A stretch of 64,000 nt of DNA from Flexilinea flocculi (GTDB lineage Bacteria; Chloroflexota; Anaerolineae; Anaerolineales; Anaerolineaceae). The DNA lies in assembly GCF_001192795.1 (NCBI RefSeq), contig NZ_DF968181.1:1416974-1480973 (forward strand), given 5' to 3'. The notes under the pieces are model-generated. The model made no database searches, was not told the origin of the DNA, and saw nothing but the letters and a program-made list of their open reading frames with translations. Shown here piece after piece: positions 1 through 64,000 of this stretch; the first letter of the stretch is position 1, and each line of letters begins with the position of its first letter. A program made the translations under genes and the position numbers.

Positions 1-188
1 TAGGTAACATGTTTTTCTCCGGATTTTTTACTGCGATTGGTGACTGCCAGAATGGCAATTCCGATAATGATCATGATGATACCAATGATTAATGCGCTTC
101 CATCAAACGGTTGACCGAATGCGCCCCAGATGAAAAGTACTCCAAAAAACAAACTGATAACGGCAAGGATATAAGCAATAATTTTCAT
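1..188 (-). CDS. Small membrane protein, partial (runs off window)
   Basis: The reading frame starts with ATG at 188 and is open to the window edge, so about 62 residues are visible. It encodes two hydrophobic segments (roughly residues 3-22 and 32-52) split by a short polar loop with a GQPFDGS stretch, then a basic, lysine-rich end. No family is recognised. The start codon overlaps the TGA stop of the upstream zinc-ribbon gene as ATGA, so the two are probably translationally coupled and functionally linked at the membrane. Confidence 0.6.
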   Translation of the reverse strand, partial: MKIIAYILAVISLFFGVLFIWGAFGQPFDGSALIIGIIMIIIGIAILAVTNRSKKSGEKHVT

Positions 189-1279
189 TTTTTCTCCAAA
201 CTGACAATATTTCCAATCCCGTTGACTTCAATTGCATAGACATCATCAAGGTTAAATGTTTGATATTCATCAATCGTTGCCGGATTGTACACGTAATTTT
301 TTCCTGTATCATCCTGGAATGATACTGTATAAGATACCTGCTCAGCCCCCTTTTTTTGGTTGGATCCAAGACTTAACAATGGCATCCTTGGATTGCTGTC
401 TTGTCCAGTCGCAGTTTTTACACTGATAACACCCCAATCAAGATATGTGTACGTGCATTTGTCATCATATATGATATAAAAACAATCCTGTACTTTTTCG
501 CTGTATCCATTTCCACGATCAACCAGATATGGTTGACCGCATTCTTCCACAGACCCGGGGACATAACTTTCGGATTTTTCTCGGATCTCTTTTGAGCAAT
601 TCTCAATCGTGCTATTCGATGGGATTTCATCATACCAGTCTTCTGCTGTCTTATTGACCAGACCGAGAATTTCAATCTGTGTCTTCCATTCTGTATTTGT
701 TACCACAGCGGTTGTCTGATCTGTCTTCAGGAATGCAAAATAAATAGCAGCAAAGCCCAATATCAGCAGAATGATTCCGGCAATCAGACAGCCGCCGGAA
801 CCGAGGAATCCTTTTCTTCCGCTTTGTCCTGTTGCTGTCGGGACATTATTCGAAGGGGGTACGTATGAGGTTTTTAAAGGAGAGCCACAGGAAGTGCAAG
901 CCAGTAGATTCATTGGATTTTCTGTGCCGCAAACTTCGCAGCGGATTGTATCCGTAACAGGCGCTTCCTGGGCTGCAAATTTATCTCCTGCTTCTCTTGC
1001 CTTGCCCTCGGAAAGCGCCGCACCGCAATTGCTGCAAGTTTTCGCATTTCCCGGATTACGATTTCCACAATATGCACAATATATATCCGGGCCAGCTTTT
1101 GCCTCTTCAATTGCTTTTAGATCCTGAATAAGTTCTTCTTTGATCGGGACCTCAAATTTTACGTCATTGGGCATAGATGCGCCGCAATTTTTACATGAGC
1201 GGCGAGCTCCCGGATTTTTTGTGCCACAATTAGGACAAGTCCAAACCATCTGTACATAACCGATTGATTTTTGTGCCAT
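185..1279 (-). CDS. Multi-zinc-ribbon membrane-anchored protein
   Basis: The protein has about 364 residues. Three CxxC...CxxC zinc-ribbon modules lie in the N-terminal 140 residues (CPNCGTKNPGARRSCKNCG, CAYCGNRNPGNAKTCSNCG, CEVCGTENP...CTSCG). A single transmembrane helix follows near residues 165-190 (GGCLIAGIILLILGFAAIYF), then a C-terminal domain of about 170 residues that is probably extracytoplasmic. The start at 1279 is preferred over an upstream in-frame codon because AAAGGAAA lies just before it. Zinc-ribbon plus membrane-helix proteins of this plan are common in Gram-positive bacteria and Chloroflexota and usually lack a known function. It overlaps the next membrane gene by 4 bp. 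Confidence 0.75.
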   Translation of the reverse strand: MAQKSIGYVQMVWTCPNCGTKNPGARRSCKNCGASMPNDVKFEVPIKEELIQDLKAIEEAKAGPDIYCAYCGNRNPGNAKTCSNCGAALSEGKAREAGDKFAAQEAPVTDTIRCEVCGTENPMNLLACTSCGSPLKTSYVPPSNNVPTATGQSGRKGFLGSGGCLIAGIILLILGFAAIYFAFLKTDQTTAVVTNTEWKTQIEILGLVNKTAEDWYDEIPSNSTIENCSKEIREKSESYVPGSVEECGQPYLVDRGNGYSEKVQDCFYIIYDDKCTYTYLDWGVISVKTATGQDSNPRMPLLSLGSNQKKGAEQVSYTVSFQDDTGKNYVYNPATIDEYQTFNLDDVYAIEVNGIGNIVSLEKK

Positions 1280-1384
1280 TTCATTTCCTTTGTTGAAAAA
1301 CCTCACTGGAGGAAAATTCAGAATAATTTCGATTGACTCTCATTATCTATTATATAATGAAAATAATGGCCGACATTTCGAATC

Positions 1385-1507
1385 CAGCAATTCGAAATAT
1401 GAGGAGGAATAATTAATGTTGTATTGTTGTTACGCTTCGCGCAATAACAATACAACATCAGAACCGCTCTTTTTTCTTAAAAGGCTTTTCCAAATTTCGA
1501 ATCTCTG
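1385..1507. repeat. Intergenic inverted-end hairpin repeat, copy 1
   Basis: The copy starts CAGCAATTCGAAATATGAGG and ends with TTCCAAATTTCGAATCTCTG. Its central hairpin has 13-bp perfect arms at 1416-1428 and 1446-1458. It lies between the divergently transcribed zinc-ribbon gene and ligA, so it is not a terminator of either. The rest of the 1280-1651 gap shows no gene. Confidence 0.75.
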
Positions 1508-1639
1508 AATGATTCATTGTGAAATACTTTTTCTTATTATTCATAAAACCAGTCGAAATTTTAAGAAACAGGCGATTTTTTTCAATAGACACAACTCCCT
1601 TCAGGATCGTGTTCACAAAATTCAAGAGTCAATGATTAA

Positions 1640-3691
<2,052 letters not shown>

Positions 3692-3725
3692 TTTTTGGAA
3701 AAAAGCGTAACCAATGAGTTCTTTT

Positions 3726-3802
3726 CATATTTCGAACAACGGATGAAAAAATGTATATATCTGATAATGAAAATTGAATTCTTTTTTCGTAGGAATTACT
3801 GG
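3726..3802. repeat. Repeat with alternative core (matches 28797-28867)
   Basis: This stretch begins CATATTTCGAACAACGGATG and ends TAGGAATTACTGG. It shares most of its length, including GATAATGAAAATT, with a second copy upstream of the class IV aminotransferase gene. It appears to be a variant of the intergenic repeat family in which the usual hairpin core is replaced. Confidence 0.6.
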
Positions 3803-3891
3803 ATCAATGTTAATGAATAGATTACTTTTCTGATACAATTGAATCAGAGAAAGTTAAAAATTTGTAAGCAAAGAAGGAGAGAAACTGCACA

Positions 3892-4269
3892 ATGGAGCAA
3901 AAATTCTTTTATTGTAAACATTGCGGAAAAATCATCGGAATGATTTTTGATTCCGGAACACCGACGATATGCTGCGGTGAACCGATGCAAGAACTCGTCC
4001 CAAATACGACAGACGGAGCGATGGAGAAACATGTACCGGTTGTGAAAGTCGCAGGGGACACAGTCGAAGTATCCGTCGGCAGCGTTCTTCATCCGATGGC
4101 TTTAGAACACTATATCCAATGGATCTATCTTCAGACAAAGAAAGGTGGGCAACGCAAACGTTTATCACCAGGGGATGAACCCAAGGCTGTATTTGTCCTG
4201 AAAGATGATGAGCCTGTAACCGTTTTCGAATATTGTAATTTGCACGGGCTTTGGAAAGCTGATATATAA
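3892..4269 (+). CDS. dfx: Desulfoferrodoxin (superoxide reductase)
   Basis: This 125-residue protein has both iron centres of a two-centre desulfoferrodoxin. The rubredoxin-like N-terminal site is Cys8, Cys11, Cys27 and Cys28. The catalytic Fe(His)4Cys site is His47, His67, His73, Cys115 and His118, in the contexts EKHVPV, VLHPM, EHYIQW and CNLHGLW. It reduces superoxide to peroxide in the cytosol without making oxygen, typical of strict anaerobes. AGAAGGAGAG precedes the ATG. It is transcribed alone and followed by a strong terminator. Confidence 0.96.
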   Translation: MEQKFFYCKHCGKIIGMIFDSGTPTICCGEPMQELVPNTTDGAMEKHVPVVKVAGDTVEVSVGSVLHPMALEHYIQWIYLQTKKGGQRKRLSPGDEPKAVFVLKDDEPVTVFEYCNLHGLWKADI

Positions 4270-4339
4270 TCTTCATCTTCATTGGATCATTTCATCCAAC
4301 GAACTCATAATCGTTTGCAAAACGATTGAAACTGGAATT

Positions 4340-4376
4340 AGCCGGCGACTGGTCCATATAGGTTGCCGGCTTTTTT
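4340..4376 (+). terminator. Rho-independent terminator of dfx
   Basis: The stem AGCCGGCGAC / GTTGCCGGCT is followed directly by a T-rich tract (TTTTTGTT). It lies about 70 bp after the dfx stop codon. Confidence 0.85.
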
Positions 4377-4406
4377 GTTAACCATTATCAGCGTGTTTTT
4401 GTTCTG

Positions 4407-4515
4407 TAATTTGCATTTACCCATTCCGACTAACAAAAAAATTGTTTTAATAATGAATACTTCATGCAAAAAAATAAGGACGTCTATTAATTCTCCTTAC
4501 ATTTCAAATCGCTGT
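4407..4515. repeat. Degenerate intergenic repeat copy
   Basis: The right end CTTACATTTCAAATCGCTG matches the family end, and the left part (GTAATTTGCATTTAC) is a degraded version of CAGTAATTTGAAATAAGG. The core is decayed, with no long perfect hairpin. It lies between the dfx terminator and the mrp gene; the rest of that gap shows nothing else. Confidence 0.45.
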
Positions 4516-4578
4516 TTTTCATCGAATTGATCATCGAGCTGAGTATAATTGAACAAAAAACGATAAAGGATGAAATAC

Positions 4579-5409
4579 ATGAGCGAAAGCTGCGGGCACG
4601 ACTGTAATCATTGCAGCAGTAACTGTGCCGAAAGAAAGACGAAAAATGATTTTTTAGAAAAACCGCATGATTTAAGTCGGATCAAAAAAGTAATCGGAAT
4701 TGTCAGCGGTAAAGGCGGTGTCGGGAAAACACTGGTGACGTCCTTATTGGCATCGGAGATGAGACGACAGGGATTTCGGATCGGAATCCTGGATGGAGAT
4801 ATCACCGGTCCTTCCATTCCAAAATCTTTTGGAATTTCGATGAAAGCCGGCTCCAATGAGATGGGAATTTTACCAGTTCAGTCGAAATCTGGAATTGAAA
4901 TCATGTCCATTAATCTGTTATTGGAAAATGAAACGGATCCGGTTGTTTGGCGTGGGCCAATAATTGCCGGTACTGTAAAACAATTCTGGACTGAAGTGAT
5001 CTGGACAGATATTGATTACCTCTTCATTGATATGCCGCCAGGTACGGGAGATGTACCGCTGACTATTTTCCAATCGATTCCGGTCGATGGAATTATCGTT
5101 GTGACGTCTCCTCAGGAACTTGTATCAATGATCGTTTCCAAGGCTGTAAAAATGGCAGAGATGATGGCAATTCCGATTCTTGGCCTGGTGGAAAATATGT
5201 CTTATTATCAATGTCCGGACTGCGGAGAAAAACATCAGGTGTTCGGAAACAGTCACCTTGAAGAAATTTCAGCAATACATCATATTCCGATTTTAGGAAA
5301 ATTGCCCATTAATCCGCAGATTTCAGAGGCTTGTGATGAGGGAACAATTGAAGAAATCCCGGATCCTTGGCTGGCAAAGGCAGTGGATACGTTAAAAGAA
5401 ATGATGTAA
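4579..5409 (+). CDS. Mrp/NBP35-family Fe-S cluster carrier ATPase
   Basis: The product has 276 residues. The N-terminus has an NBP35-like cysteine cluster (CGHDCNHCSSNC). A deviant Walker A, SGKGGVGKT, and the MPPGTGD switch II motif identify a SIMIBI P-loop ATPase. A C-terminal CPDC pair is the expected cluster-bridging motif at the dimer interface. The family assembles or transfers [4Fe-4S] clusters in the cytosol. The second ATG (4579) is chosen because AAAGGA sits 8-9 bases upstream of it; 4570 is the alternative. It stands alone, ending in a terminator. Confidence 0.92.
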   Translation: MSESCGHDCNHCSSNCAERKTKNDFLEKPHDLSRIKKVIGIVSGKGGVGKTLVTSLLASEMRRQGFRIGILDGDITGPSIPKSFGISMKAGSNEMGILPVQSKSGIEIMSINLLLENETDPVVWRGPIIAGTVKQFWTEVIWTDIDYLFIDMPPGTGDVPLTIFQSIPVDGIIVVTSPQELVSMIVSKAVKMAEMMAIPILGLVENMSYYQCPDCGEKHQVFGNSHLEEISAIHHIPILGKLPINPQISEACDEGTIEEIPDPWLAKAVDTLKEMM

Positions 5410-5446
5410 TTTTTTTTGATTTGTTCACAAGTTCGAAAAAAAAACG

Positions 5447-5474
5447 ACAGCCGATTTGTAAAAAAATCGGCTGT
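5447..5474. terminator. Bidirectional terminator between mrp and nucleotidase
   Basis: The stem is ACAGCCGATT / AATCGGCTGT. T-runs follow on the plus strand (TTTTC), and an A-run precedes it that reads as a long T-run on the minus strand. It serves the convergent genes on both sides. Confidence 0.8.
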
Positions 5475-5518
5475 TTTCTTTCTTTGGAATTCATTTGCAC
5501 ACGGACGGCAAAAACGAA

Positions 5519-7426
5519 TCAACGTGTTCTTCTGAGCCTCTTGATAACTTTCATCAGGATTCGAATCAGAAGATAGATTATGCCCACTAAAAGGATCAGA
5601 ATTAATACTACGATCACGAATATCTTATTCGGCTTTTTGATAAGATCAAATATATTTTTACTGCTATCAACTACTTTCCTGTTCTCCTGAGCAGCGTATC
5701 GATCCGGTATAACCGATATACCATTTTCTTTTGCGAAAGAAGCAAGGTATTGTGTAACTGCAAACCATTCCTTGATTTCTCTGCCATTCTGATCTTTCAA
5801 GACGGATTGATCAAAGTCTGTAATCGGATTTCCCGCCGCATCTTTTGGTTTCACTTTCAGTAAACCGAAAGATTGTGCTTCCACAGCCCCGAGCATTCTT
5901 GCAGAATATAATCCGGTTACAATTCGATATAACTGATCATCTTCCAGGTCCTGATAATTCCCGCTATCATCGACAATTTTTACTTCTACGACTCGATTAA
6001 ATAGCATCCGGTTAGGGTTAAAATGAGAGGAGATTCCGCTCCAATACAAGCGCGCAACATTCATTAAAGGAGATACGGACGCATCGATTTCCGCGACAGA
6101 TTTCAATTCAGCGCCAGTCAGGTAAACCGAGACTAAGGGATAACCGGATATATGATCCGGACCGTTTCCTAACGATAACATTGAATATACGTCTTCTACC
6201 GTGATGTCCCCCTCCGGCAGCGATGTCCGAATTACACCCAGCGGCACTATTGCTGTAGTGACGGGGATATAATTTTCCCCTTCTGCTTCTTTGACAATAT
6301 AGCGATACGCATCACTGATCAGATTTCCCAACGGTTGTTCCCAATTTTCGGAAAACATGGACATCTGATCTGTGAACGTAATAGGATTTTTAGCAAGCAC
6401 CTGATCATAGCTGTCAAAGCCAAAGAGATCCAGGTATTCCTGTCGTTTGTCTTTAAAATTTTCGATAATTTCAACGAATTCAGGATCTTCCGGTATGGAA
6501 TCGTTAATCGGAATGAGCGAATAGTTCTCTAATTGCCAGCGGCCTTGATCATTTTGCTTCAGAGAGAGCTCTCCGATTTTTTTTCCATATTCCCCTGCTG
6601 AGACGATCAACGTATCTCCAATGACAATGGGTTCTTCAAGGTATGTGTGTGAATGACCGCTGATGATGACATCGATTCCCGGAACATTCTTTGCCAGGAT
6701 TTCATCCTCGGAGCGTTTTTTGTCTATGTCAGTTCCGCTGTGTGAAAGGGCGATGATGATATCGATCCCTTCTTCGTTCTTCTTGATTGTTTCTATGATT
6801 TTTTTTGCTGATTCTGAAATATCAAAAAAAGTCAGACCACTTGTGGGAGCATAACTGGCTGACGATTCCCCCATCAATCCAAATATGGCAGCTTTTACAT
6901 TCCCTTTTTCGAGTACGAAATACTCAACAGATCCGAATTTCTCCAGTGTTTCTTTTAACTTTTGCGTATATTGACCCTCTGAGTTTTGCCAGTCAATATT
7001 CGATTCTACCAATCGGGGAAGAGGATCACCGCTTTGAATGGCGGCTGACAGCATATCTGATAAGCCATCACTCCCATAATCGAATTCGTGATTTCCTAAG
7101 GTGGTTGCATCGAATCCCATCAGTCCTAATAATCGAAGTTCAATGGCTTCGAGGGAAAATACCGATTGATATAAGGTGCCCATGGAAAAATCACCTGCAT
7201 CTAAAACCATTGTGTTCAAATCTTCAGATTTTTTTTGATCAATAATCGTTTTAATCCTGGCAAATCCACCGACTGATTCAGAATTTTGATCATTTGGATC
7301 GATATAGGAGTGAAGATCATGTGTAAACAGGATGGAAACTTCTTTACTCTGTGCAGATACTGGTATGGAAACGAAAAGAAGGATAATGCATAGGCAAAGA
7401 ATCCAGATACGTGTTATTTTTTTCAT
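5519..7426 (-). CDS. Membrane-anchored 5'-nucleotidase / UshA-type metallophosphoesterase
   Basis: The product has about 635 residues. A signal peptide (ILCLCIILLFVSIPVSA) precedes the metallophosphoesterase domain, with DLHSY, DAGDF, GNHEFDYG, SHSG and GHSHT metal-site motifs in the first 270 residues. The 5'-nucleotidase C-terminal substrate domain follows, and near residue 605 a hydrophobic helix with a basic tail (RILMKVIKRLRRTR) anchors it to the membrane from outside. The family hydrolyses extracellular nucleotides or UDP-sugars. The start at 7426 is chosen for GGAG spaced 8 bases upstream. The first metal motif reads DLHS rather than the common DxHG. Confidence 0.88.
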   Translation of the reverse strand: MKKITRIWILCLCIILLFVSIPVSAQSKEVSILFTHDLHSYIDPNDQNSESVGGFARIKTIIDQKKSEDLNTMVLDAGDFSMGTLYQSVFSLEAIELRLLGLMGFDATTLGNHEFDYGSDGLSDMLSAAIQSGDPLPRLVESNIDWQNSEGQYTQKLKETLEKFGSVEYFVLEKGNVKAAIFGLMGESSASYAPTSGLTFFDISESAKKIIETIKKNEEGIDIIIALSHSGTDIDKKRSEDEILAKNVPGIDVIISGHSHTYLEEPIVIGDTLIVSAGEYGKKIGELSLKQNDQGRWQLENYSLIPINDSIPEDPEFVEIIENFKDKRQEYLDLFGFDSYDQVLAKNPITFTDQMSMFSENWEQPLGNLISDAYRYIVKEAEGENYIPVTTAIVPLGVIRTSLPEGDITVEDVYSMLSLGNGPDHISGYPLVSVYLTGAELKSVAEIDASVSPLMNVARLYWSGISSHFNPNRMLFNRVVEVKIVDDSGNYQDLEDDQLYRIVTGLYSARMLGAVEAQSFGLLKVKPKDAAGNPITDFDQSVLKDQNGREIKEWFAVTQYLASFAKENGISVIPDRYAAQENRKVVDSSKNIFDLIKKPNKIFVIVVLILILLVGIIYLLIRILMKVIKRLRRTR

Positions 7427-7516
7427 GATCATTTTCTCCAATACATTAATATTTATTGAGAATCAATCAATAAATCCGTGCGTTACATTTTCGTCATATA
7501 CTGCGTCAAGAAGTAT

Positions 7517-7602
7517 AGCAATTCAAAATTTGAAAAAATAAATTGTTGCCGTGGCGTTTTCTATTTCTATTTGAACAGCTTGTCCATATTTCGAATAGCT
7601 GC
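7517..7602. repeat. Intergenic repeat copy 2 (short core)
   Basis: The ends AGCAATTCAAAATTTG and CATATTTCGAATAGCTGC bracket a core of about 50 bp that retains TTGTTGCCGTGG but has lost its complementary arm. It lies between the nucleotidase start and the aldolase end. The rest of the 7427-7788 gap shows no gene. Confidence 0.6.
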
Positions 7603-7788
7603 AAGCGGAAGTAATGTTTGATTCATCTTATCTACAACGATTATAATCAGACGAGGTACTGATATCAACCTCAGTTAATGATTCGGAATATGGCGAGGAA
7701 GACTCCTCTCCTTATTTAAAAGGCTGGAAAAACCTGAAAAATCTGAATCAACCTGCTCCAAAGGAGTAAAAACCACAAACTCAGAAAA

Positions 7789-7817
7789 AAACAGTCTGTT
7801 TGAGCTACAGACTGTTT
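7789..7817 (-). terminator. Terminator of the threonine aldolase gene
   Basis: The stem AAACAGTCTGT / ACAGACTGTTT has a 7-base loop. Read on the minus strand it is followed by a run of seven T, about 100 bp after the aldolase stop. Confidence 0.8.
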
Positions 7818-7914
7818 TAATAATTTGGAGCATTGTTAATCGATATTGTATTAATGAATTTCTATTTCAGGAAGTGCACCCTTTTGTTCTAAAAGATCGA
7901 AAAAAGAGGAAACA

Positions 7915-8961
7915 CTACTGCGCATAGGCATGGATATCGGCGACCAGATCTGAAACGGATTCTTCTTTTGTCGCCCAGCTTGTACAAAATCGAACAATAC
8001 TTTGCGTATCATCAAATTTACCCCAGGTCGCAAAACTGTACTTCTCTTTCAGTTTACCTAACAAGCTGTTTGGCAGAATGAAAAATTGCTGATTCGTCGA
8101 AGATGGAAATAATGGTGAATAACCTTCATCAAGAAACGCTTTCTTGATCTTTTCCGCAAGCTGATCGGCATGCGCTGAGATTTCATAGTACAATCCATCC
8201 TCAAAGAGCGCAAGAAACTGGAGACCCAGCAATCTGCCTTTCGCCAGCATCGCTCCTCGCTGTTTGATGATGTACCGGAAATCCTTCTTTAATTCCTCAT
8301 TTTTTATAACTACCGCTTCTCCAAAGAGTGCGCCGACTTTCGTGCCTCCGATGTAAAAAACATCGCAGCATTCGGTGATGAATGGCAGATCAAGGTCATT
8401 CCCTTCCGCACACAGCCCATATCCCATGCGAGCGCCATCCATATAGAGATAAAGACCATATTGACGGCAGACATTGCTTATAGAAACCAATTCGTTTCGA
8501 TTGTAAACAGTTCCATATTCTGTCGGATTGGAAATATAGACCATTTTGGGTTGAACGATGTGTTCAAAGCTTTCATCATGAATGTGATCCAGATAGTACT
8601 TTTCTATCTGCTGCGCTGTAATTTTTCCGCCATCATCTGGCAGTGAAATAACTTTGTGTCCGGTTGCCTCGATGGATCCCGTTTCATGAATATTGATATG
8701 ACCGCTTGCTGCGGAGATGACGCCCTGATGTGTGCGCAATGCAGCGGCGATGACAATCAAATTTGTTTGTGTACCGCCAACAATGAAATGGACTGCAATA
8801 TCTTCCCTTTTGCATTCTTTTCGAATGAGCTCAGCTGCCTGAGCACAATATTCATCTTCCCCGTATCCCGGTGTTTGTTCAAAGTTTGTATCAGCCAATT
8901 TTTGCAGGACTCTGGGATGTGCGCCTTCTCCATAGTCGCAGTTGAATCGAATCATCTTCAT
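7915..8961 (-). CDS. Low-specificity L-threonine aldolase family
   Basis: The product has 348 residues, a PLP fold type I enzyme of the beta-eliminating lyase family. It cleaves threonine or allo-threonine to glycine and acetaldehyde in the cytosol. Visible features are VGGTQTN (cofactor phosphate region), HINIHETG, the DGAR aspartate motif (YLYMDGARMG) and the Schiff-base lysine in IGGTKVGALFG. AAGGAGATC precedes the ATG. It is monocistronic. A related aromatic amino acid beta-eliminating lyase is less likely given the length and motifs. Confidence 0.88.
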   Translation of the reverse strand: MKMIRFNCDYGEGAHPRVLQKLADTNFEQTPGYGEDEYCAQAAELIRKECKREDIAVHFIVGGTQTNLIVIAAALRTHQGVISAASGHINIHETGSIEATGHKVISLPDDGGKITAQQIEKYYLDHIHDESFEHIVQPKMVYISNPTEYGTVYNRNELVSISNVCRQYGLYLYMDGARMGYGLCAEGNDLDLPFITECCDVFYIGGTKVGALFGEAVVIKNEELKKDFRYIIKQRGAMLAKGRLLGLQFLALFEDGLYYEISAHADQLAEKIKKAFLDEGYSPLFPSSTNQQFFILPNSLLGKLKEKYSFATWGKFDDTQSIVRFCTSWATKEESVSDLVADIHAYAQ

Positions 8962-9182
8962 GATCTCCTTATTGGAATTTGACCTGATTGATCACCTATT
9001 GATCAGAATTATCCCCAAACGGATTTTGGGGTCAGGTTCAATTTTACTATTGAAAAGAGAATTTTAAGACGATCGATTTTTATTACAAATGCAAAATGTA
9101 ACGAATTGAAGCATGAAAGTGTAACACTCGGAAATTAATAATTTAGATTGAAATTTTTTTTTTATCAGGGATTGATCAAACC

Positions 9183-9494
9183 TCCAACTGTCTCGATCAA
9201 AAACAATCAAGTGGTGTACATCTGCACTTCGAGGTACGCGATCTGAATAACCAGATGTTCGATCCGACTGAGATATTTTTTATTTCGGAAGAGTCGGATG
9301 ACTATTTCTCTCGTGAGTTGTTCGCAGTTGGAGACTCTGTGATTGTGGTTGCGCCAAATGGGGCAAACTTCCGAAAACAGCTATCTTATGCTTATGAGGA
9401 TGTGATCAGCAGCGAGTTTTCTGGATTTGAGCTCAAAATCAAAGGGGAAGCCGTTGAATATGGTGTGTTCCATGGAGACCAGTCTCAAAAGTAA
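9183..9494 (+). pseudogene. C-terminal remnant of an M23 endolysin-type peptidase
   Basis: In frame upstream of the ATG at 9255 the sequence reads SGVHLHFEVRD, followed by NQMFDPTEIFF. This is the HxH metal-binding segment and C-terminal end of an M23 (LytM) peptidase. The preceding catalytic HxxxD half is absent, because the frame breaks into AT-rich DNA just upstream of about 9183. About 70 more residues follow with no recognised fold. Together with the adjacent holin-like gene this looks like a truncated phage lysis module. It is unlikely to be active. Confidence 0.65.
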
Positions 9495-9592
9495 TACACG
9501 GGTTTATGTCCGAGTATAATGTATCCGGCACAAACCTTTTCGAGAAAGCAGCCGCTGAGTGATTGGCGGATTACTGTTTAAAAGGCGATGTT

Positions 9593-10076
9593 ATGAAGAA
9601 ATGCATGCTCTTTGTTCTTATGTTTATTGTTGGGATGGTTTGTGCCGTTGCCGGTGCACTATTGGTGGACGCTCCTGTGGTTGTTAGCGGTGGTCTGGAT
9701 GATGGTGAGATCCTATCCAACGTTCTGCAACAGGTGCTGGATTATCTGGTTCCGATCCTTGTTGTGACCTTCCTGGGCTGGCTTGAAGCAATAATTCGGA
9801 AAGCACTAACTCTTCTGAAAGAGAAGGTTTTCCCAGATGTCTATGAGCTCCTCTCCAAGGTAACACTGTCCGCTGTTGAGGTTGCCGAGCAGCTGTTTGA
9901 GAAAGGCGACAATAAGGTCAAACTCATCTATGCTCAGGACTACGTTCAGCGGTGGCTGTAGCATTATTAGTTTCGCGCTTGAATTGGATTACATCCGTTG
10001 AGCAGTAGAAGCCGCTGTGAACGAGATGAAGACTACCAACTGGATGGGCGACTCTTCTGCAACAGAAGTCGAATAA
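9593..10076 (+). pseudogene. Decayed phage holin, LLH family-like
   Basis: The open part (9593-9961) has an N-terminal transmembrane helix (CMLFVLMFIVGMVCAVAGALL), a second hydrophobic stretch (VLDYLVPILVVTFLGWLEAII) and an amphipathic tail (AVEVAEQLFEKGDNKVKLIY), the plan of LLH-type holins. It hits TAG at 9959. Coding likeness resumes in another frame as LELDYIR, a TGA at 9999, then AVEAAVNEMKTTNW, ending at TAA 10074. The gene therefore carries a frameshift and at least one nonsense change. It lies next to the M23 remnant as in endolysin/holin cassettes. Confidence 0.6.
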
Positions 10077-10090
10077 ACGTTATTACAAAT

Positions 10091-10120
10091 AAAAAGCCCG
10101 TAGAGTGTGATGCTCTGCGG
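10091..10120 (-). terminator. Terminator of the small minus-strand gene cluster
   Basis: The stem CCGTAGAG / CTCTGCGG (one G-U pair) at 10098-10120 is followed on the minus strand by GGGCTTTTT. It lies just past the stop of the 63-residue gene. Confidence 0.65.
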
Positions 10121-10156
10121 ATAGTGTTGCTAATACAAAAAAAATTATATTATGTT

Positions 10157-10348
10157 TTATTCTGATGTAGATTTCCGGTTATATACTTTGCCAATAATAT
10201 CCGCAAATGTATACATTTCGAGCCTTCGATTATTCAACGCTTCCTCAAGTGTCATTCCCTTATAAACTCTCTCAACGTCGGCTGGCTCCCAGACGTCTCC
10301 GAATGCTTCCATTTCTTCTATGAACGTATTGATCTCAACCTTATTCAT
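10157..10348 (-). CDS. Small hypothetical protein
   Basis: This 63-residue acidic protein is predicted mostly helical (EINTFIEEMEAFGDVW, LEEALNNRRLEMYTFADIIG). No domain is recognised with certainty. Its start lies 8 bp after the stop of the upstream zinc-ribbon gene, so they probably share a transcript, and a terminator follows. It is part of the accessory island beside the tmRNA gene. Confidence 0.55.
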   Translation of the reverse strand: MNKVEINTFIEEMEAFGDVWEPADVERVYKGMTLEEALNNRRLEMYTFADIIGKVYNRKSTSE

Positions 10349-10356
10349 CGGGCACC

Positions 10357-10677
10357 CTATCTCTTACTCCAGATGCTTGCTTTCCCGTTTTTTCCGTCAA
10401 AATCATGAACCTCTCTGGTCTTTGTAAAGCGAATTTTTTCTGTTGTTCCATCTTCATATTCTTTTTCAAATACATATCCCTTACTACCCTCCTCGGGGAT
10501 TATATTATTCTCTGAAACATCGTTTAGTGTCCCGCATTCAGAACATGTCCAAACACCACTTTCCGTTGTGAAACCAGGCTGAGTATTCATCAACGAATTA
10601 CATCCATCACAACGCCAGTTGCAGCCACCATCCATAATTGAACCAAGTAAACCTAAAGCTGAATCAAGTAAACCCAT
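10357..10677 (-). CDS. Small zinc-ribbon protein
   Basis: This protein of about 106 residues begins with a short amphipathic stretch (GLLDSALGLLGSIMDGG). A four-cysteine zinc ribbon follows (CNWRCDGCNSLMN, then WTCSECGTLND) and then a beta-rich acidic C-terminus. The start at 10677 is chosen over 10710 because AGGAGG lies 6 bases upstream. The function is unknown. It sits in a small minus-strand operon-like run with the 63-residue gene downstream and the frameshifted HTH gene upstream. Confidence 0.6.
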   Translation of the reverse strand: MGLLDSALGLLGSIMDGGCNWRCDGCNSLMNTQPGFTTESGVWTCSECGTLNDVSENNIIPEEGSKGYVFEKEYEDGTTEKIRFTKTREVHDFDGKNGKASIWSKR

Positions 10678-10729
10678 TACTGCCTCCTCTTTTTCTATCC
10701 AATCGAACAATTAACTACTACAGATACTC

Positions 10730-11208
10730 TTAGTGAATCAAGTTTTCTTCGACTTGACACGATAACCCAGCAATTATTCGTTGGGACTCACTAATTCGTT
10801 GTTCTTCCTCCTGTATTTCCTTTGTTATTTGATCAACGGTTTCTTTTTTTAATTTGATGGACGTTTCACGCGAGACAATGTCAGCCTTAAGAAGTTTGAT
10901 GATCTGATCTTCAGACATTTGTGCTTTTTTTATATTCTTTTCGTCAACATAGTTTTGAACGAATAACTTCCCAAGCACGATAGCTGATGCTGTAGCTGCA
11001 CTAGCAATTAATGAGGTCGCGCCGTTAGTATATTTCATATACCTATATGACGCACATAGAAAATCTATCAACGCTTGTTCAGATACGATATTGCCATTTT
11101 TCCTCGATTTTTCTCAGCAATAAGCTTATCAGCCCTGATCCAACGTCGAACTGTTTCCTCATTGGTTTTTGGCATTTCCGCTACCTGTCTCACCGTAAAC
11201 GAACCCAT
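10730..11208 (-). pseudogene. Frameshifted HTH/coiled-coil protein
   Basis: From ATG 11208 the frame encodes a MerR/excisionase-type helix-turn-helix (FTVRQVAEMPKTNEETVRRW, then RADKLIAEKNRGK) and stops at about 11071. One extra A in the A5 run at 11097-11101 would join it to the downstream frame (VSEQALIDFLCASYRYMKY, then a hydrophobic stretch and a long coiled coil ending at 10730). The combined protein would be about 159 residues: DNA-binding head, possible membrane segment and coiled coil. It is either a genuine inactivating frameshift, a sequencing error, or slippage. The downstream piece alone has only a TTG start. Confidence 0.55.
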
Positions 11209-11234
11209 CTATTGATTTCATCCTTCCTGCTTTT

Positions 11235-11263
11235 ATAATATCACATTAATGTAGTAATAACAA
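11235..11263 (-). promoter_or_regulatory. Promoter with palindromic spacer upstream of the HTH gene
   Basis: On the minus strand TTGTTA (-35) and TATTAT (-10) are separated by exactly 17 bp, ending about 27 bp before the HTH gene start. The spacer contains the perfect 10-bp palindrome ACATTAATGT (11243-11252), placed where a repressor would block RNA polymerase. Autoregulation by the HTH protein is inferred. Confidence 0.5.
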
Positions 11264-11738
11264 GTTGTTTGTAGTATAAATTGTTGTAATAAAAAATAGC
11301 CTGAATTGAAATAGTAAATGCAACTAGGGAAGATAAAAAAATAAAAAACAGGGTGCACTTAGTCTGACAAATTAATTAGCAGAAAGGACTTCCCTCATGG
11401 GAAAAGAGGCATTCAAGATTACAAAATTGTTTTAAGATATAGAAACTGACAGCCCGGAATTTTTTTATTTGAATCAACGTTAAAAGGAACATAGACTCGA
11501 CATTTAAATTTGGTAATTATTTTTGAAATTCTTCCTGAACTTTGATGTGCAATTTCAAAATCCTGATTTTCTGGTCTTCCAGACTCGTAATTATTACACT
11601 AGAAAAGCTAAGATCTCCGATATATTTTCTCTTTTAATGCAAAGTGTTGGGGAAAATAGATTGTTGGTTTTGAATACCGTAGAGTTCCTATATTTCACTT
11701 TTCCTTAATGTTGGATATGATTAGGAAAAGTGAAATAA
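11264..11738. other. AT-rich gap, no supported gene
   Basis: About 470 bp separate the HTH promoter from the tmRNA terminator. Short open frames exist (for example 11523-11708) but none has a ribosome site or recognisable protein. The sequence is strongly AT-rich and looks like decayed accessory DNA beside the tmRNA gene. Confidence 0.5.
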
Positions 11739-11779
11739 AAAAGTACCCTCTGGGATTTTATAATCCATTGGGTACTTTT
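11739..11779 (-). terminator. Terminator of the tmRNA gene
   Basis: The 10-bp stem AAAAGTACCC / GGGTACTTTT on the minus strand is followed by a T-rich run. It begins 2 bp beyond the encoded CCA of the tmRNA. Confidence 0.85.
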
Positions 11780-11780
11780 A

Positions 11781-12183
11781 TGGTGGAGATGGCGGGAGTC
11801 GAACCCGCGTCCGAAAGAATCGACCCGCGAATATACTACGAGTGTAGTTCGTTTATTGATTTCATCTTAAGAAGGAAAAAAGAACAAAACCTCCTCAGAT
11901 TATTCACTCAGACCCGAAAGTCCTCTTTTGTATCATGCCGTGAAATCATGGACAGCATCCTGACTTTGTGACGCCCACTCTGCGATCGGTCAGGAAAACG
12001 ATGCAGGTGAACGTGACCTGAAAAGGTCATAGCGGCTCAGCCGTCAAGCTTATGCAGCGAGAGGCATTGCAGCGTAGGAAGTGCGATTATTGGCACTTAA
12101 TTTTTTGTACTGATTTTTCGAGATCGGCACCTCTCGACTCGCAATTCGGGACCAGCCTCCCCCGTCGAAACCAGGGCATCCCC
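11781..12183 (-). ncRNA. ssrA: Transfer-messenger RNA (tmRNA)
   Basis: On the minus strand the gene starts GGGGATGCCCTGGTTTCGAC and ends in a T-arm plus acceptor strand with encoded CCA. The 5' GGGGATG pairs with CATCTCC with one G-U. The tag reading frame at 12050-12094 reads ANNRTSYAAMPLAA followed by TAA, the usual ANN start and LAA end of proteolysis tags. It rescues ribosomes stalled on broken mRNAs. A TATAAT (12196-12201, minus strand) lies just upstream. The 3' end faces the phage-remnant island, and tmRNA 3' ends are common integration sites. Confidence 0.95.
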
Positions 12184-12227
12184 AAATATGTTTTAATTAT
12201 AACTTAGAAATGAGCTGTGATGACCAG

Positions 12228-12329
12228 CAGCGATTCGAAATATGAAAAGAATCTTTGTTGTTGTGATGTTTTTGCGCTTTGCGCAAAAACATCACAACAA
12301 CAAGGTCTTCCTAAATTTTGAATTGCCGG
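12228..12329. repeat. Intergenic hairpin repeat, copy 3
   Basis: The ends are CAGCGATTCGAAATATG and AAATTTTGAATTGCCGG. The core is a perfect 23-bp hairpin with a TTT loop (arms 12255-12277 and 12281-12303). It lies between the divergent tmRNA and corA genes. Confidence 0.8.
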
Positions 12330-12459
12330 TTTTCAAAGGAAAAGCCAAAATGTGTATGAAAAAATGATATATCGGTCTATCCGATTTGATAACAGATGAG
12401 TAAAATAAGAGGATGGCTAAAAGCGAATAAAATCTATTTTACATATAAGGAGGTGGCAG

Positions 12460-13398
12460 ATGCTTTCATATTACAAAAATAATGAATTCATTCTGGAGAA
12501 ATTAGGAGAGGCTGTTCCAAATTGTTGGATCGATGCAATAAACCCCACCCCTGAAGAAAAAGAATTACTTTGCAATTTAGGCATTCCCAGAGATTTTTTA
12601 ACATATTCATTGGATATTGATGAGCGGTCTCGAATTGATGAAGAGGATGATGGGACGACGCTGATTGTTGTTCGTGTTCCCTATTATCAAGGTGAAAAAG
12701 AGGATATTGCGTATGTTACTATTCCTTTGGGCATTATTATTGCAGATAAATATATTGTGACGGTTTGCAGCAAACCGACAGATATTATTCAACAATTTTC
12801 CAGCGGAAAAGTTGCAAAGCTCTCCACCACAAAACGTAATCGTTTTGCGCTGCGTCTGCTTATGACAACAACCACGAAATTTTTGGATGATGTGCGTACC
12901 ATCAATAAAGTGGTAGATGTCCTTGAAGATCGATTGTATGCATCGATGAAGAATACTGAGTTACTGACATTGTTAAAATATCAAAAGAGTTATGTCTATT
13001 TTGCACAGGCATTAAAACAAAATGAGTTGACATTGGTGAGGCTTTCCCGTTTAAATTCTTTTAAACGGTTTGAAGAAGATGAAGATCTGTTGGAAGATGT
13101 CATAACCGAAAATACGCAGGCCATCGACATGACAAATATATCCAGTTCAATCTTATCGTCATTGATGGATGCATTTGCTTCTGTGATTTCAAATAATTTA
13201 AACGTGGTCATGAAAGTGTTGGCTTCAGTGACCATCATCATGAATATTCCTGTCATCATTTCCGGATTTTTTGGAATGAATGTCAATTTCCCGCCGTATA
13301 TATCTGAACATCCAATGGCTCTTCCATTCATCCTTTTAATTACCATCATATTGACGATACTTTCGATTTGGATTTTCCAAAAAAAACACTGGTTTTAG
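12460..13398 (+). CDS. corA: CorA-type magnesium/divalent cation channel
   Basis: The product has 312 residues. A long soluble alpha/beta and helical N-terminal domain is followed by two C-terminal transmembrane helices. The loop after the first helix carries the signature GMN motif (SGFFGMNVNFP), which forms the ion-selectivity filter of the pentamer. It mediates Mg2+ uptake at the cytoplasmic membrane. AAGGAGGTGGCAG precedes the ATG. The gene is monocistronic, flanked on both sides by hairpin repeats. No Mg-sensing riboswitch could be recognised in the 120 bp leader. Confidence 0.95.
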   Translation: MLSYYKNNEFILEKLGEAVPNCWIDAINPTPEEKELLCNLGIPRDFLTYSLDIDERSRIDEEDDGTTLIVVRVPYYQGEKEDIAYVTIPLGIIIADKYIVTVCSKPTDIIQQFSSGKVAKLSTTKRNRFALRLLMTTTTKFLDDVRTINKVVDVLEDRLYASMKNTELLTLLKYQKSYVYFAQALKQNELTLVRLSRLNSFKRFEEDEDLLEDVITENTQAIDMTNISSSILSSLMDAFASVISNNLNVVMKVLASVTIIMNIPVIISGFFGMNVNFPPYISEHPMALPFILLITIILTILSIWIFQKKHWF

Positions 13399-13434
13399 TC
13401 TGCTTACAGCTATATAAAAATATGGGAAGAATTC

Positions 13435-13487
13435 ATTATTGTTGAGATTTTTTTACACTCGACGCAAAAAAATATCTCAACAACAAT
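13435..13487. repeat. Hairpin repeat, copy 4 (core)
   Basis: The arms at 13435-13454 and 13466-13487 (ATTATTGTTGAGAT and its complement) form a near-perfect hairpin. The outer ends are degraded (GGGAAGAATTC on the left, TTTTTTTCGAAGG on the right). It lies between corA and the FAH-family gene. Confidence 0.6.
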
Positions 13488-13556
13488 TTTCTGTCTTTTT
13501 TTCGAAGGTTCAAATAGGTTTTTTGGGTATTGATATCAAATAATGAGGAGCGTGGC

Positions 13557-14324
13557 ATGCGGTTTGTTCGTTTCATAAAACAGGGATCGACGGAGTCGAA
13601 ATTTGGCTGGATTTATGAAGATATGGTTGGAGAGATTGAAGGGAATTTGTTCTCAGAATACAGAAGATTGGAAGCGGATACACCCATTGAAAAGGTAAAA
13701 CTGTTGTCTCCGCTTATTCCAGGAAAAATTGTTGCAGCGGGATGGAATTATATTGATCATGCCCGTGAGTTTGATCGTCCAATCCCTGAATTTCCGACCA
13801 TTTTCTTGAAACCTCCCAGTTCTGTTATCGGGATGGGGGATGGCATTATTCTTCCGGAAATTTCCCGGCAGGTGGAGCATGAGTGCGAATTGGCTATTGT
13901 TATCGGGAAAAAAGCGAAGATGATTCTGCCAGAGGATGCGTATAGCTATATATTTGGTTATACTGCTGCTAATGATGTCACTGCCAGAGATCTGCAGAAA
14001 AAAGATGAGACCTGGGCACGGGCGAAAGGATTTGATACGTTTTGCCCATTAGGTCCGTGGATCGAAACCGATTTTGAACCAGCCGATGCAATGCTGACTT
14101 GCAGAGTTAATTCTGAATTGCGACAAATGGCATCCACGCGGGATATGATTTTTCCGATTCCTTCCATCCTTGCTTTTATTTCTTCAATCATGACATTGAA
14201 TCCGGGCGATATTATTTTAACCGGTACACCCGCAGGAACTGCTCCTTTGGAAGCCGGAGACGTAGTAGAAGTCCAGATCGATGGCATTGGAAGTCTTACA
14301 AATCCGGTGGTGAAACAAATGTAA
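13557..14324 (+). CDS. Fumarylacetoacetate hydrolase (FAH) family protein
   Basis: The product has 255 residues. The N-terminal portion is the short accessory fold, and the C-terminal catalytic FAH fold carries KPPSSVIG, the metal-binding EHECELAIVIGKKAK acidic cluster, GYTAANDVTARDLQ, GFDTFCPLGPW and the LTGTPAG end motif. Enzymes of this family hydrolyse or isomerise diketo acids such as fumarylpyruvate or 2-hydroxyhepta-2,4-diene-1,7-dioate. The exact substrate cannot be told, and no aromatic degradation genes are nearby. GAGGAGCG precedes the ATG at 13557. Confidence 0.9.
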   Translation: MRFVRFIKQGSTESKFGWIYEDMVGEIEGNLFSEYRRLEADTPIEKVKLLSPLIPGKIVAAGWNYIDHAREFDRPIPEFPTIFLKPPSSVIGMGDGIILPEISRQVEHECELAIVIGKKAKMILPEDAYSYIFGYTAANDVTARDLQKKDETWARAKGFDTFCPLGPWIETDFEPADAMLTCRVNSELRQMASTRDMIFPIPSILAFISSIMTLNPGDIILTGTPAGTAPLEAGDVVEVQIDGIGSLTNPVVKQM

Positions 14325-14350
14325 TTTGGTGAAATATGCCGGTGTTTATG

Positions 14351-14458
14351 CAGTAATTTGAAATAAGGAAAGTATTTATGGATATGACGTTGTTATTGTA
14401 GAAAACGCAAAAACAACACAACGGCGAATAATCCTTCCTATATTTCGTATATCATTGG
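14351..14458. repeat. Intergenic repeat, copy 5 (partly decayed hairpin)
   Basis: The copy begins CAGTAATTTGAAATAAGG and ends ATATTTCGTATATCATTGG. The core keeps CGTTGTTATTG and AAAACAACACAACG, an imperfect hairpin. It lies between the FAH gene and yebC. Confidence 0.6.
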
Positions 14459-14594
14459 TCAATATGGTAAAATATTTCACATTATTAAAAAAAGTGTATA
14501 ATTTATCAGTCAGATATCAATGCAAATCAGTAAATCAATGCTCCGATGGGCATTTTGATTTTTGAATCTAATCTAATTTGAAGGAGAATGAAAT

Positions 14595-15350
14595 ATGTCA
14601 GGCCATTCTCATTGGGCTACAATTAAACGCAAGAAGGGCGCCGGCGACGCAAAACGAGGCCAGGTATTTACAAAGCTGGCTAAAGAGATCACGCTCGCAG
14701 CACGTGAGGGCGGTGATCCTACAATGAACTTTAAGTTGAGAATCTGCGTAGACAAAGCGCGGAGCAACAACATGCCGAAAGACAGTATCGATCGGGCAAT
14801 AAAACGCGGTACCGGAGAATCGAAAGATGGTTTTGTATTTGAAGACGTGATGTATGAAGGATATGGCCCAAAAGGAGTAGCTTTCATCATTGAGTGTGTC
14901 ACAGAGAATAAGAACCGGACGGTGGCAGAGGTACGCCATGCGCTTTCTCGTTCTGGAGGGAGTTTAGGTGAAAGCGGATCGGTAGCCTGGCAATTTTCCC
15001 GAAAAGCTTATTTCCTTATATCTGGAGAAAAGCTGGATTTCGATAAAGTCTTCGAACTCGGATTAGAAAAAGGCGCTGATGATGTTCAGGAAACTGAAGA
15101 TGGAATTGAAGTATTCGCTGGTGTTGAAAATTTCAAAGCGTTAAGCGATGCTTTCTATGCAGCAAATTTGCCGATTTCTGAAGCTGAAATTCGATATTTC
15201 CCCAATCAGGAAATGGATTTGTCCACGGAAGAAACGTTACAGGTGCTTCGGGTTGTCGATTCTTTGGAAGAACTGGATGATGTTCAACAGGTTTATCATA
15301 ATCTGAATGTCAGTGACGAAGCAATGGCAGCGCTGGAAGGCGAAGAATAA
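14595..15350 (+). CDS. yebC: YebC/PmpR family transcription/translation factor
   Basis: The product has 251 residues. The N-terminal MSGHSHWATIKRKKGAGDAKRG signature and the three-domain length fit the YebC/PmpR family exactly. Members act as transcriptional regulators or ribosome-associated factors that help translation of proline-rich stretches. It heads a tight cluster with ruvC (6 bp gap), an RNA methyltransferase and ruvA, as in many bacteria. AAGGAG precedes the start. Confidence 0.95.
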   Translation: MSGHSHWATIKRKKGAGDAKRGQVFTKLAKEITLAAREGGDPTMNFKLRICVDKARSNNMPKDSIDRAIKRGTGESKDGFVFEDVMYEGYGPKGVAFIIECVTENKNRTVAEVRHALSRSGGSLGESGSVAWQFSRKAYFLISGEKLDFDKVFELGLEKGADDVQETEDGIEVFAGVENFKALSDAFYAANLPISEAEIRYFPNQEMDLSTEETLQVLRVVDSLEELDDVQQVYHNLNVSDEAMAALEGEE

Positions 15351-15356
15351 GCTTAC

Positions 15357-15857
15357 ATGGTTGTTTTGGGAATTGATCCCGGAACTGCTTTAACTGGATA
15401 TGGATTTATTCGTTTAGCAGAAAACGGGGATCTCTCAGTCATTGATTATGGCGTGATATCAACTCCAGCAAAAACAGCGATGGAAAATCGACTGGTTCAG
15501 CTTTACCAGGAAATCAATGAAAAAATTCTTCTCCATCACCCCGAAAGGGGAGCGGTGGAGAAGTTGTTTTTCCATACAAACGTCACTACTGCGATTTCTG
15601 TCGGACAAGCACGCGGTGTAATCTTGCTTTGCATGGCACAAGCGGGTATCGATATAACCGAATTCACCCCGATGGAAGTAAAACAAGCAGTTGTCGGTTA
15701 TGGAGGCGCAGATAAACGTCAAGTCCAACTGATGGTGAAAGCAATCTTGAACCTTCAAGAGATTCCAAAACCGGATGATGCTGCAGATGCATTAGCAATT
15801 GCGATCTGTTGTGCGAACTGCAACAAGTATTTTGATTTACGGAAAAGTCTGAGTTAA
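15357..15857 (+). CDS. ruvC: Holliday junction resolvase RuvC
   Basis: The product has 166 residues, typical length. The RNase H-fold active site is visible as Asp7 (LGIDPG), a glutamate in AVEKLFFHTN and the C-terminal KPDDAADALAIA acidic pair. It cuts Holliday junctions symmetrically in concert with RuvAB. It is embedded in yebC-ruvC-trmH-ruvA with gaps of a few bases, so it is surely co-transcribed. Confidence 0.96.
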   Translation: MVVLGIDPGTALTGYGFIRLAENGDLSVIDYGVISTPAKTAMENRLVQLYQEINEKILLHHPERGAVEKLFFHTNVTTAISVGQARGVILLCMAQAGIDITEFTPMEVKQAVVGYGGADKRQVQLMVKAILNLQEIPKPDDAADALAIAICCANCNKYFDLRKSLS

Positions 15858-15858
15858 G

Positions 15859-16668
15859 ATGATTACCAGCAAAGCCAATCCTCGAATAAAAGAAATTCGA
15901 ATTCTGAAAGATCCGAAATTCATAAAAAAAAGCGATTCTTTTTACATGGAAGGCTTGCGTATTATTGGCGAAGCATTACAAAAGAATTCGGAGATTGAAA
16001 CGGTCATCAGTTGCCCTGAAATCTTAAAAAATGGGTTCGGTTCCCAACTGGTTAACCTTGCAAAAGACAAGGGCATTGAGATTTTGGAAGTTTCTAAGGC
16101 GGTTTTTGAATCTTTTTCGCATAAAGAAAACCCTCAGGGGTTGGCTGCGATCGGGAAACAGCATTTTTCGCAGCTGGAAGAGTTAGAAATTAGCCACGGA
16201 CTCATCATCGCATTAAATGAAGTGGCTGATCCTGGGAATCTGGGTACAATCATCCGAACAGCTGATGCGGTTTCCTGTGAAGGTATATTACTGTTGGGAG
16301 ATACCACCAATCCGTACGAACTGAACGCAATTCGGGGCTCCATGGGAGCAATATTTTCTCAAAAAATTGTAAAGACTGATTTCCAATCCATGCTGACCTG
16401 GAAAAACGAACATGGATTATATTTAACCGGAACCTCAGATAAAGCAGCAGCTGATTATGCTTATATTGACTATCCTGATCCGATTATATTATTAATGGGA
16501 AGCGAGCGTCAGGGGCTGAACAATGACGAGATGAAAGCGTGTGATCTCATTGTACGTATTCCGATGATGCAAAGCAGCGATTCTTTGAATCTGGCTGTTG
16601 CGACCGGGGTTATACTCTATGAGATTTTTAATAATCATCGAAAGAATATCAGCAGGAATAACCTATGA
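15859..16668 (+). CDS. TrmH-family (SpoU) RNA 2'-O-methyltransferase
   Basis: The product has 269 residues. The N-terminal substrate-binding domain (residues 1-95) is followed by the SPOUT knot methyltransferase domain with all three motifs: NEVADPGNLGTIIRTADA, LLMGSERQGL and IPMMQSSDSLNLAVA. These methylate ribose 2'-OH in rRNA or tRNA, with 23S rRNA the commonest target for this layout. It starts 1 bp after ruvC ends and overlaps ruvA by 4 bp. Its insertion between ruvC and ruvA is a notable gene order. Confidence 0.92.
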   Translation: MITSKANPRIKEIRILKDPKFIKKSDSFYMEGLRIIGEALQKNSEIETVISCPEILKNGFGSQLVNLAKDKGIEILEVSKAVFESFSHKENPQGLAAIGKQHFSQLEELEISHGLIIALNEVADPGNLGTIIRTADAVSCEGILLLGDTTNPYELNAIRGSMGAIFSQKIVKTDFQSMLTWKNEHGLYLTGTSDKAAADYAYIDYPDPIILLMGSERQGLNNDEMKACDLIVRIPMMQSSDSLNLAVATGVILYEIFNNHRKNISRNNL

Positions 16669-17240
16669 TTGCCTATCTGGATGGTACTATTCTTGAGAAA
16701 GAATCCGATTCAATCGTTGTTCTCATCGGTGGCGTTGGATTGCGGGTTTATGCAACACAGAATTATCTGTTAACTGTTGAACCAGGACAGCGAGTAAGGC
16801 TGCATACACATTTGATTGTACGTGAAGATCTCCTGGCTCTTTATGGCTTTGATACACAAGAGGAAGTTCGATATTTTTCTCTGTTGATGGGAGTCAGCGG
16901 TGTCGGTCCGCGATTAGCTTTGAACATCCTTTCTTCTGCCGGAGTGGATACCATACGCAGAGCTGTTGTGCAAGAGCAGCCTGACTTTCTATCGCGAGTT
17001 CCCGGCGTCGGAAAGAAAACGGCACAAAAAATCATTCTTCAGTTGCAAGGGAAAATTTCAGGCACTGGGGAAGGGCAAGATTTTCAGGCATATCAACCGG
17101 TCGATTTTGAAGTAATTGAAGCGTTAACTGCTTTGGGATACAGTATTATTCAGGCGCAGACTGCGGTTCAGTCAATCCCTAAAGATACTCCCGATACTGT
17201 TGAAGATAAGCTTCGGATGGCGCTTCAATCGTTGGCGTAA
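16665..17240 (+). CDS. ruvA: Holliday junction branch migration protein RuvA
   Basis: The product has 191 residues. An N-terminal OB fold (MIAYLDGTI to LLALYGF) precedes the two helix-hairpin-helix motifs (GVSGVGPRLALNIL and RVPGVGKKTAQKI) and the C-terminal RuvB-contacting domain. The ATG overlaps the TGA of the methyltransferase gene. Its motor partner ruvB is not adjacent, and no ruvB is seen anywhere in this window. Confidence 0.95.
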   Translation: MIAYLDGTILEKESDSIVVLIGGVGLRVYATQNYLLTVEPGQRVRLHTHLIVREDLLALYGFDTQEEVRYFSLLMGVSGVGPRLALNILSSAGVDTIRRAVVQEQPDFLSRVPGVGKKTAQKIILQLQGKISGTGEGQDFQAYQPVDFEVIEALTALGYSIIQAQTAVQSIPKDTPDTVEDKLRMALQSLA

Positions 17241-17453
17241 AGACGCCCCAATTTTGCAATTTTTTCCTCCTTTATTCAATTAATTGACATTTAGCTGATT
17301 TATCGAATTAAGCTGGGCGAATTGCCGTTTATTATTTTTTTTGCTCAAGATAAAAATAAATGAATTGTAAAAAATACTTTTCATATGTCGAATCACTATT
17401 CTATTTTAAGAAGACCGATCGAAATTTCGAAATACAGATCAAGATGAGGTTTG

Positions 17454-20339
17454 ATGGTTGATAATAATATGATTCGTGTCATTGGGGCACGTGAAAATAA
17501 TCTTAAAAACATTTCTGTGGATATACCACGGGATAAACTGGTTGTCATTACCGGATTATCCGGTTCGGGTAAATCATCACTGGCATTTGATACGATTTTT
17601 GCAGAGGGTCAGCGCCGTTATGTGGAATCGCTTTCCTCTTATGCGCGTATGTTTTTAGGCCAAATGGATAAGCCGGATGTCGATTCGATCGAGGGATTAT
17701 CTCCGGCGGTTTCGATTGATCAGAAAGGAACTTCCCGCAATCCACGTTCCACTGTTGGTACAGTAACAGAAATTTATGATTATCTTCGTCTTCTTTTTGC
17801 ACGGATTGGAACACCTCATTGTCCTGTTTGTGGGAGAGTGGTTGTTCAGCAGTCATCCGATGAAATCATTAATAAGGTTGAGCAGCAACCGGAAGGAAGC
17901 CGCTTACTGATTCTGGCGCCAATTGTACGGGCAAGAAAAGGTACTTACCAGGCAGCTTTGGATGAAATCCGTAAAAGCGGATTCATTCGTGTCCGTGTCG
18001 ATGGAACAGTTTATTCTTTAGATGAAGAAATCAGTCTTGATCGCTATAAAATTCATACGATTGAGGCGGTTGTTGATCGTATTGTAATTCACCATGATGA
18101 CGATGAGGAAAACGCCCGACTGAATCGTTCCAGGCTGGCTGATTCGATAGAAACGGCACTAAAAGTCGGTGATGGATATGTCACTGTGAGTAATCTATCT
18201 GCTGAGCCAGCAGAAGATATGCAGTTTTCGGAATTCCTGGCTTGTCCGGAACATGGTGTCAGCATACCAGAAATTGAACCGAGAACCTTTTCTTTTAACA
18301 CACCGCATGGCGCATGCCCCGCATGTCAAGGTTTAGGCATTCGTCAGGAAATTGATCCGAATTTAATCATTCCGGATCCATCACGATCTTTGAATGAAGG
18401 TGCAATTTCAGTCATGGAATGGAATCACTCAAAGGCTGAAAATGGCTATTACTGGCAGCAATTGGAAACCGTAGCAAAAGAATATGATATCAATATGGAT
18501 AAACCCTTTTCCGAGTTAACTGAAGACCAGCGAAATATCATACTCTTTGGATCCGGAGGGAAAAGCCTGAAAATGGAATTGGTCGGTAGAAATGACCGCG
18601 TTTCATCGTATCAGGCACCTTTTGAGGGCGTCATCCCGAATCTAAAACGCCGTTTTGATGAAACGAATTCCGATTTTATCCGCGATAAAATTGCAGAGTA
18701 TATGGTTGATAAGCCGTGCCACGTCTGCAATGGAAAGCGATTGAAACCGGAAACACTTGCCATAACCATCGATAATCTCAATATCATCGATATTACTGAA
18801 ATGCCTATTAATTCTTTACTGATATGGGTAAGGAAAATCCAGAGTGATCAAACCTTATTATCGGATTGCCAAAAGATCATCGCTGAAAAGATATTAAAAG
18901 AAATCGTTTCCCGACTTGAGTTTCTTGTCAATGTGGGGTTAGATTATCTTACATTGCAGCGTTCTGCATGCAGTTTATCCGGAGGAGAATCGCAGCGCAT
19001 TCGTTTAGCGACGCAGATCGGTTCGCAATTGATGGGGGTTTTATATGTATTGGATGAACCTTCGATCGGATTGCATGCCCGTGATAATTCGAAATTATTA
19101 AAAACCTTAAAACAGTTAAGAGATATCGGAAACACAGTCCTGGTTGTTGAGCATGATGAGGAGACAATTCGCGCTGCCGATTGGATCATCGATATGGGAC
19201 CAGGTGCGGGAATTCGAGGCGGTGAAGTAGTTGCCGCAGGTTCCATCGATACAATTCTCTCTAGTAAACAATCTCTGACAGGCGATTATCTTACAGGCAG
19301 GAAATTTGTTCCAATCCCGCAGAAACGAAGGAAACCAGATGACCGATTTCTGGAAATCATTGGTGCCACTCAAAATAATCTGAAAAATATTGACGTGAAA
19401 ATTCCGCTCGGAATGTTGGTTTGTATCACTGGCGTTTCCGGAAGCGGAAAATCTACCTTATTGAACGATATATTGTATAATGTTTTGGCGCACGAGCTGA
19501 ATAGAGCGTATACAACTCCTGGGCAATTCAAAAAAATTAATGGGATTCAGTTTCTTGATAAAGTCATTAATATTGATCAGTCACCAATTGGAAGGACACC
19601 TCGCTCAAATCCGGCAACTTATACGGGCGTTTTCGATGAAATTCGCAAGCTTTACGCAGAACTTCCGGATAGCAAAATGCGCGGATACAAACCAGGACGT
19701 TTTTCATCGAATGTCCGCGGCGGGCGTTGTGAAACTTGTCAGGGTCAGGGGCAGCTTAAAATAGAAATGCAATTTTTACCGGATGTATATGTACCTTGTA
19801 ACGTGTGTCATGGATTGCGCTATAACAATGAAACATTGCAAGTGAAATTTAAAGGAAAATCGATCGCTGACGTTTTGGACATGGATATTGATGAGGGCGT
19901 TGAATTCTTTTCTGCATTTCCAAATATTGTCAATAAATTGAATCTTCTTCAGGAAGTGGGGATGGGCTATGCCAAAATTGGTCAGCCAGCTAATACACTA
20001 TCCGGAGGTGAAGCGCAGCGAGTTAAATTATCCAAAGAATTATCAAGGCGTGCTACCGGAAAGACTTTGTATGTTTTAGATGAGCCATCTGTCGGATTGC
20101 ATGCAGCAGATGTCCATCGCTTAATTACTGTACTGCAAAAACTGGTCGATCAGGGCAATTCAGTGATTATTATTGAGCATAATTTGGATATCATCAAAGT
20201 ATCCGATTATATTATTGATCTCGGACCAGAAGGTGGCGATCGCGGCGGTAGGGTTATTGCTGTTGGAACGCCTGAGAAAATTGCAAAATGCGAGGCTTCT
20301 TATACCGGGCAATATTTAAAAGATATTCTTCAGAGATAG
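17454..20339 (+). CDS. uvrA: Excinuclease ABC subunit A (UvrA)
   Basis: The product has about 961 residues. UvrA is the damage-recognition ATPase of nucleotide excision repair. Two ABC ATPase modules are present: Walker [11 protein letters not shown] and [10 protein letters not shown], and signature motifs [11 protein letters not shown] and [11 protein letters not shown]. The zinc fingers are CPVCGR, CPEHG...CPACQG and CETCQGQG...CNVCHG. ATG 17454 follows AAGATGAGGT with suitable spacing; a TTG one codon earlier also exists. It is monocistronic. Confidence 0.97.
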
Positions 20340-20487
20340 CGGTACTGGGAAAAGAGCTGGTTATGAATCTATAACTGGCAGCCACAAACTTGTCAGTATT
20401 CCGGGATCTTGTATGTTCATTTAAATAACGAACGGAAAAAGAAGTAATAAGAACTATAGGCTTACTATTCAAATCAATCAGGAAAAC

Positions 20488-20530
20488 CATGACTACAACA
20501 AAGAATCCTACCCATATTTAGAAATGCTGC
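20488..20530. repeat. Right-half remnant of the intergenic repeat
   Basis: ACAACAAAGAATCCTACCC followed by ATATTTAGAAATGCTGC matches the right half of the family (compare 31934-31966). The left half is missing. The rest of the 20340-20641 gap shows no gene. Confidence 0.45.
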
Positions 20531-20641
20531 GAAAAAAGCCCTCTTTTTGCACAGCGTGCTTTTTCCGTGTACAATAAGAATAAATTTGACGAAAACAAGA
20601 TTTACGAAGAATGATTGATCTGAAATGAAAGGAAATATGCG

Positions 20642-21346
20642 ATGGCAAGAAAAAATTCGCCTCAATATGTTATCAATTCCTATCAAAAGAAACAAAAATT
20701 TTTACCATTCATTATTTGGAGTATTGCAGCGATTATTTTTGCACTGGGAATTATTATTTTAGTGATATGGTTCGCCGGAGACAGCGGATTTTCAATCGGC
20801 AGTCTTTTTGCTTCGGATACGCCGACGCCAACGCTGACGGCCACTGCGACAGCTACCGTTCCAACCAATACGCCAACCTTAACTCCGACGGAGACCATAA
20901 CTCCTTCTCCGACGGTTTCACCAACACCAGAAGGGCCTCAAATGTATACAGTTGTTGAGGGAGATAATTGTTGGGATGTGGCTGTTAATAAATTTAAAGT
21001 AGGAATTGATGTGTTCCTGGCAATAAATGGCTTTCAGATGGATACTTGTAATTTGACACCCGGTCAGGAAGTGATCATACCTGGCCCGGATACAAAACTT
21101 CCGACAGATACTCCGGTTGCGCTTGATGTTTATACTGCCGGTCAGCAAATTGAATATAAGGTACAGCTTAACGATTCAATTCAGGATATTGCTTCAAAGT
21201 TTTTCACAACCATCGATTCCATCGCGAAATTGAATAAGATTGAAGATACAACGGTGCCTTTGAAAGCCGGAACCAGTCTGGTGATTGCAGTGAAAATTGT
21301 GACTCCGACACCATCACCTGTACCGACTTATACTGCGATGCCATAA
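20642..21346 (+). CDS. Membrane-anchored LysM domain protein with Thr/Pro stalk
   Basis: The product has 234 residues. A cytoplasmic basic N-terminus precedes one transmembrane helix (about residues 21-45). A Thr/Pro-rich stalk follows (residues 58-97, repeated TPT-type units). Then come one clear LysM domain (YTVVEGDNCWDVAVNKFKVG onward, with LTPGQEVIIPGP) and a second weaker one (YKVQLNDSIQDIASKFF). It probably presents LysM modules to cell-wall glycan. Such TP stalks are typical of Anaerolineae surface proteins. A strong terminator follows; transcription is independent of uvrA. Confidence 0.85.
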   Translation: MARKNSPQYVINSYQKKQKFLPFIIWSIAAIIFALGIIILVIWFAGDSGFSIGSLFASDTPTPTLTATATATVPTNTPTLTPTETITPSPTVSPTPEGPQMYTVVEGDNCWDVAVNKFKVGIDVFLAINGFQMDTCNLTPGQEVIIPGPDTKLPTDTPVALDVYTAGQQIEYKVQLNDSIQDIASKFFTTIDSIAKLNKIEDTTVPLKAGTSLVIAVKIVTPTPSPVPTYTAMP

Positions 21347-21385
21347 TTCTCATCAATAAAAAAATTATTCTTAGAAAATAATTGA

Positions 21386-21425
21386 AAAGGTTCCTTTTTC
21401 TTATAAAATGAAGGAACCTTTTTTT
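21386..21425 (+). terminator. Terminator of the LysM protein gene
   Basis: The stem AAAAGGTTCCTT / AAGGAACCTTTT has a 14-base loop and is followed by TTTTTTT. Confidence 0.85.
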
Positions 21426-21480
21426 ACTCGTGTAATACCTGTCTCTATATACTACCTGTTTTTCTCAAATTTTTTTCCTG

Positions 21481-21948
21481 GAATTTCCAGATTTGAGCGT
21501 AAAAAGGGACGATTTTTCAAAAAGTGAGAAATTCAGCTATCATCCTAACGTTGACAAATTGCCATACGAGCCCATACAGTAGTGAGAATTCTGTCATTGC
21601 GAGTCCCGAAGGGACGTGGCAATCTCCCAGCCCCATTATGTAAAGAGTGCCACACGAAAAGAGATTGCTTCGCCGGGCGGCTGGCGCCCTCCTCTCAATG
21701 ACAGATCGCCGTACAAGCCCCGTTGGGGTGATATATTTCCTTGCGAGTCCCGTAATGGCGAAGCAATTCACTATCGCATTAGGGAAAGAATGCCATACGA
21801 AAAAAGATTGCTTCGTCGGGCTGGCGCCCTCCTCGCAATGACAAATTGCCATGTGTGTCCTCCTGAGTATCTCGAATTAGTTCTTTGAAATCTCCAAATT
21901 TGTGCGTAAAAAGGGACTTTTTTTCAAAAAGTGAGAAACTCAGGTATT
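21481..21948. repeat. Composite palindromic repeat block flanked by 60-bp direct repeats
   Basis: Imperfect direct repeats at 21481-21541 and 21887-21948 share GCGTAAAAAGGGAC and TTTTTCAAAAAGTGAGAAA. Between them are two tandem units of about 140-147 bp. Each carries a left palindrome half (CATTGCGAGTCCCG) and a right half (GATTGCTTCG then GGCTGGCGCCCTCCTC, CAATGACA). TGACARATYGCC recurs at 21552, 21699 and 21839. The CATTGCGAG / CTCGCAATGAC ends resemble a mobile palindromic element I recall as dispersed in many bacteria. The block lies between the LysM gene and queG, and no gene is seen in it. Confidence 0.75.
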
Positions 21949-21959
21949 AGCGTAAAACC

Positions 21960-22895
21960 TTAGCCGCCTTCAGCTAAGTTATGTAGGGCATTTCTGATGT
22001 TTCGTTTCAGCCCGGAATTTTTTGTACGCAGTATTGGTGTTTCCTGATATTTTTCTTTGAATTCAGCATCGGATAAATCCAGATCTTTCATCTCTCCAAT
22101 TACGATATGATGTAAAGACAATGGCGTTTGGTTAACAAGATTCTTTTGATTCCAGGGACAAATTTTTACACATACATCGCAGCCGAAAATCTGATTGCCG
22201 CATAAAGCCGCAATTTCCGGTTCGATTTCACCATGATTTTCAACAGTCTGGTATGCGATGCATCGGCCGGCATCGATGGTTCGAGTATTTGGATCGATAC
22301 ATTTTGTTGGACAAGTATCAACACAGAGACGACACTTTCCGCATCTGTCATCATTGTATGGCGGATCGGGTTCAATTTCGATATCGAGCAGACATTCCGC
22401 TAACAGCGTCGTTGAACCATATTTGGGATGAATCAGCATAGAATTCCTGCCAATCCATCCTAATCCAGCCTGAACTGCAAGTGACCTTTCCAGAATGGGG
22501 CTTGAATCGGTACAAATTTTTGCATGGACATCCTTACAAAGCCTGCTGGAGATCCGATCAATTAATTTCCCGCATAGCTCGGTAATCTGATGATGATAAT
22601 CCCAATATCGGGCAAAGGATGCAACGGAAAAAAACGATGGCTCGAATTCATAGCAGATAGAAATTCCCAGTACCAGAATGGAGCGGCAATCTGGATATAT
22701 GATTGCCGGATTTTTCCTTTTTTCGATGTGATCATGTCTTGCGAGATAATTCATTCCCGCATACTTGCCTGCTTCTATCCAATCCAGGTAACGCGGAAAA
22801 TGATCTGGTTTACGAGGATCTGTAAAACCGGAAAAACAAAAGCCGAGCTTTTCAGCTTCGGCTTTTATGATTTCTTTTTCGGATGTTTGATTCAC
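21960..22895 (-). CDS. queG: Epoxyqueuosine reductase QueG
   Basis: The product has 311 residues. It performs the last step of queuosine synthesis in tRNA, reducing epoxyqueuosine with a cobalamin cofactor and two [4Fe-4S] clusters. Visible are the GLGWIGRNSMLIHPKYG segment of the cobalamin domain and two ferredoxin motifs, CGKCRLCVDTCPTKC and CDVCVKICPW with preceding cysteines. It lacks the longer HEAT-repeat C-terminus of some homologues, so it is the short form. It stands apart from the FW-domain genes upstream on the same strand by about 30 bp, so it may share their transcript. Confidence 0.93.
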   Translation of the reverse strand: MNQTSEKEIIKAEAEKLGFCFSGFTDPRKPDHFPRYLDWIEAGKYAGMNYLARHDHIEKRKNPAIIYPDCRSILVLGISICYEFEPSFFSVASFARYWDYHHQITELCGKLIDRISSRLCKDVHAKICTDSSPILERSLAVQAGLGWIGRNSMLIHPKYGSTTLLAECLLDIEIEPDPPYNDDRCGKCRLCVDTCPTKCIDPNTRTIDAGRCIAYQTVENHGEIEPEIAALCGNQIFGCDVCVKICPWNQKNLVNQTPLSLHHIVIGEMKDLDLSDAEFKEKYQETPILRTKNSGLKRNIRNALHNLAEGG

Positions 22896-22927
22896 TATTT
22901 CGGATTACTAAAAAAAATATTGGTTTA

Positions 22928-23512
22928 TCAGTCCCGAACTTGCACTGCGACAAAAATATTGTCTAAAATGACAGCGCCATCATTGTCAATCAGTTCCCAA
23001 TAGGAATTATAAATTCCGGGATCATCCTGAGCAGGAAAATGCAGTGTAATGCTTGTAGTCTCCCCTTTTGGAACGGCTGGCAGATAAATTACTTTCCCTT
23101 CGTTGGCTTCTACACCTTTATAATATCTGAGATAGAATTCATTGGTCCAATCCAATGGCCCGACATTTTTGAATGTCCAGGTTACATCCCAGTCTTCTCC
23201 CGGATAGATCAGCATGTAATTTTTATTTTGCTTATCCAATTTTGCCATATAGGAATAGTAAGTCGGTGTAGGTTTCCAAAAACCTGATCCTGATCCGCTG
23301 CTGATGACTCCTGATCCGGAAGTAGTCGGTGCAGGCGTCGCTTGAAGTGTCGCTGCAAATTGAGCCTGAATGGTGGAATAAATTTCAGCATATACTGTTG
23401 CAGCGATCTGTGTTCGCAGTGCGCTCATGTCAATCGTTTCCTGAGCCGAAATACCACTGAAGCCAGCGATCATCACAAGAACGAACAGACTGATAAGAAT
23501 AATCTTCTTCAT
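22928..23512 (-). CDS. Secreted NBR1-type Ig-like (FW) domain protein
   Basis: The product has 194 residues. A signal peptide (ILISLFVLVMIAGFSGISA) precedes a linker rich in Ala, Thr and Ser (residues 30-75, ending GSGSGFWKPTP). A C-terminal domain of about 105 residues has the pattern PGEDWDVTWTFKNVGPLDW...YYKGV...VPKGETTSITLHFPAQDDPGIYNSYWEL. This matches the Ig-like domain first named from NBR1, which in bacteria is found in secreted proteins. It lies 14 bp downstream of a paralogous lipoprotein gene and is probably co-transcribed. Its ligand is unknown. Confidence 0.8.
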   Translation of the reverse strand: MKKIILISLFVLVMIAGFSGISAQETIDMSALRTQIAATVYAEIYSTIQAQFAATLQATPAPTTSGSGVISSGSGSGFWKPTPTYYSYMAKLDKQNKNYMLIYPGEDWDVTWTFKNVGPLDWTNEFYLRYYKGVEANEGKVIYLPAVPKGETTSITLHFPAQDDPGIYNSYWELIDNDGAVILDNIFVAVQVRD

Positions 23513-23526
23513 TTTAAAAATCCCCT

Positions 23527-24228
23527 TTAATCAACCACGATTGTAAAATCTACAATATAGAAATTACTATCGTTTTCATTGGACAGCACCCATGACATCT
23601 TATATTCACCTGGTGTTGTAGGTGCAACAAAGTCAATGGTTATTGATGCGGTTTGCTGGGGCGCTGTGGTTTGTGTCAGATAGTATCGCGTGTTGCCTGC
23701 TTTTGCAAAATTCGTCCCGGTAAAAAAGCGCAAGGAATAGCTGGTTGTCCATGTGGTTGTTCCGATGTTGGTGATGTACCAGATCAGATCATCCGATTCT
23801 CCGGGGGAGTAATGTGTACCATCGGCAATGCTTTGATCAGCCCAAACGGCTTTATCTCCAACTGAAGCCAAGGTGGCTGTCGGTTGCGCTACTGGCAGCG
23901 CTGCTGAGGTGACTCCTCCGGCTGGGACTGCCAATGTTGCTACTGATGAAGAAATCGAATTTCCTGAGCTGGCGGTCGGTAAGGAAATTGGAAGCGAAGC
24001 GGTTGTGGGGGTAAAGGATACTGGCGTATAAGTGGGTTGAGGCGTATCAGTCGGTTTTGCTAATGCGGTTTCCGTTGCACGCGCTTCAATCGTTTGAACG
24101 GCATTCGTCGCAATCTGATTGACATCGATGGTTGGTTCCGGTGTTGCACGTGTTCCACAAGCTGATAGGACGACAGTAAAAATGATGATGAACGCGCACT
24201 GCGCGAAAATTTTCTTCCGATTTAACAT
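23527..24228 (-). CDS. Lipoprotein with NBR1-type Ig-like (FW) domain
   Basis: The product has 233 residues. The start at 24228 follows GGAGG. The signal ends in a lipobox (VVLSAC), and a linker rich in Thr, Pro and Ala spans residues 30-125 (PTDTPQPTYTPVSFTPTT). The C-terminal domain reads PGESDDLIWYITNIGTTTWTTSY...TTAPQQTASITIDFVAPTTPGEYKMSWVLSNE, a paralogue of the domain in the next gene. It is likely surface-anchored, with the domain held away from the membrane by the linker. It is the first gene of the pair. Confidence 0.8.
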   Translation of the reverse strand: MLNRKKIFAQCAFIIIFTVVLSACGTRATPEPTIDVNQIATNAVQTIEARATETALAKPTDTPQPTYTPVSFTPTTASLPISLPTASSGNSISSSVATLAVPAGGVTSAALPVAQPTATLASVGDKAVWADQSIADGTHYSPGESDDLIWYITNIGTTTWTTSYSLRFFTGTNFAKAGNTRYYLTQTTAPQQTASITIDFVAPTTPGEYKMSWVLSNENDSNFYIVDFTIVVD

Positions 24229-24319
24229 AAAAAACCTCCATGAATCTGTGATCATTAATGTTATTGTACCAAATTATTACGCTGTCGAATTCAATAAAGT
24301 TCCAGTTGATGATGTAATT

Positions 24320-24446
24320 CAGCAACGGTTTGAAATATGAGCGGGAGTATTTGATGTTGTGTTGTTTTTGCGCGGAGCGCAAAAACAACACAACATCAAA
24401 TTTTCTCTTTTTTTCTCAAAAGGTTTTCAAAATTACGAATTAATGG
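24320..24446. repeat. Intergenic hairpin repeat, copy 8 (best-preserved hairpin)
   Basis: The ends are CAGCAACGGTTTGAAATATG and TTCAAAATTACGAATTAATGG. The core hairpin has 25-bp perfect arms (24349-24373 and 24377-24401) with a GGA loop flanked by GCGC. It lies between the FW lipoprotein start and the DUF1015 gene end. Confidence 0.85.
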
Positions 24447-24506
24447 TAATTCAGCAGTAATTTGTAATTAAGATAGAATTTTTGATAAGAGAGATAAATT
24501 CCCGTA

Positions 24507-25826
24507 TTATTTCAGAATCCTGCGGCATTCAATATAAAAGCGCTTTTCATGCGCTTCACCCATCGAAAAAGTCTTTCTTGGAAGGGCTCCATCTTTAATA
24601 ATGCTCTGGAAGAATCCGTTTTTTTGAACAGGCGGAAGATAGAAGCTGGCATTATTTTCGGATTGCGCAATGTTGATGACATCATCAGTTCCGTGAATAT
24701 AATCAATCTCCTCAAATCCACCCTTTGCTTTCCAGGTATCGAGAAACTGCTGTACTGAACCGACACATAAACCTGATGGTGGATTGAGAAATGTTGCTTT
24801 ATAAGCTTTCCCGTTTTCCAGAATGCCAAATGATTGAATGCCTTCGGGCGTTGCATCGATATCTTTAAAAAGTGATTCATGATCAACATGTGTGACAATT
24901 TCAATATCATTTCCATATTGATGTTCCAATTGTTTGACTACAGAATTCTTCTTGTTAAAAATAACGCGATGAATCGGTTCAAATAATAAAGCAGAATCAT
25001 GCAGGTTTTCGATTTCAACCATCGCATAGCGCGCCGGATGATCCATTCCCCATTCTTGCTTGTGATTTTCCCAAATTGCTTTTGCAGTTGCTAAGGAGTG
25101 ATTTCCGTCTCCGATGGCGAAAATGATCCGACTGTGGTCATTGACCGAACCGTACTTTCGTTCAATTGAATTGTCCGATTGTGCTTCGGCAACAACTGAC
25201 AAGATTTGATTTTCTATCTTCGGATCTGCCAGAGAATATCCGCGTACGTGACCACTGTTCATCATTAAATCAAAATCATAGAGAACCGGTAAAGTATCTT
25301 TTATTGAAATCAATGGTTCAATCAGTTTTTTTTGATCGTCGTCAATGAGAACCAGAATATGAGGAATTTCTAACGGGGCGCCTTCACGAATCTTGATACG
25401 CGGGGGAATGCGTTCTGCGACTGTCCCTTCTGTAGCCCGTATCCAGCTCGTGGATGTCCGTGTGTAATCATAATCCTCAAGGTCGATTGTTGTCAGGAGA
25501 CCATACCGGGTACCATGGTCGATTTCTCGCTCAACGAGAATCATACCGTGATGTAAAACGAAAAGATTTTCTTCGAGATATTTCCCCATTTCGTGATGGA
25601 TGTCCTGGATTTTTCTGGCCTCGTCAATTTTTCCTAAGTAAAACTCTGGAAATGTAATTTTTAGTGTCGAGGGATGATCACCTACTTCAGATGCAACCTG
25701 ATCCCAATATGATTGATTGGATGTAAATTGATCACAAGCAATTGTTGCCCATTTTTTCATGTCTACTTTATTACAAGGGAGTAAAATCTCAGGAACTTTG
25801 AGGATACTGACAGATTCTTTCAACAT
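24507..25826 (-). CDS. DUF1015 family protein
   Basis: The product has 439 residues, matching the DUF1015 family in length and motifs. Motifs include LLPCNKVDMKKWATIACDQFTSNQSYW near the start, FAIGDGNHSLATAKAIW in the middle and YIHGTDDV near the end. Some family members occur beside serine biosynthesis or aminotransferase genes, but none lies here. The conserved GDGNHSLATA histidine/aspartate patch suggests an enzyme. A cytosolic location is inferred from the lack of a signal. Confidence 0.88.
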   Translation of the reverse strand: MLKESVSILKVPEILLPCNKVDMKKWATIACDQFTSNQSYWDQVASEVGDHPSTLKITFPEFYLGKIDEARKIQDIHHEMGKYLEENLFVLHHGMILVEREIDHGTRYGLLTTIDLEDYDYTRTSTSWIRATEGTVAERIPPRIKIREGAPLEIPHILVLIDDDQKKLIEPLISIKDTLPVLYDFDLMMNSGHVRGYSLADPKIENQILSVVAEAQSDNSIERKYGSVNDHSRIIFAIGDGNHSLATAKAIWENHKQEWGMDHPARYAMVEIENLHDSALLFEPIHRVIFNKKNSVVKQLEHQYGNDIEIVTHVDHESLFKDIDATPEGIQSFGILENGKAYKATFLNPPSGLCVGSVQQFLDTWKAKGGFEEIDYIHGTDDVINIAQSENNASFYLPPVQKNGFFQSIIKDGALPRKTFSMGEAHEKRFYIECRRILK

Positions 25827-25941
25827 TTTTTCTCCTAATTCTTTATTGATGAGTGGTTTTATTTTATCGTAAACTATTAATTCGTAAAGAGACTGAAATC
25901 TGAATCACTCATCTATAAAATACTTGAGTTACTGGATAAAT

Positions 25942-25982
25942 CAGCCATTTGAAATATGAATCTACTGTCCAAATCTCAAAGG
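25942..25982. repeat. Core-less repeat remnant
   Basis: CAGCCATTTGAAATATGAA followed within 20 bp by TCCAAATCTCAAAGG looks like the two ends of the intergenic repeat brought together with the hairpin core lost. The rest of the 25827-26044 gap holds only the tRNA promoter. Confidence 0.35.
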
Positions 25983-26001
25983 TGAGAAAAAATTCATTTC
26001 C

Positions 26002-26031
26002 TTGTAAAAATAATGAAAGGTGGATTATAAT
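26002..26031 (+). promoter_or_regulatory. Promoter of tRNA-Pro
   Basis: TTGTAA (26002-26007) and TATAAT (26026-26031) are separated by 18 bp and end 13 bp before the tRNA 5' end. Confidence 0.55.
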
Positions 26032-26044
26032 AGAGAACGTTGTT

Positions 26045-26119
26045 CGGGGCGTGGCTCAGTCCGGATAGAGTGCACGGTTCGGGTCCGTGAGGTCGAGCGT
26101 TCAAATCGCTCCGCCCCGA
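26045..26119 (+). tRNA. tRNA-Pro, anticodon CGG
   Basis: A full cloverleaf is drawn by eye. The acceptor is CGGGGCG / CGCCCCG, the D-stem GCTC / GAGT, the anticodon stem CACGG / CCGTG with loop TTCGGGT (anticodon CGG, reading CCG), and the T-stem GAGCG / CGCTC with loop TTCAAAT. The discriminator is A at 26119, and CCA is not encoded. It is followed at once by a strong terminator. Confidence 0.95.
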
Positions 26120-26120
26120 C

Positions 26121-26159
26121 AAAAGAGGATATCTTTTAAACTGGATATCCTCTTTTTTT
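26121..26159 (+). terminator. Terminator of tRNA-Pro
   Basis: The 13-bp stem AAAAGAGGATATC / GATATCCTCTTTT is followed by further T, beginning 2 bp after the tRNA. Confidence 0.9.
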
Positions 26160-26214
26160 CTCCCCTTTTCTTTCTCCCCTTTTCTTTCTCCCCTTTTCTT
26201 TCTCCCCTTTTCTT
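26159..26214. repeat. Tandem repeat, 14-bp unit x4
   Basis: Four perfect head-to-tail copies of TCTCCCCTTTTCTT directly follow the tRNA terminator, then a short TC dinucleotide run. The pyrimidine tract is a likely slippage-prone microsatellite. Confidence 0.9.
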
Positions 26215-26339
26215 TCTCTCTCTCTCATAAGCTATTTTAGATCAACACGAATCGATTTCAAATAAGCTGGAGCAATGTAAATAAGAATCCATGATAAAGG
26301 TAACTGAAAAAAATTTGTAAGACAACAGCGGAAATGTTA

Positions 26340-26530
26340 AAATGAAATATATCGGAGGTCGATAATCATTATCGGCGTTGGTGAGTTCCCATCGAAAAGT
26401 GCCCCCGGAATCTAAACGGATGGGAAAAGATGTCATTTCCTGAATAATCAATATCTTGCTGCAATTCCAGGTCGATCCATTTTGTCCGGAATTCAGGCTA
26501 ATAATATTTTCCCGCCGCAAAATTTCATTA
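26340..26530 (+). promoter_or_regulatory. Structured leader upstream of the SsnA-type gene
   Basis: Three structures lie in the gap before the aminohydrolase gene. CGATAATCATTATCG (26360-26374) is a palindrome with 7-bp arms. TTCCCATC / GATGGGAA (26386-26393, 26419-26426) encloses a 25-base loop. A further set pairs CCTGAAT / ATTCAGG and AATTCC / GGAATT. I cannot match it to a known riboswitch. It could be an operator plus a regulatory RNA leader. No protein is supported in 26215-26546. Confidence 0.35.
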
Positions 26531-26546
26531 TCTTTTAGGAGGATTC

Positions 26547-27905
26547 ATGCTGATTTACAATGCGAAAGTTGTAACCTGGGAAAAGCCAAATCAAATCCAC
26601 GATAATTATGCTGTCTATATTCAAGGCAACCTGATCAAGGAAATTGGTCCAAGTTCGGAATTGTTGAAGAAATATCCCGCAGAAGACAAAATTGATGCTG
26701 ATGAACAATTGTTGATGCCGGGGAGTATTTGCGCTCATACGCATTTTTATGGCGCATATTCACGCGGAATGGGCATTCCAGGGGTTCCATCCAAGGATTT
26801 CCCGGAAAATCTGGAAAATCTCTGGTTCAAACTGGACCGCTCTTTGGACGAAGAAAGCACGCGGTTGTCCGCGCAGATTTTTGCGATCGATGCGATTAAG
26901 GCTGGCTGTACTACGCTGTTTGATCATCATGCCTCTCCAGAATTCATCGATGGGTCATTGGATGTAATCGCTGATGTCATCGACAAAAGCGGACTTCGTG
27001 CCTCGTTATGTTATGAAGTTACTGACCGAAACGGGAAAAATGGAACCAAAGCCGGTATACGGGAAAATGTTCGATTTTTAACGTCTTTAAAAGCAGGGAA
27101 GAATCTGGGCGGACGCCTTGCCGGTGCCTTTGGAATCCACGCGTGTCTAACCGTGGATGAAGAGACGTTGGAAGATTGCGCTGCGGCAATCCCGGATGGA
27201 TTTGGTTTTCATATTCATCTGGCTGAATCCCAGGAAGATGAATGGGACAGCCTGTACCGATTCGGTGCGCGCTGCGGGCAGCGATTATATCAGCATCATA
27301 TTCTTGGCGATCGTACAATTGTCGCACATGCAGTCCATGTGGATGCCCGGGAAATGGAGCTTCTTAAAGAAACAGGAACCTGGATTTCCCATCAACCGCG
27401 TTCCAATATGAATAATGCAGTCGGCGCAGCTCAGGTTGAATCGATGCTGGCTGATGGCATGAAAGTATGTTTAGGAAATGATGGTTTCACTTTTGACATG
27501 TGGAGTGAATGGAAGACGGCATATTTCCTGCAGAAGGTAATACATCGCGATCCGCGCCGAATGAACGGTTATGATGTTCAGGAGATGGCAATCTATAACA
27601 ATGCAAAACTGGCTGGACAAGCGTTTGGGTTTGGGGATCAATTTGGAACCATTACCGTAAATGCCCCGGCGGATTTGATTTTGGTGGACTATAAACCGTT
27701 TACAGATTTGAATCCAGGAAATATTCCCTGGCATATCATTTTCGGATTCCGTGAAGCGATGATTACGACGACGATTGTCGACGGGAAAGTATTAATGTTG
27801 AATCGAGAACTGACCACCATGGATGAAAAAGCGATCTGTGCCCGTTCTCGGGAAAAGTGCCCTGAAGTCTGGAGACGCTTCAGCGAATTGCATGGTGTTA
27901 AATAA
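26547..27905 (+). CDS. ssnA: SsnA-type putative aminohydrolase (amidohydrolase superfamily)
   Basis: The product has 452 residues. Metal-site motifs of cytosine/atrazine/guanine deaminase-like amidohydrolases are visible: CAHTHFYGAYSRGM, GFGFHIHLAES, TIVAHAVHVDAREM and LGNDGFTFDMW. Conserved LYNA-like strands lie at the N-terminus and a GTITVNAPADLILVDY end. The overall sequence is closest to SsnA, a putative aminohydrolase linked in other bacteria to selenium-dependent molybdenum hydroxylase/purine clusters. AGGAGGATTC precedes the ATG. A MocA-like gene follows about 200 bp downstream, supporting that link, but no molybdenum hydroxylase is in the window. Confidence 0.82.
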   Translation: MLIYNAKVVTWEKPNQIHDNYAVYIQGNLIKEIGPSSELLKKYPAEDKIDADEQLLMPGSICAHTHFYGAYSRGMGIPGVPSKDFPENLENLWFKLDRSLDEESTRLSAQIFAIDAIKAGCTTLFDHHASPEFIDGSLDVIADVIDKSGLRASLCYEVTDRNGKNGTKAGIRENVRFLTSLKAGKNLGGRLAGAFGIHACLTVDEETLEDCAAAIPDGFGFHIHLAESQEDEWDSLYRFGARCGQRLYQHHILGDRTIVAHAVHVDAREMELLKETGTWISHQPRSNMNNAVGAAQVESMLADGMKVCLGNDGFTFDMWSEWKTAYFLQKVIHRDPRRMNGYDVQEMAIYNNAKLAGQAFGFGDQFGTITVNAPADLILVDYKPFTDLNPGNIPWHIIFGFREAMITTTIVDGKVLMLNRELTTMDEKAICARSREKCPEVWRRFSELHGVK

Positions 27906-28108
27906 CGATAAACGTCGATGGTAGCCGATTTGTCTTATTAAGATTTTTTGTATTATCAGAAAAACATAGAAGAAAGCAATCGAACATCGGTATTTCTCGC
28001 ATTAAATCAGGAGAGATACCGATGTTTTTACAAAAAAAGTTGAGATTATTGGATATGGTCGAATAATCGTTTCCAAGAACCAAGAGGCATTGTTCAGAGA
28101 GGTTTTTA

Positions 28109-28708
28109 TTGAAAATTGGAGCAATCATCCTTGCAGCAGGCGGAAGCACACGTTTCCATGCGAAACAGCATAAATTGCTGGTAAAAATTGACGGGAAAAG
28201 TGTCATCCGAACAACCGTTGAAAAAACGTTACAATCCGACTTTCAACCTGTAATCGTGGTGGTTGGCGCAAAAGGCGAGACTATTACCGCTGAAATTCAT
28301 GATTTGCCGATCATCATTGTTCAGAATACAGATTGGCTGCAAGGGCAATCCACATCTCTGAAATGCGGTCTTCGGGCGATTCCGCCAGCAGTGGAATCTG
28401 TCTGCATCCTTTTGGCCGATCAACCATTGATTTCACAGGACACATTGCATTGTTTATCACTGTATCAGGAACGATTTCCGGATGAAATTATTGCGCCGTT
28501 GTATCATGGCAAGCGCGGCAATCCGGTGTTTTTTCCAAGGAAATTCTTTCCGGATTTATTCGATCGTATTTCAGGTGACAGTGGCGGGAGAGAGATTATC
28601 CGGGAAAAAGGAGCTCATTTCGTCGATGTCATGGATAGTTTTGTGCTCCGGGATATCGATACAATCGAGGATTATCAAAATTTCTTGACAGCCGAAAATA
28701 ATGAATGA
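28109..28708 (+). CDS. MocA/MobA-like nucleotidyltransferase
   Basis: The product has 199 residues. The NTP-transferase N-terminal signature LAAGGSTRFHAKQHKLL, QGQSTSLKCGL, the metal-binding LLADQPLIS and the late GDSGGREII motif match MocA/MobA-like enzymes. These attach CMP or GMP to molybdopterin, or act in related XDH maturation (YgfJ). It starts with TTG at 28109 after AGAGAGG. Position downstream of the ssnA-like gene suggests a role in activating a molybdenum-containing purine-type hydroxylase encoded elsewhere. The exact nucleotide is not decided by the sequence. Confidence 0.85.
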   Translation: MKIGAIILAAGGSTRFHAKQHKLLVKIDGKSVIRTTVEKTLQSDFQPVIVVVGAKGETITAEIHDLPIIIVQNTDWLQGQSTSLKCGLRAIPPAVESVCILLADQPLISQDTLHCLSLYQERFPDEIIAPLYHGKRGNPVFFPRKFFPDLFDRISGDSGGREIIREKGAHFVDVMDSFVLRDIDTIEDYQNFLTAENNE

Positions 28709-28754
28709 CATTATAATACGGTGCTGAACAGTAATTCGGATTATTCAGGAAATC

Positions 28755-28915
28755 GAAATTTGAAAAGGCTTTTTTGTTTATTTGAAAAGTCAATCCATAT
28801 TTCGAACAGCAGATGAAAGAAATACCACATCCGATAATGAAAATTCTATTTTCATAGGAATTGCTGGAATTATTTTCTCTTTTTTCACAAGGCGTTTTCA
28901 AATTTTGATTACTGA
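28755..28915. repeat. Composite intergenic repeat with alternative core
   Basis: The left end is ATCGAAATTTGAAAAGGC. An internal segment at 28797-28867 (CATATTTCGAACAGCAGATG to AGGAATTGCTGG) matches 3726-3802. The right end is GCGTTTTCAAATTTTGATTACTG. It looks like two family members nested or recombined. It fills the gap before the aminotransferase gene. Confidence 0.6.
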
Positions 28916-28931
28916 AGATGAAAGGACAGGC

Positions 28932-29783
28932 ATGGGACATAATTTTTGGAAAATGATCAGAAATGAAAATGACTATGAGATGTTACCAGTATCCCGACAG
29001 GACTGCAGATCCATTCGCGACACCCAGAATTTTACTCCGGAAGGCGCTTATACAACTTTCCGAACCTATGATCGATATAAAGTTTTGAACCTTTCTCAAC
29101 ATTTCTCCAGGCTTGAAGAGACATCCAGCCTGGCAGGATTTCAAATTTCTCTTTTGCGTTTGTCGTTAAAAAAACGTCTGACAGAAATCATTGATCAATT
29201 TGATGAAGGCGAATTAAGGATTCGACTCACTGTTGATTTGACGAATGAAATCGGTACAATTTATGCTGCCATCGAAAAACTGACAATTCCTTCATTGGAG
29301 CTGTATCAGAATGGAATTGAAGTCATTTCAACACGTATGCATCGTGAAAATCCGAAGGCAAAGCTAAATAACTTCCTCGAAAAAGCCGATGAGGCAAAAA
29401 AGAGTGCCGGAAGAGATTATGAAGAAATTATCATGGTTAATGAGGAAGATGAAATTCTTGAAGGTTTAAGCAGCAATTTCTATGGGATTCAGAATCAAAA
29501 GATTTTTACTGCTGAAAAAGGTGTATTATCTGGAACGACGAGGAATTTTATCCTCAAGCTTGCAGAAAAGGTAGCTATTCCGGTAATACTTGAACCGATT
29601 CGACTAAATCAGATCGGAGCGCTGGATGAAGCTTTTATCACCAGTACCAGCCGATCAATTCTTCCCATCTGTTCGATTGACAAGGTTAAGATCGGCAGCA
29701 AGGTACCAGGAGAATTAACGATGCGGCTGATGAAATCATTTCGGCTGGAGCTTGAATTCTATCTTGAAGATTTGCGATACTAA
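28932..29783 (+). CDS. Class IV aminotransferase (BCAT/aminodeoxychorismate lyase family)
   Basis: The product has 283 residues, a PLP fold type IV enzyme. Visible are the TTFRTYDRYKVLNLSQHFSRLEET substrate-entry region, the lysine-rich NPKAKLNNFLEKADEAKK segment, EILEGLSSNFYG and the phosphate-binding SGTTRNFILKLAEK and FITSTSRSILP ends. Branched-chain aminotransferase, D-amino acid aminotransferase and PabC share this fold, so the substrate is not decided. The start at 28932 follows AAAGGACAGG. A longer open frame upstream is repeat DNA and not part of the gene. Confidence 0.85.
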   Translation: MGHNFWKMIRNENDYEMLPVSRQDCRSIRDTQNFTPEGAYTTFRTYDRYKVLNLSQHFSRLEETSSLAGFQISLLRLSLKKRLTEIIDQFDEGELRIRLTVDLTNEIGTIYAAIEKLTIPSLELYQNGIEVISTRMHRENPKAKLNNFLEKADEAKKSAGRDYEEIIMVNEEDEILEGLSSNFYGIQNQKIFTAEKGVLSGTTRNFILKLAEKVAIPVILEPIRLNQIGALDEAFITSTSRSILPICSIDKVKIGSKVPGELTMRLMKSFRLELEFYLEDLRY

Positions 29784-29858
29784 GGAAGCCGTTTCCCAAA
29801 TATTTTCATGGAGAAAATTTCCTGTGAAAATGTTTCTCTGATTTTGAAAAACAGATCA

Positions 29859-29894
29859 AAAAAAGACGGAATGATTGTTCATTCCGTCTTTTTT
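29859..29894. terminator. Bidirectional terminator (aminotransferase / RHH gene)
   Basis: The 16-bp stem AAAAAAGACGGAATGA / TCATTCCGTCTTTTTT has a TTGT loop and T-runs on both strands. It serves the convergent aminotransferase and ribbon-helix-helix genes. Confidence 0.9.
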
Positions 29895-29936
29895 GATGAT
29901 TGATGACAGGTTCCGATACTCGCTCTTGAAATTTTT

Positions 29937-30113
29937 CTATTCATCTTTTTCGATATTTTCAAGCGCGAATTCCAGACATTGTACAACGAGATTATTTAAA
30001 GAGATGTTATTTTCTTTCGCGATTTTCTCCAGTTCCGAATTCAAGGACTCCGGAAATCGAAAAGTCTTAGATACAGCAGAAATACAGCCCTTTTTAATGT
30101 GAAATTCCCCCAT
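29937..30113 (-). CDS. Small ribbon-helix-helix DNA-binding protein
   Basis: This short frame encodes 58 residues. After a basic start it reads FRFPESLNSELEKIAKENNI then SLNNLVVQCLEFALENIEKDE, the strand-helix-helix pattern of Arc/MetJ-type repressors. GGAG lies 5 bases before the ATG. The minus-strand terminator at 29859-29894 follows it. Such proteins act as dimeric repressors or antitoxins. No toxin gene is adjacent, so a solitary regulator is more likely. The overlapping plus-strand frame is judged a shadow. Confidence 0.75.
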   Translation of the reverse strand: MGEFHIKKGCISAVSKTFRFPESLNSELEKIAKENNISLNNLVVQCLEFALENIEKDE

Positions 30114-30169
30114 GACAACTCCAGATATAAAAAAAGAATCATTGTATTAAAAAAATCAAGCAAATAAAA

Positions 30170-30283
30170 ATTCGAAATTTGGTATGGATTATTTGTTATT
30201 AGGTTGTCATTGCATTTCGTACATTAACAACATAATAACAAGCTTTTTTTATCAAAAGAATTTTCCAAAATTCGAATTGTTGC
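30170..30283. repeat. Intergenic hairpin repeat, copy 11
   Basis: The ends are ATTCGAAATTTGG and TTTTCCAAAATTCGAATTGTTGC. The hairpin arms TTGTTATTAGGTTGT (30193-30207) and 30227-30241 pair at 14 of 15 positions. The remainder of the 30114-30478 gap is AT-rich without a gene. Confidence 0.75.
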
Positions 30284-30478
30284 TAATTATTTTTAACAAA
30301 AAATAATTAACATAATTATTATATTTGATCTATTTGTTTTATGAAAAGGGAGAATATTAAGGTTTCCTTATAAAAAGGTTCTTTTTACTTCGACATTTGA
30401 TTTTCAAAATTTCATTCTTTTCTACTGAGATTTTTCAAAACTACAAATAGTGGATTATATTCATAAATGATCGGAAAT

Positions 30479-31771
30479 TTATTCTCCGTTTTTTTGTTTC
30501 TTTTCTTTATTTTTTTCAATCATCTGATTAATCTTCTTCATTCTATCGATTTTAGACCATTTTCCGAGTATTTCATCCTGATTCAGGAGTTCCACTCCTT
30601 TTTGCAGATACATGATCGCTAAATCATAATTCCGGAATTCTTTTTCGTATAGGTAAGCGGCTTGCAGACAACTTTTCAAGTCTCCTTCATCAGCCAATGC
30701 CTTATAAATTTGTATTGCTTTTTCCTTTGCGCCAATTTTCAGAAAAGTACCGGCTACTTTCTGTTTGTCGTGGTTTGACATATATGGATTGGTTAAGAAT
30801 GATTGGATGTCTGTTTCTTCCGGATCCAACAACGCGGAATTCCGGTAAAAATCAGGACCAGATAGCACGTAATCCGAAAAAAAATCCGAATCCCGCTTTT
30901 CGGATTGTGCGATTTGATTCAATAAGAGGAGAAAGGCACTTAAACTCAACACATCGATTTCATTATGGTAAGCGATTCCTGTTAAAACGGATCCATCTGA
31001 CGTGTTCAAAAAATCTCGATACAGTTCAGGCGCCATGAATCCCGGCACTTCCTGATCGTCACGCTGAATTTTTAACACTTCCTTTTCCATTGTGGATAGA
31101 CGACAGTTTGGCAGACTCTTGTTCCAGAATTTTCTGGCAATCGGCAGAAGATCGACATGCTGATTCTCAGAACAAAAATCGGGAATCATATGGAAATTAC
31201 ACCTGCCGCGAATCATGGGGATATCAAAGGATTTGCCATTATAAGTCAACAGAATCGGATATCGCGCAAAGGTCGTTTCAATCTGATATAAAAATGCTTT
31301 TTCATAGGTTAAATCTGGCAGTATTAATTGCTCAACAACATACTGATCCTCGATAAAGTGTCCCATTCCGATCATAAATACAAATGAAGCTGAATTTGCT
31401 GACAGCCCGCTGGTTTCTGTGTCCATTGCCAAGGTTTCCTGTATGTTGATTTCTCCAAAATCAATCATTGTGGAAAACAATCGGCTGTTAATGAGGTCCT
31501 GGTTCAGTCGGACTCTGCCATGCGTATACGATTTGGGATAGACGCAGCGATTGATAAAGTAAGGCCCATAGAAATTTTCATCGATATTGCCGTTAGGAAA
31601 TGCTTTTTCAAGCGCATGAAATATATCAACCGGTTGTTTTGGAGGTTCGTAGGGTTTTTCCGGCATTCCGAGTGTTACGCCGAGATTTTTTAGCTGCGAT
31701 AGAATATCACTCATGTTATTTTTTTGAAAATCATCAATTTCTTGAACCATATTTGCGAAAATCTTCAACAT
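30479..31771 (-). CDS. mrfB: MrfB/YprB-like DEDDh exonuclease with TPR-like C-terminus
   Basis: The product has up to 430 residues. The RNase H-like exonuclease core shows DTETSGLS (Exo I), TYNGKSFDIPMIRGRC (Exo II) and YHNEIDVLSLSAFLL (Exo III, with His and Asp of the DEDDh class). The last 110 residues form TPR-like helices (KIGAKEKAIQIYKALADEGD, AAYLYEKEFRNYDLAIMYLQKG). In Bacillus subtilis MrfB works with the helicase MrfA to repair mitomycin C adducts. Here it lies just downstream of the MrfA-like gene on the same strand. The start is uncertain: 31771, or an internal ATG at 31714, and none has a good ribosome site. Confidence 0.85.
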   Translation of the reverse strand: MLKIFANMVQEIDDFQKNNMSDILSQLKNLGVTLGMPEKPYEPPKQPVDIFHALEKAFPNGNIDENFYGPYFINRCVYPKSYTHGRVRLNQDLINSRLFSTMIDFGEINIQETLAMDTETSGLSANSASFVFMIGMGHFIEDQYVVEQLILPDLTYEKAFLYQIETTFARYPILLTYNGKSFDIPMIRGRCNFHMIPDFCSENQHVDLLPIARKFWNKSLPNCRLSTMEKEVLKIQRDDQEVPGFMAPELYRDFLNTSDGSVLTGIAYHNEIDVLSLSAFLLLLNQIAQSEKRDSDFFSDYVLSGPDFYRNSALLDPEETDIQSFLTNPYMSNHDKQKVAGTFLKIGAKEKAIQIYKALADEGDLKSCLQAAYLYEKEFRNYDLAIMYLQKGVELLNQDEILGKWSKIDRMKKINQMIEKNKEKKQKNGE

Positions 31772-31877
31772 ACCCTGTTTAAGATCAGCAATCTGTTATA
31801 TGAATAGACCATTAGAATAAAAAGGATTTTTTTTCTAATTATATAGTAGGATGTTCTTCTTTTTTTTTGAAAACGTT

Positions 31878-31966
31878 CATTCATTTGAAATATAGACTTA
31901 AAATTCGAATATAAGAGGAAAAAAATCATAACAACAAAGAATCCTCCCCATATTTTGAATTGCTGA
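31878..31966. repeat. Intergenic repeat, copy 12, overlapping the mrfA 3' end
   Basis: TCATTTGAAATATAGAC and AATTCGAATATAAGAGG are two left-type ends. AACAACAAAGAATCC and the right end ATATTTTGAATTGCTGAG complete the copy. The right 41 bp (31926-31966) are read as the C-terminus and stop codon of the helicase gene. Confidence 0.7.
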
Positions 31967-34472
31967 GCCCATTTCCAATGGCTAATGCTTCTTTTTTACC
32001 CCCGATGCCGATTTCGCCCGCCGGGCCAATACATCCGGGACATCCATCTTCGCATTCACAATTCGTGATCAGATCGAGAGTCGCCTGGATAATTTTCTCA
32101 GTATTTTGGAAAATTGACTGTGATAGTCCAATTCCCCCTGGTATTGTTTCAAAAATGTAAATGGCCGGCAAACCTTGAAAAGCCGCATTCTCCGGATCGG
32201 CAATGACATTCAAATCCGAAAGATCACATTCAAGGAATAGTGAAGCCATATGATGCAGTGCTGAGGCAAAACCAGATAATCCGCTGCGCATTTTAACCGC
32301 AGCTTCCACTCGTTGGTGGCAATTTCTGCAGAGAGTTATCAGGTTTTCCAATTGATTTGCAGAATCTGGATTTGAGAAGTTCCGAAAAGGCACAATGTGA
32401 TGAACCTGAAGGAATTTTTCTTCAGCCTGGATTCCGCAAAGTTGACAAGAAAATTGATCGCGCTGGATAATTTTTGATCGGATGATCGGCCAGTTTCTTC
32501 CATAATCATTGATTTCATTATTCCATAAAGACTCATGGACCAGATACTCCTGAAATTCCTTCTTCAATACGATCAGAAATGATTTTGTATCAAGCTTTTC
32601 TTCTGGCAGCGATAAAGGGCATTGATCCAGTATCTGATATGTTTCTATATCACGTTTCCGATAACCGGTAACTTGATCTGTAACGGTAACTTCTGCAACG
32701 TATATCGTTGCATGGATACCATCTCGGGACTCGATTATTTTCCCTGGAGTAACTTGACAGTTCCGAATAGCGTCTGTGGTATACCAGGTATTAAATTTTT
32801 CAGCCAAAGCAATATTTTCCTCAAGATCGAGTGAGCGAATCCGGTACGGTTCCCCGTTATGAAAATATATGGCTCCTTCATGAACCATCCAGTAACTTGA
32901 GAGTCGATCTACAATGCCAATACGAATCTTTTTGCCGAGGAGATCTTCGGAAATGATATTCACCTGATCCAGACTGCTATTTCGCAGAGAGACAACTTTT
33001 TGTGGAAGATCCGATTGAAACCAGAAATATTGTCCGCCGCTTTTTCTTGCGACTCCGGAGGATACGAGATAATCCAAAATATCCCGCGTTGCTTCGATCG
33101 ATAGATTGCCGAATGATTCTCCTTCGGAAAATGGAAATTCAAAGAGCGCACACTGAAGATGCTGGAACAAAATCAACAGGTTATCGGGATCAATTAGCGC
33201 CGGTTCAATCGTGTGATCCTGAATAAATTCCGGATGTTTCATGAGGTACTGATCGACAGGGTTTTGTGAACCGACCAGATAAAAGGATGAATCCTGCTGA
33301 TTTCTGCCTGCGCGTCCCATCCGTTGATAAAAGGATGCAATCGAACCCGGATAACCAATGGATATAACGCTGTCCATTTCGCCGATATCCATTCCTAATT
33401 CCAATGCATTTGTGGCAACAACACAACGATCTTCCCCCTGCTTTAATCCTTGTTCAATTTTTCTTCTTTCCTTCGGCAAATATCCAGATCGATACCCGTT
33501 AACTTCAACGCCAAGATCACGGAGCCTGCGGACGGCAGTTTCTACCGACTGCCTGGATTGGCTGAAAATCAAGAGTTGATGATCCTTTTTTTTCAGAATG
33601 TCGGCAGAAAGCCTGGCTGAAGTATGGATTGATCCTGCACGAAGGTGCAGTTGATCATCAACGATTGGCGGATTGATAAAGAGAATACTTCTTTTTCCTT
33701 TTCCGGATGTATCTTCAGAAAATTCCTCCATTGGACTCCCTATCAATTTTTCTGCCAGAACTCTGGCATTGGATAAGGTGGCGGAACAAAGGATGTATTG
33801 CTCATTGTGAATTTGGCTTTTATAGCGGTGTAGAATTCGATCAAGACGACGGAAAACATTGGCGGTATGGGATCCAAAAATTCCACGGTAGATGTGGACT
33901 TCATCAATCACGATGTATTGGAGCTGCTGTAAAAAATGAGACCAGTTTACGTGATAGGGCAGTATGCCCAGATGCAGCATATCCGGATTTGTTATAATCA
34001 CCCGAGCGGTTTTACGGATAGCGGTTCGTTGATAGGATGGTGTATCACCATCATAAATCATAATATTGGAAGCTTTTTCAGGAATCATCCGAACAAGACT
34101 TTGACGCTGGTCTTGAGCGAGCGCTTTTGTCGGAAAAATCAGCAGAGCGGTTGATTGTGAATCGGATAAAAGCAGTTCCAGAATCGGAATTTGATAGCAC
34201 AGGCTTTTACCGCTGGATGTTCCGGTGGAAATGACAATGTTCTTTCCTGAGGTAATCGCTTTCAATGCATCAAGCTGATGTTTATATAAAAAACGGATAT
34301 TCTGCACGGAAAGCGTTCTTTTAATATTATCCGAGATAAACTCCGGCATTGGGACATATACAGCTTCTTTTTCTGGAATTGTCCAGGAATAGCTAATTTC
34401 CCCTAAAGGATAAAATTTTTCTGACTTGTGCTCTGGATAATTTGATGCCATATTTAACCCAGATTCTATCAT
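31926..34472 (-). CDS. mrfA: MrfA/YprA-like DEAD/DEAH helicase with inserted HNH domain
   Basis: The product has 848 residues (or 841 from ATG 34451). Helicase motifs are GTSSGKS (Walker A, about residue 79), IDEVHIY (motif II), SATLSN (III) and the C-terminal lobe with TNALELGMDIG and QRMGRAGR. At residues 671-721 lies an HNH/McrA-type nuclease module: CQLCG, LQVHHIVPF and LCRNCHQR. The MrfA Zn-binding C-terminus follows, with CECEDGCPGC cysteines. MrfA is a 3'-5' helicase that acts with MrfB in mitomycin adduct repair. The HNH insert is unusual and both catalytic His are present. The last 13 residues (from LSNSKYG) come from an intergenic repeat. Confidence 0.9.
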   Translation of the reverse strand: MIESGLNMASNYPEHKSEKFYPLGEISYSWTIPEKEAVYVPMPEFISDNIKRTLSVQNIRFLYKHQLDALKAITSGKNIVISTGTSSGKSLCYQIPILELLLSDSQSTALLIFPTKALAQDQRQSLVRMIPEKASNIMIYDGDTPSYQRTAIRKTARVIITNPDMLHLGILPYHVNWSHFLQQLQYIVIDEVHIYRGIFGSHTANVFRRLDRILHRYKSQIHNEQYILCSATLSNARVLAEKLIGSPMEEFSEDTSGKGKRSILFINPPIVDDQLHLRAGSIHTSARLSADILKKKDHQLLIFSQSRQSVETAVRRLRDLGVEVNGYRSGYLPKERRKIEQGLKQGEDRCVVATNALELGMDIGEMDSVISIGYPGSIASFYQRMGRAGRNQQDSSFYLVGSQNPVDQYLMKHPEFIQDHTIEPALIDPDNLLILFQHLQCALFEFPFSEGESFGNLSIEATRDILDYLVSSGVARKSGGQYFWFQSDLPQKVVSLRNSSLDQVNIISEDLLGKKIRIGIVDRLSSYWMVHEGAIYFHNGEPYRIRSLDLEENIALAEKFNTWYTTDAIRNCQVTPGKIIESRDGIHATIYVAEVTVTDQVTGYRKRDIETYQILDQCPLSLPEEKLDTKSFLIVLKKEFQEYLVHESLWNNEINDYGRNWPIIRSKIIQRDQFSCQLCGIQAEEKFLQVHHIVPFRNFSNPDSANQLENLITLCRNCHQRVEAAVKMRSGLSGFASALHHMASLFLECDLSDLNVIADPENAAFQGLPAIYIFETIPGGIGLSQSIFQNTEKIIQATLDLITNCECEDGCPGCIGPAGEIGIGGKKEALAIGNGLSNSKYGEDSLLL

Positions 34473-34490
34473 GAGTTGTCACGATAAAAC

Positions 34491-34599
34491 CAGCGGTTTG
34501 AAATAAGAAAAGGAGTATTTATTGTTTGGTCGTTTTTGCGCTACCAGTAAAAACAACACGAGAATCAGTTTTCTCTTTTTATTGATTTTGAATTACCGG
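34491..34599. repeat. Intergenic hairpin repeat, copy 13
   Basis: The ends are CAGCGGTTTGAAATAAG and TGATTTTGAATTACCGG. The core GTCGTTTTTGCGC / AAAAACAAC is a shortened hairpin. It is the first of two copies in the gap between the helicase start and the DUF4349 gene; no gene is seen in that gap. Confidence 0.65.
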
Positions 34600-34677
34600 G
34601 CTAAAACGAAAACAGGAATTCGAAAAATAAAAAGGAATCCTGGAAATATACCAGGATTCCTTTGCCCTTGTTATATG

Positions 34678-34789
34678 ATTCGAAATATTATACAGATTTT
34701 ATTGAGACGGTTAAAGGCTTTGTGCAAAAACAGCACAATAACATAATCACTCTTTTTTCAATAACTTCTCCAAATTTCGAATTGTTGAC
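34678..34789. repeat. Intergenic repeat, copy 14
   Basis: The copy begins GATTCGAAATATTATAC and ends TCTCCAAATTTCGAATTGTTGAC. Only the right hairpin arm (CAAAAACAGCACAATAAC) is clear. It ends 2 bp before the DUF4349 stop codon. Confidence 0.6.
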
Positions 34790-34791
34790 GA

Positions 34792-35754
34792 TTATTCATG
34801 CTTCAGTAAATCAGAAACTTCAGTGTTGATCTTTTCTTTTCGTTTATTTTTCTTCCTTACAGCTCTGACGATAAAGAATATCGGAAGACCGATTACGACG
34901 ATAAATGGAAGAACTGCGATAACAAAATAGGTGAGGATTTCAGCAAGAAGCTGACCAAAATCAATCAGCAACTGAACTGCGTTATTCAGGATCGGTTTAA
35001 TTGCCCAATCATGCGTTTCAATAATTTTCTCCGGCGGGATGGGATTAATAATGACATAAATCGAAGACAAAGCTGCACTTTCGTCCATGAATTTTATCTG
35101 TCCCTTCAGGATTTCAATTTGTGATTCGATATCAGAAATTTCATGGAAAACTGCCAGTGTCTCTTCTGCAGTTTCAGCAGTGTCCATAATTTCATATAAC
35201 TTTTTTCGCGTAGCCTCCAAACTGGATAATCTTGATTGCGAGTCGACATAATCACTGGTGATATCTTTGCCGGTAATTGTTTTTGAACTGACATGTTTTT
35301 CAACATCTGTCGTCAGTGATTCAATTGCTTGAAGCGCTTCATCCAGATAATCCGCAGAAACCCGGATTGTCGTCTCGCCATATGGCAACAGCGCTTCCGA
35401 TTGATAATAACGCTGCCCGTTGGTGGAATTGACAACATATCCGCCATATTGTACTGCCATACTGTTGATTTGATTCAACGCTTGGATCGGATCAATCACT
35501 TCAATTGTGATGGATGCATTTTTTACAATTTTTCTTTCCACGCCATCCGATTGTGGGAGGACAGAGACAGATTTTGAAACAGGCATTTCCTGACTGCCAG
35601 AATAAATTTCATCATACGCATACTCTGCGGTGCTTTCGGGATAGGGAGTACTGTAGTATTCAGCCAATGGCACACGGTTGTCCTGCCCTTTGCTTTTGCA
35701 GCCTGAGAGGAAAAGAGTTATGATGAAAACTGTTATAAGGATTTTATTTTTCAT
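34792..35754 (-). CDS. DUF4349 lipoprotein
   Basis: The product has 320 residues. The lipoprotein signal is ILITVFIITLFLSGC. A DUF4349 domain follows, with the pattern RKIVKNASITIEVIDP...MAVQYGGYVVNS...TTIRVSADYLDEALQAIES. A coiled coil lies around residues 185-235 (DSQSRLSSLEATRKKLYEIM, ISDIESQIEILKGQIKFMDE), then a C-terminal transmembrane helix with basic end (RAVRKKNKRKEK). The function is unknown; the family is an envelope protein of Gram-positive-type bacteria. GGAGG lies 8 bases before ATG 35754. It stands alone. Confidence 0.85.
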   Translation of the reverse strand: MKNKILITVFIITLFLSGCKSKGQDNRVPLAEYYSTPYPESTAEYAYDEIYSGSQEMPVSKSVSVLPQSDGVERKIVKNASITIEVIDPIQALNQINSMAVQYGGYVVNSTNGQRYYQSEALLPYGETTIRVSADYLDEALQAIESLTTDVEKHVSSKTITGKDITSDYVDSQSRLSSLEATRKKLYEIMDTAETAEETLAVFHEISDIESQIEILKGQIKFMDESAALSSIYVIINPIPPEKIIETHDWAIKPILNNAVQLLIDFGQLLAEILTYFVIAVLPFIVVIGLPIFFIVRAVRKKNKRKEKINTEVSDLLKHE

Positions 35755-35941
35755 AGAAAAGGCCTCCAATTTCATAATATCTTCAATCAATTAACTTATG
35801 ATCCCTATGAAAACGCAATTCTGAATCAAAAAAATGTGTTTACTTCTGCGATCAACAGGATTTTCCATTTATTTCTTGGATTCATCGCTATAACCATTGT
35901 ACGAAACTTAAACAACAAAGTTCCAATGAATTCAATCCGGG

Positions 35942-36068
35942 TCAGAAATTTGAAATATTGGGAGGATGCATCGTTGTTGTGATATTTTTGCGTATCGCGC
36001 AAAAGCCTCACAACAACGATTTTCCCCGGATTGATTCGAAATGAAAGTTGATATTTCGAATTACTGAC
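35942..36068. repeat. Intergenic hairpin repeat, copy 15
   Basis: The ends are TCAGAAATTTGAAATATTGGG and TTGATATTTCGAATTACTGAC. The hairpin has 13-bp perfect outer arms (35970-35982, 36008-36020) plus an inner TTTTGCG / CGCAAAA stem. An extra ATTCGAAATGAAAG lies inside the right part. The rest of 35755-36288 shows no gene apart from the coaBC terminator. Confidence 0.75.
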
Positions 36069-36222
36069 TCCGATTCAGTAATTAATAAATGGAAAAGTCT
36101 TTTATCCTTTTGATATTCTAAAGCGCTGAACAAGACTTGTTGATCTGTTATTCAAGCGACTCCAAAGGAAATCGAACTGATTGGTTCCATGAATCATTTT
36201 GTTTGTCTGCAAGATGAAAAGA

Positions 36223-36250
36223 AAAAAGCTGTTCATAAGAACAGCTTTTT
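36223..36250 (-). terminator. Terminator of the coaX-coaBC operon
   Basis: The stem AAAAAGCTGTTC / GAACAGCTTTTT has an ATAA loop. On the minus strand a T-run follows, about 40 bp after the coaBC stop. Confidence 0.85.
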
Positions 36251-36288
36251 AATAGAAGAATCGGGAATGTGACTCCTGCTTTTCTGCG

Positions 36289-37497
36289 TTAAAAGAATCG
36301 ATTGAGCTCTGCAATGATTTTTTCTGCCAGGTCGGATTTTTCCATCAGCGGCATTTCTTTTTTATTGCCGTCTGGAAAGAGGAAGAAAGCCCTGTTTTGG
36401 TCGACTTCAAAACCACTGTCTGACGAAGAAATATCATTTGCAATCATCATATCCAATTTCTTTTTGTTCAGTTTCTCGGAGGCATTTTTGATCAGATCCT
36501 GACTCTCGGCAGCAAATCCGAAAACCGCTTTTAAATTCGGCATACTGGAACGAATACCTGCTATTTCTCCTAAGATATCTTCGGTGGGTTCTAAATCAAT
36601 CTTGTGATAACCGCTCGATTTTTTAATTTTTTGTTGAGAAATTTGTTTGGGGCGAAAATCAGCGACGGCTGCGCACATGATCAGGGCGTCACAATCCGGC
36701 AAACGATCCAATAAATTGTTTTGCATCTCTTCTGCCGATTTCACCAACACCTTTTCGCATCCATAAGGAGCTTCCAATCCGGTAGGGGTGGTGACAAGAA
36801 TAACATCCGCTCCGGCATCTAAAGCTGCCTGTGCGATGGCATATCCTTGCTTCCCGGAGGAGCGATTGGTAATGAAACGTACCGGGTCAATGGCTTCCTG
36901 TGTCCCGCCTGCGGTAACCAGGATTCGCTTTCCTTTTAGATAATTGTCACGTGATAATAATAAACGTATCTTGCCAAAAATATCTGCTGGTTCGGACATC
37001 CTGCCGACACCGGCTAATCCGGAAGCGAGATGGCCTGAATCCGGACCGATGAAATGAATCCCGCGATCACGCAATATGGCGATATTTGCCTGAGTGGCTG
37101 GATTGTTATACATGTCGCCATCCATTGCAGGGACCGCTAACATCGGACAATGACTGGCCAAGATGGAAACCGCCAGCAGACTATCACCGAAACCATAAGC
37201 TAATTTTGCCATGAAATCGGCGGAAGCGGGAGCAATAACGATAAAATCCGCATTGTGCCCAAGTCCGATATGGGTGACATGCGTTTCACCTTCCCATAAA
37301 TCTTTGTCGGTAAATGCTTTACAGCCAGTAACAGACTGAAAGGTGAGCGGCGTGATGAATTTCTCAGCGCCTGGGGTTAATACCGCATTTACTTTAGCAC
37401 CGGCTTTCGTAAGGCGAGATGCCAAATCCACAGCTTTATAAGCTGCGATGGATCCAGTTACTCCAAGCAGAATCGATCGATTTTGAAACAGTTTCAT
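36289..37497 (-). CDS. coaBC: Bifunctional phosphopantothenoylcysteine decarboxylase/synthetase CoaBC
   Basis: The product has 402 residues from ATG 37497. The flavodoxin-like CoaC half starts ILLGVTGSIAAYKAVDLAS and has the conserved ALPAMDG-like AVPAMDGDMYNNPA active-site loop. The CoaB half begins GKRILVTAGGTQEAIDPVRF with ITNRSSGKQGYAIA and ends in an NDIS motif (MMIANDISSSDSGF). Together they convert phosphopantothenate to phosphopantetheine in CoA synthesis. The ATG overlaps the coaX TGA as ATGA, so the two CoA genes are coupled. Confidence 0.96.
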   Translation of the reverse strand: MKLFQNRSILLGVTGSIAAYKAVDLASRLTKAGAKVNAVLTPGAEKFITPLTFQSVTGCKAFTDKDLWEGETHVTHIGLGHNADFIVIAPASADFMAKLAYGFGDSLLAVSILASHCPMLAVPAMDGDMYNNPATQANIAILRDRGIHFIGPDSGHLASGLAGVGRMSEPADIFGKIRLLLSRDNYLKGKRILVTAGGTQEAIDPVRFITNRSSGKQGYAIAQAALDAGADVILVTTPTGLEAPYGCEKVLVKSAEEMQNNLLDRLPDCDALIMCAAVADFRPKQISQQKIKKSSGYHKIDLEPTEDILGEIAGIRSSMPNLKAVFGFAAESQDLIKNASEKLNKKKLDMMIANDISSSDSGFEVDQNRAFFLFPDGNKKEMPLMEKSDLAEKIIAELNRFF

Positions 37498-38258
37498 TGG
37501 TTTTTCTCCCAAAAAAGCCGTAAGCCTGTCAGTGTCAGCCAAGAGTTGACAATTTGAATACATTTCGTTTCGCCTGAAATAACCTTCGCGAAACCTCCTG
37601 TCGCAACTGTCATCATGTCATCACCGATTTCTGTTTTAAAACGTTGAACCATCCCTTCGATCATCGATACATAGCCAAAAAAAAGGCCGGATTGCATAGA
37701 ATGAATTGTATTCTTGCCGATGATGTGCGGGGGTTTCTGAATGCTAATGTTGGGAAGCTGGGCTGTCTTAATAAACAATGCATCTGCACTTGTCTGGATT
37801 CCGGCTGAAATTGCTCCACCGATATAATCCCCCGATCGATCCAACAGATTGAAGGTTGTTGCAGTACCAAAATCAATCAGGCAAGCCGGAAAACCGTAGA
37901 GTGTTTTAACTGCTAAAATATCCACAATACGGTCATTTCCTAATTCGGCCGGATTGTCGATTTTCAGTTGCATTCCAATATTAAGTTTGTGAGAGACACA
38001 GAGAACAGGTCGCTTGATGTAATATTCACAAGCTTCTTCAATTCTGGAGGTAATTTGGGGGACAACCGAAGAAATGCAGACTCCGTCGATATATGCCGGA
38101 TTAATCCCATTATGCTCAAATAGAAACCAGAATTGCATACCGTATTCATCCGGCATGAGGTTTTTGTTGGTTGCCATTCTCCAGCGCATGATTAATTCGC
38201 TGCCTTTAAACATCCCCAAAGTTATGTTTGTATTACCAATATCTATCGTAAAAAGCAT
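37494..38258 (-). CDS. coaX: Type III pantothenate kinase CoaX
   Basis: The product has 254 residues. Motifs of the ASKHA-fold type III kinase are seen: DIGNTNITLGMF (phosphate loop), PAELGNDRIVDILAVK, LIDFGTATTFNLLD and GGAISAGIQTSADALF. It phosphorylates pantothenate, the first committed step of CoA synthesis, and unlike type I kinases is not feedback-inhibited by CoA. It is first in the coaX-coaBC operon. The 38259-38695 gap upstream has two repeat copies and otherwise no gene. Confidence 0.95.
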   Translation of the reverse strand: MLFTIDIGNTNITLGMFKGSELIMRWRMATNKNLMPDEYGMQFWFLFEHNGINPAYIDGVCISSVVPQITSRIEEACEYYIKRPVLCVSHKLNIGMQLKIDNPAELGNDRIVDILAVKTLYGFPACLIDFGTATTFNLLDRSGDYIGGAISAGIQTSADALFIKTAQLPNISIQKPPHIIGKNTIHSMQSGLFFGYVSMIEGMVQRFKTEIGDDMMTVATGGFAKVISGETKCIQIVNSWLTLTGLRLFWEKNQ

Positions 38259-38298
38259 GCAGTCTCATCTGTCCTTTATCATTTTTTTTGGGATTGAA

Positions 38299-38413
38299 CA
38301 GCGATTCGTCATATAAGAAGGATTTTCTGTTGATATTTTTTTCTGCATTACAACAATATGGCTATAAAATCGATCTTTTTATTTGCGAGACCTATCTAAA
38401 TATCGAATTGCTG
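38299..38413. repeat. Intergenic repeat, copy 16
   Basis: The copy begins CAGCGATTCGTCATATAAG and ends ATCTAAATATCGAATTGCTG. The core TTGATATTTTTTTC...ACAACAATATGG is largely decayed. It lies between the divergent coaX and the small membrane protein gene. Confidence 0.55.
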
Positions 38414-38477
38414 ATCTCAATCCGATTATAATTATAGCCGACAGTATCTGGATCGTTGCATAACAATTCTTTATTGT

Positions 38478-38598
38478 CAGCAGTTCCAAATATCGGAAGG
38501 ACTTTTGTTATTCTATTGATGCTTCACTCCACTAATCACCAATAGAATAATAATTTATTGTTTAATTCGAGTAACAAGTCATTATTTCGGTTTACTGA
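38478..38598. repeat. Intergenic hairpin repeat, copy 17
   Basis: The left end is CAGCAGTTCCAAATATCGG, and the right end, TCATTATTTCGGTTTACTGA, is degraded. The 11-bp perfect arms TTATTCTATTG (38508-38518) and CAATAGAATAA (38540-38550) form a hairpin unlike the TTGTTG type, so the core sequence has changed while pairing was kept. Confidence 0.55.
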
Positions 38599-38695
38599 TA
38601 AAGATTTCGAATGATTAACAGGATTCTTGATTCGTTATATGAATAACTCGTTGGATCAGACGATTCTATCAACGGTTTATTAAGAAGGATCTGCA

Positions 38696-39115
38696 TTGGA
38701 AAAACTTCGAACTTATGTACTTTTAGGATTCTTATTATCGCTCCCGAGCGGATATGCATTATACCGGCTGATTTTTTTTTACTTGCCATATTTAAAGGAA
38801 CGCTGGTTTTTTTTCTTATTAGTCATCGTTTTTATCAGCGGAATTACACTCCCCTTTTACGCAGCGTTAAACAAATATTTTTTTTCAACCAGAAAGATCT
38901 TTCCTCGCACAGTCATCCGTGAATCGCTCGTAACTGCGATATTGTGCGATGTGTTGATATGGTTTCAAATTGGGCGTGTTTTGAATTCAACGATAATATT
39001 TTTTAGCGTTGGAGGATTTCTGACGGTCGAAATCCTGCTGAGAGCCCGTGATACAGTCACTACAAAAAATAATTATTCAGAATTATCGAAAGACCATGAA
39101 AATATAAAATCATAA
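38696..39115 (+). CDS. Small multi-pass membrane protein, unknown
   Basis: The product has 139 residues, starting with TTG at 38696 after AAGAAGGA. Four hydrophobic segments are visible (about residues 7-30, 38-60, 76-94 and 97-113), with a basic loop FFSTRKIFPRTVIRES in the middle and a hydrophilic tail. No family is recognised. It lies 9 bp before the M24 peptidase gene and probably heads a transcript with it and tsaD. Confidence 0.65.
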   Translation: MEKLRTYVLLGFLLSLPSGYALYRLIFFYLPYLKERWFFFLLVIVFISGITLPFYAALNKYFFSTRKIFPRTVIRESLVTAILCDVLIWFQIGRVLNSTIIFFSVGGFLTVEILLRARDTVTTKNNYSELSKDHENIKS

Positions 39116-39124
39116 GGTATTTGA

Positions 39125-40375
39125 ATGAAATCAGAAATCAATCGTTTATTACATGAAAAAAATTTGGATGCTATTGTCATTTCCGGTTCAGGCAGTCATA
39201 ATGCTCCTTTGAAATATTTTACGAAGGATGCTTTCTTTACTCATGCGCAGATTGTCATTATAAGAGATCAAGATCCCGTATTATTTTATCGCCCGATGGA
39301 ACGGGATAATGCTGAAAGAACAGGATTCAAAAAAATCTGCTATGACTCATTTCCGCAAAAAGATTTTTATACAATTTCAAAGGGAAATTCGAATCTGGCT
39401 AATGCTTTGGAATTGCAGTCAATGTTCCGATCCCTCGGTTTTATTAAGGGTAGAGCCGCTTTTTGTGGTCAATTGGAATTTGGGACGCACCTTGCCATGC
39501 TGCAGGAATTTCAGCGGCTTATGCCGGAAATTGAAATTGCCGGATCTGAGGGAATTGAGATTCTGAATCAAGCCCGATTCACAAAGGATGAATCAGAGCT
39601 TGCTGCAATCCGTAAAATGGGCGAAATTGTTGTAAAAATCGCAGGTCGGGTTGAACAATATATTCAAAGCAATTATTTGAAGAACGGGATTCTGGTTGAT
39701 CAAAATGAATTACCGGTGACAATTGGCATGATCAAGAAATCCATTAACATGTGGCTGACCGAATTAGGCGCTGAAAATCCTAATGGAACTATTTTTTCTA
39801 TGGGCAGAGATGCTGGTGTCCCTCATAACGAGGGGAATGATGATGCTGTAATAGAAGCCGGGAAGAGCATTGTTTTTGATTTTTTTCCTTGTGAGACTGG
39901 CGGTGGATATTTTTATGATTTTACGCGTACCTGGTGTATTGGATATGCTTCTCAGGAGATTGAAAAAGCGTATGAGCAAGTACGTTTTGTTGACGATGCG
40001 GTATTGAAAGACATCTGTCCTGGAAAAAGTCTAAAAGAATTGCAGCACTTAACCTGCAGATTATTTCGGGAGATGGGACATCAAACAATAGAAGATCATC
40101 CAGGAACACAAGAAGGGTATGTTCATTCTGTCAGTCACGGATTGGGGCTAAATGTGCATGAACGCCCTTTCAGTGGAATTTCTGCCAGCGATGCGGATGT
40201 GATATTGCCGGGTACTGTTTTTACAGTCGAGCCGGGGTTGTATTATCCGGAAATTGAAAATCCATTTGGTGTCCGGATTGAAGATACAATCTATATCGAC
40301 AACGATGGGAATGCTCAATACTTTGTCCAATACCCCTATCATCTTGTCATACCTGTAAAACAGTTGGAAAAATAA
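39125..40375 (+). CDS. M24 family metallopeptidase (Xaa-Pro peptidase-like)
   Basis: The product has 416 residues. An N-terminal creatinase-like domain precedes the pita-bread catalytic domain. Metal ligands can be read as Asp in IVFDFFP and FYDFTRTW, His in SVSHGLGLNVHERP, Glu in FTVEPGLYYPE and Glu in GVRIEDT. Family members remove N-terminal residues before proline or cleave Xaa-Pro dipeptides in the cytosol. It is positioned 10 bp before tsaD, so probably co-transcribed. Confidence 0.88.
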   Translation: MKSEINRLLHEKNLDAIVISGSGSHNAPLKYFTKDAFFTHAQIVIIRDQDPVLFYRPMERDNAERTGFKKICYDSFPQKDFYTISKGNSNLANALELQSMFRSLGFIKGRAAFCGQLEFGTHLAMLQEFQRLMPEIEIAGSEGIEILNQARFTKDESELAAIRKMGEIVVKIAGRVEQYIQSNYLKNGILVDQNELPVTIGMIKKSINMWLTELGAENPNGTIFSMGRDAGVPHNEGNDDAVIEAGKSIVFDFFPCETGGGYFYDFTRTWCIGYASQEIEKAYEQVRFVDDAVLKDICPGKSLKELQHLTCRLFREMGHQTIEDHPGTQEGYVHSVSHGLGLNVHERPFSGISASDADVILPGTVFTVEPGLYYPEIENPFGVRIEDTIYIDNDGNAQYFVQYPYHLVIPVKQLEK

Positions 40376-40385
40376 AGGAAAAACC

Positions 40386-41429
40386 ATGGCGGAAAATGTT
40401 CCGATTCGAATTTTGGCTATTGAAAGTTCATGTGATGAGACTGCAACGGCAGTAGTAGAAAACGGTCGAAAGCTCATTGCCAATGTCGTTTCTACACAGA
40501 TCGAAATCCATAAGCAATATGGCGGTGTGTTCCCGGAAGTGGCATCACGTCAACACGTGTTGGCGATTTCAACCGTCATTGAAGAAACGATTCGAAAAGC
40601 TCACATGTCGGTTAAAGATTTTGATGCCATTGCCGTCACGCGGGGACCTGGCCTGGCCGGATCTTTGGTGGTTGGAGTGAATGCGGCGAAGGGATTGGCG
40701 TTGGCGACTGGCTTGCCATTGATTGGCGTTAATCATTTGGAGGGTCATATTTATTCTGCCTGGCTTTATCCACAGGAGGAGCAGGAAATTCCTCCAGTGC
40801 CAGAATTTCCTGCGGTTATCTTGCTGGTATCCGGCGGACATTCTGAGATTATTTTAATGAAATCTCATTTGCAGTATGAACGTCTTGGTGGAACATTAGA
40901 TGATGCCGCAGGGGAAGCTTTTGATAAAGTAGCTCGATTGATCGGACTTTCTTATCCGGGAGGACCTTCCATTCAAAAAGCCGCGGTACTTGGCGATCCC
41001 AAGAAATTTAATTTTCCACGATCAAGATTGGAAGGGACCTGGGATTTTTCTTTCAGCGGATTAAAAACAGCTGTTTTACGAATGGTTCGCCAATTGGAAA
41101 AAGAATCCGGTGAACTGCCTGTCGCAGACCTCGCTGCCAGTTTTCAGGCTTCAGTAGTCGATGTTTTATTTGAAAAGACAATGATGGCTGCCCGGAAATA
41201 TCAGGCAAAAAGTGTGGTTATTGCAGGCGGTGTCTCTGCCAATCAGGCGTTGCGAGACGCTTTTAAAGCACAAAAAGAATTTTCTCTTTTTATCCCTCGA
41301 TTAATGTTTTGTACTGATAATGCGGCTATGGTTGGCGCCGCTGCTTACCAACGCTTTTTGTTGAATCGATGGGATGATTTTGACATGGACGTGATGCCAA
41401 CCTGGCCGCTGACAAGAGTCAGTTTATAA
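40386..41429 (+). CDS. tsaD: tRNA N6-adenosine threonylcarbamoyltransferase TsaD
   Basis: The product has 347 residues. The ASKHA fold starts ILAIESSCDETATAVV. The iron-binding HLEGH motif and a downstream CTDNAAMVGAAA acidic motif are present, with VTRGPGLAGSLVVG and LLVSGGHSEI in between. It transfers the threonylcarbamoyl group to A37 of ANN-decoding tRNAs with TsaB and TsaE, which are not in this window. It is the last gene of the run with the M24 peptidase. Confidence 0.96.
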   Translation: MAENVPIRILAIESSCDETATAVVENGRKLIANVVSTQIEIHKQYGGVFPEVASRQHVLAISTVIEETIRKAHMSVKDFDAIAVTRGPGLAGSLVVGVNAAKGLALATGLPLIGVNHLEGHIYSAWLYPQEEQEIPPVPEFPAVILLVSGGHSEIILMKSHLQYERLGGTLDDAAGEAFDKVARLIGLSYPGGPSIQKAAVLGDPKKFNFPRSRLEGTWDFSFSGLKTAVLRMVRQLEKESGELPVADLAASFQASVVDVLFEKTMMAARKYQAKSVVIAGGVSANQALRDAFKAQKEFSLFIPRLMFCTDNAAMVGAAAYQRFLLNRWDDFDMDVMPTWPLTRVSL

Positions 41430-41496
41430 AATTTTTCAAATAAAAATCCTGACAAAAATCACCCAAATATGTCAGGACGAGATTGTGATGATCATG

Positions 41497-41610
41497 CCAG
41501 TGATTTGAAATACGGAAAAGATTTATTATGGTCGAGCTATTTTTTTTCTTGAAACGAAAAAATAGCTCAACCATGATTTATATCTCTTCTTTAATTATTG
41601 GTATTCCCTG
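41497..41610. repeat. Intergenic hairpin repeat, copy 18
   Basis: The left end is CCAGTGATTTGAAATACGG. The core hairpin arms TATGGTCGAGCTATTTTTT and AAAAAATAGCTCAACCATG (about 41527-41546 and 41557-41575) pair with one mismatch. The right end is poorly kept. It lies between the convergent tsaD and ROK genes. Confidence 0.7.
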
Positions 41611-41657
41611 TTTTTGAAAAACTGTAATCGTATGAATACGTTTTTTGTATAATTCTC

Positions 41658-42917
41658 TTATCGATAGATCAATTCGTCTGAAAAGAAGTGCTCTTTCAGA
41701 GCATGAATAGCCCCGGAAAGTTCCAGTTCAATTAATGAACACCGATCCGATTCCAAACGAAAATTCTGATCTTTTGTTAAAAAATTGACTTCAGAAATAT
41801 ATTTATAAAATTCATCGATAAAATGACGATTGTAAGAGGAAAAATTTCCCTGCAGGATAAAAACATCCGGATCATAAACGGTAGCAATATTAAAAAAGGT
41901 CTGCGCAAAATAATGAGCTAATGTTGATAATTCAGTTCGGCAGCACTGGAATCCCTGTTCTTCTCCAAGAACGATATCGTTAAAATTGATCTTTGATAAT
42001 GGTTTCTGCATATAAGCCAGAAAGTCATCGATATCTTTGGCGTGTTGAATTCGGGATTGGATTGTATCATTGCGAGTCAAACTCTCGAAGCAACCTGTTT
42101 TTCCGCATTTGCATGTTGCCGATGATTGCGGATCGATGACCATATGCCCGAATTCTCCAATAATCGAATTCGCTCCTTGGATCAGGTTGCCTTTGTCAAA
42201 AAAACAACCAGAGATACCGTGATAGGTGTACACCGTTACGATCCTCAATGATGAATACTTGTGTTTCTGGCTGGCTATTGTACCAAATCCGGCCATTTTC
42301 CCGATATTTTCGACAAACACATATTGCGCTGTCGGGAATGCTTCCTGAAAATAATTCTTGACGGGAATATTTCTACCCCAGCTGTCATTAAACAAACTAT
42401 ATCGAAGAATTTCATTGTCTTCAACAATTCCAGGTGTTACAACCGCTATTCCGTAAAGTGATTCTTCTGCACCTTTCCGTAAACGGAACAACCTGTCAGC
42501 TGTTTCGCGGATGCTTTTCATAAAAGAGGAAAAATCATTTGCCAAAACTATTTCTGAAGCAAGCGTTTCACTCCCAATCTCTTGTAAATTCATAGTATAA
42601 AGACTGATATGGAATTCTTTCCCTCGAAGTAATAAGATCAATAAGGTTTTTTCTGCCGCTAATTGAAAAAGTGTTGGTTTTTTTCCGCCTGTTTCAGTGG
42701 AATCTCCTTTGCCAGAACTGGTAATAAGTCCGGATCTTACAAAATGATCCAACGCTTTTGTAATAGTCTGGCGACTGACACCGGTTCGTAGAGATATGTC
42801 AGCTATCGAATGCGGCAATCCATCATTAAAGATGCTCATAACTGTTTTTCGGTTTTGAATTTTTAGGGTAAATGGTTTCGCCGCAGTTTTAATTTCTCCG
42901 TCCATGTCCTTCTTCAT
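41658..42917 (-). CDS. ROK family transcriptional regulator
   Basis: The product has 419 residues. The N-terminal winged helix-turn-helix is ADISLRTGVSRQTITKALDH. The ROK sugar-kinase-like fold follows, with GIAVVTPGIVEDN, ANSIIGEFGHMVIDP and the zinc motif CKCGKTGCFES. ROK repressors sense sugars or sugar phosphates. It is divergent from a sugar ABC transporter operon, which it most likely controls. GGGAA lies before ATG 42917, and a longer upstream frame is not needed. The kinase-like part lacks a clear catalytic DxGxT phosphate loop, consistent with a regulator. Confidence 0.88.
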   Translation of the reverse strand: MKKDMDGEIKTAAKPFTLKIQNRKTVMSIFNDGLPHSIADISLRTGVSRQTITKALDHFVRSGLITSSGKGDSTETGGKKPTLFQLAAEKTLLILLLRGKEFHISLYTMNLQEIGSETLASEIVLANDFSSFMKSIRETADRLFRLRKGAEESLYGIAVVTPGIVEDNEILRYSLFNDSWGRNIPVKNYFQEAFPTAQYVFVENIGKMAGFGTIASQKHKYSSLRIVTVYTYHGISGCFFDKGNLIQGANSIIGEFGHMVIDPQSSATCKCGKTGCFESLTRNDTIQSRIQHAKDIDDFLAYMQKPLSKINFNDIVLGEEQGFQCCRTELSTLAHYFAQTFFNIATVYDPDVFILQGNFSSYNRHFIDEFYKYISEVNFLTKDQNFRLESDRCSLIELELSGAIHALKEHFFSDELIYR

Positions 42918-43043
42918 ACTATTCCCTTTTTTCAGAATCCGTATAATTCTAATATGAAAAATGGTAAGGTGATTTTCATCATGAACAACAAGGAAAATCC
43001 TCATCAAAGATTTATTTTTAAACCATTATAATTCAATGTAAGG

Positions 43044-43057
43044 TAGTTAAGTAACTA
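43044..43057. promoter_or_regulatory. Candidate operator in the ROK/ABC divergent gap
   Basis: TAGTTA-AG-TAACTA is a near-perfect palindrome with 6-bp arms. A weaker GTTGCGTAAC follows within 15 bp. It sits about 45 bp before the binding-protein gene, where the ROK regulator would act. Assignment to that regulator is inferred. Confidence 0.4.
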
Positions 43058-43103
43058 AGTTGCGTAACCAAAAGTCATTTGAATTTAATAAGAGGGATGA
43101 AAG

Positions 43104-44150
43104 ATGAAACGTTCAATATTATTTGTATTAATAGCTGTCATGTTATTGTCTGCAGTTTCAGTTGTTTCAGCCGAAACTCCGACTGCCGGTGTTATCTGGT
43201 ATAACTTTGCTGATACATTTATTCAAAATGCTCGTCAGACGTTATTAAATGTGGCAAAAGCTGATGGAACGGTGGAGATTGTTGATGCCGATTCTCAGAA
43301 TGACATAGCCACCCAGACCAACAATATTAATAATTTCTATACACGCGGAATTGATTATTTGGTTTTGAATAACATCAACACCGCAGCGATCAGCGAAATT
43401 GTACAGAAAGCAAAAGAAGAAGGTGTTGTCACCATTTTTGCCAATACAGATTCTCCGTCTGATGAAGATTTCGCCAATTATGATGGACTCTACCTGGTTT
43501 CTTCACGAGCGCCTCAATCAGGAACCATTATGGGTGAGGCAGCGGTAAAATACTGGAAGGAACATCCGGAAGCCGACCGAAATGGTAACGGAAAGATGGA
43601 CTACATTATGCTGTTAGGGTTAACCTGGCATTATGATACACAAGTTCGTGCCGAATATTCCATTAAAGCTGTCGAAGATGCCGGTATTGCAACCAACCAA
43701 ATCGGCGGAGAGGTCGTAGCCGAATACAACCGCGGACAAGCTCAAGAGAAGGTAGCAGCTTTACTGGCTAACTTCAGTGATGATATCGATATTATCTTTG
43801 CCTGTAATGACGATATGGCATTAGGCGCCATAGAAGCATTAAAAGCTGGCGGTTTCTTCAAAGATGAAGCTTCCTTCCTGCCGGTTTGCGGTGTCGATGC
43901 AACGGTTGTCGGCTGCGATGCATTACGCGATGGAACATTACTGGTAACTTCCTTGAATAATCCTGTTACACTCGGTAAAGCAATCTACAAGACGATGTAT
44001 CTGCTCGAGAACGGAAAAGAAGTTACAACCGAGACGTTGAATATGAAAGGCGCAACAGTCGAAGGACATAGAATCTGGTTGGATTACACAGCAATAACAA
44101 AAGAAAATGTCGATGAAGCGGCATATGACATTACCGATACCACTTTCTAA
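43104..44150 (+). CDS. Sugar ABC transporter substrate-binding protein
   Basis: The product has 348 residues. A signal peptide (SILFVLIAVMLLSAVSVVSA) precedes a type I periplasmic-binding fold of the ribose/galactose class, with two Rossmann-like halves (DYLVLNNINTAAISEIVQKA, DIDIIFACNDDMALGAIEAL). There is no lipobox, which is noteworthy in a monoderm-like cell. AGAGGGATGAAAG precedes the ATG. It is the first gene of the operon with ATPase, permease and esterase, under a divergent ROK regulator. The sugar cannot be named from sequence. Confidence 0.9.
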   Translation: MKRSILFVLIAVMLLSAVSVVSAETPTAGVIWYNFADTFIQNARQTLLNVAKADGTVEIVDADSQNDIATQTNNINNFYTRGIDYLVLNNINTAAISEIVQKAKEEGVVTIFANTDSPSDEDFANYDGLYLVSSRAPQSGTIMGEAAVKYWKEHPEADRNGNGKMDYIMLLGLTWHYDTQVRAEYSIKAVEDAGIATNQIGGEVVAEYNRGQAQEKVAALLANFSDDIDIIFACNDDMALGAIEALKAGGFFKDEASFLPVCGVDATVVGCDALRDGTLLVTSLNNPVTLGKAIYKTMYLLENGKEVTTETLNMKGATVEGHRIWLDYTAITKENVDEAAYDITDTTF

Positions 44151-44170
44151 GTAAATCGAGGTACAAATGA

Positions 44171-44196
44171 ACAGCCGGAATAATTGTTCCGGCTGT
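44171..44196 (+). terminator. Attenuating hairpin after the sugar-binding protein gene
   Basis: The 10-bp stem ACAGCCGGAA / TTCCGGCTGT is followed by only two more T. It lies in the gap before the ATPase gene, the usual place for a partial terminator or mRNA stabiliser that raises binding-protein output over transporter subunits. Confidence 0.65.
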
Positions 44197-44221
44197 TTCA
44201 GTAATGGAACAGGAGATTCTT

Positions 44222-45760
44222 ATGCAAGATTCCGAATTCATTTTAGAAATGAATCATATCAGCAAATCTTTTCCAGGAGTAAAAGCATTAGATGATGTAA
44301 CTTTCAAGGTTCGAAGGGGAGTTGTACATGCATTAATGGGTGAGAATGGAGCTGGAAAATCCACATTAATGAAATGTGCCTTTGGGTTGTATCATCCCAA
44401 TGAGGGCGAAATTCGATTTGACGGACAACCCATACGACTGGTTGATACACGCGATGCCTTGAATTACGGAATTGCAATGATTCATCAGGAATTACAGCCA
44501 ATCAGGACACGTTCGACGATGGAAAATGTGTGGGTTGGCAGAATTCCTTATCGAAAAATGATGGGAATACATTGGGTCGATGATCAAAAATTATATTCCG
44601 ATACGAAGAAATTATTGGATGAACTGGAAATCAACATTAATCCAAGAACGAAAGCAGGTAGTTTGTCGGCTTCTCACTGCCAACTTTTAGAAATTGCCAG
44701 AGCAGTATCTTATGATGCAAAAGTAATTATTATGGATGAACCGACATCATCGTTAACTGAGGTTGAAGCCGAATTGTTATTCAAAATTATCAAAAAACTT
44801 ACAGACAAAGGTGTGGCAATTATTTATATATCCCACAAAATCGATGAAATACTGAAGATTGCTCAGGATGTAACAATAATGCGAGATGGAAAAATTGTCG
44901 GCACCTGGCCTGCAGAAGAATTGAATACGGATGTGATTGTGAAACGCATGGTTGGACGAGAGATGAGCAACCGTTTTCCGCCCAAAAAACATATTCCCGG
45001 CGAAGTATGTCTGGAGATCAAAAATTTCTCAAGCGCAAACGAACACAGCTTCCAGGATGTTAATTTGTTATTACACAAAAGCGAGATTTTGGGAATCGGC
45101 GGTTTAGTCGGGGCGCAAAGAACTGAACTGGTGGAATCCATTTTTGGATTGCGTCCGATTAAGAGTGGCAAACTTATTCTCAATGGAAAAGAAACTTGTA
45201 TCAGAAAGCCGAAAGATGCTATCAGTAACAATATCGCCTTGGTTACCGAAGACCGGCGGTTATCAGGAATTATTTCAAAATTTTCTGTTATGGAAAATAT
45301 TATTCTGGCAAATCAGACGGCAAATCCGAAAACTTATATGAAAGGACTTTTTCTGGATGATAAAAAGCGGAAAGCTGATGCAGAAAAATATGTCGAAGCA
45401 TTATCCATCAAAACACCAAGTATCAGAACGCTCATACAATATCTATCCGGTGGCAATCAACAAAAGACTGTTATCAGTCGCTGGATGCTGACTGATCCTG
45501 AAATACTAATCCTTGATGAACCTACCAGAGGGATAGATGTTGGTGCAAAATATGAGATCTATTGCTTAATGGAACAAATGGCAATGGAAGGGAAAGCGAT
45601 TATCATGATCAGCTCTGAGATGCCTGAACTTTTGGGTATGTCAGATCGAATTGCAGTGATGTGTGAAGGTCGTCTATCCGGTGTGTTAGACAGTAAAACA
45701 GCAACTGATGAGAAAGTTATGTTTCTTGCCAGTTCTTATGAATATGCTATGGAAGAATAG
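44222..45760 (+). CDS. Sugar ABC transporter ATP-binding protein (double ATPase)
   Basis: The product has 512 residues from ATG 44222, which has AGGAG upstream; 44204 is the alternative. Two fused ABC domains of the RbsA/MglA type are present. The first has GENGAGKST, an atypical signature GSLSASHCQLLEIARAVS and IIMDEPTSSL. The second has a degenerate Walker A (GGLVGAQRTELVESIFG), signature YLSGGNQQKTVISRW and LILDEPTRGIDVG. It powers uptake of the sugar delivered by the upstream binding protein. Confidence 0.93.
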   Translation: MQDSEFILEMNHISKSFPGVKALDDVTFKVRRGVVHALMGENGAGKSTLMKCAFGLYHPNEGEIRFDGQPIRLVDTRDALNYGIAMIHQELQPIRTRSTMENVWVGRIPYRKMMGIHWVDDQKLYSDTKKLLDELEININPRTKAGSLSASHCQLLEIARAVSYDAKVIIMDEPTSSLTEVEAELLFKIIKKLTDKGVAIIYISHKIDEILKIAQDVTIMRDGKIVGTWPAEELNTDVIVKRMVGREMSNRFPPKKHIPGEVCLEIKNFSSANEHSFQDVNLLLHKSEILGIGGLVGAQRTELVESIFGLRPIKSGKLILNGKETCIRKPKDAISNNIALVTEDRRLSGIISKFSVMENIILANQTANPKTYMKGLFLDDKKRKADAEKYVEALSIKTPSIRTLIQYLSGGNQQKTVISRWMLTDPEILILDEPTRGIDVGAKYEIYCLMEQMAMEGKAIIMISSEMPELLGMSDRIAVMCEGRLSGVLDSKTATDEKVMFLASSYEYAMEE

Positions 45761-45765
45761 TACCG

Positions 45766-46770
45766 ATGGAAAATTCAAAGAAATACTCACTTCGGTTTGT
45801 ATTGGAAAACTATGCCTTATATATCATTATGGCATTAATGATCATCATTATCGGAATGATGTCTCCAAAATTTTTCTCATTGCGAGTGTTGCGGGATATC
45901 CTTATGCAAAGCTCAACTCGAATTATTGTGGCAATGGGATGTATGTTTATTCTTGTTTCGGGATCGGCAGACCTGTCCGGTGGTCGAACGGTCGGATTGG
46001 CTGCAGTTGTCGCAGGATCTTTGGCTCAAAAGGCTGATTATTATATAAAATTCTGGCCAAGTCTTCCTGAAATGCCGGTGATTGTTCCGCTAATCGCAGC
46101 AATTCTGATCGGCTTGCTGGTTGGTCTGGCGAATGGCTTTTCCGTAGCAAAATTGAAAGTGCCTTCATTTTTAGCTACTTTAGGCTGGATGATGGTTGCC
46201 TATGGAGCGAATTGTTTGTATTCCAATAAACCGCCAAATAACTCACAACCTTTAGGCGGATTTCTCAAGTCATTCACAGATCTTGGTACTGCCAGTTTCT
46301 TAAGCGTTCCATATATCATTTATATCGCAATAGGAGTCTGTATTGTTGTACATCTTCTCTTGACAAAGACTTGTTTAGGACGCGAAATCTTTGCGGCAGG
46401 CAGTAATTCTGAAGCGGCTCGTGTTTCCGGAATAAATGTTTTTAAAATTCAAATGATTACCTTTGCTATTGCTGGGGTTTGTTACGGCCTGGCAGGATGT
46501 CTTGAGGCGGCCAGAACTGGTTCAGCCACAAGTACTTATGGAAATGGTTATGAAATGGATGCGATTGCTTCCTGTATCGTTGGCGGATGCTCGCTGACAG
46601 GTGGCGTCGGGAATGTCTTTGGGGTCTTTTTCGGTGTATTGATCTTCAATGTGATTAACTATGGTTTGACGTTTATCGGTTTGAGCTCTTATTGGCAATA
46701 CGTAGTCAAAGGTTTGATTATCATTTTTGCAGTCAGCATTGATATGCGGAAATATCGACGGAACGACTAA
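45766..46770 (+). CDS. Sugar ABC transporter permease
   Basis: The product has 334 residues, about nine to ten hydrophobic segments. The conserved RbsC-like cytoplasmic loop GREIFAAGSNSEAARVSGINV and the later GGCSLTGGVGNVFG are present. It forms the membrane channel as a homodimer with the double ATPase encoded 5 bp upstream. Length and order match the ribose/galactoside class of carbohydrate uptake transporter 2. Confidence 0.93.
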   Translation: MENSKKYSLRFVLENYALYIIMALMIIIIGMMSPKFFSLRVLRDILMQSSTRIIVAMGCMFILVSGSADLSGGRTVGLAAVVAGSLAQKADYYIKFWPSLPEMPVIVPLIAAILIGLLVGLANGFSVAKLKVPSFLATLGWMMVAYGANCLYSNKPPNNSQPLGGFLKSFTDLGTASFLSVPYIIYIAIGVCIVVHLLLTKTCLGREIFAAGSNSEAARVSGINVFKIQMITFAIAGVCYGLAGCLEAARTGSATSTYGNGYEMDAIASCIVGGCSLTGGVGNVFGVFFGVLIFNVINYGLTFIGLSSYWQYVVKGLIIIFAVSIDMRKYRRND

Positions 46771-46791
46771 TTTTCTTGAGAGGGATTTATT

Positions 46792-47850
46792 ATGGAATAT
46801 CAGGAGTGCCTTTCTCAATTACGGAATCGAGTAAAGAAGGAAATTTTAAATGGATTAGAAATCCATATGAAGCCGATTCCTGAAACGGATCAAGCCGGTG
46901 TACCCGATCCCAGAGTTTTAAAGTGGTACCAGCAACCAATTCCCCCATTTTCGGTCTATGACACCGACCATATTACAATGGAGGAAGTTGGGATCCTCAG
47001 ATCCAGGATGGGATGTGAAAATCAGGACCTGAGTTCCAATGTGATTACCGAGCAGAAAATATTAAAACTCCCATCAGGGAACGTTCCGGTTTGGATTTAT
47101 ACTCCTGATACGATTGAAAAGAAACCTTGTGTTTGTTATTTTCATGGCGGTGCTTTCTATGGCGGAACGACACGTGTTGTGGAAAATGCTTGTCGTTACC
47201 TTGCTGACCGAGCGAATGCGGTTGTCATGTCAGTGGATTATGCTCTTGCTCCAGAGAATCGCTTTCCAATCGGTCTGCGGCAATGCTGGCAGGCGGTTCA
47301 ATGGGCTTATAATCATGCGGCAGAACTGGGGATTCTTTCTGACAAGATAGCAGTTGCTGGTGATTCAGCCGGTGGAAATATTGCGGCTTCGTGTTGTATA
47401 TTGGATACAATGCATATCATTAAATTACAACTGCTGCTCTATCCGGTCTTTTTAATCAATCCTGCAATTCATTTCGGGTGGTCGATGGATTTCTATACGA
47501 TGAATGCAGAAATGGATGTTTTGCAGATGATGGTTAGAGAAGTAAACGACGCAATGAAAAATATATATACACTGTATCCCGAGAAACCGGAAGATATGTT
47601 TAATGTGTTGATGTCGCCATTTCTGATCAGTGATTGCCGAATTTTTCCGAGGACATTTATTGCTTCTTCTGAGTTTGATTATCTCCGCCAGGAAGAAGAA
47701 TTATTTGGAATGAGGTTGGCAGCTTCAGGTGTTTCATTAAAATTTTTCCGATATAAAGGTATGTCGCATGCCTTCTTTGAACATACGGGAGAGTTCCCGC
47801 AGGCTGAAGATTGTACAGAGGAGATGGCAAAGGAAATCGCAGCTATGTGA
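46792..47850 (+). CDS. HSL-type alpha/beta hydrolase (esterase)
   Basis: The product has 352 residues. The oxyanion motif HGGAFYGG, nucleophile GDSAGG, acid in ASSEFDYLRQE and histidine in GMSHAFFEH give a complete catalytic triad of the hormone-sensitive lipase family. No signal peptide is seen. It follows the sugar permease by 21 bp, so it is probably the last gene of the operon and may deacylate an imported acetylated or esterified sugar. That role is inferred from position only. The third glycine of the usual HGGG is alanine. Confidence 0.85.
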   Translation: MEYQECLSQLRNRVKKEILNGLEIHMKPIPETDQAGVPDPRVLKWYQQPIPPFSVYDTDHITMEEVGILRSRMGCENQDLSSNVITEQKILKLPSGNVPVWIYTPDTIEKKPCVCYFHGGAFYGGTTRVVENACRYLADRANAVVMSVDYALAPENRFPIGLRQCWQAVQWAYNHAAELGILSDKIAVAGDSAGGNIAASCCILDTMHIIKLQLLLYPVFLINPAIHFGWSMDFYTMNAEMDVLQMMVREVNDAMKNIYTLYPEKPEDMFNVLMSPFLISDCRIFPRTFIASSEFDYLRQEEELFGMRLAASGVSLKFFRYKGMSHAFFEHTGEFPQAEDCTEEMAKEIAAM

Positions 47851-47894
47851 TGAGTAGAAAATGGATGTGATTTTCTGTATTGGCTGACTTCTAA

Positions 47895-47920
47895 TAAGGA
47901 ACAGTATTTCGAATTACTCA
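47895..47920. repeat. Short repeat remnant between convergent genes
   Basis: AACAGTATTTCGAATTACTCA resembles both ends of the intergenic repeat joined without a core. Confidence 0.3.
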
Positions 47921-49513
47921 TTATGGAATGGAAGTTGGTTTGGGTGTTGGTGTCTGAGTCGGAACAATTGGCGGTCCTGTGTGGATCAGACTTTTATAAT
48001 CGGCGCATTCACAGGCTCGAATCGTGCTTGAGTACCGTTTCAAAAAGCCTAGATAAGGCTCAGCTCCATTTTTTGCAATCCAATCGTCTAAATTAAATGG
48101 GATAACTCCACCAGCTGGTATCCATTCTCCATTAAATTTCCTTGCAATATGGAAATGGGTACCAGTTGAGGTCCCTCCATCGCAAGATGGGTGACCGATT
48201 CGATCACCAGCATGTAATTTCGTACCAACAGGCGGGATTGATTTCGTTAAAAGATGAAGGAATAAAAGATTCCATCCTGTACGCTCATCATTATCCCCGT
48301 CTAAATCAAGAATAGCAACTCCGGTGTCTGTTCGAACAATCGTACCATCTGCTGGCGCTAAAACCCATTGGTCACTGAAAACACAGCCGCTTGTTTCTGA
48401 AGGAGGAGCGAAATCAAGAGCAGCATATGGCTGATTGTCGCCCCAGGCAGGATGAGGGCCGCCTGTGAAAGCCCAGCTTTTCCCATCTTCAAAAGGCAAT
48501 ATCAATTTTGGCTGACGTAAACTTCCGGGGATGTTTCCTCCTTGCGGTTCTGGGGGGATCTTCCCAAACAAATTTTCATAGGTTCTGATGAATCCATTCG
48601 GACTGATGGCTTGATAGAATTTTTCAACGGATAACGTTTTCGCAAAATAATGCTGTAAGGCTGCAGTTGATGCATTTTGCCAGGGATCGATTCGAAATAA
48701 TGAACCGTCCTGCAGTTCAAATTCAAGATCTATCCCTTCACGAAATTCATAATACATTTGATTCAAGTAATTTGACAACCGGTTGATTTGAGAACTTAAC
48801 GCTTTGGAATCCCTGCCCTCAAATCCTAACACAGCCCCAGTATTAATGTTTTCAGGATGTGTCTTTTGGGTAAGGGCTCCAGTTTGGAATTCGATGATGG
48901 CCAACAATAACCGCGGACTGAGACTGTATGTAGTTGCGATATAATCGACAATTTCTCCGCCACGGCGATTTTTTTCGCCAGTATACGTGGTGAAATATTT
49001 AAACCAGCCTGGTTGGCGATCAACGAAACTTCTTGCATTGAATCCGATTTGAGCCGGACCATTGACAAACATAGAATCGGAAAGAATTTGGAAGGAACTT
49101 CCCCATTGACTTTTATAGTAGATTGGAATTTTCATGGGGAATCCTGCCGGAAGCGTCGTGGCATCTGGTGGAATGATCGGGTTCTCTTGCCGAATTTCCT
49201 GTTCGGATGTATTAAACCTTGCAGCCAAAGCGGGAAGAATGTCACCAGACTGTGCAATGTAATCTACTAATTCGCCGGGCATATATCGCGGCCGTGGATT
49301 CTTATTGTCGTATATACTTTGATCAAAATCGATTTCAGGCAGGTTTTGTGTTGGAACTTCTTGATTCGGCTCAGGTAAAGGATTCAACTCCGTGCTCGTT
49401 TCAAGCGCAGCATTATGATCCTGATCGATACTGCAACTGTTGAATATGAGAATAATGAGCAATATTAAGGGGAATTTTAAAAAGAATCTTTTTCTCAAAT
49501 ACTTATCCATCAT
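47921..49513 (-). CDS. LysM/M23 beta-lytic-type lipoprotein (paralogue 1)
   Basis: The product has 530 residues. The lipoprotein signal ends LIFNSC. One LysM lies near residues 85-135 (YIAQSGDILPALAARFNTSEQEI). A central alpha-helical region with SPRLLLAIIEFQTG precedes the C-terminal M23 peptidase: GGPHPAWGDNQPYAALDFAP, then HPSCDGG and GTHFHIARKFNGEW. The wide His-to-Asp spacing and paired cysteines resemble M23A beta-lytic metallopeptidases rather than LytM. It probably cleaves peptidoglycan cross-bridges or foreign peptides outside the cell. A Pro/Thr tail ends the protein. It is last of three tandem paralogues. Confidence 0.87.
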   Translation of the reverse strand: MMDKYLRKRFFLKFPLILLIILIFNSCSIDQDHNAALETSTELNPLPEPNQEVPTQNLPEIDFDQSIYDNKNPRPRYMPGELVDYIAQSGDILPALAARFNTSEQEIRQENPIIPPDATTLPAGFPMKIPIYYKSQWGSSFQILSDSMFVNGPAQIGFNARSFVDRQPGWFKYFTTYTGEKNRRGGEIVDYIATTYSLSPRLLLAIIEFQTGALTQKTHPENINTGAVLGFEGRDSKALSSQINRLSNYLNQMYYEFREGIDLEFELQDGSLFRIDPWQNASTAALQHYFAKTLSVEKFYQAISPNGFIRTYENLFGKIPPEPQGGNIPGSLRQPKLILPFEDGKSWAFTGGPHPAWGDNQPYAALDFAPPSETSGCVFSDQWVLAPADGTIVRTDTGVAILDLDGDNDERTGWNLLFLHLLTKSIPPVGTKLHAGDRIGHPSCDGGTSTGTHFHIARKFNGEWIPAGGVIPFNLDDWIAKNGAEPYLGFLKRYSSTIRACECADYKSLIHTGPPIVPTQTPTPKPTSIP

Positions 49514-49560
49514 TAGTTTTACATTTTAACATAAAGGAGCTGAATTTCGATGTTTGAGTA

Positions 49561-49660
49561 CAGTGATTCGAAATTTGAAAAAACCTTTTAAGATAAAAAA
49601 AGAAAACTTGTTGCAGTTTTTTTGCATGAAACGAAAGATCGATGGATACGAATCATTCAT
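49561..49660. repeat. Intergenic repeat, copy 20 (decayed right end)
   Basis: The copy begins CAGTGATTCGAAATTTGAAAA. The core AACTTGTTGCAG...TTTTTGCATGAAACG keeps part of the TTGTTG arm, and the right end is degraded near GATACGAATCATTC. It lies between paralogues 1 and 2. Confidence 0.5.
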
Positions 49661-49676
49661 AAGGTCTGAATAGTGA

Positions 49677-51485
49677 TTAATAACGGACTAATGATTCTTG
49701 TGAACCGTATGGATTTGCGATTACAACTGAATTTCCCCTTCTCATCCCGCCATTATATTCATTTTCACCTTCGAAAACAGACCATCCACTCAAGACAAAT
49801 GGAATGGGTCCAAAAGCTGGTATCCATTCTCCATTGAATTTCCGTGCAATGTGCAAATGCGTTCCAGTTGCTGCACCCCCTTCACAGGATGGATGTCCAA
49901 TGTTTCCGCCAGCAGGGATGATTGTTCCTTCTGCAACGCGATCTGCAGTTGCAACATGCAGGTAGAGAATTACCCAGCCTGTTTCTTCCAATCCATCGCC
50001 ATCAGAATCAACGATTACAACACCCTTTGATGTACGGACTACTTTTCCTGCGGCCACAGCTTTTATCCAGGATTTTGATTCAACACAACCATGATCCGAG
50101 GATGAAGGCGCTAAATCGATTGCTCCGGCTGGCGAACCAGTGCTCCAGGCTGCATGCGGACCACCTGTCATGGACCAGGTTTCAAATTTTGAAAACGGGA
50201 GCGATAATTCGATCTGACTTGTATGCGCATTCAATCCATTTGGATTCTGCTGATATCCTTCCCATACATTTCCAAAGAGTGAGATAAATACTGAAAAATA
50301 CCCGTTTTCTCCGTAAATAGCTGCTTCCACTTCATTCCAAGTATACAGTTGGGAAAACAGGTATTGAATTGCAACAGATCCGGCATTCAGTGAAGGTTCA
50401 AAATAGATTGGTTTTCCAGGCTTTGGATTCTTGAAGAAAGGAATTTCTTCGAATTTCCCGTACCGCCATCCATAAAACCCGGTTGAAAGCATCCCTGCTG
50501 CCCAGGTCATTTGTTTGTATAATCCTTTATGGTTCGAATCAATCCAACCCATCGGGTAATCGATCTCAGCAGTTGTTCTTGGATTCGAATAAACCCAATG
50601 GCTTTTATACTCTAAGAGCGAAAGTAAAACAATTGGATTAATCGAAAAATCTCTTGAAACTTTATAGATGATTTCACTCCCCTGCATTAATCCCTCAGCA
50701 GTATATTCTTCATAATTCGCTAAAAATCCATTCGCTTTTTTTATTTCTTGAACGATGTTGTAATCGGATGCAGTATTCGAAAAGACTATATATTCATCCG
50801 GTAATATCTTCACACCTGATAAATAGGATCGATTTTTATATGGGATAAAAAGGGGTATGTTGGGATCTAAAAATCCTTTTGTATTAATAGGCATGATCGA
50901 GGTGATCTTGCTGATGGATGTCCCAAATCTGTGTGCAATGATTTCCAAAATATCCCCGTTTTGGGTTGTATAGAGTATTTTTTCTTTATCAACCATTTCT
51001 AATGGGGGAAGATCATCCGGATTTATGGATGTTTGTGTTGGAGTCACTTGCGTCAGTATATCAACCGCTTCAGTCGGAGTTATGATTGGGACATCCGGAT
51101 TAATTAATTCTACAGGAATTGTGTTTCGAGGAACAGGCGAGCTAATCACGACAGCTGTGGGAGTTAAGGTTTGTATCGGGACAATCCGTACAATTTCAGG
51201 ATTTTCTGTTGGCTGCATTTGGGTAATCTGAATGTCTGATGAAGGTTCTGTTGCATCGAAAACTATAGCAGTGGGTTGTTTTGTGTGCGTGATGATCGGG
51301 ACAATCATCTGTGCTGAAATTTCTGCAGGAATTTCAGTTTCTCGCGCAATTTTTGTCAATTCGAATCGGATTGCTTCCTGTGTGAGTTCTTTCGGTTCAG
51401 AAACGGATCGCGTACAGGCAAATGCGGGAATCCCAAAAAGAATCAAGAGGAAGGTGATGCTGAGAATATTAGTATGAGATTTCAC
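49677..51485 (-). CDS. LysM/M23 beta-lytic-type lipoprotein (paralogue 2)
   Basis: The product has about 602 residues. GTG at 51485 gives a clean lipoprotein signal (NILSITFLLILFGIPAFAC) and a 17-bp overlap with the upstream gene; ATG 51527 or 51548 are alternatives. A Thr/Pro/Ile-rich linker of about 130 residues precedes a LysM (YTTQNGDILEIIAHRFGTSISKI), the helical region (NPIVLLSLLEYKSHW) and the M23 domain with GGPHAAWSTGSPAGAIDLAP, HPSCEGG and GTHLHIARKFNGEW. All catalytic residues are kept. It differs from its neighbours by the longer stalk. Confidence 0.85.
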   Translation of the reverse strand: MKSHTNILSITFLLILFGIPAFACTRSVSEPKELTQEAIRFELTKIARETEIPAEISAQMIVPIITHTKQPTAIVFDATEPSSDIQITQMQPTENPEIVRIVPIQTLTPTAVVISSPVPRNTIPVELINPDVPIITPTEAVDILTQVTPTQTSINPDDLPPLEMVDKEKILYTTQNGDILEIIAHRFGTSISKITSIMPINTKGFLDPNIPLFIPYKNRSYLSGVKILPDEYIVFSNTASDYNIVQEIKKANGFLANYEEYTAEGLMQGSEIIYKVSRDFSINPIVLLSLLEYKSHWVYSNPRTTAEIDYPMGWIDSNHKGLYKQMTWAAGMLSTGFYGWRYGKFEEIPFFKNPKPGKPIYFEPSLNAGSVAIQYLFSQLYTWNEVEAAIYGENGYFSVFISLFGNVWEGYQQNPNGLNAHTSQIELSLPFSKFETWSMTGGPHAAWSTGSPAGAIDLAPSSSDHGCVESKSWIKAVAAGKVVRTSKGVVIVDSDGDGLEETGWVILYLHVATADRVAEGTIIPAGGNIGHPSCEGGAATGTHLHIARKFNGEWIPAFGPIPFVLSGWSVFEGENEYNGGMRRGNSVVIANPYGSQESLVRY

Positions 51486-53052
51486 TTGCTTCAGTTTTGA
51501 AATACCAAGCTTCAATAAGTGTGCCATCTTTTTCCAGGTAACCATCATAGTGTGATCCGGTCGAGAATACTTCCCATCCGCTCAAAATCATCGGGTAGTC
51601 TTGATTGATTGGAATCCATTCTCCATTATACCTTCTCGCTAAATGCACATGCGATCCATTTGCGATCCCGCCTTCACAAGATGGATGCCCGATTCGAGCG
51701 CCTCTGTCGACCTGTGTATTGATTTCGATACGGTCTCTGGATTCAACATGTAAATAAACCAGAATCCATCCGGTTCCCATATTCCCATCACCATCTAAAT
51801 CCTCGATTACCAGTCCATTTTGGGAGTAAACGATGATGCCGGGCGCAGAAGCTGTAATCCAGTATTGACTCATGTTGCATCCGACAGCATCTGGAGGTGC
51901 AAAATCAATCGCTGACCATGGCGTCCCATCTGTCCATCCAACATGTGGGCCGCTCGTAAATGACCATATTTCACCGGCTGCAAACGGAAAGTCAAGTTTT
52001 GGACTCGTTTCGAATTCCGGATCACTAAGGAACTCATCCGATGTTTTTCCAAAAAGTTGCTGATAGGTTAAAGAAAATCCATTTTTTGAAATTGCGTAGA
52101 GCCAATCTTCAGCGCCGAAAATTTTGCTGAATAAGTATTGCAGCGCAGCGGTGGAAGCATTTACTTTAGGATTGACTGCAACCAGTGTATCATCGTTCAA
52201 AATCCACAAATTGGTCTTTTTATCCTTCCAGTTGTAATACCCTTCGTTCAAGGTATCTGCTGCCCATGCAAGCTGACGGGCTAATGGCTCGTAATACGAT
52301 CCCAAATGTGCAATAACACTCTTCTTCTGATTTCCATTTGGCTTTTTTTCGCTGATGGAATGAGTCTGAAATTCCATGAGAGCAATCAGTATTCGTGGAT
52401 CAATTGAATTCTGGATTGCAGTTTGATAAAGAATTTCGGCGCCATTTCTTGCCTTGAATGAGGGCTGTTGTTCAGATTTTTTTGCCTCAGGATTAGGTGT
52501 CGGTTCCGGTTCTATATAATTTGTAAGGTAACTTTGAGGATGTTCAGCCAGAAATGCAGAAATGTTAAAATCGTTTGCGGAAGGTCCAAAAAGGATTCCT
52601 TTTTCCGGTAATATTTCGTTCCCCGGATCCTGAAAATCTGGAATTTGAGCTGGAATAACTAATTCCTGACCGACAGCAATCAAATCAGGATTTTTAATCT
52701 GGTTCTTTTCGATGATTGCATTTTTCGAAACCTGATAATTTGCTGCGATAATTGTGATCGTATCCCCTTCTGCCACGACATGGCTGGCATCCTCCGCTCT
52801 AAGTGTAGGGATTCTTTCTCGTTTAAACTGCGGATGGGTGGGCAAAGGTGTTAGCTGAATTTGTGTCGGCTGTGGGGTTACGGAAGGTTTCCATTCTGCG
52901 GTTGCTGTCCACGGATGTTCGGTCAAAGCTGCTGATGTCAATGAAGCGATGGGATGAATAAGATCTAACGGCTGCACCTGGCTAGTCCGTTTTTCTGGGA
53001 GGCATCCAGATGACAGGAAGCATAGAAAAATGAACAAGCATCCTTTGATCAT
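51469..53052 (-). CDS. LysM/M23 beta-lytic-type lipoprotein (paralogue 3)
   Basis: The product has 527 residues from ATG 53052, whose lipobox is LCFLSSGC; an open frame extends further upstream but adds no signal. The LysM (HVVAEGDTITIIAANYQVSK onward to VGQELVIPA), the helical domain (DPRILIALMEFQTHS) and the M23 domain (SGPHVGWTDGTPWSAIDFAP, HPSCEGG, GSHVHLARRYNGEW) follow the same plan as the next two genes. It is first of the tandem set, overlapping paralogue 2. Extracellular peptidoglycan or protein cleavage is inferred from the family. Confidence 0.86.
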   Translation of the reverse strand: MIKGCLFIFLCFLSSGCLPEKRTSQVQPLDLIHPIASLTSAALTEHPWTATAEWKPSVTPQPTQIQLTPLPTHPQFKRERIPTLRAEDASHVVAEGDTITIIAANYQVSKNAIIEKNQIKNPDLIAVGQELVIPAQIPDFQDPGNEILPEKGILFGPSANDFNISAFLAEHPQSYLTNYIEPEPTPNPEAKKSEQQPSFKARNGAEILYQTAIQNSIDPRILIALMEFQTHSISEKKPNGNQKKSVIAHLGSYYEPLARQLAWAADTLNEGYYNWKDKKTNLWILNDDTLVAVNPKVNASTAALQYLFSKIFGAEDWLYAISKNGFSLTYQQLFGKTSDEFLSDPEFETSPKLDFPFAAGEIWSFTSGPHVGWTDGTPWSAIDFAPPDAVGCNMSQYWITASAPGIIVYSQNGLVIEDLDGDGNMGTGWILVYLHVESRDRIEINTQVDRGARIGHPSCEGGIANGSHVHLARRYNGEWIPINQDYPMILSGWEVFSTGSHYDGYLEKDGTLIEAWYFKTEASEISY

Positions 53053-53252
53053 AGTACTTCGAAAGAAAAACTTTTTAATTAAATCAACAGGGAAAAATTT
53101 ATTGTTGCGAAATATTGGTGCGAAATGCAAAATAATCACAATAATGAAAAATAATCCTGTATTATGAATTGCTACTTTAAAGAAATCAGATTGCATTTCA
53201 TTTTTTCTTTTCAATTCGTGTGTGAATTGTCAATTGGGAATTTTTTCCCAGG

Positions 53253-53368
53253 ATTTGGGAAATGGAGATTATTAATTGTTATTGTGTTGTTTTTCCCCTT
53301 TGCGAAAAAACAACACAATAACAAAAATCTTTCTTTTTTCAGAAAGCTTTTCTAAAATTCAAATCGAT
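53253..53368. repeat. Intergenic hairpin repeat, copy 21
   Basis: The 19-bp perfect arms TTGTTATTGTGTTGTTTTT (53276-53294) and its complement (53306-53324) surround a CCCCTTTGCG loop region. The right end is TTCTAAAATTCAAATCGATG, and the left end is degraded. It lies between the HIT gene end and paralogue 3. Confidence 0.75.
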
Positions 53369-53410
53369 GATTCCCGCCACCGAAATGATGTGGGTTCTCA
53401 GAAAAAATGT

Positions 53411-53770
53411 TTATTGAGAACGGAAATTCATGGGTCTTCCGCCGAGCAAGTGAAAATGCAGATGAAAAACAGTTTGACCGGCATCAGGTCCATCATTTGC
53501 AACGACACGATATCCGGAATCAGAAATCCCTTGAATTTTGGCGATTTTTGCTGCTGATAAAAGGATATGTCCCAACAGACCGGCTTCATCTTCACCGCAG
53601 TCATTTAAATCGCGATAATGACCATTCGGAATTATTAGAATATGAACGGGTGTAACCGGGGATAAATCCTCGAATGCCGTCACAAATTCATCCTGATAAA
53701 CGATTTTGGAAGGAATATCGCCCTTGGCGATTTTACAAAAAATACAATCCTGATCAAATTGTCTCATCAT
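53411..53770 (-). CDS. HIT family nucleotide-binding protein
   Basis: The product has 119 residues. The start DCIFCKIAKGDIPSK and the histidine triad HLHFHLLGG are diagnostic of the HINT branch, which hydrolyses purine nucleoside phosphoramidates in the cytosol. The ATG overlaps the TGA of the upstream deacetylase gene, so translation is coupled, although no functional link is obvious. Confidence 0.93.
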   Translation of the reverse strand: MMRQFDQDCIFCKIAKGDIPSKIVYQDEFVTAFEDLSPVTPVHILIIPNGHYRDLNDCGEDEAGLLGHILLSAAKIAKIQGISDSGYRVVANDGPDAGQTVFHLHFHLLGGRPMNFRSQ

Positions 53771-55011
53771 AGTCCCGGTATCTCTCCTGTAATCGATTTG
53801 CATACAATATCATAGTATTCCAATTCGATTTCCCGATTGGCAAATATCTGTTCTTTGGCAGCTTTTCCAATCTGTCGAACTGTGTCAATATGGCTGCTGA
53901 CATCGGTATCCCAATAGCGAGGAATCACGAACAGCGGATCGCTCGTTCCATCCGCAAGGTATGCTGGTCTGCCCGGATCGATTTCATCATCTAACGGAAC
54001 CCAGTTATACATGACCGGTCCCCGCGGATTAACCGTGAATCCAACTTCATATCCCAACTCTTTTGCGATTTGAATGGGACGATTTCCGAAAGTTCCTCCC
54101 GGCCAAATGATTGCCTGAGGAATTTTCCCGAAATGCTCTTTGATCCGGTCAATGGATCCTTGAAGTTCGCTGTAGATATACTCATCCGTAGAACCATCGG
54201 ACATGTTTTCGTTGTGAACAACGCCATGCGCCTGATGATCCACATATCCTGCCGCTTCGACCCGTTCATTTTCTTTCCACAGGTCTTCCGTCGTTGCATC
54301 GGAGCTGATCCATCCATTCACGACCTTCCATCCATACTCCTGATACAACGGCAAAAAGTGATCTGAAAAATAAGATTCATGATGTCTATCGTCCGTGATG
54401 AGAAGAACAGAACGTGCAGGAATGTAGTCATTATATTTCATGAAATTAACAAATTGAGACATATCAATTGCGCTGAATCCTTGATTATAGAGATCCAAAG
54501 CAATTTGTTTGTGACGTTCTGATGAGATTTGATTGTCCAGCGTCACCGCAGAATCATCGCCTTTAACGATGGAATGATACATAACAGTCATCACTACAGT
54601 TCCTGGTTCTGCTTTTCCGGGTGTCCATCGATTTTTCAAAAACTCGCACGTATCTGAAATATAGGTGTGCGGATAATCGCGCGGGTTTAATAGGTCCGTT
54701 TGATATGTGCCTGGAAGCGTTGGAGGTGTCCGATTGGGGTCGATGGTGCCTGTTGGTTCAGGCGTTGTTTGCTGAACTTGTGTATCTGACGAACCAGACA
54801 TTTGTGTTTCGGTTGTTACAGCTGTTTGTTGCAGGTTAGCTTGAGCTGTGATTAAAATATCCTGAAACAGCTTTGTCGGATCCATTTGAGGTCCAGAATC
54901 AGTCTGCGATGTATTTAAATTTTCCTGAGGAAAATTGCATCCAAATCCGAACAGAAGGATGATTATTGCAGTTACGATTATCTGTAATTTTTTTATTTTG
55001 GCGATGTTCAT
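53767..55011 (-). CDS. Lipoprotein polysaccharide deacetylase
   Basis: The product has 414 residues. The lipobox signal is IIILLFGFGC. A low-complexity Thr/Gln/Ser linker runs to about residue 110. The NodB-like deacetylase fold follows, with VMTVMYHSIV, the metal site LLITDDRHHESYF (Asp-Asp) and DHQAHGVVHNENM (His-x3-His), then IIWPGGTFGNRPI. It acts on the outer face, probably deacetylating GlcNAc-containing glycan. The first motif reads TDDR instead of the usual TFDDG, so activity on standard substrates is not certain. Confidence 0.85.
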   Translation of the reverse strand: MNIAKIKKLQIIVTAIIILLFGFGCNFPQENLNTSQTDSGPQMDPTKLFQDILITAQANLQQTAVTTETQMSGSSDTQVQQTTPEPTGTIDPNRTPPTLPGTYQTDLLNPRDYPHTYISDTCEFLKNRWTPGKAEPGTVVMTVMYHSIVKGDDSAVTLDNQISSERHKQIALDLYNQGFSAIDMSQFVNFMKYNDYIPARSVLLITDDRHHESYFSDHFLPLYQEYGWKVVNGWISSDATTEDLWKENERVEAAGYVDHQAHGVVHNENMSDGSTDEYIYSELQGSIDRIKEHFGKIPQAIIWPGGTFGNRPIQIAKELGYEVGFTVNPRGPVMYNWVPLDDEIDPGRPAYLADGTSDPLFVIPRYWDTDVSSHIDTVRQIGKAAKEQIFANREIELEYYDIVCKSITGEIPGL

Positions 55012-55084
55012 TCAGCAAGACAATCTTTTATTAGGATAATTCTCATTATTATAAAATAATTTTGGTTTTCAATGTTTCCAGTTT

Positions 55085-55217
55085 CAGCAATTCAAAATTT
55101 GGTTTAGCCTCTTGAGAATCGCGAGAAAGTTTTTTGCAGTGTTGTTGCTGTATTCGCATAGCAAAAAACCTGTAAACTCTTTCTATTCGATAAGCTCAAT
55201 CATATTTTGAATCGCTG
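55085..55217. repeat. Intergenic hairpin repeat, copy 22 (inverted core)
   Basis: The ends are CAGCAATTCAAAATTTGG and CATATTTTGAATCGCTG. Here the core stem is GTTTTTTGC / GCAAAAAAC around GTGTTGTTGCTG, and GAATCGCGAGAAAG and CTCTTTCTATTCGA add an outer pairing. The arrangement differs from other copies. It lies between the deacetylase start and the phosphatase end. Confidence 0.65.
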
Positions 55218-55288
55218 AAATAATGCATGATCCGTTGATATTATTCTTCACATTTGTTGTGGTTTTATGCAGTGTTTAGTTTATACCG

Positions 55289-55867
55289 TTAACGTTTGGA
55301 ACTCTCTTCTAAAAGCTGCTCCAAAAAGACGGGTTCTGCATTATGAAATACAAACCGTTTACGGTTTTCGAGAGGTTCTTTGGTGAGAATACAGGCAAAA
55401 ATTGTGAGAAAGGATCCATGCGATACAAGCAGGACAGTCTCATTCGGATGTTTGTTTTCAATTTCATTGTAGACCTCGCGAGCTCTGATTTCCAGATCGG
55501 TTAATGATTCTCCTCCAGGAAATCGATAGGTTAATGGATTCTGATCCATCGATTCAAGAATTCCAGGATTCATCAGGTCTCTTTGATAATTGGTGCCTTC
55601 AAATGAACCAAAATGTCTTTCTCGTATTCGCATATCATAAATGATAGGAACCGGTTTATGCATTGAGATTGCAATTTGGGCTGTTACAACAGCGCGGATC
55701 AAATCACTGCTATACACGATATCAAATGGAATATCTTTCAATAATAACGCTGCTGCCTCAGCCTGGCGGATTCCGTTTTCATTCAGAGGTATGTCTGTTT
55801 GTCCCTGATATAAACGTTGAACATTCCAATCCGTTTGTCCATGTCTGAGTAGAATATATTTTGCCAT
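55289..55867 (-). CDS. Histidine phosphatase family protein
   Basis: The product has 192 residues from ATG 55867 with AAGGAT upstream. The LRHGQTDWN phosphohistidine motif, SSDLIRAVVTAQIA, the acid-donor region RERHFGSFEG and VSHGSFLTIF fit the phosphoglycerate mutase-like phosphatases such as GpmB/CobC type. The substrate is not decided. It lies about 40 bp after the membrane protein gene on the same strand. Confidence 0.9.
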   Translation of the reverse strand: MAKYILLRHGQTDWNVQRLYQGQTDIPLNENGIRQAEAAALLLKDIPFDIVYSSDLIRAVVTAQIAISMHKPVPIIYDMRIRERHFGSFEGTNYQRDLMNPGILESMDQNPLTYRFPGGESLTDLEIRAREVYNEIENKHPNETVLLVSHGSFLTIFACILTKEPLENRKRFVFHNAEPVFLEQLLEESSKR

Positions 55868-55905
55868 GTATAAATCCTTAATTGTTTCGTTGATCATTTA
55901 AAAAG

Positions 55906-57810
55906 CTATTTTCCCAAGAAAAAAGCTTCAGTTGGAATAAAAAAGCGATCATTTCTGAGAATCGGTGGATTCAGATAATTCCCGCAAAATTGAACATATC
56001 CGGTTTTCCCCTTAACAATGTCCAGAGGGGCAAAAATGAGCGCATCTTTCCAGTTATCAAGGTCGATTCCTCGAATGATTGCAGTTGGTTCATCAATATG
56101 ATCAGTAAAATCGAACATCTCCACAGAAGCCGTATCATGAAAATGCTGCCGTACATACGGAAGTCGAAAATAAGGATAATGAATTTTTTCAAGATTCTCA
56201 GAATCTTCCATATAAAAATAACTGCCTTCATCAATTTTTGTGGTCAGGAGTTCTTTCCCCTCCTTACAGGGATTCATCATTGATGAAGGAGCTTGTTCAG
56301 GAAAGCGATGCAGCAGAAATGGAGAAATCAGAGAACTTAATAAAAGTACATATCCAATTATTGCAATTCCAGTAGATAAATCAGTGATTGATGGACTGGA
56401 CTCAGTCTCATTTTCTCGAAAATGGAAAATTTTTGAAAAAAGAAATTGAGGGAAAAAGCCAATAATGATACCCGGAATCCATATCGTCGCTGCATGAAAC
56501 CTGAGACGATTGGTCGTTATAACCAATCCCAAACCTTGTGAGAGGATCATTCCCACTGCGCAATACAACAAAAAAGAAAAAATTTTCAATCTTTTTCTTT
56601 TGAGCATGTAGAGAAAACCTAAAAACCAAAGAACCCCTAAACCATATCGTACAATAGAATTTTGGATTACATCTCCTCCATTGAAATACGAAAATGCTCC
56701 CTTTTCATTATCAAACAACAGTGCTCCGGTAATTCTTTTTGCTGCAAGCAATAAGTTCTCGGGATTCTCTCTTAGAACCTTGGTACACATCCGAAACAAG
56801 TCGCCATATACATTTTCTGAATCATTTAATGCCTGAATCTCAGGCATGGTTAATACATAATCCCATGAATGCCCTCCAAGGCATAAGGCATAGACAATTT
56901 CTGCAATTTGACGGTTCGGAACAGTAGATGTCATATAAACTTTGGATGTATTCCATCGATTGATTATGAATCCCGACAAGATTGCAATAAGGGCTGCAAC
57001 ACTGAATAACAGTCGTTTCTTATGACCGTGCAATTGAACCAGCAGGAACCAGGCACCGGCAAAGAGAAGCACAAACATCGGTCCTGGTCTGGCGTTTAAA
57101 GCCAGGGAAAATAGTGATAATCCAAAAATAATTTCCCAGTTCTTTTTGCATAAAATTCCCGATAGCAAGAAATAACAGGCGAGCATACCGGTAAAAAAGC
57201 CGTATAACTCGGTCATGAGTTCGCCTTCATGCCAGCGAATATAAAAGAAAGCATTTGTATAGAAAAAAGCTGCGACAACCGGTCCGAATTTTTTTCCAAG
57301 CAAATTCGTGCACGATAAAACGGTAATCGAACATAAAATTGTAATCACAACTGAAAGCAGAATGAAGTTGTTGTCTGATAATTTCAGTATCGAAGCGTAA
57401 AAGACAGGAGAAATCGGCCGGAGAGCAGTCGACTGTCCCATAAACTGGCCGTATAAGAAGCGCAGTGTATTCATGTGTAACGTAAACGCATCAGACCAGG
57501 GTATCACGCCGCCTAATGAATATTGACCGGAAAGTCCAGAATTCCACAATCCTGAGAGTGGCAATAAAAAAATCAAGAAAAGAAATCCAAAAAGAATCGC
57601 TCGAATGTAAGTATTTCTTACTAACGTGCTGATAAACGGAAATAGAAAAACTACCGGCAGAATATATAATGTATTTCGAAAAATCAATCCGATTTGTCTG
57701 GAAATTGGAACAAATAACAACAGGTAGGTAGAAATAACAGAAATTCCGCAAAAAATCAGAATACTGCTGATGTTATTTCTTTTTTTTGTTGATATTTGCA
57801 TGGTTGACAC
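55906..57810 (-). CDS. Large multi-pass membrane protein (glycosyltransferase 39-like plan)
   Basis: The product has 634 residues, starting with GTG 57810 after AAGGAAG (ATG 57801 is possible). About 12 hydrophobic helices span residues 12-480, and a soluble C-terminal domain of about 130 residues follows. An acidic/aromatic loop after the first helices (GGVIPWSDAFTLHMNTLRF) sits where GT-C fold enzymes hold their catalytic aspartate. That suggests a polyprenyl-linked glycosyltransferase, but the similarity is only in plan. No substrate is evident; the neighbouring phosphatase offers no clear clue. Confidence 0.7.
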   Translation of the reverse strand: MSTMQISTKKRNNISSILIFCGISVISTYLLLFVPISRQIGLIFRNTLYILPVVFLFPFISTLVRNTYIRAILFGFLFLIFLLPLSGLWNSGLSGQYSLGGVIPWSDAFTLHMNTLRFLYGQFMGQSTALRPISPVFYASILKLSDNNFILLSVVITILCSITVLSCTNLLGKKFGPVVAAFFYTNAFFYIRWHEGELMTELYGFFTGMLACYFLLSGILCKKNWEIIFGLSLFSLALNARPGPMFVLLFAGAWFLLVQLHGHKKRLLFSVAALIAILSGFIINRWNTSKVYMTSTVPNRQIAEIVYALCLGGHSWDYVLTMPEIQALNDSENVYGDLFRMCTKVLRENPENLLLAAKRITGALLFDNEKGAFSYFNGGDVIQNSIVRYGLGVLWFLGFLYMLKRKRLKIFSFLLYCAVGMILSQGLGLVITTNRLRFHAATIWIPGIIIGFFPQFLFSKIFHFRENETESSPSITDLSTGIAIIGYVLLLSSLISPFLLHRFPEQAPSSMMNPCKEGKELLTTKIDEGSYFYMEDSENLEKIHYPYFRLPYVRQHFHDTASVEMFDFTDHIDEPTAIIRGIDLDNWKDALIFAPLDIVKGKTGYVQFCGNYLNPPILRNDRFFIPTEAFFLGK

Positions 57811-57898
57811 GAATTATATACTTCCTTGTTACTCCTGATTGATGGTTCGGCTTGAAAAAATGCTGATTTCTATACGGATAAACCAGTTTTCAAATGAT

Positions 57899-58642
57899 TT
57901 ATGTATTTCTGATGGAACGGTTCAGGAACATCCGTGTTCGCTCATTTTTTGGATGATTAAATATCTCTTCGGGTGTCGAATCCTCAAGAATTACTCCGGC
58001 ATCCATAAAGATAATCCGGTTGGATACATCTCTGGCAAAGTCCATTTCATGCGTAACGACAAGCATTGTCAAGCCGGTTTTTGCCAGGCTGGTCATGACA
58101 TTTAATACTTCGCCAACCATTTCGGGATCCAAAGCGCTGGTGGGTTCATCAAATAATAATATTTCCGGGTCCATAGCAAGAGCTCGGGCAATTGCAACTC
58201 GCTGTTTCTGTCCACCGGAAATTTGGCGTGGTTTTGCACTGATGTATTGATCCATTCCGACTTTACTGAGAATATCCATTGCTCGTTGCTCAGCTTCTTT
58301 TCGGTCTCTGCCCAAGACTTTCATTTGTCCGACAACACAATTCTGCAAGACCGATAAATTATTAAATAAATTGAAGCTTTGAAAAACCATACCTACTTTC
58401 GCTCGGTAGTTTGAAAGTGAAAAACCGGAATCCTGAATATTCTTGTCATGAAAAAGGATATCTCCAGAGGTGGGTTTTTCAAGCTGATTAATGCATCGTA
58501 ATAGTGTTGATTTTCCTGATCCTGAAGCTCCGATGATACTGACGACATCTTTTTCATTAGCGAAAAAATCGATGTCTTTGAGAACGATATTTTCTCCAAA
58601 TGTTTTCTTAAGGTGGGATACAGTTAAAACAGGATTACTCAT
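57899..58642 (-). CDS. Polar amino acid ABC transporter ATP-binding protein
   Basis: The product has 247 residues. Walker [17 protein letters not shown]-loop VFQSFNLF, signature [16 protein letters not shown] and Walker [21 protein letters not shown] match the GlnQ/HisP class closely. Its ATG overlaps the permease TGA by 4 bp. It is the third gene of a binding protein-permease-ATPase operon on the minus strand. Confidence 0.95.
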
Positions 58643-59409
58643 TCCCTGCCTCCTTTAATTACAGCCTGCGGGACGGTTTGCGATCCATGAATGACAAAGG
58701 AATCCGGACCTTCTAATTTTCTTTCCACAAAAAGCAGCAACCTGGTTACAGAAAAAGTAAGAACAAAATAGATCAGACAGGTAATAAAAAATACTTCGAA
58801 ATAGCGCATATAGGTGCCTGCAGCTGATTTTGACATAAAAAAAAGTTCTGTTACCGAAATGACATTCAATACGGAAGTATCCTTAATATTCACAACAAAT
58901 TCGTTTCCTATTGACGGTAAAATGTTGCGGATTGCCTGAGGCAGGATAATATTCACCATAGTTTGTGAATGGGTCATTCCGATGGATTGTGCTGCTTCAT
59001 ATTGTCCCTTGTCGATCGATATGATTCCGCCTCGGGCAATTTCTGCCATGTAAGCGCCCGTATTGATCGATACGATAAACAGAGCTGCAACCATGGGCGA
59101 CATATCCAACCCCCACAATTCGGCAGAACCATAATAGATCACCATTGCTTGCACAATCATTGGCGTACCGCGGAATATTTCAATGTATGCGACAAAGATA
59201 AAACGGACAAACTTGTAAAATAGTTTTCTTGCAAGAGAATCATTTTCTTCAACAGGGATTGTACGAACGACAGCAACAGCCAAGCCGATTGCGAAACCAG
59301 CTATAGTACCAATTGATGCGATAAATATTGTTGTTCCTGCTCCCTGAATAAAGAACAGGCCGTATTTATTGACAAAAAACGCGACCCATTCAAAAAATGA
59401 AGTTGGCAT
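58639..59409 (-). CDS. Polar amino acid ABC transporter permease
   Basis: The product has 256 residues. Five hydrophobic segments and the conserved EAAxxxG-type loop ([29 protein letters not shown]) are present. The N-terminal segment [16 protein letters not shown] is characteristic of the HisMQ/GlnP permease family. GAGGAGA precedes the ATG. It forms the membrane channel, perhaps as a homodimer since only one permease gene is present. Confidence 0.95.
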
Positions 59410-59455
59410 TGTCTCTCCTCTAATTCATAATTTCTACTATTGTAGACCAAAAAAG

Positions 59456-59493
59456 AACAGCCCGAAAAAAAACAGGAAGGTTTTCGGGCTGTT
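59456..59493 (-). terminator. Attenuating terminator between binding protein and permease
   Basis: On the minus strand the 13-bp stem AACAGCCCGAAAA / TTTTCGGGCTGTT is followed by CTTTTTT. It sits after the binding-protein stop and before the permease start, so it likely gives partial read-through and higher binding-protein expression. Confidence 0.75.
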
Positions 59494-59545
59494 GACTCTT
59501 ATGAAATAGCATGGATTCTGTGCTCAGAATCCAATTTGATCAGGA

Positions 59546-60382
59546 TTATTCCCCGAGGGCTGGCTGCGTTTTGACTGCATTGTCCATAATTGCCTGCCGA
59601 TCCTCTTTTGAAATTTTTCCAAGGATTTCGTTAATTGCAGATATGTTCGGATTGCCTTTTTTTATTGCAACCGCAACAGCGACATCTTCTGGTGATGCTA
59701 CAAAACCTTTTCCTTCTTCAAAGGATACAAAGGTAAATTCAGGGTTGGATGCCATCGCAGATATTGCGCCTGGTCGTTCCGATATATATCCATCGATTTT
59801 CTCGGAAGAGAGTGCGACGATCATTGCAGGGAAAGATTCCATCGCAGTCTGTTTCTTAACACCTTCGATCTGATCAATGACAGTGTAGTGAAAGGTATTC
59901 AACTGTGCAGTGATCTTTGCATCTTTGAAATCCTGAATGCTTGTTGCTTTCGCATATTCGCTGTCTGCTTTGACAACGATGACCAAATCACTCTCATAGT
60001 ATGGGTCAGAAAAGTCTACACTGATTTTTCTCTCCTCGGTTGGCGACATGCCGGCTATGACGGCATCAATTTTTTCTGCATTAACTGCGGGGATGAGACC
60101 ATCCCATTCGATTTTGACGATTACTAATTTTCGGCCAAGTCCTTCTGCGATTTTCTTTGCGATTTCAACATCATAACCACCACAGAAACCACCGCCGCCT
60201 TTAATTTCTATAGCGCCATTGGAATCATCTAGCTGAGTCCAGTTAAATGGTGCATAGTTGCATTCCAATCCGACCGCTAACTCGTCTTCTGAAAGGGGTT
60301 TAACAGAAGCAAAGGCGACGCTGGTAACGGATAAAACGATTAGTGCAATAATTGCAAACAATATAGAATACGTTTTCTTCAT
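59546..60382 (-). CDS. Polar amino acid ABC transporter substrate-binding protein
   Basis: The product has 278 residues. The signal peptide is SILFAIIALIVLSVTSVAFA. The type II binding fold has VGLECNYAPFNWTQ, GGYDVEIAKKIAEGLG, VNAEKIDAVIAGMSPTEER and DFSDPYYESDLVIV, as in glutamine/lysine/arginine-binding proteins. There is no lipobox cysteine. TAGGAGTTTATT precedes the ATG. The specific amino acid is not decided. It is first in the operon, upstream of a hairpin attenuator. Confidence 0.94.
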   Translation of the reverse strand: MKKTYSILFAIIALIVLSVTSVAFASVKPLSEDELAVGLECNYAPFNWTQLDDSNGAIEIKGGGGFCGGYDVEIAKKIAEGLGRKLVIVKIEWDGLIPAVNAEKIDAVIAGMSPTEERKISVDFSDPYYESDLVIVVKADSEYAKATSIQDFKDAKITAQLNTFHYTVIDQIEGVKKQTAMESFPAMIVALSSEKIDGYISERPGAISAMASNPEFTFVSFEEGKGFVASPEDVAVAVAIKKGNPNISAINEILGKISKEDRQAIMDNAVKTQPALGE

Positions 60383-60459
60383 AATAAACTCCTATTGAGA
60401 CTGAATTGTTTGATTATCCTATCATAAGTATGCTGGGAATATTAAAAAATATTACTTTT

Positions 60460-60479
60460 TTTATCAATCAATTGATAAA
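60460..60479. promoter_or_regulatory. Palindromic candidate operator
   Basis: TTTATCAAT-CA-ATTGATAAA has 9-bp perfect arms. It lies about 80 bp upstream of the amino acid binding-protein start and in the divergent gap to trmI, a suitable site for a transport regulator. The cognate regulator is unknown. Confidence 0.4.
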
Positions 60480-60602
60480 TCATTAATTGATTCAAAAAGT
60501 ACGTTTCTGTTTCAAATAACGGATCCGATTTGTTGAAGAACGAAATGAGAGTAGAATTTGTTTTATGAAATAAAACAAATCTTTTGTAATGAACAGGTAC
60601 GC

Positions 60603-61454
60603 ATGAACGAAACTGATATTCAAGAAGGTGATCTTGCCGAATTAATCGGATTAAAACATTTTCATCAAATTATTCGAATCAAATCCGGTGAGACGATTCA
60701 ATCACATATCGGATTAATCAAAATGGATGATCTGATTGGGAAGCCATGGGGCAGCATGGAAAAAAGTCACAATGGCAATACTTTTTTTGTTTTGCAACCT
60801 GCTCTATCCGATTTAATCAAGAATGTCCCCCGAAATACTCAGATTCTGTATCCAAAGGATATCGGATTTCTGATTTTGAACCTTGCAATTGGAACAGGAA
60901 AACGAGTTATAGAAGCGGGAACAGGTTCCGGGGCATTAACGATTGCATTGGCGAACGCTGTTGGAGACGAGGGAAAGATTTATTCATATGAAATTCGTCC
61001 GGAAATGCAAAAAGTTGCTATAGAAAACCTGCAGTATGCCGGATTTGATTCCAGAGTCGAATTTAAAATAAGGGATATTGCAGACGGTTTTGACGAAAAA
61101 AATGTCGACGCAATATTTCTGGATGTGCCAAACGCATATGATTATTTATCCCAGGTTCGAAAATCTTTAAAACCGGGAGGTTTTTTTGGAAGCATATTAC
61201 CGACAATGAACCAGGTCGTGCTGTTGCTTGATGCATTTAAGAGAGAGTCTTTTGTATTTGTAGAAGTATGTGAAATTTTTATCCGCTATTATCAGACAGA
61301 TGCAGATCGATTTCGCCCGGCTGATCGAATGGTTGGTCACACTGGATTTCTAATTTTTTCCAGAATGGTTCAAAAAGGCAGTAATTCGAAAAGTCAATCC
61401 AAATTTCGAATTGATGAAAAAGAAGATGACATTTCCGAATCAGTAGGTCTATAA
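60603..61454 (+). CDS. trmI: tRNA (adenine-N1)-methyltransferase TrmI
   Basis: The product has 283 residues from ATG 60603. The N-terminal beta domain is followed by a Rossmann methyltransferase with the SAM loop IEAGTGSGALTIALA, an acidic IYSYEIRPEM and VDAIFLDVPNAYDYL, the PxAY-type catalytic region of TrmI. It makes m1A58 in the T-loop of tRNA. From residue 259 (SNSKSQSKFRIDE) the C-terminal 25 residues are encoded by a core-less intergenic repeat and beyond, so that tail is a recent addition. Confidence 0.88.
   Translation: MNETDIQEGDLAELIGLKHFHQIIRIKSGETIQSHIGLIKMDDLIGKPWGSMEKSHNGNTFFVLQPALSDLIKNVPRNTQILYPKDIGFLILNLAIGTGKRVIEAGTGSGALTIALANAVGDEGKIYSYEIRPEMQKVAIENLQYAGFDSRVEFKIRDIADGFDEKNVDAIFLDVPNAYDYLSQVRKSLKPGGFFGSILPTMNQVVLLLDAFKRESFVFVEVCEIFIRYYQTDADRFRPADRMVGHTGFLIFSRMVQKGSNSKSQSKFRIDEKEDDISESVGL
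61379..61415. repeat. Core-less repeat inside the trmI coding region
   Basis: GCAGTAATTCGAAAAG followed by CAATCCAAATTTCGAATTGATG is the two family ends joined without a hairpin core. It is in frame and forms part of the TrmI C-terminal tail. Confidence 0.6.
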
Positions 61455-61468
61455 AGAATAAAAGAACA

Positions 61469-61498
61469 AAAAAGGCGGCAAAAAATTGCCGCCTTTTT
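61469..61498. terminator. Bidirectional terminator between trmI and rplY
   Basis: The 12-bp stem AAAAAGGCGGCA / TGCCGCCTTTTT lies between the convergent genes, with T-runs on both strands. Confidence 0.9.
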
Positions 61499-61517
61499 GA
61501 TTCGTTCAATTGACGAA

Positions 61518-62156
61518 TTATTCTTCAGCTTTTTCTTTCTTGCCCTTTTCAACAACTTCAGGCTCTGATGAATCGGCTGCAGGTTCTTCTTCTGTCTGTT
61601 CGCTCGCTATTCCGGTGATTGTTACGACGGTATCGTTGCTATCGTCAAAAACAGTAATTTTGTCCGAGAATTTCATATCGCTGATGCGTATCTGATCACC
61701 AATTTTTTCCAAATTACTGATATCGACAACAAATCTTTCTGGCAGATCTGTCGGGAGTGCTTCAACTTCAATGAATTCTTTCTCATGAAAAACGATACCG
61801 TTGAAGTTTTTCACAGCAGGAGCAGATCCAGTTAAGATCACTTCAATCTTCGAGCGAATCTTCTCTTTAAGAGAAACGGCTTGAAAATCGATGTGAATCA
61901 GTTCATTACGCAAATAATTGCGTTGTTTCTCACGGATTAAGGCCGAGTGCATTTCACCATCAATATCAAGAGTTACAATGCTGGATGAGGTTAATCCGGA
62001 TATCGCACGAGTGACCTCACGCCGATCCATAAGAATGGAAATCGGATTGATATGATGACCATAAACGACACCAGGGATTTTCCCCTCGCGGCGCAAAACG
62101 CCGACCTTCTTACCGATTACATCACGTTTTACTGCTTTGATAATTACTTTTTCCAT
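61518..62156 (-). CDS. rplY: Ribosomal protein L25 (CTC form)
   Basis: The product has 212 residues. The N-terminal L25 domain (KAVKRDVIGKKVGVLRREGKIPGVVYG, binding 5S rRNA) is followed by the longer beta-rich TL5/CTC domain and an acidic/lysine tail (VVEKGKKEKAEE). It is part of the large ribosomal subunit. GAAGGAAGAATT precedes the ATG. It is monocistronic, with a terminator after it. Confidence 0.95.
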   Translation of the reverse strand: MEKVIIKAVKRDVIGKKVGVLRREGKIPGVVYGHHINPISILMDRREVTRAISGLTSSSIVTLDIDGEMHSALIREKQRNYLRNELIHIDFQAVSLKEKIRSKIEVILTGSAPAVKNFNGIVFHEKEFIEVEALPTDLPERFVVDISNLEKIGDQIRISDMKFSDKITVFDDSNDTVVTITGIASEQTEEEPAADSSEPEVVEKGKKEKAEE

Positions 62157-62325
62157 AATTCTTCCTTCGAGCGCCTCTCACGGATTTATACCATTACCTT
62201 CGCCCTTTTAAAGAGATTTTTGCTGATTAAGCTTTGTGATTTTAGCTGTTTTTATTAAGGGCGTCAAGGATCAACAGGTTCGGTTGTGACATAACCGACT
62301 GATTCCTCATGCAAGTCTGGCTAAT

Positions 62326-62427
62326 CAGTAATACGAAATTTGAAAAAATGAATTGTTATTGTGGTGTTTTATTTGAAGAGTAAAAGCACTGCAATAACCT
62401 GTTTTCTTACGATATTCGAAATGCTTG
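62326..62427. repeat. Intergenic hairpin repeat, copy 24
   Basis: The ends are CAGTAATACGAAATTTG and ACGATATTCGAAATGCTTG. The core arms GTTATTGTGGTGTTTTATT and AGTAAAAGCACTGCAATAAC pair imperfectly. It lies between the divergent rplY and bcp genes. The remainder of 62157-62516 shows no gene. Confidence 0.65.
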
Positions 62428-62516
62428 TTAAATTTTCAAACTACAGATCGAGTTGCTGGTACAGTATGCAATTCAACAGATTTATGATACATTATTCTAT
62501 AGAAGGAGAATTCGAT

Positions 62517-62972
62517 ATGTTAGAAACAGGAATAGCTGCACCAGATTTCAAATTGATGGACAAAAATGGCAATCCGGTCTCTTTATCTGATTTTCGGGGG
62601 AAAAAAGTTGTCGTTTATTTTTATCCCAAAGATGATACCCCGGGATGTATTCGCGAAGCATGCGCATTTCGCAATGCATATGACGGCTTCAAAAAGAAGA
62701 ATATTGAAGTCATCGGAATCAGCAAAGATAGTATTGAATCCCATGTAAAATTTGCAGAAAAATACAACCTGCCTTTTTATCTTTTAGCTGATCCCGAGTT
62801 ATTTGCCATAAAGGCTTATGATGTATGGCAGGAAAAATCTCAGTTTGGCAATACCTATATGGGCGTTGTCAGGACGACATATGTTGTCGATGAAACCGGA
62901 AAAATCATTAAAGTTTTTCCCAATGCCAAACCTGATACGAATGCACAAGAAATTTTAGATTTTCTGGGATAA
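62517..62972 (+). CDS. bcp: Thiol peroxidase, Bcp-type peroxiredoxin
   Basis: The product has 151 residues. The start at 62517 has AAGGAGAA upstream; the longer open frame covers repeat DNA. The thioredoxin-fold peroxidatic motif is DDTPGCIREACAFR, with a resolving cysteine five residues later as in PrxQ/Bcp. It reduces peroxides in the cytosol. In an anaerobe it complements the superoxide reductase seen elsewhere in the window, which itself makes peroxide. Confidence 0.94.
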   Translation: MLETGIAAPDFKLMDKNGNPVSLSDFRGKKVVVYFYPKDDTPGCIREACAFRNAYDGFKKKNIEVIGISKDSIESHVKFAEKYNLPFYLLADPELFAIKAYDVWQEKSQFGNTYMGVVRTTYVVDETGKIIKVFPNAKPDTNAQEILDFLG

Positions 62973-63000
62973 TACGGTTTTCATCAATCCGGTATTAATT

Positions 63001-63115
63001 GCAGTATTTCGTACTATTAGAGAGGGTTTTTGTTGTTCTTTTATATATTATGCAAAATAAAAAAAAGAACAACAAAAAATCTTCTGTTTTTCAAAGGGCT
63101 GATTTCGAACCGATG
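63001..63115. repeat. Intergenic hairpin repeat, copy 25
   Basis: The copy begins GCAGTATTTCGTACTATTAG and ends GGGCTGATTTCGAACCGATG. The 16-bp perfect arms TTTTTGTTGTTCTTTT (63027-63042) and its complement (63063-63078) surround an AT loop. It lies between bcp and citD. Confidence 0.7.
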
Positions 63116-63211
63116 AAATAGCTGTTATGTAACGGTTTTCAAGGTTCTTAATATAGAAAACCATTTTATTATTTTCAACTTTTAAACACTCAATTTTCCA
63201 AAGGTACAGTC

Positions 63212-63499
63212 ATGAATCTCATATCAAAAGGATTTGCAGGAACGCTGGAATCAGGTGATATTTTCATCGAAATTGAAAAAAGTGAACAACCTGGAATTCA
63301 TATTGATTTGCAGAGTAAAGTAAAAAATCAGTATGGAAAACAAATTTTCTCAGTGATTACTGAAACGCTCAAAGAAAATGGCATTACTAATGTGAATGTT
63401 AAGGCTGTTGATCAGGGTTCTCTGGATTGTACAATTCGTGCCAGAGTGACAACTGCGATTTATCGGGGCTGCGGCAGAACTGATTACCGCTGGGAGTAG
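63212..63499 (+). CDS. citD: Citrate lyase acyl carrier protein (gamma subunit) CitD
   Basis: The product has 95 residues. The prosthetic-group serine is Ser14 in GTLESGDIFIEI, where the phosphoribosyl-dephospho-CoA arm attaches. The length and the C-terminal RVTTAIYRGCGRTDYRW pattern match CitD. It carries the acetyl group in citrate lyase, cleaving citrate to acetate and oxaloacetate during anaerobic citrate use. CitE starts 3 bp downstream, so the citrate lyase operon continues past the window. Confidence 0.94.
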   Translation: MNLISKGFAGTLESGDIFIEIEKSEQPGIHIDLQSKVKNQYGKQIFSVITETLKENGITNVNVKAVDQGSLDCTIRARVTTAIYRGCGRTDYRWE

Positions 63500-63502
63500 C
63501 CA

Positions 63503-64000
63503 ATGAAAAGACTGCGAAGAACCATGCTGTTTGTCCCCGGCAACAGTCCGGGAATGATTCGTGATGCGCACATCTACGGTTCGGATTCCATCATGTTTGA
63601 TTTGGAGGATTCTGTCGCATTGGGAGAAAAAGATGCAGCACGACATCTCGTTTATCAGGCATTAAAATTTATCGATTATGGAAACATTGAAAAAGTTGTT
63701 CGCGTGAATCCGTTGAACACTGCCTATGGGAAAGATGATATCGAAGCGATGGTCTGTGCGGGAGTTGATGTGATCCGTCTTCCGAAAACTGAAACCCCTC
63801 AAGATATTTTGGACACAGAAAACGCTATTACTGAGATCGAAAAAAAGACGGGAATCGAAATCGGATCCACAAAAATGATGGCTGCCATTGAGAGTGCATT
63901 GGGTGTAGTGAATGCTTATCCGATTGCAATTTCTTCAAAGCGTCTGGTAGGAATTGCTTTAGGTGCGGAAGATTACACTGCCAGTTTAAAGACAACTCGA
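63503..64000 (+). CDS. citE: Citrate lyase beta subunit CitE, partial
   Basis: The first 166 residues are present. The TIM-barrel CitE/HpcH fold begins RRTMLFVPGNSPGMI and carries SIMFDLEDSV (metal site region), VVRVNPL, VIRLPKTE and IESALGV. It makes citryl-thioester cleavage to oxaloacetate in the citrate lyase complex. It is truncated by the window end, not by mutation. It lies directly after citD with a 3-bp gap. Confidence 0.95.
   Translation, partial: MKRLRRTMLFVPGNSPGMIRDAHIYGSDSIMFDLEDSVALGEKDAARHLVYQALKFIDYGNIEKVVRVNPLNTAYGKDDIEAMVCAGVDVIRLPKTETPQDILDTENAITEIEKKTGIEIGSTKMMAAIESALGVVNAYPIAISSKRLVGIALGAEDYTASLKTTR

Follow-up and report, generated by a model that had tools for sequence, protein, structure and literature searches.

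How can hairpins scattered along one stretch of bacterial DNA differ in the sequence of their arms while each stays complementary to itself? The question arises in the window, by which we mean the whole 64,000-nucleotide stretch analysed here, part of the 3.51-Mb, three-contig genome of an Anaerolineaceae bacterium (G000). Among 285 relatives of its UvrA-like protein, the best match is that of a Leptolinea MAG, at 78% identity. The initial annotation had listed seven such hairpins, and all seven are found at the coordinates and with the perfect-arm lengths that it gave (Table 1). With loops of at most 14 bases, the window holds four separate perfect inverted repeats with arms of at least 16 bases and 17 with arms of at least 11, other hairpins being among the 17. 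Five order-1 Markov copies of the window contained no such inverted repeats, so the seven hairpins are beyond chance. The arms had been described as clearly different in sequence; they do vary, but mostly as variants of one consensus of about 23 bp (TTGTTGTTGTGTTGTTTTTGCGC and related forms). One strand had likewise been called almost purely T/G, which is true of the consensus and not of every copy, as those at 38508 and 63027 have A or C. An exact pattern with the wrong arm order, CAACAACAACAA...TTGTTGTTGTTG, had no match.

The point missed by the initial annotation is that the hairpin unit is a transposon. In an alignment of the window copies, each hairpin lies at the centre of a repeat that is dispersed and largely intergenic; the element midpoint falls inside an open frame of at least 100 codons in 39/332 elements. 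The full element is about 123 bp long, with ends CAGCRATTCGAAATWTGG that occur as inverted pairs (terminal inverted repeats, TIRs) and a central palindrome of ~23-bp arms with a GCGC tip and a 3-base loop. Elements defined by their ends are mostly ~115-125 bp, too short for a transposase. Across whole genomes, the end with at most one mismatch has 286 matches in G000, 339 in G010 and 61 in G003, while the same pattern read backwards, as a control, has none. The target duplication is 9 bp: among 171 TIR pairs the flanking bases have an identity of 0.62, compared with 0.291 when partners are shuffled (z 32.1), and other lengths or offsets give z above 20 only as part of these nine bases and about 3 elsewhere.

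Table 1. Positions in the window of the hairpins, the element copies that contain them, and the tmRNA gene.
Feature	Position	Strand	Details
Hairpin	24349-24401	+	25 bp perfect arms
Hairpin	12255-12303	+	23 bp perfect arms
Hairpin	53276-53324	+	19 bp perfect arms
Hairpin	63027-63078	+	16 bp perfect; 26-nt arms, 88%
Hairpin	1416-1458	+	13 bp perfect; 20-nt arms, 90%
Hairpin	35970-36020	+	13 bp perfect; 23-nt arms, 87%
Hairpin	38508-38550	+	11 bp perfect arms
Complete MITE with 25-bp hairpin	24323-24445	+	TIR ends, 123 bp; inner pairs 16/16, loop 3; R1 98.4 bits
Left 9-bp target duplication GTAATTCAG	24314-24322	.	9/9 identical to 24446-24454
Right 9-bp target duplication GTAATTCAG	24446-24454	.	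9/9 identical to 24314-24322
5' hairpin arm, T/G-rich, 25 bp perfect	24349-24373	+	
Loop GGA, 3 bases, all-purine form	24374-24376	+	
3' hairpin arm, A/C-rich	24377-24401	+	
Element copy, hairpin 1416-1458	1385-1507	+	TIR pair, 123 bp; R1 87.1 bits; duplication unrecognisable (1/9)
Element copy, right flank shortened, hairpin 12255-12303 (23-bp perfect arms)	12228-12328	+	duplication 4/9
Element core, hairpin 13435-13487	13407-13499	+	R1 71.1 bits
Element core, hairpin decayed	14351-14440	+	R1 66.6 bits
Element copy, hairpin 30193-30241	30165-30282	+	R1 75.8 bits; TIR pair; duplication 3/9
Element core, hairpin partly decayed	34491-34580	+	R1 77.9 bits
Element copy, hairpin 35970-36020	35943-36066	+	R1 83.1 bits; duplication 6/9
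Element copy, hairpin 38508-38550	38478-38597	+	R1 69.5 bits; duplication 3/9
Element core, hairpin 41525-41577, diverged arm sequence	41498-41589	+	R1 78.7 bits; arms 90%
Element core, hairpin 53276-53324	53248-53337	+	R1 79.6 bits
Element core, hairpin 63027-63078, diverged arm sequence	63002-63088	+	R1 50.9 bits
86-bp element without complete hairpin	7516-7601	+	TIR pair; duplication 6/9
tmRNA gene	11781-12183	-	tag ANNRTSYAAMPLAA

The same ends are carried by an insertion sequence (C1) found once in G000 (L202 821-2452). It is 1,632 bp long and encodes a 446-aa transposase; its ends, CAGCAATTCGAAATATGA and CAGTAATTCGAAAAATGA, share ~17 bp with those of the short element, and a perfect duplication, GCATTCTGT, lies on both sides. 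Given the same ends, the 9-bp duplications and an IS that has both, the hairpins are, judged by sequence, the cores of a non-autonomous transposon (MITE), which is presumably mobilised by this IS. Its transposase may be of the DDE_Tnp_1 type (ISNCY-annotated relatives; ISAs1 was considered). The nearest plasmid-borne relatives are transposases on five cyanobacterial plasmids, 37-40% identical over 95% of its length, one of them annotated ISNCY; its Pfam matches (DDE_Tnp_1 and DDE_Tnp_1_assoc) are weak and both below the curated cut-off, and it has no match in NCBIfam. Among 40 relatives, including G003, G008 and G010, we found no partner IS besides one weak fragment. A search of the first stretches for TIR pairs 500-3,500 apart gave six weak matches, none convincing. 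In its terminal stretches the partner has these ends but lacks the T/G-rich hairpin, with only a different short inverted repeat present.

A covariance model built from 12 window copies matches at least 150 places in G000, and the count of 84 element loci in 464 kb suggests, by extrapolation, several hundred copies per genome. The G010 stretches and several of those from G000 were picked at known matches, so densities from them are unrepresentative. Among 14 genomes of the same genus, including G000, the model also matches G010 (at least 106), G003 (86) and G008 (4) at E <=1e-4 and has no match at that threshold in the other ten; 27 genomes of other genera gave none, and a wider draw of 121 genomes from the family returned the same four only. 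The best 12 distinct window copies are all on the + strand. Across 41 stretches, the orientation of oriented elements has no relation to the replication strand (29:23 where GC skew is positive, 6:8 where it is negative).

Several observations on individual copies and their surroundings can be added. At most 80 bp long, 51/332 elements (28 in G000, 23 in G010) keep both ends but are too short to contain the hairpin as well, an example being the 67-bp one at window 28746-28812; in several of these apparently only the outer part of one arm is left, as if the palindrome had been deleted. We sought orthologous copies in the syntenic contig of G010 (~81% in genes), which mostly has different insertions and whose intergenic regions are too diverged; at window sites 34491 and 38299 it has a copy in the opposite orientation. 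At one intergenic gap both genomes have a copy in the same orientation (window 53248-53370 and L181 19256-19378); the two are candidate orthologues whose outer 19 arm bases differ at three positions, always with a matching difference in the opposite arm. The copy at 12228-12328 lies ~45 bp upstream of the tmRNA 5' end, between the tmRNA and a CorA gene, and no open frame in the long stretch 8962-11780 of the window exceeds 132 aa. A second repeat family at 21455-21955 has GC-rich parts (TCATTGCGAGTCCC... and GGCTGGCGCCCTCCTC...CAATGACA) and is arranged in duplicated blocks, and a similar stretch lies near L165 3271-3502. Just after a tRNA-Pro and a terminator-like hairpin, at ~26157-26230, is a tandem pyrimidine-rich repeat of CTTTTCTTTCTCCC units.

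Do the arms of a copy match each other more closely than common descent would make them? Because selecting on the hairpin was to be avoided, elements were picked by their two ends alone, which gave 332 in stretches totalling 864 kb (G000) and 687 kb (G010); the arm tests then used long elements that had a 3-base loop and 11/16 or more inner pairs (75/140 in G000, 90/122 in G010). In G000 the within-copy match is 0.922 against 0.685 between copies (n=75), and in G010 it is 0.983 against 0.807 (n=90), with 0/5,000 permutations as high in either genome. On average, the own arm even beats the best arm of any other copy (0.922 vs 0.896 in G000, 0.983 vs 0.961 in G010). The TIRs of the same copies serve as a control: they match at 0.719 within and 0.710 between copies in G000 (573/5,000 permutations as high) and at 0.754 within and 0.781 between in G010, so that neither genome shows an excess like that of the arms. 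Since the TIRs share the descent of the arms and show no matching, shared ancestry is not the explanation of the arm matching. The initial annotation had proposed a covariation analysis, with an absence of covariation beyond shared ancestry as the result that would speak against it. Covariation is present: the 12 window copies score 0.330 against 0.168 when shuffled (0/500 as high), and at most 0.088 when the partner is slid by 1-3 columns.

The arms fall into at least three subfamilies (A, B and C), common to both genomes. Changes were counted only in copies near a subfamily consensus, and one arm-change analysis used 87/89 loop-3 copies. Against the subfamily consensus we count 71 different matched changes, of which 30 occur just once. 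Several of the matched variants are present in both genomes. Transitions and transversions stand at 72:91 among matched changes and 131:44 among one-sided ones (p 1e-8), while changes seen once do not differ (10:20 matched, 16:29 one-sided). The ratio is therefore ambiguous as a discriminator of mechanism, being significant overall and absent among once-seen changes. We also considered matched indels: T-run lengths agree between arms in 85/88 loop-3 copies, but 4/4 is the consensus in subfamily C and 5/5 in A and B, so that this agreement says little.

When did the arms come to match? At insertion the two copies of a target duplication are identical, so that their later divergence serves as a rough clock. 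For copies with at least 6/9 duplication matches, taken without a hairpin filter, mismatches make up 107/513 (20.9%) in duplications and 116/912 (12.7%) in arms in G000 (n=57), and 64/612 (10.5%) and 35/1088 (3.2%) in G010 (n=68), where the threshold makes duplication decay look smaller than it is and scoring each element by its best hairpin is lenient on strongly decayed arms (floor ~0.62 in shuffled elements). The confidence interval of the difference excludes zero in both genomes. As duplications are more mismatched than the arms of the same copies, arm pairing is maintained after insertion. All 16 inner arm pairs are intact in 12/16 G010 copies and 9/32 G000 copies that have 2-3 duplication mismatches. 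This maintenance is incomplete, given that 64/140 long elements in G000 and 27/122 in G010 have at most 13/16 inner pairs. Matched changes per G010 copy average 1.12 where 0-4 duplication bases match (n=25), and copies with a perfect duplication (n=20) already carry 0.70, so many matched changes arose before insertion. In G000, duplication decay brings no rise in either the matched or the unmatched counts.

The loops carry a mark of their own. They were read in flank-defined orientation in the 150/165 copies whose flank lengths told it, and 57 are RRR, 77 YYY and 16 mixed, i.e., 134 are all-purine or all-pyrimidine. The main sets are reverse complements of each other (TTC/GAA, TCC/GGA, TTT/AAA and TCT/AGA). 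Substitution would need three transversions to turn a purine loop into a pyrimidine one, with mixed loops as intermediates, and these are few. At two different sites in G010, insertions with different perfect 9-bp duplications differ only by one T-run base and by the loop, which reads TCC at one site and GGA at the other. When G010 copies were paired at a flank identity of at least 0.9 (63 pairs), 25 pairs showed a flip (12 with one extra substitution), in 22 the loop was unchanged or had a single substitution, and 16 fitted neither pattern, so that flips are about as common as non-flips in the closest pairs.

What could keep arms paired and also turn loops around? We consider it probable that replication template switching between the arms homogenises them and inverts the loops, the process, its place and its time being read from the pattern. 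The central palindrome would be the substrate: the nascent strand may jump to the opposite arm, whether of its own strand or of the sister, copy it and jump back. One arm would thereby be rebuilt as the complement of the other, which would erase mismatches, a mutation in one arm being either matched in the other or reverted, and a jump between strands would leave the loop inverted. With arms rebuilt copy by copy, copies would diverge in arm sequence while each stays self-complementary. According to PMC8604942 and PMC8794818, arm homogenisation and spacer inversion are the published marks of template switching between inverted-repeat arms. The latter source sets out a proposal that template switching maintains RNA stems and names loop inversion as the strongest expected mark. 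Some results go against template switching here. Simple copying of point mutations would not leave matched changes short of transitions, a deficit seen overall though not among once-seen changes. Many matched changes are older than the insertion, some variants are common to both genomes, counts in G000 are flat with duplication decay, and pairing is incomplete in many long elements. We saw no parent-child switching event, the intergenic regions of the syntenic genome being too diverged for clean orthologues.

It is tempting to read strong covariation as the trace of an RNA fold, such as a terminator, an mRNA stabiliser, an RNase III site or a small RNA, whose stem is kept by stepwise compensatory mutations, and a T-rich stretch does lie 3' of the stem in one orientation. 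However, with genes taken as open frames of at least 100 codons, the 72 oriented elements in tandem gaps lie 36 with and 36 against transcription. Per 10 kb, convergent gaps hold 9.5 elements, fewer than tandem (11.6) or divergent ones (15.4). Mismatches read in the transcript sense in tandem gaps are 37 G-U, 39 A-C and 40 other, and those read along the element are 61 G-T against 77 A-C. Nor are matched changes rich in transitions, unlike what the G-U route would leave, and stepwise change does not explain loop inversion. An RNA-level signature is thus absent in the orientation, gap-density and G-U tests, and in an Rfam scan of the window tmRNA alone reached threshold. We regard this explanation as improbable. 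Descent from a few source palindromes, with each copy then mutating independently, is more improbable still: it would account for subfamilies common to both genomes, but not for so many kinds of matched change, nearly half of them unique, nor for an own arm that outdoes the best arm of any other copy, and the TIRs of the same copies show no matching.

Matched changes already present in copies with perfect duplications, and matched variants recurring in both genomes, would also be expected if only copies with a paired hairpin could move, the hairpin aiding a synaptic complex or a single-stranded intermediate, and matched variants were inherited from active sources. Such selection during transposition leaves unexplained both the inversion of loops and the fact that target duplications have more mismatches than the arms they accompany. 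The partner IS, whose ends come without the T/G-rich hairpin, and the elements too short for ends plus hairpin also count against it, although the latter may have lost their hairpin after insertion. We therefore think it unlikely; selection on DNA structure is possible. The initial annotation had offered a choice between selection on folded DNA or RNA and a copying process that rebuilds one arm from the other. Loop inversion and arms that are less mismatched than duplications favour copying, and selection on RNA is unsupported.

If template switching is at work, is the hairpin built for it? GNA triloops closed by C-G are unusually stable DNA hairpins, and 90/150 loops here are GNA or its complement TNC. 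As promoters of pairing they can be set aside, since the integrity of the arms does not depend on the class of loop (p 0.90 and 0.61). In the yeast inversion table of PMC8604942, all four 3-base spacers (PIM1, YPS1, YBZ1 and TAT2) are TCC/GGA or TTC/GAA, which are also the commonest loop sets in this element. A speculative reading, to which we give little weight and against which the loop-class result stands, is that the hairpin has evolved as a template-switch device, with a GC clamp and a GNA-type triloop, a palindrome that repairs itself and a loop orientation that is nearly random even in the closest copies. If so, such hairpins would keep a natural record of fork switching, and the occurrence of these triloops in yeast inversions would indicate a general loop rule.

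More broadly, covariation alone is no proof of a functional RNA, and whether compensatory stem changes originate by selection or by template switching is an open question. In PMC8794818, a 2022 PNAS study, the strongest evidence for stem maintenance is termed circumstantial, and compensatory change with loop inversion is extremely rare in rRNA, where loops are conserved. The element described here offers many copies of one palindrome that show both marks, with no visible RNA constraint and with an insertion clock of their own, which makes switch rate, loop rule and repair dependence measurable.

Among known repeats, the bacterial palindromic MITEs (ERIC, Correia/NEMIS and RUP) are ~100-160 bp, intergenic and palindromic, with TIRs and many copies. 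Our element is alike in those traits and differs in its 9-bp duplication and its ends, being set apart by description besides the Rfam scan. REP/BIME sequences are dispersed intergenic palindromes of high copy number; the likeness is in the dispersed palindromes, while the present element has 9-bp target duplications and, in common with a DDE-type IS, ends of ~17 bp. In the open-licence PMC literature we found no prior report of this element or of loop-flipping MITEs, and it is apparently new, although the template-switch mechanism is already known. Template switching at quasi-palindromes likewise involves complementary, perfect arms and a short spacer, with the short loop inverted in place. 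The cases considered here each concern one locus, in a yeast gene or an rRNA stem, whereas in this genome one palindrome can be followed over many insertions whose target duplications act as a rough clock.
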